Shown: piece after piece, positions 1 through 28,400 of the stretch
Layout: every line of letters starts with the position of its first letter
Position numbering within the stretch: position 1 is the first letter of the stretch
Source: a virus
Direction: 5' to 3' (one strand)
Length of the DNA stretch: 28,400 nt
Virus record (IMG/VR): IMGVR_UViG_3300030104_003898
Coordinates: 1 to 28,400 of that record
Notes under the pieces: generated by a model
Databases searched by the model: none
Seen by the model: the letters and a program-made list of their open reading frames with translations, nothing else
What the model was told of the DNA's origin: nothing
Position numbers and translations under genes: made by a program

Positions 1-195
1 TTGAAGTGGGATACTTCAGGAGAATTGTCATCGCTTGACATGAATAGAATTTTAGGATTACTGCAGCAACCAGAGGAATGTAAAGTGTCAGTTGCAATGG
101 ATGAAATTAAAGAATCTAAGTGGAACGATGTTACTTTCATCGAATCTATTCATGTCAATGCACGATACCGAAACGGTAGTCCGATGCAAGAATAA
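1..195 (+). CDS. C-terminal end of an unknown phage protein (cut by window edge)
   Basis: An open frame runs from the first base to a TAA at 193-195. It gives 64 residues with no credible internal start, so the gene begins outside the window. The residues (for example CKVSVAMDEIKESKW and IHVNARYRNG) match no family I recognise. A strong hairpin terminator at 201-221 follows within six bases, so this is probably the last gene of its transcription unit. It precedes a large virion protein, which suggests a structural role, but that is inference only. Confidence 0.6.
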   Translation: MKWDTSGELSSLDMNRILGLLQQPEECKVSVAMDEIKESKWNDVTFIESIHVNARYRNGSPMQE

Positions 196-198
196 ATA
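191..198 (+). promoter_or_regulatory. T4-like late promoter for the large virion protein
   Basis: AATAAATA matches the T4 late consensus TATAAATA, which is read by host RNA polymerase carrying the phage gp55 sigma factor and gp33. It overlaps the stop codon of the preceding frame. The predicted start near 204 leaves a leader of about 19 bases before the ATG at 223. Confidence 0.5.
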
Positions 199-200
199 TT

Positions 201-221
201 GAGGGTAAGACCCTCTTTTTT
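201..221 (+). terminator. Rho-independent terminator
   Basis: A six-base stem GAGGGT/ACCCTC (201-206 and 210-215) with a three-base loop is followed by six T residues. It ends the upstream unit. The late promoter octamer at 191-198 lies directly in front of it. A transcript starting about 13 bases after the start of that octamer (near 204) would lack the left half of the stem and so would not terminate itself. Confidence 0.8.
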
Positions 222-222
222 A

Positions 223-3200
223 ATGGCAACAATTTCGTATTATTATCCTGAGGGACCTATAGGTCCAATATGTGATTACGTCACTGATGATGATGTTGGT
301 CGTGGGTGCTCTTCAGATGCCGACTGTCCTCCAGGATATATTTGTGTTGATGGTCGGTGTGTTCCTATAGGTGATGGTAGACTAGAAACTTATGGTCCTG
401 TAGATTATGGTGACATAGAACGTATATTAGATGGTGGTGTCCCTGCACTCACTACTAGAAGATGTAGAGTTAGAACTCTTTCTGATGGAACGCAAGAATA
501 CTATGATTGTATAAATGAGTTATTAACTCCAATTGGAATACCACCAGGTTATCCTTTAATAGAACCTGAGTATGATTGGGAGTATCATTCAACAACTCCT
601 TGGGGATTAGATGATGACTTTAATCCTATAACTATTGGTCCTTATGATTGTTCTCCTTTTGAACCAGACATTAATATAGCTCCTTTGAAGATGTATAAAT
701 CTGATGGGACTTTTGTACTGAAATATCTAACAGAAAGATCTTCACCACCAACGTTTCCTGTAAGAAGTGGTGTGTCAACTATTACTTCTGGAACAACGAA
801 TGCTAATTTTGTAGTTGTTAACACAGATAACCTTTGGTATACTAATCCAGCAACACTAGCATGGCGTATCACTGATCAATTAGGAACAGAGGTTACTAAT
901 TCTGTTATCAAAAAAGGTAGTTGGGTACAGGTAGGTGCATCGAATAATCCTGGTAATGGTTGGACACAACACATGATTGATTATGGTATCTATCCATCAG
1001 TACCTTTAGATACGGAAGAAGATCCTTTGATTGGACAGTGGCAGACACATACCACTAGTGTTACTTTCCCTTCCTCTGTAACATATTCTCTCAGGATAGA
1101 GTCTGATAATGATGGTTACATACAGATTAGAGACTCTAGTAATAGTGTTATCATTGACAGAGAGATATACTATAACAATTCTACTGGTGTAGGAGAGGAA
1201 ACTATTCCTTTGACATTAAGTGCAGGTGTTTATACTGTACAGACACGTATTAAGAATAGAATTATATCAGGTGGTGATATAAAACTTAGGGTAACTGGTG
1301 ATGCTGCTGGTCTTGTAGGACTTAAATTTAGATGGAATGATAATCCTAGCACTGCTGGAACTGCTTTGAGTTCTGTTGTTGTTGATGGTGTTACATTCAA
1401 TCAAACAGGAAGAAGCGGAGAAACATCTGGAGTAATTACAGTTTCACCAGGAGTTGATTATCCATTAACAATTAATCCTGGTACAGGATATGGTGGAAAT
1501 GAAGTGCAGAGTAAAGATATTGGTTTTTATGATCTTGACGGACAAGATTGGAATGCACAACTATCAATTACTAGATTTGAAGCAGAACAAGAGGTAACTA
1601 ATGTAAATGGATATTGGTCTGAGGAAGGAAATAAATATGCTGTTTGGGTTAACCCAGAAGTTTGTACTTTACCTACTGCAACCCAAGAAGTAACTTATAC
1701 AATCGATATACCAGCAGACGATACATATACATTCACTGGTGGTGCTGATTATAATTTTCAAGTATTTTTAAACAATAGTAATACACCTATCATTTCAGGA
1801 GATGGTGGTATTTTTGACACAGGTGCATTAAGTACTCCATATTCTGTACAACAATCCTTGACTGCAGGAGAGTTAAAGATGGTTGTTAAGTGTACTAATG
1901 ATGATGGTGGATTTGTAGATGCTGATGGTCTTCCAACAGGAGATGCATTCAGATGGGATAGAAATCCTGGTGGATGGTATCTAAAAATCTGTAGAGGTAG
2001 TAGTTGTGTTACACCATCAACAGTTGAATGGGTTCCATCTGGTCCTCATAGTTCTTGGGGAGATTTTGCGGATACATATCTGGTCTATCCATCTAACAAT
2101 AATGTCTTGAAGGGAACTGTTCATACAACATCTTATAATATTAACGTTCCTTTTCCAGGTAATTATACTTTGGAATATGCCGTGGATGATGCTGGAACGA
2201 TTTCATTAGATGGAACACAGATTGTAAGTTCTACATATAATGCTCCAAGTTCAGCAACATATACTATTAATAATCTTACTGCTGGTCCTCATGTAATAAC
2301 AGTTACTTGTGAGAATCAAGCACAGTCACAGACAAGTAATGATTGGACTAGGAATCCTGCAGGTATAGGATGGACTCTAACTCCTCAAGCAAGTGCATCT
2401 AATATTGCAGCTAGGTTTGAAAATAATGGTGATTTGTTAGTAACAGGAGAAGGTTTTGGAGAAGTTCCATTGACCTTTACATCTATGGCTGCTGCTACTA
2501 CTGGTGTTGACTGGTCAATCACAGGCAATTCATCCGATTCGGGGTATCAAATAGAATCTTCCACTAAAATTGCATGGGATGATGACATCTCTGGTGGGTT
2601 TGATGAAAATGCTAGTCTGACTATTTCAGGTATTACTCAGATAGGTGGTTCAAATATAGGTGTTACGTTTAGTTCTGATGGAACTGGTATCGATATAACT
2701 GGAGTAGGATCTGCTGATGTTGTATTTGATTTTGTATGGAATGATAATCCAGGTATATCTGGACGAGCAGTTGGAAGTTTGATACTCTTAGGTCAAACAT
2801 TCACTCAGACTGCTTCTCAAACAGGTAGTCAGAGTGCAACTATTAGAGTTAATGGTAGTACGTCTCAAGTTTCTTATTATATTGGTGGAGAATCATTTGT
2901 TCAGACTACATCTGCTGCTTCTACTACTAAAACTATTGAAGTAGAGGGTGGTGGATTACAAGGTAGAACATATTCAAGTAGTGCTTTTTATACAGATAAT
3001 GTACGAACTGAAAATAATGGACAAAGACTTTGCTTGAATGATAATAGTGGTAGTAATGCTTACATGTCATTCATGAGAAATGTACAGATCAATCGTACAG
3101 GTGGATTTACTGAGTATAATGATTTGGGATTTGAAGATCACACAGATGCTACAGTGTATTTTTATCCTATTGTCCGAGCAATCGCTGAAGAGTATACCAG

Positions 3201-3585
3201 TGGTAGGTTTGGACGCACAGGTACTTTCCCAAACAGAGGTAGGGCACCTGATGAGAGTGGTATGACTCATTGGGTTCTTTTTTATCTTAACAGTGGTGGG
3301 TCATTGAATGGTCCTGTTGACTCAACTCTTTTTAATACGCTTAAATTTGCAATCTTTACTGCGTATGCAAACAATCCATTAGGAAATGAAGCAGACCTTG
3401 GGGATATAGTATCTGTTGTCTATCCTCAACGTTGTACTGCTCACATAGATATTGGAACAATTAACCAAGGGGTTGCCACTAATGCTATAATAGCTTCGTC
3501 TCTAGATTTAAGACCTTTCATAGAGGGAGGTAACTTAATTTGGAGTACTAGAGATGCTACAGGGTACACATACAAAGAGGCTTAA
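223..3585 (+). CDS. Large modular virion structural protein (1120 aa)
   Basis: I take the ATG at 223. An in-frame TTG at 199 is rejected because it lies in the terminator and ahead of the predicted late transcript start. Near residues 24-50 there is a compact cysteine-rich motif (GCSSDADCPPGYICVDGRCV) like small secreted disulfide modules. The rest is rich in Gly, Thr, Ser and Asn with beta-strand patterns. Segments around residues 287, 491 and 638 resemble PA14-type lectin sandwiches; one reads NYTLEYAVDDAGTISLDGTQ. A second module containing WNDNP occurs twice, near residues 367 and 832. This composition is typical of baseplate-peripheral or fibre proteins that touch the host surface. No named T4 equivalent was recognised. 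Virion location is inferred from composition and the late promoter. Confidence 0.7.
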   Translation: MATISYYYPEGPIGPICDYVTDDDVGRGCSSDADCPPGYICVDGRCVPIGDGRLETYGPVDYGDIERILDGGVPALTTRRCRVRTLSDGTQEYYDCINELLTPIGIPPGYPLIEPEYDWEYHSTTPWGLDDDFNPITIGPYDCSPFEPDINIAPLKMYKSDGTFVLKYLTERSSPPTFPVRSGVSTITSGTTNANFVVVNTDNLWYTNPATLAWRITDQLGTEVTNSVIKKGSWVQVGASNNPGNGWTQHMIDYGIYPSVPLDTEEDPLIGQWQTHTTSVTFPSSVTYSLRIESDNDGYIQIRDSSNSVIIDREIYYNNSTGVGEETIPLTLSAGVYTVQTRIKNRIISGGDIKLRVTGDAAGLVGLKFRWNDNPSTAGTALSSVVVDGVTFNQTGRSGETSGVITVSPGVDYPLTINPGTGYGGNEVQSKDIGFYDLDGQDWNAQLSITRFEAEQEVTNVNGYWSEEGNKYAVWVNPEVCTLPTATQEVTYTIDIPADDTYTFTGGADYNFQVFLNNSNTPIISGDGGIFDTGALSTPYSVQQSLTAGELKMVVKCTNDDGGFVDADGLPTGDAFRWDRNPGGWYLKICRGSSCVTPSTVEWVPSGPHSSWGDFADTYLVYPSNNNVLKGTVHTTSYNINVPFPGNYTLEYAVDDAGTISLDGTQIVSSTYNAPSSATYTINNLTAGPHVITVTCENQAQSQTSNDWTRNPAGIGWTLTPQASASNIAARFENNGDLLVTGEGFGEVPLTFTSMAAATTGVDWSITGNSSDSGYQIESSTKIAWDDDISGGFDENASLTISGITQIGGSNIGVTFSSDGTGIDITGVGSADVVFDFVWNDNPGISGRAVGSLILLGQTFTQTASQTGSQSATIRVNGSTSQVSYYIGGESFVQTTSAASTTKTIEVEGGGLQGRTYSSSAFYTDNVRTENNGQRLCLNDNSGSNAYMSFMRNVQINRTGGFTEYNDLGFEDHTDATVYFYPIVRAIAEEYTSGRFGRTGTFPNRGRAPDESGMTHWVLFYLNSGGSLNGPVDSTLFNTLKFAIFTAYANNPLGNEADLGDIVSVVYPQRCTAHIDIGTINQGVATNAIIASSLDLRPFIEGGNLIWSTRDATGYTYKEA

Positions 3586-3821
3586 TGGAATTACCAAAAA
3601 TTAAAAACGAAAATTTACCCAAAGAGTTGAAAGAGATTCTTGGTGATGGAGATGCTGAGTTCGAAGCAATTGTAGATCCTATGGATGTTCTTATAGATTA
3701 TCTTAATCCTAAACAAGACCAAGAGTCTCGTGCAAAAGTTGCTAACATGCTTTTAGAATCAAGAAAAAAATCTCACGAGCGTTTAAAGGAGCATAGGTTG
3801 AATAATCCGAACCCCTCTTGA
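3585..3821 (+). CDS. Small acidic/basic helical protein, unknown function (78 aa)
   Basis: The start ATG overlaps the TAA of the large virion protein by one base (TAATG), so translation is probably coupled. The protein is charged, lacks cysteine and membrane segments, and looks largely helical; its second half is Lys/Arg/Glu-rich (ANMLLESRKKSHERLKEHR). No family was recognised. Its position behind a large structural gene would suit a chaperone or small structural partner, but nothing in the sequence proves this. Confidence 0.65.
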   Translation: MELPKIKNENLPKELKEILGDGDAEFEAIVDPMDVLIDYLNPKQDQESRAKVANMLLESRKKSHERLKEHRLNNPNPS

Positions 3822-3846
3822 CATTAATGTAAAGTTATGTTATTAT
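3818..3846 (+). promoter_or_regulatory. Strong sigma70-like promoter for the exported protein
   Basis: A perfect -35 TTGACA (3818-3823) is followed after 17 bases by -10 TATTAT (3841-3846). The -35 overlaps the last codons of the upstream gene. The host vegetative sigma factor should recognise it, which suggests early expression. Confidence 0.75.
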
Positions 3847-3851
3847 AAATA
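3844..3851 (+). promoter_or_regulatory. Late promoter overlapping the sigma70 -10 box
   Basis: TATAAATA is an exact match to the T4 late consensus and shares three bases with the sigma70 -10 box. The same gene may therefore be read early by host polymerase and late by gp55-modified polymerase, with start points a few bases apart. Confidence 0.65.
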
Positions 3852-3856
3852 ATACT

Positions 3857-3973
3857 GATACAAAGGACTCGAAATAATCGTAACCCTGTGTAGATGTTAA
3901 TACAGTTTCCCATGTCGGGGAGACTATCATCCGCAGGTTATTTTTATGCCTTGCGAGATACTTTAAAACAATC
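3857..3973 (+). promoter_or_regulatory. Long structured 5' leader with a tiny upstream frame
   Basis: The leader is about 115 bases, very long for this compact genome. An eight-pair stem AGTTTCCC/GGGAGACT (3904-3911 and 3918-3925, one G-U pair) closes a six-base loop. A weaker stem CTGTGT/ATACAG (3886-3891 and 3900-3905) overlaps its foot by two bases. A six-codon frame ATG...TAA lies at 3946-3966, just ahead of the real start, which itself has no clear Shine-Dalgarno sequence. Translational control is possible. No known riboswitch core was recognised. Confidence 0.4.
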
Positions 3974-4369
3974 ATGTCAATCAAATCAACAATCGCTGCA
4001 GTAGCAGCATCTCCATTCCTTCTCGCTGGTGCAGCTTTTGCTGGTCCATACGTGAACGTTGAGAGCAATCTTTCATACCCTGATGGGGATTATGATTCAG
4101 CAACTACTGAAGTACATCTTGGGTACGAAGGTACAACAGGTACTGAAGGTAAAATTGCATACTATGTACAAGGTGGTCCTTCATTGAACCATTCAGAAAC
4201 AGCTGACGATACAGAGACAGAATTCTCTGGTAAGGTTGGTGCTTCTGTTGCTCTTGCTGAAGCAACTTCTCTTTACGGAGAAATCTCTGGTGCAACTGCT
4301 GGCGAAGACGCTGACGGTGACACAATCCGTAACTGGGGTGCTAAAGCTGGACTTAAGTTCACATTCTGA
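3974..4369 (+). CDS. Exported small outer-membrane-like protein (131 aa)
   Basis: Residues 1-23 are a clear signal peptide: a Lys near the N-terminus, a hydrophobic core and an AFA cleavage site before GPYVNV. The mature part (about 108 aa) is acidic, rich in Gly, Thr, Ser and Glu, with alternating strand patterns (TEVHLGYEG, KIAYYVQGG, SLYGEISG). It ends NWGAKAGLKFTF. A C-terminal Phe on an alternating strand is the usual signal for insertion by the outer-membrane BAM machinery. At this length it could form only a small barrel or oligomer. It has its own sigma70-like and late promoters and a long leader. A role in changing the infected cell's surface, such as blocking other phages, is inference. 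No named family was recognised. Confidence 0.75.
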   Translation: MSIKSTIAAVAASPFLLAGAAFAGPYVNVESNLSYPDGDYDSATTEVHLGYEGTTGTEGKIAYYVQGGPSLNHSETADDTETEFSGKVGASVALAEATSLYGEISGATAGEDADGDTIRNWGAKAGLKFTF

Positions 4370-4370
4370 T

Positions 4371-4378
4371 TATAAATA
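4371..4378 (+). promoter_or_regulatory. Late promoter ahead of a short terminated transcript
   Basis: TATAAATA is an exact late consensus beginning two bases after the stop codon of the exported protein. Its predicted start, 13 bases after the octamer begins (4384), falls exactly on the first base of a hairpin. The only thing before the terminator at 4423-4449 is about 65 bases of non-coding sequence. Confidence 0.6.
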
Positions 4379-4383
4379 GAGAC

Positions 4384-4449
4384 GAGACATCGTTCGTGCG
4401 GTCTCTACAATCGGAACTTACAGGAGGGTGCTTGACACCCTCCTTTTTT
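4384..4449 (+). ncRNA. Candidate late small RNA (about 65 nt)
   Basis: The segment lies between a perfect late promoter and a strong terminator and has no open frame of note. It would begin with stem GAGAC/GTCTC (4384-4388 and 4401-4405), with an inner CG-TTCG-TG cap, then a single-stranded stretch of about 17 bases, then the terminator hairpin. A 5' hairpin, an exposed middle and a 3' terminator is the usual layout of a bacterial small RNA. The region could instead be just the 3' UTR of the exported-protein gene. Confidence 0.4.
4423..4449 (+). terminator. Strong terminator with an embedded -35 box
   Basis: An eight-pair stem GGAGGGTG/CACCCTCC (4423-4430 and 4436-4443) with loop CTTGA is followed by six T residues. 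The TTGACA at 4432-4437 spans the loop and right arm and is the -35 box of the next gene's promoter. Confidence 0.9.
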
Positions 4450-4459
4450 ATGCTATAAT
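4432..4459 (+). promoter_or_regulatory. Sigma70-like promoter of the glutaredoxin gene
   Basis: -35 TTGACA (4432-4437) and -10 TATAAT (4454-4459) are separated by 16 bases. The -35 lies inside the terminator hairpin and the T-tract forms part of the spacer. The predicted start near 4466 leaves only about 12 leader bases before the ATG at 4478, with no Shine-Dalgarno sequence. Confidence 0.75.
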
Positions 4460-4477
4460 TTTAAAAACATATTTCTT

Positions 4478-4714
4478 ATGAATTTTTCTGTATACACTCG
4501 TAACGGTTGTCCCTATTGCTCAAAAGTCAAAGCAGTTATTGCTGGTAAGGGATATAAGTTTACTGAATATCGTTTAGATACACATTTCGATAGACAAGGT
4601 TTCTATGAACAGTTTGGTGCTGGTAGTACATTTCCTCAAGTCATCTTAGATGATAAGGTTCTTGGTGGTTGTACTGAAACTGTTTTATATTTGAGAGAAA
4701 ACAACTTGATATAA
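4478..4714 (+). CDS. grx: Glutaredoxin
   Basis: This is a 78-residue thioredoxin-fold oxidoreductase. The dithiol active site CPYC is at residues 11-14 after a short beta strand, the cis-proline motif TFPQVILDD follows, and the GG-C-TE glutathione-binding turn comes next. The length is standard for a class I glutaredoxin. Such proteins reduce ribonucleotide reductase and other disulfides with glutathione and are common in T4-like phages, where they support deoxynucleotide supply. The gene has its own terminator-embedded sigma70-like promoter, which suggests early expression. A late promoter octamer lies just after its stop codon and starts the next unit. Confidence 0.93.
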   Translation: MNFSVYTRNGCPYCSKVKAVIAGKGYKFTEYRLDTHFDRQGFYEQFGAGSTFPQVILDDKVLGGCTETVLYLRENNLI

Positions 4715-4716
4715 AC

Positions 4717-4724
4717 ACTAAATA
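4717..4724 (+). promoter_or_regulatory. Late promoter
   Basis: ACTAAATA lies three bases after the glutaredoxin stop. The predicted start near 4730 gives a 17-base leader that includes a good Shine-Dalgarno sequence (GGAGG) before the ATG at 4747. Confidence 0.5.
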
Positions 4725-4746
4725 AAAATAGCTGCGGAGGAACCCT

Positions 4747-4992
4747 ATGGAACCAATCATCATTGCACTGATTGTGTTATTTGTTATAGGAGCATTTATT
4801 CTTGGGGTAACTGTTTCTTGGTTGGCAAAAGGATATGTAGAAGACTACATAGAAAATGCAGCATACTCTAAATCAGTTGTACATCCTGAAATGTTTGATG
4901 AAGATGGTAACATGTTACATGATGAACTTATCTACATCAGACCAACAAATCCATACTGGAAGTTTGAGGATGCCGATGAAGAAGAAGACTAA
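4747..4992 (+). CDS. Small single-pass membrane protein, unknown function (81 aa)
   Basis: The ATG at 4747 follows a GGAGG ribosome site. Residues 3-27 are a long hydrophobic helix (IIIALIVLFVIGAFILGVTV). The rest is acidic and ends in a run of Asp and Glu (DADEEED). This suggests an N-terminal membrane anchor with a soluble acidic tail. It sits between glutaredoxin and a soluble protein, under a late promoter. No family was recognised. Confidence 0.75.
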   Translation: MEPIIIALIVLFVIGAFILGVTVSWLAKGYVEDYIENAAYSKSVVHPEMFDEDGNMLHDELIYIRPTNPYWKFEDADEEED

Positions 4993-5008
4993 TCACAGGA
5001 ATTAAATT

Positions 5009-5473
5009 ATGCCACGTAATATGGACAACAGTAACCCTAGGTTACTAATCAGTGAGATTTTGAGAAAGGTCTCTAATGCAAAAACAAAGAAGGAGAAGGT
5101 AGAACTTCTTCGTAAACATAATAGCAATGCTCTCAGACAGATGTTAATCATCAATTTTGATGAGAGTATTGAATCGGTGATGCCAGAAGGAGATGTACCT
5201 TACAATCCTAACGATGCACCTATAGGAACAGATCACTCTCGCCTTGAGCAAGAGTATCGTGGTCTTTATAGATTCTTTAAAGGTGGAGAACCTAAACTCA
5301 AAGGTCTGAAGCGAGAATCTATGTTTGTTCAACTCTTAGAAGGACTCCATCAGGATGAAGCAGAACTTATAGTTCTTGCTAAGGATGGTGGACTTAACAA
5401 AAAGTATAAGCGTATCACTAAAGCAGTGGTATCAGAAGCATTCCCTCAGATAGAGTGGGGAGGTAGAGGTTGA
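5009..5473 (+). CDS. Conserved-type T4-like phage protein, unknown function (154 aa)
   Basis: The ATG at 5009 follows an AGGAA ribosome site. The protein is soluble, lacks cysteine, and has a helical charged N-terminus (LISEILRKVSNAKTKKEKVE) followed by RQMLIINFDESIESVMPEGDVPYNPNDAP. The phrase NFDESIESVMPEGDVPY resembles small proteins present in many T4-like phages (possibly DUF6433), but I could not verify this. Its stop overlaps the TTG start of the next gene by four bases. No catalytic motif is visible. Confidence 0.75.
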   Translation: MPRNMDNSNPRLLISEILRKVSNAKTKKEKVELLRKHNSNALRQMLIINFDESIESVMPEGDVPYNPNDAPIGTDHSRLEQEYRGLYRFFKGGEPKLKGLKRESMFVQLLEGLHQDEAELIVLAKDGGLNKKYKRITKAVVSEAFPQIEWGGRG

Positions 5474-5745
5474 AAGGAGTAAAGGTTTTAAAGGAGAAAT
5501 GTACTGTCGATGATGCAAAGGATACATCTCTACCTTATTCTGCCTATCTGGTTGAGTATAAGGTAGATGGTGTATCATGTTTTGACATTGCACTTTCAGG
5601 AAAAGAAGCAGATCTTTTTGATTATTATTATGATCTTTATAAAAAGAACTTTGTAAAATTTAAACAATCAGAAGGTAGAATTAATCCTAAATTATGGAAC
5701 GATCCAAACCAACCAAAACCTCCAAAGAAAGGCAGGAAAAAGTGA
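5470..5745 (+). CDS. Small hypothetical protein with TTG start (91 aa)
   Basis: The only usable start is TTG at 5470, overlapping the upstream TGA by four bases (TTGA). A ribosome-binding stretch (GGTAGAGG) lies just before it. The N-terminal half is mixed alpha/beta. The C-terminus is proline- and lysine-rich (NQPKPPKKGRKK) and likely disordered or nucleic-acid binding. No family was recognised. The next gene begins inside its last codons. Confidence 0.65.
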   Translation: MKGVKVLKEKCTVDDAKDTSLPYSAYLVEYKVDGVSCFDIALSGKEADLFDYYYDLYKKNFVKFKQSEGRINPKLWNDPNQPKPPKKGRKK

Positions 5746-6017
5746 CAATTTACTTTGATAAACGTGCCTTAGAGGAACAAAAAAAGGAAGACGAAGAAAT
5801 AAAACAGGAAGAACTGGATAAGAAGGCAGAACAAGAAAAGAATATAGAAACTGGTAGACAAGCTGTGAATGCAGTTGGTAACTTATTTTTATCACCTCTA
5901 GTTCTTATGCTAGTATGGAATGCTTGTATACCAGGTCTCTTTGGATTAGCAACCCTAGGATACTGGTCTGCAATGGGATTGTATGTAATTTTTCGTATAT
6001 TATTAAGGAATTCATGA
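5742..6017 (+). CDS. Membrane protein with N-terminal coiled coil (91 aa)
   Basis: I choose the GTG at 5742, which overlaps the upstream stop (GTGA) and follows CAGGAAAA, over the in-frame ATG at 5694, which would overlap the previous gene by 52 bases. Residues 8-38 are almost entirely Glu/Lys/Gln and should form a coiled coil. Residues 45-88 contain two hydrophobic helices (LFLSPLVLMLVW and GYWSAMGLYVIFRILL). The gene overlaps thyX by four bases. Function unknown; a membrane-anchored assembly or lysis accessory is possible but unsupported. Confidence 0.65.
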   Translation: MTIYFDKRALEEQKKEDEEIKQEELDKKAEQEKNIETGRQAVNAVGNLFLSPLVLMLVWNACIPGLFGLATLGYWSAMGLYVIFRILLRNS

Positions 6018-6724
6018 CTAAAGTATGTTTAATCTCTGTTACTCCTGATGCAGAGAAGACCATTGGATACATTGCTCGTGTGAGTAATCCTAATAACCAA
6101 GAGAATCCAAAGGTTTCAGGACTGTTGAAGTATTGTATCAAGCACGGTCATTGGTCTGTCTTTGAACAAGCATCAATGACTTTAGAGATTCATACTACTC
6201 GTGCCATCGCTGCTCAAGTGCTGAGGCATAGGTCGTTTACATTTCAAGAATTTTCACAGAGATATGCTGACTCCTCTTTACTTGGAGATAGTATTCCTCT
6301 GCCAGAACTACGTCGTCAAGATGATAAGAATAGACAGAATAGTATTGATGATATAGACCCATTTGTCAGACAAGACTACGAGTTAAAAATGCAAAAGCAT
6401 TTTACAGATGGAATGAATCTCTATAAAGAAATGCTTACTTCAGGTATTGCAAAAGAATGTGCAAGAAATGTATTACCTCTTGCAGTACCAACAAAGATGT
6501 ATATGACTGGTAACCTTCGTAACTGGATTCATTACATCGAATTGCGTTCTTCCAATGGCACCCAGAAGGAGCACCAAGAGATTGCACTCCTTGTTAAAGA
6601 TCATTTCACCTGTCAGTTCCCAATCATTGCTGAGGCACTTGGGTGGTGTCCTGAGGAAGATGATGAATGTCCTTGTCGCTATACTAATTGGGAGGATATC
6701 CAACCATGTTTAAGGATTGAGTGA
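6014..6724 (+). CDS. thyX: FAD-dependent thymidylate synthase ThyX
   Basis: ThyX converts dUMP to dTMP using methylene-tetrahydrofolate, FAD and NADPH. The diagnostic motif RHR-x7-S is present at residues 71-81 (RHRSFTFQEFS), followed by QRY. Other family features are the early GYIARVSNP segment, FEQASMTLEI, and NLRNWIHYIELR near the C-terminus, where substrate-binding arginines lie. The length of 236 aa is normal. The ATG at 6014 overlaps the preceding stop (ATGA). An upstream in-frame ATG at 5915 is rejected because it would add 33 unrelated residues inside the previous gene. Many cyanophages carry thyX to supply dTTP for DNA synthesis. Confidence 0.97.
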   Translation: MTKVCLISVTPDAEKTIGYIARVSNPNNQENPKVSGLLKYCIKHGHWSVFEQASMTLEIHTTRAIAAQVLRHRSFTFQEFSQRYADSSLLGDSIPLPELRRQDDKNRQNSIDDIDPFVRQDYELKMQKHFTDGMNLYKEMLTSGIAKECARNVLPLAVPTKMYMTGNLRNWIHYIELRSSNGTQKEHQEIALLVKDHFTCQFPIIAEALGWCPEEDDECPCRYTNWEDIQPCLRIE

Positions 6725-6732
6725 TCTAAATA
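6725..6732 (+). promoter_or_regulatory. Late promoter
   Basis: TCTAAATA starts directly after the thyX stop. The predicted start near 6738 precedes the TTG start of the small gene at 6761. Confidence 0.5.
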
Positions 6733-6760
6733 GTTGGTTAGTACAAATGCTTAGTTAATT

Positions 6761-6904
6761 TTGAATGATAAGAAAGCAGCGAAGAAAATTATAAAACTTG
6801 CAAAAAAGCACCCAGACTGGTATACTGAGGAGGAAGTTAAATATGCCAAACAATATAGATGGCGTATTAAGCAAGAAGAACAACAACAAAAAGAGGAAAC
6901 TTGA
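6761..6904 (+). CDS. Small basic protein, TTG start (47 aa)
   Basis: The frame from TTG at 6761 to TGA at 6902-6904 encodes NDKKAAKKIIKLAKKHPDWY, then a Glu/Gln/Lys-rich helix ending QQQKEET. An in-frame TAG at 6752 limits the start to TTG (or ATT). It fills the gap between thyX and the next gene exactly, and its stop abuts the next ATG, which supports real coding. Compositionally it resembles small helical proteins in other cyanophages. Function unknown. Confidence 0.55.
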   Translation: MNDKKAAKKIIKLAKKHPDWYTEEEVKYAKQYRWRIKQEEQQQKEET

Positions 6905-7135
6905 ATGCCCACCTACCCTGTTCTAAATAAGAACACTGGAGAGAAAAAAGAACTCTCTATGTCAATGAAAGATTATGATCAGTGGCGTAAAGACAATCCC
7001 GACTGGGATAAAGATTGGAATGCAGGTATAGGTGGTCATATGTATGGCAAACCTAAAGCTGATGATGGTTTCAAAGAAGTCATGTCCAAAGTCCAAGCAG
7101 CACACCCTCGATCAAACTTGAGTCGTTTTACTTAA
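6905..7135 (+). CDS. FmdB-like small protein without zinc cysteines (76 aa)
   Basis: The N-terminus MPTYPVLNKNTGE resembles the FmdB regulatory family, common in cyanophages, whose proteins begin MPTY and usually form a Cys4 zinc ribbon. Here there are no cysteines at all, so zinc binding is lost or the resemblance is limited to the beta-hairpin. A central DYDQWRKDNPDWDKDWNAG segment and the end GFKEVMSKVQAAHPRSNLSR match the typical C-terminal helix of the phage versions. The start abuts the preceding stop. A regulatory role is family inference. Confidence 0.6.
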   Translation: MPTYPVLNKNTGEKKELSMSMKDYDQWRKDNPDWDKDWNAGIGGHMYGKPKADDGFKEVMSKVQAAHPRSNLSRFT

Positions 7136-7138
7136 ATT

Positions 7139-7909
7139 ATGGCAAGAGCACGAAAAAAAATTAATGGTAACGGTAACGGTACTGCACCACTCCAACCCAT
7201 GTCAAAGAAAATGATGAAACGAAAGAAACCTATTGATTCATCTTACATGGTTCCTGTTAATCCACTGACTCCTAATCAAGAGATAGTGTTTGAGAAGTAT
7301 GCAGAAGGACAGAACCTTCTGTTACATGGTGCTGCAGGTACAGGTAAGACTTTTATTACACTGTATCTTGCTTTGAAAGAAGTACTTGACGAAAGCACAC
7401 CTTATGATAAGATATACATTGTCAGGTCTCTAGTTCCTACTAGAGAGATTGGTTTCCTACCTGGTGACCATGAAGATAAGTCTGCACTATATCAGATTCC
7501 ATATAAAAATATGGTTAGATATATGTTCAGTATGCCTGACGACAACTCTTTTCAGATGCTCTATGAAAATCTTCGTGCTCAAGAAACAATAAGTTTCTGG
7601 TCTACAAGTTTTATTCGTGGTGTTACTCTTGATAATGCTATTGTTATAGTAGATGAATTTAGTAACTTGAATTATCATGAACTTGATAGTATAATAACAA
7701 GAGTTGGTCAAGATTCTAAGATTATGTTCTGTGGTGACATCACTCAAACTGATCTCACTAGAGAGTATGAGAAGTCTGGTATCTCAAACTTCATTAATAT
7801 ACTTCAACAAATGCGTGAGTTTACTTGCGTTGAGTTTAGTATTGATGATATTGTGAGGTCTGGACTGGTCAAATCTTATCTTCTTACCAAGTATAATCTA
7901 GGTTTTTAA
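7139..7909 (+). CDS. phoH: PhoH-like P-loop ATPase
   Basis: Walker A GAAGTGKT is at residues 64-71 and Walker B VIVDE at 169-173. GDITQTD further on matches the sensor region of the PhoH/superfamily 1 helicase-like ATPases. The first 40 residues are a basic, likely flexible tail (ARARKKINGNG, KKMMKRKK). PhoH is among the most widespread cyanophage genes. It is often linked to phosphate stress in hosts, but its role in phage infection is unproven, and RNA or DNA metabolism is likely. Its stop overlaps the start of the nuclease gene by one base. Confidence 0.92.
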   Translation: MARARKKINGNGNGTAPLQPMSKKMMKRKKPIDSSYMVPVNPLTPNQEIVFEKYAEGQNLLLHGAAGTGKTFITLYLALKEVLDESTPYDKIYIVRSLVPTREIGFLPGDHEDKSALYQIPYKNMVRYMFSMPDDNSFQMLYENLRAQETISFWSTSFIRGVTLDNAIVIVDEFSNLNYHELDSIITRVGQDSKIMFCGDITQTDLTREYEKSGISNFINILQQMREFTCVEFSIDDIVRSGLVKSYLLTKYNLGF

Positions 7910-8592
7910 TGTTTAAATTTATTGATACCGATCTCAAAGAACATGTTGAGGTTGATGCTATTGACCGTAACGGAACTAGATTCTATCCTATTCCTGGTGC
8001 AGATAAATATTATCCGAGTGTAACTTCTATCACATCGTTTAAGAACGCTAAGTTCTTCCAGAAATGGAGAACTAAAATTGGTGAAACAGAAGCGAATCGA
8101 ATTACTGCTAGAGCAACACAAAGAGGCACAGCATTTCATTCTATTACTGAAGATTATTTCAAAGGTGAATTGGATACAAACAAATACTTGGAAAATAATC
8201 CATTATCTGTTAGAATGTTTCAGTTAGCAAAGTCTACGTTAAATCGTATCAATAACATTCATTGTTTAGAGACTTTTCTATACTCTCATTACCTTGGTCT
8301 TGCTGGTCGTGTAGACTGCATTGCTGAGTTTGACGGTGAGTTGGCAGTAATCGATTTTAAAACTTCAACAAAAGAAAAAAAGGAAGATTGGGTTGAACAT
8401 TATTTTGTTCAAGAAACTGCTTACGCAGCGATGTTCCTTGAGCGTTCAGGTTTGGAGGTGAAGAAAATTGTCACACTTATCGCAACTGAAGAGGGATCTG
8501 TTCAAGTATTTCAGAAGTACAATCTTGATGACTATTTACAATTACTCAAATCCTACATTGAAGAATTTGTTAGGGGAAGAACGAATGCCTGA
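7909..8592 (+). CDS. PD-(D/E)XK exonuclease, RecB-like
   Basis: The catalytic set of RecB-family nucleases is visible: GRVD with D136, the D149-F-K151 pair in AVIDFKTSTK, and Q168 with Y172 in FVQETAYAAMF, which is motif QxxxY. An upstream RGTAFHSITEDYF helix supplies the motif-I His/Glu. A length of 227 aa fits phage exonucleases that recess DNA ends for recombination. It lies in the phoH-gp33-gp32 replication block. It could process recombination or replication ends, or degrade host DNA; the sequence does not decide. Confidence 0.85.
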   Translation: MFKFIDTDLKEHVEVDAIDRNGTRFYPIPGADKYYPSVTSITSFKNAKFFQKWRTKIGETEANRITARATQRGTAFHSITEDYFKGELDTNKYLENNPLSVRMFQLAKSTLNRINNIHCLETFLYSHYLGLAGRVDCIAEFDGELAVIDFKTSTKEKKEDWVEHYFVQETAYAAMFLERSGLEVKKIVTLIATEEGSVQVFQKYNLDDYLQLLKSYIEEFVRGRTNA

Positions 8593-8836
8593 AAAAGAAC
8601 TTGAGGACAAGTTTTTAACACCCACTAAATTCTCTCAAGAAATTGAAGTTTTAGTGAAACGTAGCAACGGTCTCATCTCATACATTGAAGCAGTAGTAAC
8701 TTATTGCCAAGAGAATGAAATTGAGATTGAAACTGTTCCTAAACTAATGTCTAAACCACTCAAAGAACGCTTGCGACATGAAGCAGAGCGTTTAAATTAC
8801 ATGAAAAAAAGATCCAAAGGAGTATTACCATTGTAA
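8585..8836 (+). CDS. 33: Late transcription coactivator gp33
   Basis: The ATG at 8585 overlaps the nuclease gene by eight bases and follows AGGGGAA. The 83-residue protein is helical, with segments FSQEIEVLVKRSNGLISYIE and AVVTYCQENEIEIETVPKLM, then a basic C-terminus. This pattern fits the phage late-transcription coactivator family. T4 gp33 bridges RNA polymerase to the sliding clamp gp45, acting with gp55 at late promoters. The many TAAATA promoters in this window are its expected targets. T4 also places 33 close to 32, as here. I rejected a longer frame starting at 8468. Confidence 0.8.
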   Translation: MPEKELEDKFLTPTKFSQEIEVLVKRSNGLISYIEAVVTYCQENEIEIETVPKLMSKPLKERLRHEAERLNYMKKRSKGVLPL

Positions 8837-8837
8837 A

Positions 8838-9164
8838 ATGAGTAAATTTTTCAGTTCAGAACAAGTACAAGACAATCTACAAGACATCTTTAATACCTAT
8901 CAAGAAGTTGCAGCGATGACAGCACAACTTTCTATGATGAGTAGGCAAGATAGATTAGAACATATTGAAGATTGTAAAAACTTGATTGATAAACAAAAGA
9001 CTTTTTATGGTAGACTATGCCTTGCTGCATCAGAGGACAAGGAAGCAGCAGACATGAAAACAAGGATTAATGAATTGTCCAATGCTTTTGGGTACAAAGA
9101 CCTTCTGGAATGCATGGATGCTATGATCTCAACACTCGAAGCAACTGCAAGACGTGAGGGTTGA
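8838..9164 (+). CDS. DUF1825-family protein
   Basis: This is a 108-residue all-helical soluble protein. Its start (FFSSEQVQDNLQDIFNTYQE) and middle (LEHIEDCKNLIDKQKTFYGR) resemble DUF1825, a family of unknown function found mainly in cyanobacteria and reported in cyanophages. It therefore may derive from a host gene. It occupies the position between 33 and 32 that gene 59 (helicase loader) holds in T4, though it is half the length of gp59 and shows no similarity I can see. It starts one base after the gp33 stop. Confidence 0.7.
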   Translation: MSKFFSSEQVQDNLQDIFNTYQEVAAMTAQLSMMSRQDRLEHIEDCKNLIDKQKTFYGRLCLAASEDKEAADMKTRINELSNAFGYKDLLECMDAMISTLEATARREG

Positions 9165-9169
9165 CGAGA

Positions 9170-9177
9170 CCTAAATA
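9170..9177 (+). promoter_or_regulatory. Late promoter for gp32
   Basis: CCTAAATA has a predicted start near 9183. This rules out the in-frame ATG at 9180 as the gp32 start, because it would lie upstream of the transcript. A leader of about 54 bases remains before the ATG at 9237. Confidence 0.5.
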
Positions 9178-9236
9178 GTATGCTACGATTAAACAGTAGC
9201 AAAACAAAACACACTACAAAATACGGAGAATACGAA

Positions 9237-10163
9237 ATGTCATTTGCCTCTCTCAAAAAGGCATCATCTAAGGGTGATACTTTTGCAAAACTATCCAGAG
9301 AGATTGATAAATTGAATCAGCCTGCTGCTGGTTCTTCTGCCGACGAGCGTTTCTGGAAACCTGAACTAGATAAGTCTGGTAACGGTTACGCAGTCATCCG
9401 ATTCCTTTCTGCTCCCGATGGAGAAGATATGCCTTGGGCAAAAGTTTGGAGTCATGCCTTCAAAGGTCCTGGTGGACAGTGGTATATTGAGAACTCTCTC
9501 ACCACTCTTGGTAAGGATGATCCTGTTGGGGAACTAAACAGAGAACTTTGGAACAGTGGACGTAATAGCGATAAGGAGGTCGCCCGTGCTCAAAAACGCA
9601 AACTCTCCTACTACAGCAACATTTATGTTGTTCAAGACCCTGCCCATCCTGAGAATGAGGGTCGTGTCTTCCTTTATAAGTTTGGTAAGAAGATCTTTGA
9701 TAAACTTGTAGAAGCAATGCAACCTGCATTTGCAGACGAGTCTCCTGTTGATCCTTTCAATTTCTGGAAGGGTGCTGACTTTAAATTGAAGATCCGCAAG
9801 GTTGATGGTTACTGGAACTATGATAAGTCTGAATTCGCTGCACCTAGTACTCTAGGTAACTTCGATGATGATAAACTAGAGTCTATCTGGAAAGAGGGTT
9901 ACTCTCTTGCAGAGTTTGAAGACACTAAGAACTTCAAGTCATATGATGCACTTAAAGCACGTTTGAATTTAGTTCTCGGTAAAGGTGCTGCACCTGTACG
10001 TCCTAACCTTGGTGTGGATAGTGAGGAGTATGAACCAAAACCTTCTGGTGGTTTCAATGATACCGACCTTAATGGTCTTCGTGAGAGTGCAGTTGCTTCG
10101 TCTCCTGTTGAGGATTCTGAAGACACTCTCTCATACTTTGCTAAACTTGCAGGTGAAGATTAA
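9237..10163 (+). CDS. 32: Single-stranded DNA-binding protein gp32
   Basis: gp32 coats single-stranded DNA in replication, recombination and repair. The T4 pattern is clear: FWKPELDKSGNGYAVIRFL, GGQWYIEN, the SYYSNIYVVQDPAHPENEGR core and FLYKFGKKIFDK. The C-terminus is acidic (ending DSEDTLSYFAKLAGED) and should dock replication partners. The length of 308 aa matches T4 (301). The protein has no cysteine, so the His-Cys3 zinc site of T4 gp32 is absent; the T4 zinc loop is replaced by a Gly/Asp/Leu segment after WYIEN. The start at 9237 follows CGGAGA. Confidence 0.93.
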   Translation: MSFASLKKASSKGDTFAKLSREIDKLNQPAAGSSADERFWKPELDKSGNGYAVIRFLSAPDGEDMPWAKVWSHAFKGPGGQWYIENSLTTLGKDDPVGELNRELWNSGRNSDKEVARAQKRKLSYYSNIYVVQDPAHPENEGRVFLYKFGKKIFDKLVEAMQPAFADESPVDPFNFWKGADFKLKIRKVDGYWNYDKSEFAAPSTLGNFDDDKLESIWKEGYSLAEFEDTKNFKSYDALKARLNLVLGKGAAPVRPNLGVDSEEYEPKPSGGFNDTDLNGLRESAVASSPVEDSEDTLSYFAKLAGED

Positions 10164-10166
10164 ACA

Positions 10167-10376
10167 ATGACTGAATTTGGAAATTACATGGCAGCAGCAT
10201 CATTAGATCTTAATGAAGCATGGAACCTGTCATGGGGTGAAGGTATCCAGTTTATACTGGTACTTGCATTCGTATATTGGTTGAAGGTTCAGATAGATAC
10301 ACGTGCTGGTCTTGGTAAAAAGAAACTAAGACAATTAAAGACGGTGATTAAAGAAGCAATACTAGAAACCAAATAG
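10167..10376 (+). CDS. Small single-pass membrane protein (69 aa)
   Basis: The protein has one hydrophobic helix at residues 23-39 (WGEGIQFILVLAFVYWL), flanked by an acidic N-terminus and a lysine-rich C-terminal helix (GLGKKKLRQLKTVIKEAILE). Topology with the basic end in the cytoplasm is expected. It follows gp32 by three bases and precedes a strong terminator. No family was recognised. Confidence 0.7.
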   Translation: MTEFGNYMAAASLDLNEAWNLSWGEGIQFILVLAFVYWLKVQIDTRAGLGKKKLRQLKTVIKEAILETK

Positions 10377-10390
10377 GAAACTGTCACAAA

Positions 10391-10414
10391 GGGGGTTACA
10401 TACCCCCCTTTTTT
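10391..10414 (+). terminator. Terminator with an embedded promoter element
   Basis: A stem GGGGGT/ACCCCC (10391-10396 and 10402-10407) with loop TACAT is followed by six T residues. It ends the gp32 unit. The loop carries the -35 region of the next promoter, as at 4423-4449. Confidence 0.88.
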
Positions 10415-10424
10415 ATGCTATAAT
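10396..10424 (+). promoter_or_regulatory. Sigma70-like promoter of the second exported protein
   Basis: -35 TTACAT (10396-10401) lies in the terminator loop and -10 TATAAT (10419-10424) follows after 17 bases. The stretch CCTTTTTTATGCTATAAT is identical to that at the glutaredoxin promoter. The -35 is weaker than TTGACA. Confidence 0.65.
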
Positions 10425-10446
10425 ATACATATAAAAAAGGATTAAA

Positions 10447-10992
10447 ATGAAAGCATTACCTCTGTTGTTACTACCATTCCTAATTGCCCCTGTTGGTGCA
10501 GAGAGTATTGGTGATCGTAGTAATCGTCAAGCATATGATGATGCTCCCTCTAGAAATTGGGTTGATAGATTAATTACAACAGCATCAAGTTCTACTCCTC
10601 ACGAATATAGAGGAGTAAGAAGAGAACCAGCACCAGTAGTGCCTTGGTGGAGAACGAATAATAGTTATCAACCAGGATATTCTTCATCTAGTACATGCAC
10701 AAGGCAAGAGTATAGAGAAGAGTATATTCCTGGCACAGCAAATCGTCCAGGATATGTTAAATCATGGCATGATACTGTTGAAGTACCATGCAATCATCCA
10801 AGACCATCAAGACCTATCTTTCAAAGAGAACCATCACCTGATGGTAATGAGTGTAGTGAAGGAGCAATCCTTGGTGGTATCTTAGGTGGTGGAGCTGCCG
10901 CAGCAATATCTCAAGGAGATGGACGTTGGTGGGCAATCCCTCTTGGAATTGTTAGTGGTAGTGTAATAGGTTGTGATATTGATGGAGGTTGA
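10447..10992 (+). CDS. Exported protein with glycine-zipper C-terminus (181 aa)
   Basis: Residues 1-18 are a signal peptide (leucine-rich core, cleavage after PVGA). The mature region has paired cysteines in STCTRQEYREEYIPG and TVEVPCNHPRP, then a GAILGGILGGGAAAA glycine zipper and a final GSVIGCDIDGG. Glycine zippers of this type occur in surface lipoproteins and membrane-inserted antigens. No lipobox is present, so it is probably periplasmic or outer-membrane associated. An AAAGGA site precedes the ATG. Its sigma70-like promoter suggests early expression. Host-surface modification is inference. Confidence 0.7.
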   Translation: MKALPLLLLPFLIAPVGAESIGDRSNRQAYDDAPSRNWVDRLITTASSSTPHEYRGVRREPAPVVPWWRTNNSYQPGYSSSSTCTRQEYREEYIPGTANRPGYVKSWHDTVEVPCNHPRPSRPIFQREPSPDGNECSEGAILGGILGGGAAAAISQGDGRWWAIPLGIVSGSVIGCDIDGG

Positions 10993-11020
10993 TATATAAT
11001 TCGACTTTTAATTACCAATA

Positions 11021-11050
11021 TACCCCGAAAAAAATTCGGGGTATTTTTTT
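11021..11050 (+). terminator. Terminator between convergent genes
   Basis: A nine-pair stem TACCCCGAA/TTCGGGGTA (11021-11029 and 11035-11043) with an A5 loop is followed by seven T residues on the + strand. The minus strand has no equivalent T-tract, so it mainly stops rightward transcripts before they run into the gp53 gene. Confidence 0.88.
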
Positions 11051-11064
11051 GCCTGTAGGGTTTT

Positions 11065-12000
11065 TTAGTAACCGCCGCCGTAACCGCCACCAGAAGATCC
11101 AGAAGATCCAGAACTACTGCTGCTAGAAGAACTGCTAGAAGAAGAACTACTGCTAGAACTTGAAGAAGAACTACTACTACTACTTGTTGTGCTTGATGTA
11201 CTTGTAGTTACTGCTGTACTGACTCCAGCACTTAATGATAAAGTACTCGCAGTATTAACGTTACCAGGTCCATCATCAAAGGTAACTTTATCTCCAGAAA
11301 CTGTAGAACGAACTGCACTAGCAAAACTAACAGATCCTGTGTTATTTAAAAATCTAGAGGTAATATTTAATATTGTTTTTTTGTTATTTGCTTCATCAAG
11401 TTCGTTATGAGGTTCATATGCAACTAAGTCTTCGAACTCTTCAATCATGATATTCATCATATTAGAAACTGGAAGTAAAATTTGTCTTTTTATTTCATTT
11501 TTAAAATATTCATGCTCATAATTAGTTACTTGATATATTGATTCCTCTGCAGTTTTCATTGTACCATCAGGTAGTATAGTTCTCCAGTCTGCAGTTACTT
11601 CAATACCTTCTTTGATAATTATTGTACCATTATCAAGTATAACTTCATTAGTTTCCCAATGATGAATATCATCTCTTCTATCGGAGGTATAGACTTCATC
11701 TACGTAATCTAATAATTGTTGTTGCTCCTTTGGCCACTCTTCATATACGTCAATGATGTCATTAATTAAGAGAATTGCCCAATCTAACTTAGGGTCATCA
11801 AAAAATTTAGATGCTATTATAGCAGGAGTTTCACCAGGTTTAATTGAATATGATTCAAAAAGAGTTGTATATTGATCTAAATCGGGTCTTGCTCTAATTT
11901 TTCTAAAAATATTTTTAACTAACCGATATTTGAATGCCTCATCATCTGCGACACCCTCACCAACGTATACATTAGGAAAATAAGAAAAATATCCTGACAT
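11065..12000 (-). CDS. 53: Baseplate wedge protein gp53 with poly-serine tail
   Basis: T4 gp53 clamps baseplate wedges together. The N-terminal half matches the family: FSYFPNVYVGEG, then IIASKFFDDPKLDWAILLIN, a LysM-like segment seen in T4 gp53 and its relatives, then DVYEEWP. The protein is 311 aa against about 196 in T4. The extra part is a C-terminal low-complexity tail: Thr/Ser-rich, about 25 consecutive serines (minus strand of roughly 11110-11185), then GSSGSSGGGYGGGY. The start lies two bases from the gp48 stop, so the two genes form a minus-strand operon driven from the promoter at 13057-13050. Confidence 0.82.
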   Translation of the reverse strand: MSGYFSYFPNVYVGEGVADDEAFKYRLVKNIFRKIRARPDLDQYTTLFESYSIKPGETPAIIASKFFDDPKLDWAILLINDIIDVYEEWPKEQQQLLDYVDEVYTSDRRDDIHHWETNEVILDNGTIIIKEGIEVTADWRTILPDGTMKTAEESIYQVTNYEHEYFKNEIKRQILLPVSNMMNIMIEEFEDLVAYEPHNELDEANNKKTILNITSRFLNNTGSVSFASAVRSTVSGDKVTFDDGPGNVNTASTLSLSAGVSTAVTTSTSSTTSSSSSSSSSSSSSSSSSSSSSSSSSGSSGSSGGGYGGGY

Positions 12001-12001
12001 T

Positions 12002-13018
12002 TTAGTACCCCTGATCGATTTGTCCTTGTGTTACAAGTTGAGTTTCTGTAAATCTACAATTCACGGTAACTGCAGGAACTTGTAATGGTGAATTTGATGC
12101 AACACTAGTTATTCCACCTTTGACAGCATTATATTGACCGTCTGGAGTGTAATTTACATCAATTCCAGTACACACAGATGTATGTACTTTATAATGAAGA
12201 TCTTGACTTGTAATTTGACCATCTGCATTAGGATTTAAACGAATAAATTTAATATCAAATTTGTCTGGAACTTCGAAGAATCGGGCAGCTCCTACGCTAT
12301 TCAGGTTTTCATCTAATTTATCAATGAATCCTTGAGCACTAATAGAATTATCATCCTGATCTCTAGCATCATCATCATTAAGAATACCAGTTCCTCCACC
12401 TGTTGCTCCATATATCGGTAAAGCACCTTTTTTCAGATATTTGATAATACGATTAATTTCCCTAGATTCTCTATCATCACGAGCAAAAAACTTAAATGAG
12501 AACAAGTGATTTCTAAACTGCATATTACTATATAATTGCTCAGTGTAAGGGTTGAAAACCTTTCCTTTAGATAATGCCAATATATCATTTGCACTAAAAT
12601 TACCTGCTAATCCTAAAAATTGTGAAGCACCTTGAGCAATTGATGACAGTGTACCAGTTGCGAATTCTGGTAATGCTTGTTGTGCAGCTGTTGCTAATGC
12701 TGCAGCAGCTTGATCATAATCACTAACACCCAATCCAGTAGCCGCTGCTACTCCAGCAACTCCTACATCAACTTGACGATATGTTGGTTGATATTGAGTT
12801 GAGAGATTCTGAGGCATTGCGATATAGCAACGATTAGGATTATTATTAAATGCAACGTTATTGCTAGGAATGTTTAAACCATAGTAATTTGAACCATTAC
12901 TATCATCATACTGAATTCTTTTTCTCTGAAACATTACATAGTCAACTGTCTGTGTAGGATTATCTACAGAAGTGTTTCCCGTTACAGGTGGATTTAAGGG
13001 GTAGCGATATATTGTCAA
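12002..13018 (-). CDS. 48: Baseplate tail tube cap gp48
   Basis: This is a 338-residue protein. The central stretch YSNMQFRNHLFSFKFFARDD and ESREINRIIKYLKKGALPIY, followed by FFEVPDKFDIKFI and VNYTPDGQYNAVKGG, fits the tube-like beta-barrel fold of gp48/gp54. It pairs with gp53 on the minus strand and faces gp4 and gp54. The Ala/Gly-rich segment near residues 85-150 looks like a flexible or helical insert. In T4, gp48 caps the hub and starts the tail tube with gp54. I assign gp48 here and gp54 to the plus-strand relative; the two share a fold, so a swap is possible. An AGGTAG ribosome site precedes the ATG. Confidence 0.75.
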   Translation of the reverse strand: MTIYRYPLNPPVTGNTSVDNPTQTVDYVMFQRKRIQYDDSNGSNYYGLNIPSNNVAFNNNPNRCYIAMPQNLSTQYQPTYRQVDVGVAGVAAATGLGVSDYDQAAAALATAAQQALPEFATGTLSSIAQGASQFLGLAGNFSANDILALSKGKVFNPYTEQLYSNMQFRNHLFSFKFFARDDRESREINRIIKYLKKGALPIYGATGGGTGILNDDDARDQDDNSISAQGFIDKLDENLNSVGAARFFEVPDKFDIKFIRLNPNADGQITSQDLHYKVHTSVCTGIDVNYTPDGQYNAVKGGITSVASNSPLQVPAVTVNCRFTETQLVTQGQIDQGY

Positions 13019-13025
13019 TTTTCTA

Positions 13026-13033
13026 CCTAAATA
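13026..13033 (+). promoter_or_regulatory. Late promoter for the gp4-gp54 unit
   Basis: CCTAAATA has a predicted start near 13039, giving a 16-base leader with no Shine-Dalgarno sequence before the ATG at 13055. It faces the minus-strand promoter at 13050-13057. Confidence 0.6.
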
Positions 13034-13049
13034 CTACGTGACCTGTATG

Positions 13050-13057
13050 TATTTATG
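13050..13057 (-). promoter_or_regulatory. Late promoter for the gp48-gp53 unit
   Basis: Read on the minus strand, 13057 to 13050 is CATAAATA. The predicted start near 13044 leaves a 25-base leader containing AGGTAG before the gp48 ATG at 13018. The octamer includes the complement of the gp4 start codon. Confidence 0.6.
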
Positions 13058-13474
13058 AGATATCGAGGTAAGTATCGTGTTTCCAATCCCAGGAAATACA
13101 AAGGTGATCCACGAAACGTGGTATATCGCTCCTCATGGGAGTATAAATTTATGCAATGGTGTGAATCCAACGCTTCTGTAGAAGAGTGGGCAAGTGAAGA
13201 GATTATTATACCTTATATTAGTCCTGTTGATGGTAAACGACATAGATATTTTCCAGATTTCTACGTTAAAGTAGGAAATAAGAAATATATTGCAGAAGTT
13301 AAACCAGCATATCAAACCAAGGAACCTAAAACTCAAAAGCGAAACACTAAAAAATATATAAGTGAAGTTATGACTTATGCTGTAAATCAAGCAAAGTTTA
13401 AAGCAGCGACTGAGTTTTGTAAAGATCACGGTTGGGAATTTATGGTAGTCACAGAAAAGGAACTTAAAATCTAA
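13055..13474 (+). CDS. 4: Head completion protein gp4 (PD-(D/E)XK nuclease fold)
   Basis: The protein is 139 aa, close to T4 gp4 (150). The start YRGKYRVSNPRKYKGDPRNV and YRSSWEYKFMQW match the family. Restriction-nuclease-type residues are intact: E29, then PD with D68 in RYFPDFYVK, then E81-V-K83 in YIAEVKPAYQT. In T4, gp4 (also called gp50) finishes packaged heads so tails can join; the fold suggests it trims or guards the packaged DNA end. Its stop overlaps the gp54 start by one base. Confidence 0.87.
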   Translation: MRYRGKYRVSNPRKYKGDPRNVVYRSSWEYKFMQWCESNASVEEWASEEIIIPYISPVDGKRHRYFPDFYVKVGNKKYIAEVKPAYQTKEPKTQKRNTKKYISEVMTYAVNQAKFKAATEFCKDHGWEFMVVTEKELKI

Positions 13475-14340
13475 TGGCAATCCCTACACCAGATTTCGCA
13501 AGATACCCGTCATTCAAACAATTTATAGCTAAAACAAAGGGTAAAGATAATGCTCCTAGTTTTAGTAATTTATTTTCGGTAAGATTTACGTCACCGAAGA
13601 TGCTGCAAACCCCAGCTGCACAAACCTCTTTTTATTTTGTGGGACCAATACAAGAAAACCCACCAGCAAGAGCATTCGATGTTAATCAAGAATCTAATGA
13701 TTTGAGTTGGTTACTTGATTACTATGCTGATACTGTAAATCTTCCAAGTAAACAGATTACTACTTCACAAACTCCTTATGTTGGATCACCATTTAAGTAT
13801 GCAACAAATACAGCATATAGTCAGATTAGTATAAACTTTAGAATGCCACGTTCTCAATATTCAAGAAACTTCTTTGAGAGATGGACAACTATGATGGCAA
13901 GTGATAGTGAGCAATATACAAGATATTATGATGATTATGTTTGTAAGAAAATGATGATTTATAAGTGGGAAAGAGGTGGTGGAGGTTTAGCAGTTAGTGA
14001 TCCTGAGTTAATTAATGCTATAAGAGAAAGTGGAAACGCAGATATATTATTGGCAAGAAAGTACCAATTAACTGCTGCTTGGGAACTTCAAAATTTATAT
14101 CCATATAATATCGGTTCGGTTCAGTTGAATAACTCTAATGCTCAGACAATGACTTTGAGTGTTGGTTTTTATTATGAGAGATATCGTTTCTATACTGCTG
14201 ATCAGTTTGACTCTAATACAATTCAATATATGACTGTTGGAGGAACACTAGATGATTATACTTCTAATACAACTTCCAATAATACATCAGTCTTGAGTAC
14301 TATCGTTAACGCAGCATTGACCCTCACTGGTATCGCCTAA
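13474..14340 (+). CDS. 54: Baseplate tail tube initiator gp54
   Basis: The protein is 288 aa against 320 in T4. The middle shows the tube-fold signature: ISINFRMPRSQYSRNFFERW, then NIGSVQLNNSNAQTMTLSVG and FYYERYRFY, comparable with the end of T4 gp54 and the tube protein gp19. gp54 forms the ring on which the tail tube polymerises. It follows gp4 by a one-base overlap (TAATG). The next late promoter overlaps its stop codon. Confidence 0.8.
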   Translation: MAIPTPDFARYPSFKQFIAKTKGKDNAPSFSNLFSVRFTSPKMLQTPAAQTSFYFVGPIQENPPARAFDVNQESNDLSWLLDYYADTVNLPSKQITTSQTPYVGSPFKYATNTAYSQISINFRMPRSQYSRNFFERWTTMMASDSEQYTRYYDDYVCKKMMIYKWERGGGGLAVSDPELINAIRESGNADILLARKYQLTAAWELQNLYPYNIGSVQLNNSNAQTMTLSVGFYYERYRFYTADQFDSNTIQYMTVGGTLDDYTSNTTSNNTSVLSTIVNAALTLTGIA

Positions 14341-14343
14341 ATA
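14336..14343 (+). promoter_or_regulatory. Late promoter for the gp26-tape measure unit
   Basis: CCTAAATA contains the TAA stop of gp54. The predicted start near 14349 gives a 16-base leader before the gp26 ATG at 14365. Confidence 0.55.
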
Positions 14344-14364
14344 AATGTACTGATGTGAATATCT

Positions 14365-15072
14365 ATGGCATTACCTAAGATTAGTGTACCTAAGTACAAA
14401 TTGAAACTACCCTCAGACGGTAGAACTGTGAATTTTAGACCATTTCTTGTAAAGGAGGAGAAAGTCCTTCTCTTAGCTACTGAAGATGGTGATCAAAACG
14501 TTATTGTTTCTGCAATCAAAGATATCATCAAAGATTGTACAGACATTACAGATGTAGAAAAACTTGCTACATTTGATATCGAATTCGTTTTCTTGCAGAT
14601 TCGTACAAAATCTGTTGGTGAAAGTGTAGATGTCAATGTAACTTGTCCTGATGATAATGAAACTACTGTATCAGTTTCTATTCCTTTAGACGAAATTAAA
14701 GTCAAGAAAACTAGAGGTCATAAAAAGGATCTTAAAATTTCTGATGACGTTGCTATTACAATGGGATACCCCACTATTGAAACATTCGTTGCTATGAACT
14801 TTGGTGAGGGTGCTGAGGTTGACCAAGTTTTTGATATGGCAGCTAGTTGTGTAGAATCAATTAGTGATGCTAATCAAGTTTATGATTGTTCTACTGTTCC
14901 TAAAAAAGAACTAATAGAATTTTTTGATCAAATGAATAGCAAGCAATTCATGATGATACAGGAATTTTTTGAAAAAATGCCTAAATTAACTCATACTATT
15001 AAGATTACTAATCCTAATACTGGAGTTGAGAGTGAGGTTGTACTGGAGGGTCTAGCGAGTTTTTTCGAATAG
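14365..15072 (+). CDS. 26: Baseplate hub assembly protein gp26 / tape-measure chaperone
   Basis: The protein is 235 aa and fits the T4 baseplate hub family of gp26: LPKISVPKYKLKLPSDGRTV, FRPFLVKEEKVLLLA, and FVFLQIRTKSVGESV followed by VTCPDDN. The relatives assemble the hub around the tape measure and probably act as its chaperone. The last codons contain T-TTT-TTC (15060-15066) just before GAA TAG. A -1 slip there would replace the last residue with a 64-residue extension ending at 15260. The gene lies directly before two giant tape-measure-like genes, exactly where chaperone genes with frameshifts sit in other tailed phages. Confidence 0.85.
   Translation: MALPKISVPKYKLKLPSDGRTVNFRPFLVKEEKVLLLATEDGDQNVIVSAIKDIIKDCTDITDVEKLATFDIEFVFLQIRTKSVGESVDVNVTCPDDNETTVSVSIPLDEIKVKKTRGHKKDLKISDDVAITMGYPTIETFVAMNFGEGAEVDQVFDMAASCVESISDANQVYDCSTVPKKELIEFFDQMNSKQFMMIQEFFEKMPKLTHTIKITNPNTGVESEVVLEGLASFFE
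15045..15072 (+). promoter_or_regulatory. Predicted -1 programmed ribosomal frameshift signal
   Basis: The slippery heptamer TTTTTTC (15060-15066) is in the correct X-XXY-YYZ register with the gp26 frame. GGAGGG (15045-15050) lies nine bases upstream, at the spacing of the internal Shine-Dalgarno that stimulates -1 frameshifting in E. coli dnaX. The zero-frame stop TAG follows two codons after the heptamer begins its last codon. The -1 frame is open through to 15260. Confidence 0.75.
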
Positions 15073-15260
15073 CTCTTCTTCACACCAATCTACAGTCTTA
15101 TTATGAAGGAAACTTTTCCTTAATGCATCACCATAAATGGGATATCGCTCATATCGATAATCTGATGCCATGGGAAAAGGAGATTTATGTGAATATGTTA
15201 GTCAATTTCCTCAAAGAAGAGGAACGTAGAATGAAGGAGCAACAAGCATCTGGTGGCTAA
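15066..15260 (+). CDS. Frameshift extension of gp26 (gpT-like domain)
   Basis: After a -1 slip on TTT TTC, reading resumes at CGA (15066) and continues for 64 codons to TAA at 15258-15260, giving a fusion of about 298 aa. The extension includes LLHTNLQSYYEGNFSLMHHH, KWDIAHIDNLMPWEKEIYVN and a charged C-terminal helix. Its pattern (a His-rich stretch, then W..x..I..LMPWE.EIY) resembles short domains attached by frameshift to tape-measure chaperones. The final stop overlaps the GTG start of the first giant gene by eight bases. An alternative is independent translation from ATG 15123 (45 aa), with AAGGAA eleven bases upstream; this would be a split gp51-like gene. Confidence 0.7.
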   Translation, partial: RIALLHTNLQSYYEGNFSLMHHHKWDIAHIDNLMPWEKEIYVNMLVNFLKEEERRMKEQQASGG

Positions 15261-18132
15261 ATTACAAGTATACAAATTTGTAAATCCTGGAGTTTCAAAT
15301 CTGAAATCTCCAACAGTTGCTGCTGCTAGAAAACAAACCTTAGCGTTGAATAGACTAGGAGGTACAATTTCCTCAATAGGAACGCTTGTTAGTGATATAG
15401 AAAGGATTTCAATCCGTCAAATTAAGAATGATAAGTTAAGAGCAAAAGCAGAACGTCGTAGAGATAGAAGAGAATTAGATCAGGCTACAGAAGAAGCACT
15501 AGAAAATAAGAAGGCAGCAAAAAATAAAAAACCTAAATTAAGCAAAACATCTTTAAAGATTGCTAAGGGTGGTCTTAGTTGGATAGAAAAATTCTTAGCA
15601 CCGATTGGAAAATTTCTTGGTTTTATAGCTAGAATTGCTATCACAAAGGAAGTACTTGAATGGGTAGGAGATCCTGCTAATATTGAGAAGTTATCAGATT
15701 TTCTAGAGAAGACGCATTTTGTCTTTAAAAAACTATTTGGTTGGGCAGCAGGATTTACTGACAATATTCTAGAAGGATTTTCTTCTTTAACGGATCCTAA
15801 TGGGACATTTATACAAAGGTTAGGTGGTCTTGGATCTATAATGAAGGGTTTGATCGGGTTGAAATACCTGATGAACCCTTTCAGTATTATTACTGATATT
15901 CTAGCACTAGTCGATTTACTTACTGGTGGAGATGGTAAAGGCAAAGGTAAAGGTGGTAAAAATAGAAACAGAAATAGAAACAGAAATAGAAATTATAACC
16001 CAAATCAAAGACCAGGAAGCAAACCTGGTCGAAGATTAAGACCTAAAATCACTACAAGTGGAGGAAGATCAACAGGACCATTTAGAGGAATTAGAGAATT
16101 TTTAAGAAAGACTAAAAAATTCCTTGGGCAAAAACCTAATATAACTTTTGGTGGTAAAGGTAGTAAAGGTAATTGGTTTACTAAACTATTCAGAGGTAAA
16201 CCTGACATAACTACTGGATCAGGTGGTGCCGCAAAAGGTAATTGGTTTACTAAACTATTCAAGGGCAAACCTCAAGTTACTACAGGTACTGGTGGTGTAA
16301 AAGGTAATTGGTTTAAGAATTTATTCAAAAGCAAAGCTGATCCCACTAAGATAACACAAGGGGTGGGTGGTAAATCAAGTAATTTCTTTAGTAAAATATT
16401 CAGCGGTAGTAATGTAACACAGGGTCAAGGTGGACTTAAGTCTAATTTCTGGACTAAAGGTAGGAATCTTATAACAAAGTTTAAACCTGGTGGTCTTATA
16501 CGAGGTGGTGGTAACCTTATAAAAGGTGGTGTTGCTTATGCTGGTATTGACTGGGCAATTACTGAGATCGTAGACGCTGTTATTACTGATCCAATGGGAA
16601 GGTATGTTGATAAGAAACTTGAAAATGCTGTAGATGAAAGATTCTTAAAAACTGGTAGTGAAGCAACTGTAAAATACTATGAAAATGAATTAGAGGCACG
16701 TCAAAAACTAAGAGCAGAACAATCTTGGTGGGGAAAGTTAAATTTAGGGACACGAAATCAATTGGACAATGTGCAGCAAGAAAGGTTGCAACATCAACTT
16801 GATTATGCTAGATCTCTTACAGAAAATAGAGATATTAGTGGTTTATTTTCAAAATATGAAACCTCTAAATCACCGCAAAAGAAGAATGATAATTGGTTTA
16901 CTAATTTATTTAAGAATGACAAGGAGCAAGCAAACAAAGAGATAAAGAAAGAAGAAAAGAAGAAGTCAGGTAATTGGTTTAGTAATCTATTTGGTAAGAA
17001 GGAGGAGAAGAAAGAGAAGAAGAAGGAAGAAAAGAAGGGTAATTGGTTTAGTAATCTATTTGGTAGTAAGAAGGAAGAGAAAAAACAACCTGAAAAGAAG
17101 AAGACAAATTGGTGGTCTGGTCTTTTCTCTAAGAAAAAACCTGAAAAGAAGAAAAAGAAAGGTTGGTGGCCTTTTGAACAGGGTGGAGAACTTCCAGAAT
17201 ACGGCATTGGTGGTTTCTTCAGAAGTATAAAGAAAATTGGTAGTGGTATATGGAATGGTGTAACTAATGTTGTTAATAAAGTAACTAGTAATCCTATAAT
17301 AAGTACTGCATTATCATTCATTCCTGGTATGCAAATACCAATGGCAGTGATTAATGGTATTAGTTCTTTATCGCAGGGTAATATTATGGGTGCTCTTTCT
17401 GCTGGACTAAGTGGATTGGGTGCCTTTGCTAATATCAATACAGTTAATGCTATCAGTCAACCTCAATGGTTGCAGAACTTACGATTTAGTGGTTTTGGTC
17501 AAGGTTTGGCAAATATGTATCATAGCGGTGCTAATGCATGGAGTACCTTAACCAGTGGATTTAATAATTTCATGGGTTCCAAATGGGGACAAATTGGACA
17601 GCAAGTTCTGGGTGGCGACTATATGGGTGCTTTAAATACGTTTAATCCTAAGTGGGGTGGTATTGCTTCTGATATTATGAGTGGTAACTATGGTGGTGCT
17701 TTAAGTGCTTTCAATCCTGAAATGGGTGCGGCGGTTACAAAGGGGATGGCAATGATAGACTCATTTAGGCAAGATCCTATGGGTTTGATTAGTAATATTG
17801 CAGAACAGCAAGGTATGGGAGGACTTCTTAAGGCAGTTACTGGTTTATTTGGTGGTGGTGATAAAATTACTGCTATGACACAAATTGCAGCAGAGATGGG
17901 TATCGATCCTAAAGTGCTTGGTGCAGTAAAGTCAGCACATCAGCAAGCACTAACCGAGGGAGGTATCTCTGCTGAATATGCTATGGAACAAGCTATGGAG
18001 TTTATTCCTATTCCCACGATTATTGAAAAGATCGTTACTATTCCTCAAGCAGTAGCAATAAATACTGGGGGTGGTACCCAAATAATAGTAACTGCACCTA
18101 ATTCTTTACTTGAGAGAGCGAAGGGATCCTAA
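15253..18132 (+). CDS. Giant tail protein 1, probable tape measure (959 aa)
   Basis: The GTG start at 15253 overlaps the frameshift frame. Residues 1-225 form a helical module with hydrophobic stretches (FLGFIARIAITKEVLEW, WVGDPANIEKLSDF) shared with the next gene. Residues 227-250 are Gly/Lys then Asn/Arg repeats (NRNRNRNRN). Next come seven or eight copies of a NWF-like motif (at residues 306, 329, 351, 377, 546, 573, 596, with TNWWSGLF near 618) separated by Gly/Thr or Lys/Glu linkers. Residues 650-900 are hydrophobic and Gly/Ala-rich, with three GxxxGAL repeats. The location after gp26, the length, and the alternating helical and hydrophobic content fit the tape measure (T4 gp29 role). 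At 0.15 nm per helical residue it would span about 144 nm. No direct gp29 match was seen. Confidence 0.7.
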   Translation: MAKLQVYKFVNPGVSNLKSPTVAAARKQTLALNRLGGTISSIGTLVSDIERISIRQIKNDKLRAKAERRRDRRELDQATEEALENKKAAKNKKPKLSKTSLKIAKGGLSWIEKFLAPIGKFLGFIARIAITKEVLEWVGDPANIEKLSDFLEKTHFVFKKLFGWAAGFTDNILEGFSSLTDPNGTFIQRLGGLGSIMKGLIGLKYLMNPFSIITDILALVDLLTGGDGKGKGKGGKNRNRNRNRNRNYNPNQRPGSKPGRRLRPKITTSGGRSTGPFRGIREFLRKTKKFLGQKPNITFGGKGSKGNWFTKLFRGKPDITTGSGGAAKGNWFTKLFKGKPQVTTGTGGVKGNWFKNLFKSKADPTKITQGVGGKSSNFFSKIFSGSNVTQGQGGLKSNFWTKGRNLITKFKPGGLIRGGGNLIKGGVAYAGIDWAITEIVDAVITDPMGRYVDKKLENAVDERFLKTGSEATVKYYENELEARQKLRAEQSWWGKLNLGTRNQLDNVQQERLQHQLDYARSLTENRDISGLFSKYETSKSPQKKNDNWFTNLFKNDKEQANKEIKKEEKKKSGNWFSNLFGKKEEKKEKKKEEKKGNWFSNLFGSKKEEKKQPEKKKTNWWSGLFSKKKPEKKKKKGWWPFEQGGELPEYGIGGFFRSIKKIGSGIWNGVTNVVNKVTSNPIISTALSFIPGMQIPMAVINGISSLSQGNIMGALSAGLSGLGAFANINTVNAISQPQWLQNLRFSGFGQGLANMYHSGANAWSTLTSGFNNFMGSKWGQIGQQVLGGDYMGALNTFNPKWGGIASDIMSGNYGGALSAFNPEMGAAVTKGMAMIDSFRQDPMGLISNIAEQQGMGGLLKAVTGLFGGGDKITAMTQIAAEMGIDPKVLGAVKSAHQQALTEGGISAEYAMEQAMEFIPIPTIIEKIVTIPQAVAINTGGGTQIIVTAPNSLLERAKGS
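15961..15992 (+). repeat. 12-bp tandem repeat encoding Asn-Arg
   Basis: The unit AATAGAAACAGA recurs about two and a half times in frame, following a Gly-Lys repeat. It encodes alternating Asn and Arg in the first giant tail protein and is a likely site of slippage length variation. Confidence 0.8.
16168..17060 (+). repeat. Dispersed repeats encoding the GNWFxxLF motif
   Basis: GGTAATTGGTT is found at 16168, 16237, 16303, 16969 and 17038, with a near copy at 16888. The first two copies extend to a shared 25-base match. Two further copies occur in the next gene at 19101 and 19185. Each encodes G-N-W-(F/L)-x-x-L-F. Identity at DNA level suggests recent amplification or gene conversion. Confidence 0.8.
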
Positions 18133-21005
18133 TGGCAACTATAAAAAAGAATTCAAAAATTAATTTCTATAAATTTGTACAAGTAAAGGTACCTAATGTT
18201 AGTGCAAAAACGAAAATGGAGTTGAAACCCATTATTTCGAATACTGCCGCTATCAATAATTTGGGTGCAACTGTAAACTCTATTGCAGTAATCGTTAAAG
18301 ATTTTAAAAAGATTCAACTTGAAAAGTTAGTACTTTCAAGGAAATCTTTAAAGGATTTTGAAGCAACATTTACAAAAACAAAAAAGAGGAAACCTTTTGC
18401 TGGATTTAGTCCTGCTGCTTTAGTAAAAAAACCTAATTGGTTAGAAGGTCTATTTAAGATGTTGAGTGGACTGATTAAAGCAGCGATTATTATTCCTGCT
18501 TTGAAATGGTTATCTGATCCTGCGAACAGAGAAAAAATATCAAGGATGATCGAAACCCTTTCTAAGTTGCTAACGTTCATCTTTAAAGTCGCAGAATTTG
18601 GTGTTGTTAATACTATTGAAGGATTATATAAGTTACTATCAGATACCTCTGCTCCTTGGGAAAGAATAGGAGGACTTGTACAAGGATTAACTGGACTTGG
18701 AACTTTATTGTTAGGTCTTCGTTGGTTGAGTAATCCAACTAGAATTATTACAGATTTTGGTAATGTACTCATCTTCCTTCATAATAATCTAATTAGAGGT
18801 AGAAGGGGATTACTAGGTAGAGCTGGAGCACTTGGATTAATTGCAGCAACTGCTTATGGTGGATATAAACTTTATGAATACATGAAGGAAGATGGAAGGG
18901 GTGGAAGACCAGATCCAAGAGATGACGGGTCTGAAGAATATGCAGGAGTTGATCAAGCAAGTATAACCTTAGGTGATAGTGGAAACGTAACCCTTGATAA
19001 GGATGGTAGTCTCACAGGTGCGTTAGACTTTACTTTAGGTGAGAATGTTAATATCCAAATAAATACGGATACTGATATAACTCCAGATGATAAGAAGGAA
19101 GGTAATTGGTTAACTAATCTATTCAAAATAGGGAACAGTATCTCTTCTACGGATACTAATACAACTTCAGATGATATGTCTGAAGGTAATTGGTTAACTA
19201 ATCTATTCAAATCTACTGGAGGTTTATTACCTTCATTTGCACAAGGAGGATGGATTAGTGGACCACAATCAGGATATGGAGTTTCATTGGATGGAGGGAG
19301 ATCCACTTCGTTCATCGGACATGGAACTGAGTACGTTGCTAGAAAGAGCGATGGGGGAGCTTTCATCGTTCCTTTTGATACTCCTGGAACAAAAACACAA
19401 CCAAACCTAACAGAAAGGAGGATAAATGAGGGTAAGAGACTAGGATTTGACTTAGATGGTTTTAGTAAAGGAGGAACTTTACCAAAAGATATGATACTTT
19501 CGCAAAAAGCTGCATTTGATCATGTATATAATCTAGCAAAACTAGCGGGAGGAGCAAAATACCCTGAAATTGTTGCTGCTCAGGCAATGCACGAATCAAA
19601 CTATCTAGATCCTAGGATTAATAGTGTTTATAATGCCACAAACAGAACTAATGCTTTCGGTCAAACTGGTGACAGAGGATTTGGTACTATTATTAGAAAG
19701 GGTTTTAAAGTAGGTTGGTCAAAATATGACACTCTATCCCGTGCAGTAGGCGATAATATTAAACTTTGGCATGATGTTACTAATCATCCTGGAAACTATA
19801 ATGCTTTTGGTAATATTTTAGATGGTATTGCTTCAGTTGCACCAGCATATTCACCCAATGCAGATCCTGAAAATATTAAAAAAGGATATACTACTGACAA
19901 GTATAGTGAAGGAATGATCAGAGCATTAAAAGTTGGTGGATTTGATATTAGTAATATGAAAGATAAAACTCCTAAGTCTTCATCTAATAGTGGTTCGGGA
20001 AGAAGACAGACTGGTAATATCTTCTCAAAATTTATGGGTGGTATTAAGAGTATATTTGGTAAAACAGATGAGAGTGATAAGAAGACAAAAACACAAAATA
20101 AAGTAAAGGCTGTCAAACCCGCATCACATCCTGATACAGGTTCTGGATTTACTGTTGCAGGAACAAGGGATCAAAGTGGTAGACCTTTAGTATTCTCAGA
20201 ACCAGCAGCACAAATGTTTGCTGCAGCAATGAGAGATTCTGGAATCGACTTAGGATCATTTGTTGCAAGTTCTGGTAGAAGTAAATCTAAGAACAAGGAA
20301 ATTGGTGGAGATCCTGAGTCATATCATCTATATGGTGAAGCACTTGATATTAATGGTGAAGGATATCAATGGTTGAAAGCAAATGGTAAACGTTTTGGTT
20401 GGCAATATGTTTACAACCATAATCCTGATAGTGCTCACTTTAAGTATGTTGGTGCTAAATCAGGTACTACACCGATTTTATCAGAAGCTGGTAAAGAATA
20501 TGCTGGTGGTAATAGTCTTCATGGACATATAGGTGAAGGTGCTCGTGAGGGTTCTCGTGGAGATAGTGGTAAAGGGACAAATAAACAAGGATCTCTAGAA
20601 TCACAAAAAATGGGAATGGGAAATCTATTTGGAAACCAAGAGAGGGGTGGTGGACAGAAACCAGGAGATAACAAAATCGCATCAGGTAGTGACACCAGGT
20701 CAGCTCAATTCCAACAAGCAAGGCAACAGAAAAGACTAGAGCAACAGACAAAAGAAAGAAATAATGCACGTCGTCAGGTAGCTGAGAGAAGTCAAGAAAT
20801 GATTAAGGAAGTTATGGCAGCAGTTGCTCACCAAAATGGGGTAAATACTCAAGCAATCCAAGCAGCACAAACAGCGTTAGCATCAGTGGCAGGACAAACA
20901 GGTGGAGGTAATCCGACATTGCTTCCAAGTAGTTCTGGTGGAGTCGGATCTATCGCATCTACTTTACAATCTAACCTTAATCCTTTGAGAGGTTTAGTCA
21001 GATGA
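18132..21005 (+). CDS. Giant tail protein 2 with two peptidoglycan hydrolase domains (957 aa)
   Basis: Residues 1-225 are paralogous to giant protein 1 (YKFV, LGATVNSIAVIVKD, WLSDPANREKIS near 126). GNWLTNLF occurs at 324 and 352. Residues 454-600 look like a glucosaminidase (GH73/FlgJ-type) or related lysozyme-fold domain: the putative catalytic Glu is E488 in AQAMHESNY, followed by NAFGQTGDRGFG. Residues 680-775 are an M15 zinc peptidase: H732-x6-D739 in SYHLYGEALD, then D766-x2-H769 in PDSAHFKYVG, as in T5 endolysin. The C-terminus is a Gln/Arg/Lys-rich coiled coil. It probably travels in the tail and cuts glycan and peptide bonds of host murein during DNA entry. The ATG overlaps the upstream stop by one base. 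Confidence 0.78.
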   Translation: MATIKKNSKINFYKFVQVKVPNVSAKTKMELKPIISNTAAINNLGATVNSIAVIVKDFKKIQLEKLVLSRKSLKDFEATFTKTKKRKPFAGFSPAALVKKPNWLEGLFKMLSGLIKAAIIIPALKWLSDPANREKISRMIETLSKLLTFIFKVAEFGVVNTIEGLYKLLSDTSAPWERIGGLVQGLTGLGTLLLGLRWLSNPTRIITDFGNVLIFLHNNLIRGRRGLLGRAGALGLIAATAYGGYKLYEYMKEDGRGGRPDPRDDGSEEYAGVDQASITLGDSGNVTLDKDGSLTGALDFTLGENVNIQINTDTDITPDDKKEGNWLTNLFKIGNSISSTDTNTTSDDMSEGNWLTNLFKSTGGLLPSFAQGGWISGPQSGYGVSLDGGRSTSFIGHGTEYVARKSDGGAFIVPFDTPGTKTQPNLTERRINEGKRLGFDLDGFSKGGTLPKDMILSQKAAFDHVYNLAKLAGGAKYPEIVAAQAMHESNYLDPRINSVYNATNRTNAFGQTGDRGFGTIIRKGFKVGWSKYDTLSRAVGDNIKLWHDVTNHPGNYNAFGNILDGIASVAPAYSPNADPENIKKGYTTDKYSEGMIRALKVGGFDISNMKDKTPKSSSNSGSGRRQTGNIFSKFMGGIKSIFGKTDESDKKTKTQNKVKAVKPASHPDTGSGFTVAGTRDQSGRPLVFSEPAAQMFAAAMRDSGIDLGSFVASSGRSKSKNKEIGGDPESYHLYGEALDINGEGYQWLKANGKRFGWQYVYNHNPDSAHFKYVGAKSGTTPILSEAGKEYAGGNSLHGHIGEGAREGSRGDSGKGTNKQGSLESQKMGMGNLFGNQERGGGQKPGDNKIASGSDTRSAQFQQARQQKRLEQQTKERNNARRQVAERSQEMIKEVMAAVAHQNGVNTQAIQAAQTALASVAGQTGGGNPTLLPSSSGGVGSIASTLQSNLNPLRGLVR

Positions 21006-22381
21006 CAATTAGAAGAAATGAATCGGGGGATGTTGATGTAAGAGTCAACGTCTTTAGGAATGGTCAAAAACTTCAAAGTTCTGACGGCAATGATGACATC
21101 TACGATTTCATTACGGGTATTGAAATCTATGAAAGTATTACTTCATCAACCATAGAGGTACAACTTCTCTTTAATGATGGTTCTGGATTTATAGGTGCTA
21201 TGACTGGATCTGAACAGTTTAGAATTGTAATTAGAGGAACAATTCTTGACAGAGTTTATTATGTTCGAGCATATAATATTGAGGCAAGAACAAGAATGAA
21301 TACTGCAGATTCATTTATTGTTAATTGTGCTAGTGATGAATTTTTCCAGAATGAGATTACTAACGTATTTGGAAATAGTCAAGTTATATTTAATTCCACA
21401 TCATCTTCTGAGATTGTAGAGCAAATTTTGAAGACAGATCAAAGGTATATAAAAACTCAAAAGAAGATTTATATTGAAGAATCTACAAACAAACAGCAGT
21501 TTATAGCAACAAATTGGAGACCATATGATTGTATCTATTGGCTTGCACAAAGGTCAACACGAAAAGCAAGAAAGGGTGGTACTCTTCAAAATGGATTTAT
21601 TTTTTGGGAAAATGGTTTAGGTCTTAATTTTAAGTCTATTGATAAAATTATTGATAATGTAAACAATCAAACTGAGTCAGACAGTAATTTTACTACAGGT
21701 ACGACTAAGTTGTACACCTATGTTTATTCAACAAAATCATCTGGTTCAGATTCATCTGATCAATTTAAAATTGAGACTATAGTATTTCCAGAAGAGAGAG
21801 ACTTCCTAACTGGATTGCGTAATGGTGCTTGGGCAGGATTTAGTATGGGTTTTGATCCTGTTACTGTAACACAATCTAAGATGGGATTGAGTACAGATAT
21901 GTCAGTGAATGCTTACCGTTATGGTATAGATGCGATGTGGCCAAAGATGTCACATTTGGATGAGAGTAAAGCAGTCAATCCATTATCACAATTGGATGAT
22001 AACATTAAACAAATTACTCAGTATCCAAGACGTACAAGATATACTGCTCTATCAAATCAAATTTTTGATCCAAAATTTCAAGATAATCCTCAAAAAAATT
22101 ATGAAGAGTTGGTAGAACTTCAGGCATACCAATGGATGAGGTTTGAGTCTTTAAAGAATATTAAGTTAATGATTAAATTTCCTGGTAATCTTGATCTGTA
22201 TGCAGGATCAGGAATGCAGGTAATTATACCTGCAACATATAAGAGGAATTCTACCACGGATATAGATAGAAAATATAGTGGAAGATATGTTATTGGTGGG
22301 TTGACACATAAGATTGTTGGTAGTAATATGACTACTGAAGCATTATTATTGAAGGATTCGATACCAAGGAAATCTTCGTAA
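21002..22381 (+). CDS. 27: Baseplate hub protein gp27
   Basis: gp27 is the trimeric ring that links the tail tube to the gp5 spike. The 459-aa protein (391 in T4) has the family start VRVNVFRNGQKL, DIYDFITGIEIYESITSSTI and VQLLFNDGSGF. Later come a QFIATNWRPYDCIYWLAQRS domain and ENGLGLNFKSIDKI, typical of the gp27/VgrG-N fold. The start overlaps the giant gene's stop (ATGA). A metabolic cassette of three genes separates it from gp5, its direct partner. Confidence 0.85.
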   Translation: MTIRRNESGDVDVRVNVFRNGQKLQSSDGNDDIYDFITGIEIYESITSSTIEVQLLFNDGSGFIGAMTGSEQFRIVIRGTILDRVYYVRAYNIEARTRMNTADSFIVNCASDEFFQNEITNVFGNSQVIFNSTSSSEIVEQILKTDQRYIKTQKKIYIEESTNKQQFIATNWRPYDCIYWLAQRSTRKARKGGTLQNGFIFWENGLGLNFKSIDKIIDNVNNQTESDSNFTTGTTKLYTYVYSTKSSGSDSSDQFKIETIVFPEERDFLTGLRNGAWAGFSMGFDPVTVTQSKMGLSTDMSVNAYRYGIDAMWPKMSHLDESKAVNPLSQLDDNIKQITQYPRRTRYTALSNQIFDPKFQDNPQKNYEELVELQAYQWMRFESLKNIKLMIKFPGNLDLYAGSGMQVIIPATYKRNSTTDIDRKYSGRYVIGGLTHKIVGSNMTTEALLLKDSIPRKSS

Positions 22382-22385
22382 TGCC

Positions 22386-22393
22386 CATAAATA
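22386..22393 (+). promoter_or_regulatory. Late promoter for the CP12-CpeT-PcyA cassette
   Basis: CATAAATA lies five bases after the gp27 stop. The predicted start near 22399 gives a 16-base leader with a perfect AAGGAGG (22404-22410) before the cp12 ATG at 22415. Confidence 0.6.
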
Positions 22394-22414
22394 CTAGTGT
22401 ATCAAGGAGGCACT

Positions 22415-22642
22415 ATGAAAACCATAGAAGACCACATCAATAAAGACCAAGAGATCTTACAAGATCCTACAACTAATCCTCAGATGCGTCGCCATATTGA
22501 AGGCGAACTTCATGACCTAGAAGATTATGCTTCTCATCATGCAGCAGAGATTAAAGCAGGAGATCATCACGATCCCAACACAATAGAACTATGGTGTGAC
22601 CAGCATCCAGACGAGCCAGAGTGCTTAGTATATGACGATTGA
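22415..22642 (+). CDS. cp12: CP12-like Calvin cycle inhibitor
   Basis: CP12 joins GAPDH and phosphoribulokinase in an inactive complex; phage copies are thought to block carbon fixation and push carbon to the pentose phosphate pathway for nucleotides. The 75-residue protein ends in the CP12 signature WCDQHPDEPECLVYDD with the redox pair C61 and C70. The helical middle (HIEGELHDLEDYASHHA) stands where host CP12 has AWDxVEEL. The N-terminal cysteine pair of typical host CP12 is absent. I chose ATG 22415 because of the perfect AAGGAGG; a GTG at 22397 lies on top of the predicted transcript start. Its stop overlaps the next gene (TGATG). Confidence 0.85.
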   Translation: MKTIEDHINKDQEILQDPTTNPQMRRHIEGELHDLEDYASHHAAEIKAGDHHDPNTIELWCDQHPDEPECLVYDD

Positions 22643-23073
22643 TGACAAACTTTTTATCATGGTTACTTGGAACTTGGTCTAATAAACATCAAGCACAATC
22701 AGCTCCTACTTTATATAAATCTGTAACTGTTAAGTGGGAGCAAAACGGTGAGTTTATAAATTCTATTCATTGGGGTAGAAAAAAATCTGATGATCCGTAT
22801 TTAAAAACTTACAAGAAATTAGTAGAAGTATCGGATAAAGAAGTTATTTTAGAACATTGGGGTGGAACCTATAGTGGTTTAACTCGCAATAAAGAATGTG
22901 ATATGGTATTAAAATTTGATGGTACAGTATGGATGGGTCAGTTTGATACTGATAATATTCATGCTGAACTTGCTGTGTATGGCACTAAACTTTTTATGAG
23001 AGATAAATTCTTAGACTCTAAAGGTAGGATTGTTTGGGGTGCAGATGAAATATATAAGTTTGTTAGGGTTTAA
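22642..23073 (+). CDS. cpeT: CpeT/CpcT-like phycobiliprotein lyase family protein
   Basis: T-type lyases attach bilins to phycobiliproteins. The 143-residue protein has the family frame: NFLSWLLGTWSNKHQAQSAP at the start, the ECDMVLKFDGTVWMG strand, and IVWGADEIYKFVRV at the end, where family members read VWG..GPYxFxR. The predicted fold is a ten-strand calycin-type barrel. Cyanophage relatives bind bilin, but full lyase activity has been doubtful. The ATG at 22642 overlaps the cp12 stop; a TTG one codon earlier is rejected. It precedes pcyA by two bases, consistent with a bilin-handling pair. Confidence 0.75.
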   Translation: MTNFLSWLLGTWSNKHQAQSAPTLYKSVTVKWEQNGEFINSIHWGRKKSDDPYLKTYKKLVEVSDKEVILEHWGGTYSGLTRNKECDMVLKFDGTVWMGQFDTDNIHAELAVYGTKLFMRDKFLDSKGRIVWGADEIYKFVRV

Positions 23074-23075
23074 TT

Positions 23076-23792
23076 ATGGATTCGGGAAAGTATATAAAAC
23101 CATGGGTTCGTCTTTCAATTGAAGTTGCCAACTACTTGAGAGAAGAATTAAAAAGTTTTCCTGATGTTACACATATGGAAAACAAATATCCTATTGTGGA
23201 AAATGATAATGTATTCATTATCAATGAAATGCATCAGAGTAAGAAACTTAGAAAGATGCATTTGGAAACTGGATACACGGAAAATATTTCTGTAATGCAT
23301 TGTGTATTATATCCTATTCCTGATTATCCTATACCTATTTTTGGTGCTGATATTGTAGAAACTCCTAATGCAGTTACTGCAGCAATTGTTGATATATCAC
23401 CTGTGTTTGGAACTCAAAAATATGTGGATGTATATAAAGACATAGCATACAAGTATAAGTTTAAAGAGAATAGAGTCTTACCTTTATGGACTGATGAGGT
23501 TTTCTCACAAGGATGTAAGTTTATGCGTATTAGAACGGATGAAGAAAGAGAAATGTATATGAATCTAATTAAAGAATCTATTCAACTCTATAAAGGTATA
23601 GTAGAAAATTCTGAGTTTGATATGGAATGGATCAATACTATGAAGAGGATTGATGATCAGATTTATTATTGTAAACAACAAAGAAAGAATAAAAAGACTA
23701 AAGCAGTTTTGAGTCAATGGTTCGATCCCCAATGGGCAGAAGATTACATCAATGAAATTCTCTTTGACACGAATGTAATAAATAAATCGTAA
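23076..23792 (+). CDS. pcyA: Phycocyanobilin:ferredoxin oxidoreductase PcyA
   Basis: PcyA reduces biliverdin IXalpha to phycocyanobilin in two two-electron steps using ferredoxin. At 238 aa it aligns along its full length by eye with cyanobacterial PcyA: LRKMHLETG, SVMHCVLYPIPDYPIPIFGA, DIVETPNAVTAAIVDISP, IYYCKQQRKNKKTKAVL and WAEDYINEILFD. Residues matching the Synechocystis active site are kept: H62 and E64 (H74/E76), H75 (H88) and D92 (D105). Retention of the Glu needed for exovinyl reduction points to phycocyanobilin as product rather than phycoerythrobilin. It lies between cpeT and gp5. Confidence 0.93.
   Translation: MDSGKYIKPWVRLSIEVANYLREELKSFPDVTHMENKYPIVENDNVFIINEMHQSKKLRKMHLETGYTENISVMHCVLYPIPDYPIPIFGADIVETPNAVTAAIVDISPVFGTQKYVDVYKDIAYKYKFKENRVLPLWTDEVFSQGCKFMRIRTDEEREMYMNLIKESIQLYKGIVENSEFDMEWINTMKRIDDQIYYCKQQRKNKKTKAVLSQWFDPQWAEDYINEILFDTNVINKS
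23777..23784 (+). promoter_or_regulatory. Late promoter for gp5
   Basis: AATAAATA sits inside the last codons of pcyA. The predicted start near 23790 lies just ahead of AAGGA (23791-23795) and the gp5 ATG at 23808. Confidence 0.5.
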
Positions 23793-23807
23793 GGATAAAA
23801 GTATACG

Positions 23808-26357
23808 ATGTCATCAATTGAAGGAATTACTAATGAACCTGCCGTAAACTTTGTAGGGAAAGACGGATTTTTCTGGTGGGTTGGTGAAGTTGAAGATAAT
23901 GAAGACCCTATGGAGTTAGGTAGGGTTAGAGTTCGTGTGCTTGGATATTATACTAATGTAAGAGGTGGGACGACAGCAGATCTTCCTACAGAAAATCTTC
24001 CATGGGCAACAGTATTACAACATACATGCCAACCAGGAAATGATGGTCAGGGTGAAAGTTCTGGTCAACTGCAACCTGGTGCTATTGTTATGGGTTTCTT
24101 CATGGATGGAGAGTCTGCTCAAATGCCAATAGTTATTGGTGTTATGAGAGTTAAGAAATCTGCAGAGTCACAGGAGAAGAAAGTATTTGCCTTTACTGGT
24201 GAGAACATGGAACCTGGCGTTGGTCCCAATATGACCACAATGACACCTGGCAATCCTAACTCAAGTATGGCAGCGACAAAGGAGGAAGGATTTCATAGGG
24301 CAAATATTGCTAACACTGTAGATCTTCCTAACCAAAAGGGTGAGAATCAGAGTGCTGCTATTTCTGGTAGTGGTTCTCCTAATAATATAGGAACTGTGAT
24401 GAATGGTAGTGCTGGTAATCCCATCAAACCAAGAAATCCAGATAAACCTATTCCTGCTGCTAATGGTGTTGGTGGTCCTTGGAAGACGTTAGAGTATAAG
24501 TTATCATATCTTGTAGAAGATCTTGCAGATCATGCTGGTTCTTTGATTCGTGCAGAGGATGGTGAGTTCTTAGATGTTGTTACTGGTAAGTTAGTTAGTG
24601 CAAAACAACTTACGGTAAGACTTCAAAATTTCTTGAGTGGTGTATTCGCTCAAGTAGTTGCTGCAATGCGTCAAGCACTTGCTAATCTTGCCGAACAATT
24701 AGAGTTGGTTAATCTTCTTGGTGGTGCAACTGGTGTACCATTTGTTGTGTTTACAGCAATTCAAGCAGCAGTTAAAGCGATTCTTTCATCTCTTTGTAAT
24801 ATTGATAGTAAGTTACTTAGTTTTATTTCAGATCCTATAGGAAGTATTGTTGGATATCTTGAAAGTTTTCTTGATGGGTTGATTGATAAAGCAACCATGG
24901 TTATGCAGGGTGTTCAAGCAGCAATCGATGGTGTTATCTGTCAAGTTCAAAGACTTCTTGATCAAGTTTTAGGTATTGTTGATACAGTATCATCAATCGT
25001 AGATGGTATTGGTAAAGCAAAAGAAATTATTGATGCATGGAAAGCAGGTAGTGAAATTTTTGAAGCAGGAACTGATCTTCTTAAGAAAGGTATTACTAGC
25101 ATTACTGGATTGATTCAACTGTTCATTAAGTTTGCTGGTAGTAATTGTGATCGTAAACCTGATGGTGGTAAAGATACGGTAGGTTGGTATCCTTTATTTG
25201 GTGTTACTCATTGTACTCCTGAAGAACTTGCAGAAATTAACGCAATTAGAGGACAGAGTAGAGGAACTTGTGGTGGTAGTGCAGGATCTGGTGGTCTTTT
25301 TGATAATATTTTCAATGAAGCAGATCCATATTTAACTGCCGCTAAAACTTTCTTAGATGGTTCCTATGAAATGTTTGTTGGAACTCCTGGTCGTCAGGCA
25401 AGTGTAAATAAAAAAGCAAGTGGAACAACATCAACATCTGTAAAGATAAATCAGAACGAGTATGCCAAGTTCAATGCTCGTAAAGAGATTAGGAAACAAA
25501 ATCCAGACATTGATGCAGATGAACTTGAAAGACAAGTAGATGCTTCCGTAAAATCGGCAAATGGTGGTAAGGGTGATACTGGTTCTTTAGTTGCTGACCA
25601 TACAACATATGCTGGTAATTACACAGAAGAAACTCATGGTGACCACTGTAAACAAATTGACGGTGATCATGTTGTAAACGTCGATGGTGATTATTTCTTA
25701 AAGATTACAGGTGATTGTCATATTGAAGTTGGTGGTGGTTTCTTCTTTGATGCTGAAGGTGCTCCTAAAGTTGTAGATAAAAAAGGTAATAAGAAGAACG
25801 AAAAAGTTCAAAAGCATACAATCAAATTTGGATCTGATGTTGACATCAATACTGTTGGTGCTAAGTTTGAAGTTCAAGGTGCAGAATTTAATGTAGGATC
25901 TGTTTCTAGTAAGTTTACTAGCAGTGTTTTTGAATCTAGTGGTGGACAAGCAGCTATTTCTGCAGGAGAAGTTATTATTAGTGGAGATAACTCTATTGAT
26001 CTCATTACACCTTCATTAGTTGAAATGATTAATACACCACCTTCACCTATTCCTAAGGCAATTACAGGTATTCGTAGAATGGTAGGTGGTTCAGTTGAAA
26101 CAGTTATGGTACCTGGTATGTCTTCTGATGCTATTCCTAGGTATATTATTGCTAATCCACTTGGACCATATTCATTGACATGTGGTACAACAGGATATAA
26201 CTGTAACGTTACGACTGGAATGTATAATGTCAATGTTGTAGCAGGTGCAATGATAATGAATGCAAGTCTTGCTTGTACAATGACCTGTGGTACTGGTATG
26301 CTTCTTGAAGCAGGGGCAGCAGTACTAATCCTTGGTAAGACAGTCTTTATCAACTAA
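23808..26357 (+). CDS. 5: Baseplate central spike gp5 without lysozyme domain
   Basis: The N-terminal OB-fold is clear (FFWWVGEVEDNEDPMELGRV, RVLGYY, LPWATVLQH, QPGAIVMGFFMDGE, MPIVIGVMR; residues 20-120). From about residue 600 to 849 comes the spike beta-helix: GDHCKQIDGDHVVNVDGDYF repeats, ending in short Gly/Cys/Thr strands at the tip. The middle is not a T4 lysozyme. Residues 224-448 are instead helical and partly amphipathic or hydrophobic (FLSGVFAQVVAAMRQALANL, LLSFISDPIGSIVGYLESFL). The 849 aa compares with 575 in T4. It forms the membrane-piercing tip with gp27. Confidence 0.85.
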   Translation: MSSIEGITNEPAVNFVGKDGFFWWVGEVEDNEDPMELGRVRVRVLGYYTNVRGGTTADLPTENLPWATVLQHTCQPGNDGQGESSGQLQPGAIVMGFFMDGESAQMPIVIGVMRVKKSAESQEKKVFAFTGENMEPGVGPNMTTMTPGNPNSSMAATKEEGFHRANIANTVDLPNQKGENQSAAISGSGSPNNIGTVMNGSAGNPIKPRNPDKPIPAANGVGGPWKTLEYKLSYLVEDLADHAGSLIRAEDGEFLDVVTGKLVSAKQLTVRLQNFLSGVFAQVVAAMRQALANLAEQLELVNLLGGATGVPFVVFTAIQAAVKAILSSLCNIDSKLLSFISDPIGSIVGYLESFLDGLIDKATMVMQGVQAAIDGVICQVQRLLDQVLGIVDTVSSIVDGIGKAKEIIDAWKAGSEIFEAGTDLLKKGITSITGLIQLFIKFAGSNCDRKPDGGKDTVGWYPLFGVTHCTPEELAEINAIRGQSRGTCGGSAGSGGLFDNIFNEADPYLTAAKTFLDGSYEMFVGTPGRQASVNKKASGTTSTSVKINQNEYAKFNARKEIRKQNPDIDADELERQVDASVKSANGGKGDTGSLVADHTTYAGNYTEETHGDHCKQIDGDHVVNVDGDYFLKITGDCHIEVGGGFFFDAEGAPKVVDKKGNKKNEKVQKHTIKFGSDVDINTVGAKFEVQGAEFNVGSVSSKFTSSVFESSGGQAAISAGEVIISGDNSIDLITPSLVEMINTPPSPIPKAITGIRRMVGGSVETVMVPGMSSDAIPRYIIANPLGPYSLTCGTTGYNCNVTTGMYNVNVVAGAMIMNASLACTMTCGTGMLLEAGAAVLILGKTVFIN

Positions 26358-26360
26358 CCC

Positions 26361-26389
26361 TTGACAGGGTATCTCTTGACTGCTATACT
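26361..26389 (+). promoter_or_regulatory. Sigma70-like promoter in a small inverted repeat
   Basis: -35 TTGACA (26361-26366) and -10 TATACT (26384-26389) are separated by 17 bases. The -35 forms the loop of ACCC-TTGACA-GGGT (26357-26370), which overlaps the gp5 stop codon. No T-tract follows, so the hairpin is not a standard terminator. Confidence 0.65.
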
Positions 26390-26411
26390 AGATACTATAG
26401 TATGGAGTCAC

Positions 26412-26609
26412 ATGGTGGAATCTAAACTAGCACACGTTTTTGTCAACTTTTCAAAAAGAACGATCAAGGTCGTTGATGATGAAGGGTATGATAAGACTGT
26501 GAATTGGAAATGGGATAACGAAGGTTCTGAAGGTTTCTCTGAAACTGTAAAGGATATCGAAGACATTCTTGATCCTGACATGATCACTTATTGTTATGCT
26601 GTAACATGA
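26412..26609 (+). CDS. Small hypothetical protein (65 aa)
   Basis: The ATG at 26412 is chosen because GGAG precedes it; an upstream in-frame TTG at 26361 lies in the promoter and is rejected. The protein begins LAHVFVNFSKRTIKVVDDEG and continues with an acidic second half (SETVKDIEDILDPDM). It looks like a small soluble alpha/beta protein. Its stop overlaps the next ATG (ATGA). No family was recognised. Confidence 0.65.
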   Translation: MVESKLAHVFVNFSKRTIKVVDDEGYDKTVNWKWDNEGSEGFSETVKDIEDILDPDMITYCYAVT

Positions 26610-26833
26610 TTGGACCTATTGTAATCACACAACGTCAAGCAGAAGAACACTTTGACTTTATTTTGAATCTAACAGATACACAACGTGTTTGTTGGAAAAT
26701 TACTCGTGAAGATGCAGGATCTGCTATGATTGTTCCTGTAAATGAAGTCTCTCCAATTCCTAATGAGATACAAAATCAGGTAGAAGAGTTTCAAAAACAA
26801 TTTAGGGAGGAACATGCGTCTAATTCAAACTGA
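26606..26833 (+). CDS. Small hypothetical protein (75 aa)
   Basis: The ATG at 26606 overlaps the previous TGA. The N-terminus (GPIVITQRQAEEHFDFILNL) looks helical, followed by strand CWKITREDAGSAMIVPVNEV and a C-terminal Gln/Glu-rich helix. No catalytic motif is visible. The last 20 bases overlap the start of the oxygenase gene, including that gene's GGGAGGAA ribosome site. Confidence 0.6.
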   Translation: MIGPIVITQRQAEEHFDFILNLTDTQRVCWKITREDAGSAMIVPVNEVSPIPNEIQNQVEEFQKQFREEHASNSN

Positions 26834-27404
26834 AGAGGATTATTATAAGAGCATACCAAAAATAGATTTTTCATCACCAGTATATGTTGATGACTTTCTT
26901 CCACCAGAAGAGTTTGAAACTATTAGTAATTATGTTACTAATAGCAATAAAGTAGCATCATTTCCATATTTCCCACGTAACCATGTTGCGGATCCTAAGG
27001 AGATAGTAGAGGAAACCGACTATTGGAATTGGTATGGAACTCACATTTTATATGATGAAGATATAGAACAGAGTGATATGTTTCCTATGTTTTATGAATC
27101 TTTTGTTAAAAAATTTAAGAAAATGGGTATTATTTCTGCTTTAATACGTATTAAAGCAAATTTTTATCCATGGACTGAAAATATCAAACAGCATGGTTTT
27201 CATACAGATTTTCCTAAGATGAAAAGTCATTATGGTGCATTGTTTTCTATAAACACGTGTGATGGATATACAGAATTTTTAGATGGTACTAAAATAGATA
27301 GTGTAGCAAATCGAATGATGTTTTTCAATCCTTCAGTGCCACATAGATCAACAACTACTACTACCGATTGGGGTAGATTTAATATAAATTTTAATTTCTT
27401 ATGA
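26814..27404 (+). CDS. 2-oxoglutarate/Fe(II)-dependent oxygenase
   Basis: The facial triad is visible: H130-x-D132 in QHGFHTDFP and H177 in PSVPHRST, with R188 in DWGRFNINF positioned to bind 2-oxoglutarate. The linking segment GYTEFLDGTKIDSVANRMMF is typical of the double-stranded beta-helix. It follows the short prolyl/asparaginyl-hydroxylase-like form (196 aa) common in cyanophages, whose substrates are unknown. It may hydroxylate a protein or small molecule; another suggestion for such phage enzymes is involvement in 2-oxoglutarate-linked nitrogen sensing. The ATG at 26814 follows GGGAGGAA and overlaps the previous gene. Confidence 0.85.
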   Translation: MRLIQTEEDYYKSIPKIDFSSPVYVDDFLPPEEFETISNYVTNSNKVASFPYFPRNHVADPKEIVEETDYWNWYGTHILYDEDIEQSDMFPMFYESFVKKFKKMGIISALIRIKANFYPWTENIKQHGFHTDFPKMKSHYGALFSINTCDGYTEFLDGTKIDSVANRMMFFNPSVPHRSTTTTTDWGRFNINFNFL

Positions 27405-27706
27405 TTTTTTTATCAAGACCCTCAGTGTATAACTTACCTGGCACATGGGAGAAACAACCTGACGCTATAGTTCCACACTTAAATCTAACACCAGATCAGG
27501 GATTTATTTTATTCTTTGGTCTAGTTGTTCTAGGTCTAGTCATTTATGGAATGTATCTTACATTTGGTAAAGGAAAGGAAGGACTTAGAGATCAGATTGA
27601 CGAACATGCTAAAATGCATGAACTGGGCATTGCACACGGACACGGTGGAAACAAAGATGCATATGAAATGTCTGGTAAACTTGACCATAAACATAATGAA
27701 AAATGA
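27401..27706 (+). CDS. Single-pass membrane protein with His-rich tail (101 aa)
   Basis: Residues 34-56 form one transmembrane helix (GFILFFGLVVLGLVIYGMY). The N-terminal 30 residues are proline-rich (SRPSVYNLPGTWEKQP). The C-terminal tail contains many His residues (EHAKMHELGIAHGHGG, LDHKHNEK), which could bind metal. The start overlaps the oxygenase stop (ATGA). It belongs to the chain of small membrane genes leading to psaJ. No family was recognised. Confidence 0.65.
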   Translation: MIFLSRPSVYNLPGTWEKQPDAIVPHLNLTPDQGFILFFGLVVLGLVIYGMYLTFGKGKEGLRDQIDEHAKMHELGIAHGHGGNKDAYEMSGKLDHKHNEK

Positions 27707-27897
27707 TTACTAAAGAAAAACAAAGAAACCAAGTGAAATCTAAATTTTATTACATCTTTTGGGGTGTAGCAACATTTTCTGTAGTAGCAGGTCAATTATA
27801 TGTTGGTTCTGGATATAGGATGTTTGCTCGTTCATTAAACAGAATCTTCGATACTATTGAAGTACAAGTAAATCCTGAATATCCTAGGTATTATTGA
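27703..27897 (+). CDS. Small membrane protein, first of a tandem pair (64 aa)
   Basis: One transmembrane helix lies near residues 15-35 (FYYIFWGVATFSVVAGQLYV), followed by YRMFARSLNRIFDTIEVQV. The next gene has the same plan: a Lys/Asn/Gln-rich start, YY-I/V-FW, a helix, then a Leu/Asn segment and E-V/I-Q/E ending. They look like paralogs from a tandem duplication. The start overlaps the previous stop (ATGA). Function unknown. Confidence 0.65.
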   Translation: MITKEKQRNQVKSKFYYIFWGVATFSVVAGQLYVGSGYRMFARSLNRIFDTIEVQVNPEYPRYY

Positions 27898-28076
27898 TGA
27901 GGACTCAAAACAAAGAAAACTACTACTATGTCTTCTGGGTAGTGGCAATGGTGGCATTTATTATACCTCAAGTATTCACTGCCATAGCATATAATAAACT
28001 CTCTAATATTCTTGATGAACCTTTAGAGGTCGAAATTATGAAGATGCCACCGTATCAAGTGGAGTATATAAAATGA
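27897..28076 (+). CDS. Small membrane protein, second of the tandem pair (59 aa)
   Basis: The ATG at 27897 overlaps the previous TGA (TGATG); a TTG one codon upstream is rejected. The sequence NKENYYYVFWVVAMVAFIIP is a clear transmembrane helix, followed by AYNKLSNILDEPLEVEI, parallel to RSLNRIFDTIEVQV in the first copy. The order of features is conserved although identity is low. Function unknown. Confidence 0.65.
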   Translation: MRTQNKENYYYVFWVVAMVAFIIPQVFTAIAYNKLSNILDEPLEVEIMKMPPYQVEYIK

Positions 28077-28156
28077 ATAACGTTGGATTAGAAATTGTAT
28101 TCTGGACTATAATTACAGTCTATGTTCTAGCAAAACTCGGAGTCTTTAAAAAATGA
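28073..28156 (+). CDS. Tiny membrane peptide (27 aa)
   Basis: The frame ATG 28073 to TGA 28154-28156 encodes a single hydrophobic helix (GLEIVFWTIITVYVLAKLGV) ending in two lysines. Both ends overlap neighbours by four bases (ATGA), which strongly suggests real translation. Its size and plan recall the one-helix subunits of photosystems and the cytochrome b6f complex, but no specific match was recognised. Confidence 0.5.
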   Translation: MNNVGLEIVFWTIITVYVLAKLGVFKK

Positions 28157-28332
28157 GATTAACACAAGAAGTAATTGAAAAGATTCAATTAGCAATGACT
28201 CACACCAAAATGAATGGTGAAACCAACTGGAAAGATGGTGATGATATAGATGTGTGTCTTGGTGGTACATTTGCTGGTGATAAATTTATTTCAATAATAA
28301 ACAGAACACGTAGCAACACCACTAAAAAATGA
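28153..28332 (+). CDS. Small soluble protein (59 aa)
   Basis: The frame ATG 28153 to TGA 28330-28332 encodes MRLTQEVIEKIQLAMTHTKM, then NWKDGDDIDVCLGGTFAGDK and a short basic end. It appears to be a small alpha/beta fold with one cysteine. Its start and stop overlap neighbours by four bases. The position directly before psaJ may be incidental. No family was recognised. Confidence 0.6.
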   Translation: MRLTQEVIEKIQLAMTHTKMNGETNWKDGDDIDVCLGGTFAGDKFISIINRTRSNTTKK

Positions 28333-28400
28333 ACTCACTATTCAAAATCTTTAGTACAAAATGGTTTAGATCTGCACCAGTGGTTGCAACTATATGGTTG
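28329..28400 (+). CDS. psaJ: Photosystem I subunit PsaJ, N-terminal fragment (cut by window edge)
   Basis: The ATG at 28329 overlaps the preceding TGA. The 24 visible residues include FKIFSTKWFRSAPVVATIWL, which matches the conserved start of cyanobacterial PsaJ (…STxxxRSAPVxAxxWL…), a one-helix subunit next to PsaF, where plastocyanin or cytochrome c6 docks. In viral photosystem I cassettes PsaJ can be fused to PsaF; the window stops too early to tell. A phage PsaJ would modify host photosystem I during infection. Confidence 0.8.
   Translation, partial: MNSLFKIFSTKWFRSAPVVATIWL

Follow-up and report, generated by a model that had tools for sequence, protein, structure and literature searches.

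A conserved slippery heptamer at the end of gp26 and a predicted −1 frameshift fusion with a gp51-type domain in a cyanobacterial T4-like phage

The window, the whole 28,400-nt stretch of viral DNA analyzed here (IMG/VR record IMGVR_UViG_3300030104_003898), contains a gp26 gene of 235 aa ending with TAG 15070–15072, followed by a giant open reading frame that starts with GTG 15253 (Table 1). The 0-frame 3′ end of gp26 reads GGT CTA GCG AGT TTT TTC GAA TAG. The −1 frame is uninterrupted from TGA 15033–15035 (excluded) to TAA 15258–15260, and its stop thus lies 8 bases within the next ORF. The predicted fusion protein has its junction at F234–R235 and a length of 234 + 64 = 298 aa. A previous sequence-only reading of this DNA had placed T TTT TTC in the correct register just before the gp26 stop, which was confirmed to the base; GGAGGG nine bases upstream and a −1 frame of 64 codons ending eight bases inside the next giant gene were likewise found, and the product sizes of 235 and 298 aa agree with the computed lengths.

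Table 1. Features of the gp26 locus and their positions in the window
Feature	Position	Strand	Details
gp26, predicted TAC-N (lambda gpG-like short chaperone)	14365..15072	+	PF12322, PHROG 150, AlphaFold2 model
GGAGGG, putative SD-like stimulator	15045–15050	+	9 bases 5′ of the heptamer
Slippery heptamer T TTT TTC	15060–15066	+	P-site TTT 15061–15063, A-site TTC 15064–15066
−1 extension, predicted TAC-C / gp51 C-terminal domain	15066..15260	+	64 codons R235..G298 and TAA 15258–15260
Probable tape measure gene, 959 aa	15253..18132	+	Position and size

The gp26 protein belongs to the Pfam family T4_baseplate (E 1e-76) and also matched PHROG 150; the FF at the C-terminus is conserved in gp26 proteins. 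Its AlphaFold2 model had a pLDDT of 88. In the Foldseek comparison of this model with the PDB, the most probable match was the HK97 tail assembly chaperone 2ob9 (0.77), but with an E value of 0.88 and a TMt of 0.42; with such an E value, the chaperone-fold likeness is a hint only. A sequence search of solved structures with gp26 gave no real relative.

The −1 frame matched PHROG 634 (“baseplate hub assembly catalyst”; E 6e-31), the match beginning at residue 1 of the frame; by this match, most of the frame is a conserved protein. The extension was found by tblastn (E 0.01) in 540 phage records, mainly of cyanophages but also of Vibrio, Sinorhizobium, and other phages. Loci for comparison were gathered from viral contigs by means of the extension, separately by means of gp26 proteins of other groups, and from annotated phages. 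Those with a readable gp26 stop form the set of 258 loci used below, more than 150 of which were retrieved by the gp26 sequence alone and not through the extension. T4 and the Ackermannviridae, both lacking the heptamer, stand outside this set.

Conserved residues in the −1 frame begin at the slip codon, and 67–69% of the substitutions in this frame fall at third positions. From the gp26 stop up to the first potential start codon, substitutions likewise follow a coding pattern in the −1 frame (67% third-position, as in gp26). No start codon was present 5′ of the slip in this frame in any of the 258 loci. A potential start shortly 3′ of the slip exists in about half of the relatives, but not in the window, where no ATG, GTG, or TTG precedes ATG 15123; the same codons are absent before codon +12 in 137 loci, the window included. 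In the window, the −1 frame is thus open through the 0-frame stop, is under coding selection, and has no start of its own.

In public records, the −1 frame is presented as an independent small gene, gp51, with its own start, or is omitted. It was annotated as a separate ORF of 31 aa in P-SSM7, 45 aa in Syn33, and 57 aa in S-PM2, and left unannotated in the records of P-RSM1 and ACG-2014d. Throughout the T4-like records, gp51 ORFs of about 31–61 aa with inconsistent start codons were annotated, or the ORF was missed, and no inspected record joins the extension to gp26. Apart from these annotations, a separate gene would fit the ATG that in some relatives lies at codon +3/+4 or overlaps the stop of gp26, as well as ATG 15123 of the window, from which 45 aa would be translated. 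However, the part of the frame preceding codon +12 is conserved as coding even where it contains no start, the annotated starts vary among relatives, a fused form is present in T4 (see below), and the invariant heptamer is left unexplained, making an independent gene highly unlikely. The extension is misannotated in every relative inspected; recognizing this corrects a systematic error, since gp51 appears as a tiny gene of its own, or not at all, in hundreds of T4-like phage genomes.

In some relatives, an ATG immediately follows the gp26 stop (TAATG in R11Z, TGATG in RHph_I9), which would allow the −1 frame to be initiated independently and could yield a free fragment as well. Both routes would then operate, with frameshifting yielding the fusion and termination–reinitiation at the stop yielding the free C-terminal domain. 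The heptamer is retained in spite of an ATG after the stop in R11Z, D527, S-PM2, and P-SSM2, in line with such a double use; on the other hand, the T domain of lambda acts as part of gpGT (PMC5009743), and the window has no such ATG, so that the double route is not applicable to it. Overall, we regard it as rather unlikely, and frameshifting into the fusion remains the preferred reading.

An in-frame T TTT TTN was found no more than three codons from the stop of gp26 in 258/258 loci (TTTTTTC in 203, TTTTTTA in 28, TTTTTTT in 25, and TTTTTTG in 2), and the −1 frame was open in all of them for 57–68 residues counted from the slip. The alignment of relatives proposed by the sequence-only reading, directed at TTTTTTC and the open −1 frame, thus showed both to be kept, the heptamer in the form T TTT TTN. 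The site was carried by all 43 lineages separated at below 70% protein identity, which come from several families. The site occurs in Kyanoviridae, outlying Straboviridae, Emdodecavirus, Pootjesviridae, and Menderavirus. The codon in the P-site was TTT in 198/198 distinct sequences, with a synonymous difference of 0 against a median of 0.46 over 53 control codons. The A-site residue alternates between Phe and Leu across relatives while the six T’s stay constant; therefore, nucleotides, and not only amino acids, are constrained. Given the amino acids and codon use, the choices of T have a log10 P of about −16.6, a value uncorrected for phylogeny.

These data bear on the alternative that TTTTTTC simply follows from a conserved Phe-Phe, with an open frame due to chance or to a frameshift error of assembly. 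It is true that the C-terminal FF of gp26 is conserved and that TTTTTTC is common in the AT-rich sequence of the window, where 13 copies were counted against 13.4 expected. The heptamer is neither enriched nor rare there, and its rarity within the window was dropped as evidence, the copy number being that of chance; the site stands above chance because of the comparison across loci. Just 3/134 control Phe-Phe and Phe-Leu pairs from these genes had the T TTT TTN form, the second residue may be Phe or Leu with the T’s unchanged, and the layout was repeated in hundreds of independent assemblies. The by-product explanation, contradicted by the heptamer counts, the dipeptide controls, and the invariant P-site TTT, has a virtually negligible probability. 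The signal is genuine, and its conservation runs deep.

SD-like 4-mers were located 4–22 bases 5′ of the P-site codon in 37/43 lineages, compared with 15% of control windows. The Glu codon within the SD-like stretch was GAG in 21/34 cases versus 26% overall (P 9e-6). This enrichment in diverse relatives supports the likeness to the internal Shine-Dalgarno of dnaX that the sequence-only reading had seen in GGAGGG, which we infer to act on the slip as an SD-like element. In the window, the 40 nt 3′ of the heptamer formed no stable RNA fold, and an Rfam search of the window gave no match. Folding downstream of the site had mean z values of −0.9 to −1.6 across the 43 relatives versus −0.4 in controls; the signal was too weak and variable for a downstream RNA element to be named.

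A second frame could also arise from slippage of RNA polymerase, and not of the ribosome, on the run of T’s, and the motif is indeed a homopolymer of six T. Such a run is short for transcriptional slippage in bacteria; moreover, it lies in the exact heptamer register with an SD-like element upstream, and the third base of the A-site codon is C in 203/258 loci. Transcriptional slippage is thus extremely improbable, and ribosomal frameshifting is retained.

Comparison with T4 clarified the nature of the extension. The N part of the fusion is homologous to T4 gp26 (E 9e-27). T4 gp51 (249 aa) matched PHROG 150 along its full length, PHROG 634 at its end, and Pfam T4_baseplate; it aligned colinearly with the profile of the frameshift fusion straight across the junction, and separate profile comparisons backed the homology. 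The N part is accordingly related to gp26, and the N and C parts together to gp51. Judging from these alignments, T4 gp51 is a gp26 paralogue with an extension-type tail fused in frame, so T4 is a lineage with two separate genes. Genes 26 and 51 of T4 lie on opposite strands (divergently oriented), and neither a heptamer nor a −1 extension was found at the end of T4 gp26; the homologous proteins are encoded in T4 by two divergent genes without a slip site. T4 gp28 was tried as a third paralogue and rejected by profile comparison (E 0.3). The presence in T4 of a separate gene for what the phage of the window would make by frameshifting strongly suggests that the fusion is functional. The sequence-only reading held that the fusion replaces a separate gp51-like gene. 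The extension is indeed gp51-type, but it is not something unrelated to gp51: it is its C-terminal part. No second gp26-like copy was found in the 28.4-kb record, a genome fragment, and the two-gene arrangement of T4 was not encountered in it.

One protein pair thus appears to be made via frameshifting in some lineages and from two genes in another. We give even chances to the possibility that T TTT TTN frameshifting is ancestral to the long tail chaperone of the T4 superfamily and was replaced in the T4 lineage by duplication and in-frame fusion (gene 51). If this is true, the old “catalyst” gp51 is a hard-wired frameshift product, the small gp51 ORFs found in many annotations are no genes in their own right, and the slip site of the Ackermannviridae would be a different one, hitherto undescribed.

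In Ackermannviridae (Kuttervirus), as well as in Klebsiella TTM-TASP117 and Vibrio K483, two relatives sharing their layout, a conserved −1 extension (..MPWHL..) was present and the T TTT TTN heptamer absent. Because the Ackermannviridae keep the extension without it, the heptamer is not universal. Loci of this type (L098, 1800–2800; L262, 1300–2300; L265, 1510–2510; and L264, 1294–2290) had NTT TTC just 5′ of the gp26-like stop and an extension wholly or mostly unannotated. The Ackermannviridae and these two relatives may slip at a different sequence or reach the extension by other means.

The next gene, of 959 aa, carried the PHROG label “endolysin” and had no Pfam match; no tape-measure match was obtained for it in either Pfam or PHROG. 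In Vibrio R11Z and Sinorhizobium phiM19, the cognate gene matched tape-measure PHROGs; judging from gene order and relatives, the 959-aa gene is probably the tape measure gene. Such an assignment is backed by gene order and cognates, but not by any match of the gene itself, which is followed by a paralogue. The giant genes 15253–18132 (959 aa) and 18132–21005 (957 aa) are consecutive paralogues (BLASTP 4e-15) and have in common repeated NW(F/L)xxLF motifs, some of which form 69-base tandem repeats; an M15 peptidase match was obtained for the second. At 13055–13474, a homologue of gp4 (head completion) is encoded; in one relative, Ochrobactrum phage OC, it is named TnsA-like endonuclease.

Taken together, the phage of the window, a T4-like phage of cyanobacteria, very probably encodes at this locus a tail-assembly chaperone of the lambda G/GT type, with gp26 and a minor gp26–gp51 fusion as its predicted products. 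The site, the SD-like stimulator, the open −1 frame, and the chaperone-type gene are conserved in distant T4-like phages, in agreement with the G/GT-like frameshift suggested previously. Most ribosomes would stop at TAG 15070, releasing gp26 (TAC-N, 235 aa), while a minority would pause through pairing of the anti-SD with GGAGGG; two tRNA-Phe would then slip from TTT TTC to TTT TTT at 15060–15066, and translation in the −1 frame would proceed to TAA 15258, giving the 298-aa fusion (TAC-NC). On the lambda model, gp26 would coat the tape measure protein, and tube subunits would be recruited by the C-terminal domain. TTTTTTC with its SD-like GGAGGG offers a testable site at which cyanophages may adjust the ratio between the two tail-length chaperones.

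Regarding dnaX of E. coli, an X XXY YYZ heptamer and an upstream SD-like stimulator are shared with the window; the role of the SD in dnaX frameshifting has been described (PMC4066793). In contrast to dnaX, the window showed no strong stem-loop close behind the site. Lambda likewise makes a minor fusion: its short form, gpG, binds the tape measure, and its long form, gpGT, ties the tape measure to the tube protein (PMC5009743). T TTT TTC and the SD-like element take the place of the lambda slip sequence in the window, and no sequence homology to the lambda proteins is claimed. The N part of 235 aa is larger than lambda gpG.

Our search of the literature gave no report on frameshifting specific to cyanophages. 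Tail assembly chaperones have reportedly been identified in T4-like phages by Vladimirov, Gautam and Davidson (2022, Virology 566:9; pmid 34826709). These chaperones are of the same family as those of the window, gp26 corresponding to TAC-N and the gp51-type sequence to TAC-C; the counts of heptamer conservation given here are independent of that work, which is also reported to describe frameshifting as conserved in several T4-like groups. A 2016 review gave T4 as an exception to the conserved G/GT frameshifting (PMC5009743). Of the papers citing the 2022 work, one describes separate short and fused chaperone genes in some T4-like phages (PMC10885494), and another mentions slippery sites of the poly-T kind in T4-like TAC-N genes (PMC12846349). 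The frameshift idea is accordingly not new for T4-like phages and has already been proposed in print; gp26 with its −1 extension in the window is a correct and well-supported case of a known type.

Follow-up and report, generated by a model that had tools for sequence, protein, structure and literature searches.

Two paralogous proteins of the baseplate-hub operon as the probable tape measure of T4-like marine cyanophages

The window, a stretch of 28,400 nucleotides from an uncultivated virus, is a contig of a P-SSM7-like cyanophage; of the isolates, Prochlorococcus phage P-SSM7 comes closest to it. On its plus strand lie, in this order, gp26, gp51, two large open reading frames here called X and Y, a gp27-like gene, CP12, cpeT, pcyA and gp5. 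The 235-residue gp26-like baseplate hub protein or assembly chaperone (14365-15072; Pfam PF12322 T4_baseplate, 1.1e-76; phrog_150) is followed by a short gp51-like reading frame of ~45 residues (15123-15260), read from the sequence and placed as is gp51 of P-SSM7, whose stop overlaps the start of X. X (15253-18132, GTG start; phrog_790, 2e-183) and Y (18132-21005, ATG start; phrog_1200, 2e-240) overlap by a single base and, as the original prediction had it, are adjacent reading frames of 959 and 957 residues. Y in turn shares four bases with the gene for the gp27-like hub protein (459 residues, 21002-22381; phrog_350, 1e-144), which serves below as a length control. The host-derived genes of CP12-like, cpeT and pcyA type occupy positions 22397-23792 within the hub operon, ahead of the 849-residue gp5-like hub protein and tail lysozyme (23808-26357; phrog_694). 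Two large reading frames fill the interval between gp26 and gp27 in 135 of 135 environmental loci, and a one-gene arrangement occurs in none of them; the single case seen is the freshwater relative S-CRM01, where g61 (L191:6410-9004) replaces X and Y with one gene that has X-like ends, a Pfam-recognized lysozyme domain and, on visual inspection, an M15-like HxxGxAxD segment.

X, the proposed principal tape-measure protein, begins with a helical module in common with Y (aa 1-224, 15253-15924), for which a low-confidence model predicts helices at residues 20-223. Its variable middle (16168-17127) consists of GNW-LF motifs (aa 306-383 and 546-625) around a helical segment at ~425-535, outside of which pLDDT is ~30, and it ends with a helical, hydrophobic region (aa 641-959, 17173-18129) marked by conserved columns and by predicted helices at 667-915. 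The model of the whole protein is nearly all helical, but has a pLDDT of 48 and long unstructured linkers; X of the window has no Pfam match.

Y combines predicted N- and C-terminal helices with beta domains (overall pLDDT 52). Its N-terminal module (aa 1-218, 18132-18785), recognized as paralogous to that of X by BLASTP and profile-profile comparison, is followed by a highly conserved segment of the type GGWISGPQSGY...FIGHGTEYVARK (aa 363-448, 19218-19475), with invariant columns and predicted beta hairpins (model strands within 373-415). A putative glucosaminidase-like region (aa 477-557, 19560-19802; AMHES at 485) gives a weak Pfam match below cut-off (E=0.023), and an M15 peptidase domain (aa ~661-772, 20112-20447) is matched above cut-off (PF08291, 1.5e-5), is modeled with a pLDDT of ~88 and contains HxxGxAxD at 732 and SAHF at 767. 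Foldseek comparison of the Y model with the PDB returned nothing significant, and PDB-sequence profile searches with X and Y gave no matches. Similarity between a P-SSM2-type X profile and designed repeat proteins was rejected as spurious, no stretch having passed on its own; a hand-made VPxxLxxGEFV pattern is present in some relatives only and absent from the window.

The predicted kinship of the two N-terminal modules is borne out by BLASTP (26% identity over 379 aa, E=4e-15) and, for the window's group, by profile-profile comparison of X 2-224 with Y 8-217 (E=1.4e-26, probability 99.7%). YKFV, LGxTxxSI and W-x-DPAN-x-EK are found in both proteins, as are GNW-LF-type motifs (eight in X, two in Y). 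Beyond the module the two are unrelated, likewise as predicted: the M15 and glucosaminidase-like regions belong to Y, and X lacks any Pfam match. Sequence comparison marks X and Y as paralogues from an ancient duplication, considered old because weaker yet significant X-Y homology is also detectable in the P-SSM2 group (E=4.2e-10).

That the near-identical lengths of X and Y imply selection on length, as originally argued, fails at fine scale. Close relatives have X/Y lengths of 893/919 (P-SSM7), 932/871 and 1022/931. The lengths of X and Y are uncorrelated both in the window's group (r=-0.09, 42 distinct pairs, among them one artefactual 265-aa X) and in the long class (r=0.01, 45 pairs). Differences of at most two residues occur in 8.9% of long-class pairs against 2.6% after shuffling, several such pairs being close kin. 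Since correlation among relatives is about zero and the small differences partly reflect close kinship, the 959/957 match is an unremarkable coincidence, and exact equality is rejected as a selected trait. At the scale of clades, the two lengths do go together. Over 115 pairs from Kyanoviridae X and Y lengthen jointly from 474/474 to 1565/1456 (r=0.94 raw), by way of, for example, 529/516 in P-SSM2, 644/653 in ACG-2014f, ~920/910, 1016/991 in S-CREM1 and 1565/1456 in S-CREM2, while gp27 spans only 417-536 aa over the same range. Correction on a gp27 tree leaves r=0.42 (p=0.01), a signal carried by few deep contrasts that falls to r=0.15 without the three strongest. Counter-examples exist in S-PM2 (1167/749), S-H34 (936/735) and S-N03 (933/722).

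Protein length was then set against tail length, the check proposed with the original prediction, in 11 phages with published values from different laboratories. These are P-SSM2 (100 nm) and P-SSM4 (200 nm), both taken off published micrographs, S-PM2 (200 nm) and Syn9 (150 nm; all four PMC2771037), S-H34 (129 nm) and S-N03 (138 nm; PMC7472177), S-CREM1 (165 nm; PMC9964418), S-SCSM1 (173 nm; PMC9602691), MS29 (124 nm; PMC10436341), S-SZBM1 (71.7-113.6 nm, the larger value being entered; PMC9146016) and S-CREM2 (418 nm; PMC10665884). The length of X follows that of the tail closely (rho 0.92, or 0.89 without S-CREM2; phylogenetically corrected r=0.89 and 0.76, respectively) and that of Y more weakly (rho 0.70 and 0.60; corrected r=0.88 and 0.58), a relationship that is purely correlational. 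The lengths of the control proteins do not track the tail (rho 0.06 for gp27, 0.08 for gp5 and -0.48 for gp48). Partial rank correlation with tail length is 0.86 for X given Y and 0.37 for Y given X, which makes X the likelier ruler.

Without S-CREM2, regression on X gives a slope of 0.153 nm per residue and an intercept of ~3 nm. With a tail ring spacing of ~4.06 nm, 24 rings correspond to 97 nm. The T4 tail has 24 rings (PMC8718954), and T4 gp29 (590 aa) placed on the X line predicts 94 nm against this ~97 nm. The single 864-aa gene of S-CRM01 predicts 136 nm, with a reported tail of 140-170 nm. S-CREM2 is a marked outlier above the line, at 418 nm reported against 243 nm predicted, an excess that may stem from the measurement or from a different packing.

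S-CREM2 (418 nm) and S-H34 (129 nm) were also compared gene by gene over 79 reciprocal best pairs of reading frames taken from the first start codon, which is why X of S-H34, annotated at 936 residues, counts here as 943. With one partial fibre-gene match set aside, the largest gains in S-CREM2 are +721 residues in Y and +622 in X. In sheath, tube, gp27, gp6 and gp8 the two phages are within 0-14 residues of each other, gp5 is shorter in S-CREM2 (812 vs 901), and among conserved tail proteins only X and Y gain hundreds of residues. The added sequence consists partly of enzymes and partly of unstructured or repetitive stretches, including a 295-aa segment of X that is 66% S/T/N and, in Y (L083:34185-38555), a 13-residue tandem repeat of the FQQSMGSVAPAG type with 19 strict copies. 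Thirteen residues at ~0.31 nm per residue would span one ~4-nm ring, a numerical coincidence. A scan with S-CREM2 gp27 found no relatives.

Both proteins occur in virions of two relatives. The S-CREM2 proteome contains the pair as ORF208 and ORF209, with 73 and 71 unique peptides (PMC10665884), and that of S-SCSM1 as ORF213 and ORF214 (PMC9602691); in each paper both are annotated as lysis enzymes. The expectation that neither would be missing from the particle is thus supported in these two phages; in S-SZBM1, neither S-SZBM1_66 nor S-SZBM1_67 appears in the proteome text or table, a proteome of little depth, with a single peptide for the tube protein itself (PMC9146016). Among relatives, the enzyme types found in X or Y are GH19, phage lysozyme, VanY, M23, glucosaminidase, tail lysozyme or none, and they are as frequent in X as in Y. 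The suggested division into one structural and one enzymatic copy describes the window, where Y has the enzymes, but not relatives with an enzyme in X (VanY in S-CREM1, GH19 in S-H34 and S-N03, glucosaminidase in S-SCSM1, tail lysozyme in S-PM2); in P-SSM2, P-SSM4 and Syn9, Pfam recognizes no enzyme in either protein. X of S-PM2 (L190:4357-7860, 1167 aa) also matches ADP-ribosyltransferase families at residues 66-218 (Pfam ART, 1.3e-5, above cut-off), which suggests that the tape may bring an effector along.

Taken together, these observations make it probable that X and Y are the tape measure of T4-like marine cyanophages, X likely being the main ruler and Y its paralogous partner, because protein length, that of X above all, follows measured tail length. 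The hallmarks of a tape measure include a length that sets or tracks that of the tail, presence in the tail of the virion, a long and mostly helical chain with hydrophobic segments, a location in the tube lumen and a copy number of three to six. Position in the operon, ancient paralogy, two virion proteomes, the correlation with the tail and the joint expansion in S-CREM2 support this reading. In these phages the pair would fill the tail tube and do the work of T4 gp29; X would be attached to the gp27/gp5 hub and initiator and run up the lumen, with tube polymerization capped at its far end, and Y would be bundled beside it, its length following more loosely. The variable parts of both would carry interchangeable peptidoglycan hydrolases that leave with the tape on infection. 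Tape-measure PHROGs match X or Y of several relatives outside the enzyme domains, which is support and not proof because gp5 also matches. The original proposal is supported in part. A tape measure in place of gp29 agrees with position, tail correlation, S-CREM2 expansion and virion presence; a meaning in the exact equality is not supported, given lengths that vary independently among close relatives, the 1167/749 pair of S-PM2 and the one gene of S-CRM01, and neither is a constant split into one structural and one enzymatic member.

This reading has two sharper versions. The slightly likelier one, possible but less probable than not, holds that X alone is the tape and that Y, descended from an old duplicate of it, is only a peptidoglycan hydrolase packaged in the virion. 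The partial correlations, the M15 and glucosaminidase-like domains of the window's Y and the absence of Y as a separate gene from S-CRM01 agree with it, but enzymes are as common in X, Y of P-SSM2 has none detectable, and Y of S-CREM2 expands as much as X, largely through the non-enzymatic 13-residue repeat. The expansion of both proteins in S-CREM2, and their similar peptide counts there, favor the originally proposed two-stranded hetero-oligomeric tape, with X and Y each spanning the tube and jointly determining its length. This we consider possible but rather doubtful, and we would give no greater credence to its corollary that such a tape was fixed by the ancient duplication, so that a longer tail would need both proteins longer, partly via tandem repeats. 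The X-Y length correlation over a threefold range, also after phylogenetic correction, and the corrected Y-tail correlation with S-CREM2 included argue for it; against it stand the rho of only 0.60 for Y without S-CREM2, the unequal proteins of S-PM2 with its 200-nm tail, the 140-170 nm tail that S-CRM01 builds with one gene of 864 residues, and the loss of most of the X-Y correlation once the three strongest contrasts are removed.

The annotated function, with X and Y acting as endolysins or as lysins of the hub tip and having nothing to do with length, is improbable. It has on its side the PHROG label, the hydrolase domains and the listing among lysis proteins in the S-CREM2 paper (PMC10665884); yet the lengths of X and Y track the tail and those of the hub proteins do not, Pfam finds no enzyme in X of the window or in either protein of P-SSM2, P-SSM4 and Syn9, and both are virion proteins encoded in the hub operon. 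In an endolysin the catalytic domain would be the conserved core, whereas here some members are enzyme-free and the enzyme type varies; the label captures a domain present in some members and not the likely function of X and Y. Less probable still is that another protein such as gp5 is the ruler, for although residues 261-442 of the window's gp5 (24588-25131) weakly match several tape-measure PHROGs (E down to 9e-6), gp5 is rejected on length (rho 0.08, and shorter in the 418-nm phage), and no conserved S-CREM2 protein with an orthologue, fibres aside, shows a comparable expansion.

In the ocean, few viruses outnumber the T4-like cyanophages. Naming the probable X/Y tape measure would correct widespread "endolysin" and "hypothetical" labels and give a handle on the tail length of uncultured marine phages, and the pair is a natural case in which to test whether a contractile tail takes its length from one chain or from two. 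We found no paper naming a cyanophage tape measure in the open-licence literature, and earlier naming elsewhere is possible; in pelagimyophages, another marine T4-like group, the authors could not identify one (PMC7029224).

In comparison with known systems, X and Y are members of the "endolysin" families PHROG 790 and 1200, and the cyanophage T4-GC 335/336, 13/14 and 669/670 are members or positional equivalents of the pair. They resemble T4 gp29 in their hub gene neighbourhood, in a presumed anchorage at the hub and in a tail length of ~0.15-0.16 nm per residue (590 aa and ~97 nm in T4). They differ in that gp29 is one gene, downstream of gp27 and gp28, and in gene order (26-51-X-Y-27-5 in the window, 51-27-28-29-48-54 in T4); to our knowledge, gp29 has no hydrolase domain. 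With gp29 entered as a single sequence, four hhalign comparisons with X and Y gave E values of 0.26-0.49, so that no homology to gp29 is detectable. In other tailed phages, tape measures that incorporate peptidoglycan hydrolases share with X and Y the combination of a length ruler and lytic domains, but usually are one protein, whereas the cyanophages have two ancient paralogues.

What the first reader, a model, noticed from the sequence alone, without database searches (positions are those of the whole stretch)
19491..20460. Dual peptidoglycan hydrolase built into a tape-measure-like protein
Seen: an AQAMHESNY glutamate motif (E488) with a following NAFGQTGD, and an M15-type set H732, D739, D766, H769. 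Known: GH73-type and M15 enzymes cut the glycan and peptide parts of murein respectively; T5 endolysin uses the same DxxH form. Inferred: cell-wall digestion for DNA entry is carried by this protein, not by the gp5 spike.
Basis: partly seen in the sequence, partly recalled or inferred. Interest (0 to 1): 0.7.

Follow-up and report, generated by a model that had tools for sequence, protein, structure and literature searches.

The report
Swappable wall-cutting cassette in phage tail
A virus of ocean cyanobacteria carries a tail-gene protein with two cell-wall-cutting enzymes side by side, and related viruses have replaced that pair of enzymes wholesale while keeping the rest of the protein, which points to a swappable tool for breaking into host cells.

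Summary
ORF 18132-21005 (957 aa) carries a GH73 glucosaminidase domain (residues 447-605, E488) followed by an M15 zinc peptidase domain (661-790; H732, D739, H769). GH73 rests on a domain-only AlphaFold model whose best PDB matches are GH73 enzymes (AtlA Z 13.5, Auto Z 13.1) and on a 58%-identical relative over Pfam's cut-off. M15 rests on Pfam, a PDB profile match and fold. The claimed DxxH base D766 is not conserved (D 7, G 7, E 2, N 1 of 17). The gp5 spike keeps T4's OB and beta-helix parts but no recognisable lysozyme.

Two relatives 90% identical in DNA on both sides carry unrelated 1.1-kb cassettes; 38 representatives hold several combinations, mostly one glycan cutter plus one peptide/amide cutter.

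Homologous pairs were found by mass spectrometry in S-SCSM1 and S-CREM2 virions, so a role in entry is likely but unproven. "Tape measure" stays open. New variant of a known kind.

The parts
18132..21005 (+). Second protein of the pair (957 aa, PHROG 1200 'endolysin'): chassis plus two-enzyme cassette
18132..18890 (+). Chassis N-terminal part, residues 1-253, helix-rich, paralogous to the first protein
   Evidence: PHROG cross-matches; N-terminal search; conservation
19209..19475 (+). Chassis middle part, residues 360-448, GGWISGPQSGY..FIGHGTEYV motif
   Evidence: conserved across relatives with unrelated cassettes
19464..20570 (+). Exchangeable cassette, approximate limits transferred from the L011/L033 breakpoints
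   Evidence: DNA comparison of relatives; segment identities
19470..19946 (+). GH73 glucosaminidase domain, residues 447-605
   Evidence: Pfam sub-threshold here, relative over cut-off, fold
19593..19595 (+). E488, presumed catalytic acid
   Evidence: invariant in 26 of 26
20112..20501 (+). M15 zinc peptidase domain, residues 661-790
   Evidence: Pfam over cut-off, PDB profile, fold
20325..20327 (+). H732, presumed zinc ligand
   Evidence: present in all 17 rows, which were selected on it
20346..20348 (+). D739, presumed zinc ligand
   Evidence: present in all 17 rows, which were selected on it
20436..20438 (+). H769, presumed zinc ligand
   Evidence: invariant in 17 of 17
20427..20429 (+).
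   Evidence: D 7, G 7, E 2, N 1 of 17
20748..21002 (+). Chassis C-terminal part, residues 873-957
   Evidence: conserved across cassette types
15253..18132 (+). First protein of the pair (959 aa, PHROG 790), no enzyme domain found
14365..15072 (+). gp26-like baseplate hub protein
   Evidence: PHROG 150; same place in P-SSM7
21002..22381 (+). Tail protein, PHROG 350, next gene of the tail operon
23808..26357 (+). gp5 central spike (849 aa): OB domain and beta-helix, no recognisable lysozyme

Best explanation
The protein is a virion-associated, tail-internal murein hydrolase of a T4-like cyanophage. A conserved chassis (residues 1-253, 360-448, 873-957) assembles in the tail tube or hub beside its paralogue. 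Between the chassis parts sits an exchangeable two-enzyme cassette: here a GH73 glucosaminidase that cuts the glycan strand and an M15 metallopeptidase that cuts the peptide stems. On tail contraction the protein leaves the tube ahead of or with the DNA and opens the wall locally, doing the work that the gp5 lysozyme does in T4. Shown by computation: both folds, conserved core residues, lack of a recognisable gp5 lysozyme, the paired paralogues, the swapped cassettes. Reported by others: homologous pairs in virion preparations. Inferred: activity, location inside the tube, timing.
For: Domains and folds. E488 in 26 of 26 GH73-type rows. Gene place between gp26 and the PHROG 350 tail protein, with gp51 in P-SSM7. 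Proteins in the same gene place in S-SCSM1 (GH73 and VanY) and S-CREM2 (GH19 and lysozyme) are in virion proteomes. gp5 lacks a recognisable lysozyme in 24 of 24 relatives. Cassette exchange: 1.1 kb without similarity between 90% identical flanks in L011 and L033; 15 type changes on the chassis tree.
Against: No activity or localisation data for this protein. Both virion papers allow carry-over or capsid packaging. The S-SZBM1 virion table names no endolysin or lysozyme (its genome was not mapped here). D766 is not conserved. The full-length model is poor outside the M15 domain. In P-SSM7 no other lysin was found among eight families, which also fits a role in release.
Confidence: 0.72

Rival explanations
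1. It is the phage's endolysin for release at the end of infection, as PHROG 1200 and the RefSeq record of P-SSM7 name it, and occurs in virion preparations only as carry-over. A protein with both roles is a milder form of this.
For: Annotation as endolysin. In P-SSM7 none of six other lysin families matched, and M15_3 and Glucosaminidase matched only in this protein; a second record of 174,079 bases had GH24 and M15_3 only in its second protein.
Against: Sits inside the tail operon and shares its N-terminal chassis with a tail-operon neighbour that has no enzyme. Peptide counts in S-CREM2 virions (73 and 71 unique peptides) exceed those of the portal (53) and the central spike proteins (25 and 40). 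The release reading gives no role to a conserved chassis of more than 400 residues.
Confidence: 0.17
2. It is the tail tape measure protein itself (alone or together with its paralogue), with the hydrolases built in, as in TM4.
For: No tape measure or gp29 is annotated in P-SSM7. Both pair proteins are longer in S-CREM2 (418 nm; 1565 and 1456 aa) than in S-N03 (138 nm; 933 and 722 aa) and S-H34 (129 nm; 936 and 735 aa), whereas the homologue of ORF124 spans nearly the same length in all. L110, which shares the GH73-type domain and weakly the N-terminus, matches a tape-measure PHROG.
Against: Length is not proportional to tail length over five phages. The window protein's own parts match no tape-measure PHROG except weak noise. 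Two paralogues compete for the role; the enzyme-free first protein is as good a candidate. This is compatible with the best explanation rather than its opposite.
Confidence: 0.35
3. The domains are inactive relics or wall-binding modules without catalysis.
For: D766 is G, E or N in 10 of 17 relatives; the GH73 domain of the window scores only 15.8 bits against a cut-off of 30.2.
Against: E488, N507, F509, G510 and Y591 are invariant in 26 of 26, H769 in 17 of 17. The cassettes that replace it belong mostly to other wall-hydrolase families.
Confidence: 0.08

Closest known systems
Virion-associated glucosaminidase (ORF213) and D-Ala-D-Ala carboxypeptidase (ORF214) of Synechococcus phage S-SCSM1 (PMC9602691, section 13 read)
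   Same: Same gene places, a GH73 and an M15/VanY enzyme, both in the virion proteome; entry or release proposed.
   Different: There the two enzymes sit one on each protein of the pair; here both sit on the second protein. The paper does not describe, in the section read, a chassis, paralogy or exchange.
Tape measure protein with murein hydrolase motif of mycobacteriophage TM4 (PMC1796659, abstract read)
   Same: Hydrolase inside a long tail-interior protein that helps DNA injection.
   Different: Siphovirus; one small motif; not required for viability. Here two enzymes on one of two paralogues in a T4-like phage; tape measure role not shown.
Dual-activity baseplate hub gp15 of cyanophage A-1(L) (PMC10966104, passages read)
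   Same: Cyanophage tail with glycan-side and peptide-side enzymes in one protein, tested on host cells.
   Different: Enzymes are inserted in the hub protein; the tape measure gp13 is separate.
gp5 tail lysozyme of phage T4
   Same: Works like it: virion-borne murein cutting during entry (function recalled; PDB entries listed).
   Different: In this phage gp5 keeps OB and beta-helix only; the enzymes are in another protein.
GH73 enzymes AtlA (7qfu) and Auto (3fi7)
   Same: Same fold: 139 and 135 residues aligned at 2.8 A; conserved E and C-terminal GYxTDxxY-like letters seen in typical GH73 rows too.
   Different: 16-18% identity; the window type has HES/HET and NAFGQTG forms of the motifs.

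Membership tests
GH73 glucosaminidase | Match to PF01832 over its curated cut-off | tested here: inconclusive
   15.8 vs 30.2 bits in the window protein; a protein with a 58% identical domain reaches 31.8 bits (L110).
GH73 glucosaminidase | GH73 fold | tested here: met
   Domain model pLDDT 80.9; AtlA Z 13.5, Auto Z 13.1, FlgJ-type about 11, MltE 7.5; Foldseek E 2.3e-5 and 5.2e-4.
GH73 glucosaminidase | Conserved catalytic glutamate | tested here: met
   E488 in 26 of 26, typical GH73 rows included.
GH73 glucosaminidase | Glycan cleavage | not testable with these tools
   Needs zymogram and muropeptide analysis.
Peptidase M15 | Match to an M15 Pfam family over its cut-off | tested here: met
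   PF08291 25.5 vs 23.2 bits.
Peptidase M15 | Zinc ligand set H..D..H | tested here: met
   H732, D739, H769 present; H769 in 17 of 17; rows were selected on the first two.
Peptidase M15 | M15 fold | tested here: met
   VanXYg Z 7.7, S. albus G DD-peptidase 7.5, VanX 7.5, about 100 residues at 3 A; Z under 8, so read together with the sequence matches.
Peptidase M15, DxxH form as in T5 endolysin | Conserved acid three residues before the last zinc histidine | tested here: not met
   D 7, G 7, E 2, N 1 of 17. The T5 comparison itself is recalled.
Tail tape measure protein | Length proportional to tail length | tested here: inconclusive
   Five phages: longer in the 418-nm phage, no common slope.
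Tail tape measure protein | Sequence match to known tape measure families | tested here: inconclusive
   None at useful E for the window protein; tape-measure PHROG matches only in more distant relatives that share the GH73-type domain (L110, L114).
Virion-associated lysin | Presence in the virion | not tested
   Not for this phage; literature on proteins in the same gene place in S-SCSM1 and S-CREM2.
Endolysin (release) | Needed for host lysis, with holin or secretion route | not testable with these tools
   No holin annotated in P-SSM7; signal sequence not tested.

The most novel reading that the evidence does not exclude
The chassis is a general carrier whose entry-lysin cassette is replaced in one step by exchange in the flanking chassis DNA, under selection either from host wall chemistry or, by analogy with the T4 Spackle protein that blocks the gp5 lysozyme (abstract), from periplasmic inhibitors that resident phages make against a particular entry lysin. 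Cassette type would then predict host range or superinfection compatibility among marine cyanophages.
Probability: 0.2. Interest if true: 0.75.

Novelty: new variant of a known kind. Interest (0 to 1): 0.52.

Why it matters
Cyanomyoviruses are very common in the sea, yet how they cross the wall is poorly assigned: their gp5 has no recognisable lysozyme and these genes carry the label 'endolysin'. If this pair is the entry lysin, a mislabelled family (PHROG 790/1200) gets a function, and cassette type becomes a readable trait that can be tested against host range. It also leaves the release enzyme of these phages as an open question.

Tried and rejected
Bacterial relatives of the GH73-type domain: one genome-contig scan found none, so a host origin of the cassette is not supported at that sensitivity. 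A PDB search by sequence with the GH73 alignment gave nothing at E 1 or less; the fold search settled it. Profile comparison of window-type and typical GH73 rows gave 89% probability but over 38 columns only, so I rely on the fold. The large ORF124 protein of S-CREM2 (by gene place the counterpart of VrlC in P-SSM7) as tape measure: rejected as explanation of the long tail, because its homologues span nearly the same length in short-tailed phages. Absence of other folds in the full-length fold list is not read as evidence, since the model is poor there. Three cassettes (L020, L043, L033) show M15-like H..D..H and lysozyme-like ES..GGYNAV letters by eye, but the one scanned matches Pfam only weakly (M15_4, E 0.059) and the PDB search is weak, so they are not counted as assigned. 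Pfam matches counted at E 0.01 include several under the curated cut-off (for example L046 Amidase_2 23.9 vs 26 and Hydrolase_2 22.6 vs 27). Papers were read as passages or named sections, TM4 as abstract; the listings of searches showed no paper that describes the chassis/cassette arrangement, which says nothing about papers outside that library or beyond those listings.

Full report
Where it is. The window is a 28,400-base IMG/VR virus record. Its nearest named relative found is Prochlorococcus phage P-SSM7, 81.4% identical in this protein, a member of Kyanoviridae. The gene run is head closure, tail tube, gp26-like hub, first protein (15253-18132, PHROG 790), second protein (18132-21005, PHROG 1200), PHROG 350 tail protein, then CpeT-like and ferredoxin oxidoreductase genes, then gp5. 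P-SSM7 shows the same order, with gp51 after gp26 and CP12 before cpeT.

Observation. All stated residues are present. The M15 domain is over the Pfam cut-off; the GH73 domain is below it in this protein, but proteins with relative domains (L107, L110, L114, L119) match PF01832 at E 1.6e-4 to 2.6e-7, L110 over the cut-off. Aligned with four typical GH73 rows, 15 columns are invariant, E488, N507, F509, G510, G585 and Y591 among them. The domain-only model (26 rows, pLDDT 80.9, pTM 0.80) matches AtlA (Z 13.5, 139 residues, 2.8 A), Auto (13.1), a type VI effector-immunity complex (11.5), FlgJ-type hydrolases and the Thermotoga enzyme (about 11), with lytic transglycosylase MltE at 7.5. The full-length model is poor (mean pLDDT 50.6) except for the M15 domain, which matches VanXYg, the S. 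albus G DD-peptidase and VanX at Z 7.5-7.7. The profile search of PDB sequences gives the S. albus enzyme at E 1.1e-4 and D-Ala-D-Ala carboxypeptidases at about 0.1.

Correction. Which residue serves as base is open. The 17 rows were chosen for having H732 and D739, so those two counts are not independent evidence.

gp5. Of 24 non-redundant relatives, all match Gp5_OB and none a lysozyme family at E 0.01. The profile matches the OB part of T4 gp5 (profile positions 22-103) and T4 gp5 C-terminal fragments at about 599-645. Between them lies a helix-rich stretch with weak similarity to tape-measure families. A diverged lysozyme fold cannot be excluded without a model.

Pair and chassis. N-terminal searches with the window's two proteins sorted ORFs into 72 'first' and 79 'second', fragments included. 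After keeping complete ORFs (66 first, 63 second) and clustering at 85% there were 38 first and 38 second representatives. For alignment A1 I used 37 of these 38 second proteins (L064, a 514-aa ORF, was left out) plus L004 of P-SSM7. Pfam at E 0.01 in those 38: M15_3 17, Glucosaminidase 12, Amidase_2 11, Hydrolase_2 9, Phage_lysozyme 3, SLT 2, Phage_lysozyme2 2, and two other families once each. Among 38 first proteins the only wall-enzyme match is VanY, once, in S-CREM1.

Cassette exchange. Seeds taken mostly from Pfam-matched members assign the 38 second proteins as: GH73 window type + M15 10; typical GH73 + M15 3; GH24 lysozyme + M15 3; Amidase_2 + Hydrolase_2 11; Amidase_2 + SLT 2; Amidase_2 alone 2; unassigned + M15 1; typical GH73 + unassigned 1; unassigned single 1; a two-part unassigned type 3; the S-CREM1 type annotated NlpC/P60 1. 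So 29 of 38 pair a glycan cutter with a peptide or amide cutter, taking Hydrolase_2 as the former (recalled, from SleB). Chassis and cassette have different histories. The window and L020 are 82%, 82% and 81% identical in the three chassis parts but 22-24% in the cassette, which is alignment noise; the window and L018 are 48% and 36% in the N- and C-terminal parts but 73-75% in the cassette. On a tree of the N-terminal part, cassette types need 15 changes (least possible 9; there L072 and L047 were counted with Amidase_2 + Hydrolase_2); types still cluster more than shuffled labels do, and L011 and L033, sisters at SH-aLRT 95, carry different types. Their DNA is 90% identical over 5.1 kb before and 2.3 kb after, with no match over the 1.1 kb between; the breakpoints lie just before the GH73 domain and just after the M15 domain.

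Virion and entry. S-SCSM1 ORF213 (GH73) and ORF214 (VanY) hold the places of the first and second proteins and were found in its virion proteome; the authors propose entry or release and warn of carry-over. S-CREM2 ORF208 (GH19) and ORF209 (lysozyme), in the same gene places, gave 73 and 71 unique peptides; the authors suggest packaging in the capsid. That these two pairs are homologous to the window's pair rests on gene place and on annotation; I did not align them with the window. The S-SZBM1 table names no endolysin or lysozyme; I did not map that genome. In P-SSM7 none of Phage_lysozyme, Amidase_2, NLPC_P60, SLT, M23 and CHAP matched, and M15_3 and Glucosaminidase matched once each, both in this protein; a second record of 174,079 bases had only GH24 and M15_3, both in its second protein. 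These phages may therefore have no other recognisable lysin of these families, which keeps a second role in release possible.

Tape measure. Tail length in nm, then first/second length in aa: S-H34 129, 936/735; S-N03 138, 933/722; S-CREM1 165, 1016/991; S-SCSM1 173, 950/1131; S-CREM2 418, 1565/1456. The direction fits a ruler role, the slope does not.

Verdict. The domain claims are right, one residue claim is not, the entry claim is likely, the tape-measure label is open. Virion-borne murein hydrolases in this gene place were already in print for S-SCSM1; the exchangeable two-enzyme cassette on a paired chassis is the part I did not find described in the listings searched.

Noticed in passing
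window 23808-26357: gp5 carries a helix-rich stretch of roughly 220 residues (about 230-450) where T4 gp5 has its lysozyme, with weak matches to tape-measure PHROGs.
   Followed up: partly
window 22397-23792: Host-type metabolic genes (CpeT-like, ferredoxin oxidoreductase; CP12 in the matching place of P-SSM7) sit between the tail operon and gp5.
   Followed up: no
L082:13179-13541: In S-CREM1 a gene annotated 'rare lipoprotein A' stands just before gp5; RlpA proteins can be wall enzymes (recalled), so a further entry enzyme is possible.
   Followed up: no
L028 second protein residues 441-735; also L027, L054, S-CREM2 second protein: A shared cassette module without a significant Pfam match recurs in four proteins of different make-up; possibly an undescribed wall-active domain.
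   Followed up: partly
L107-L121: The window-type GH73 domain also occurs (40-61% identical) in long proteins without this chassis, some with tape-measure or PHROG 35997 similarity.
   Followed up: partly
L217:28444-30594: P-SSM7 gene annotated 'peptidase' (716 aa) has no Pfam match at E 0.1; it could be the missing release enzyme or something else.
   Followed up: no
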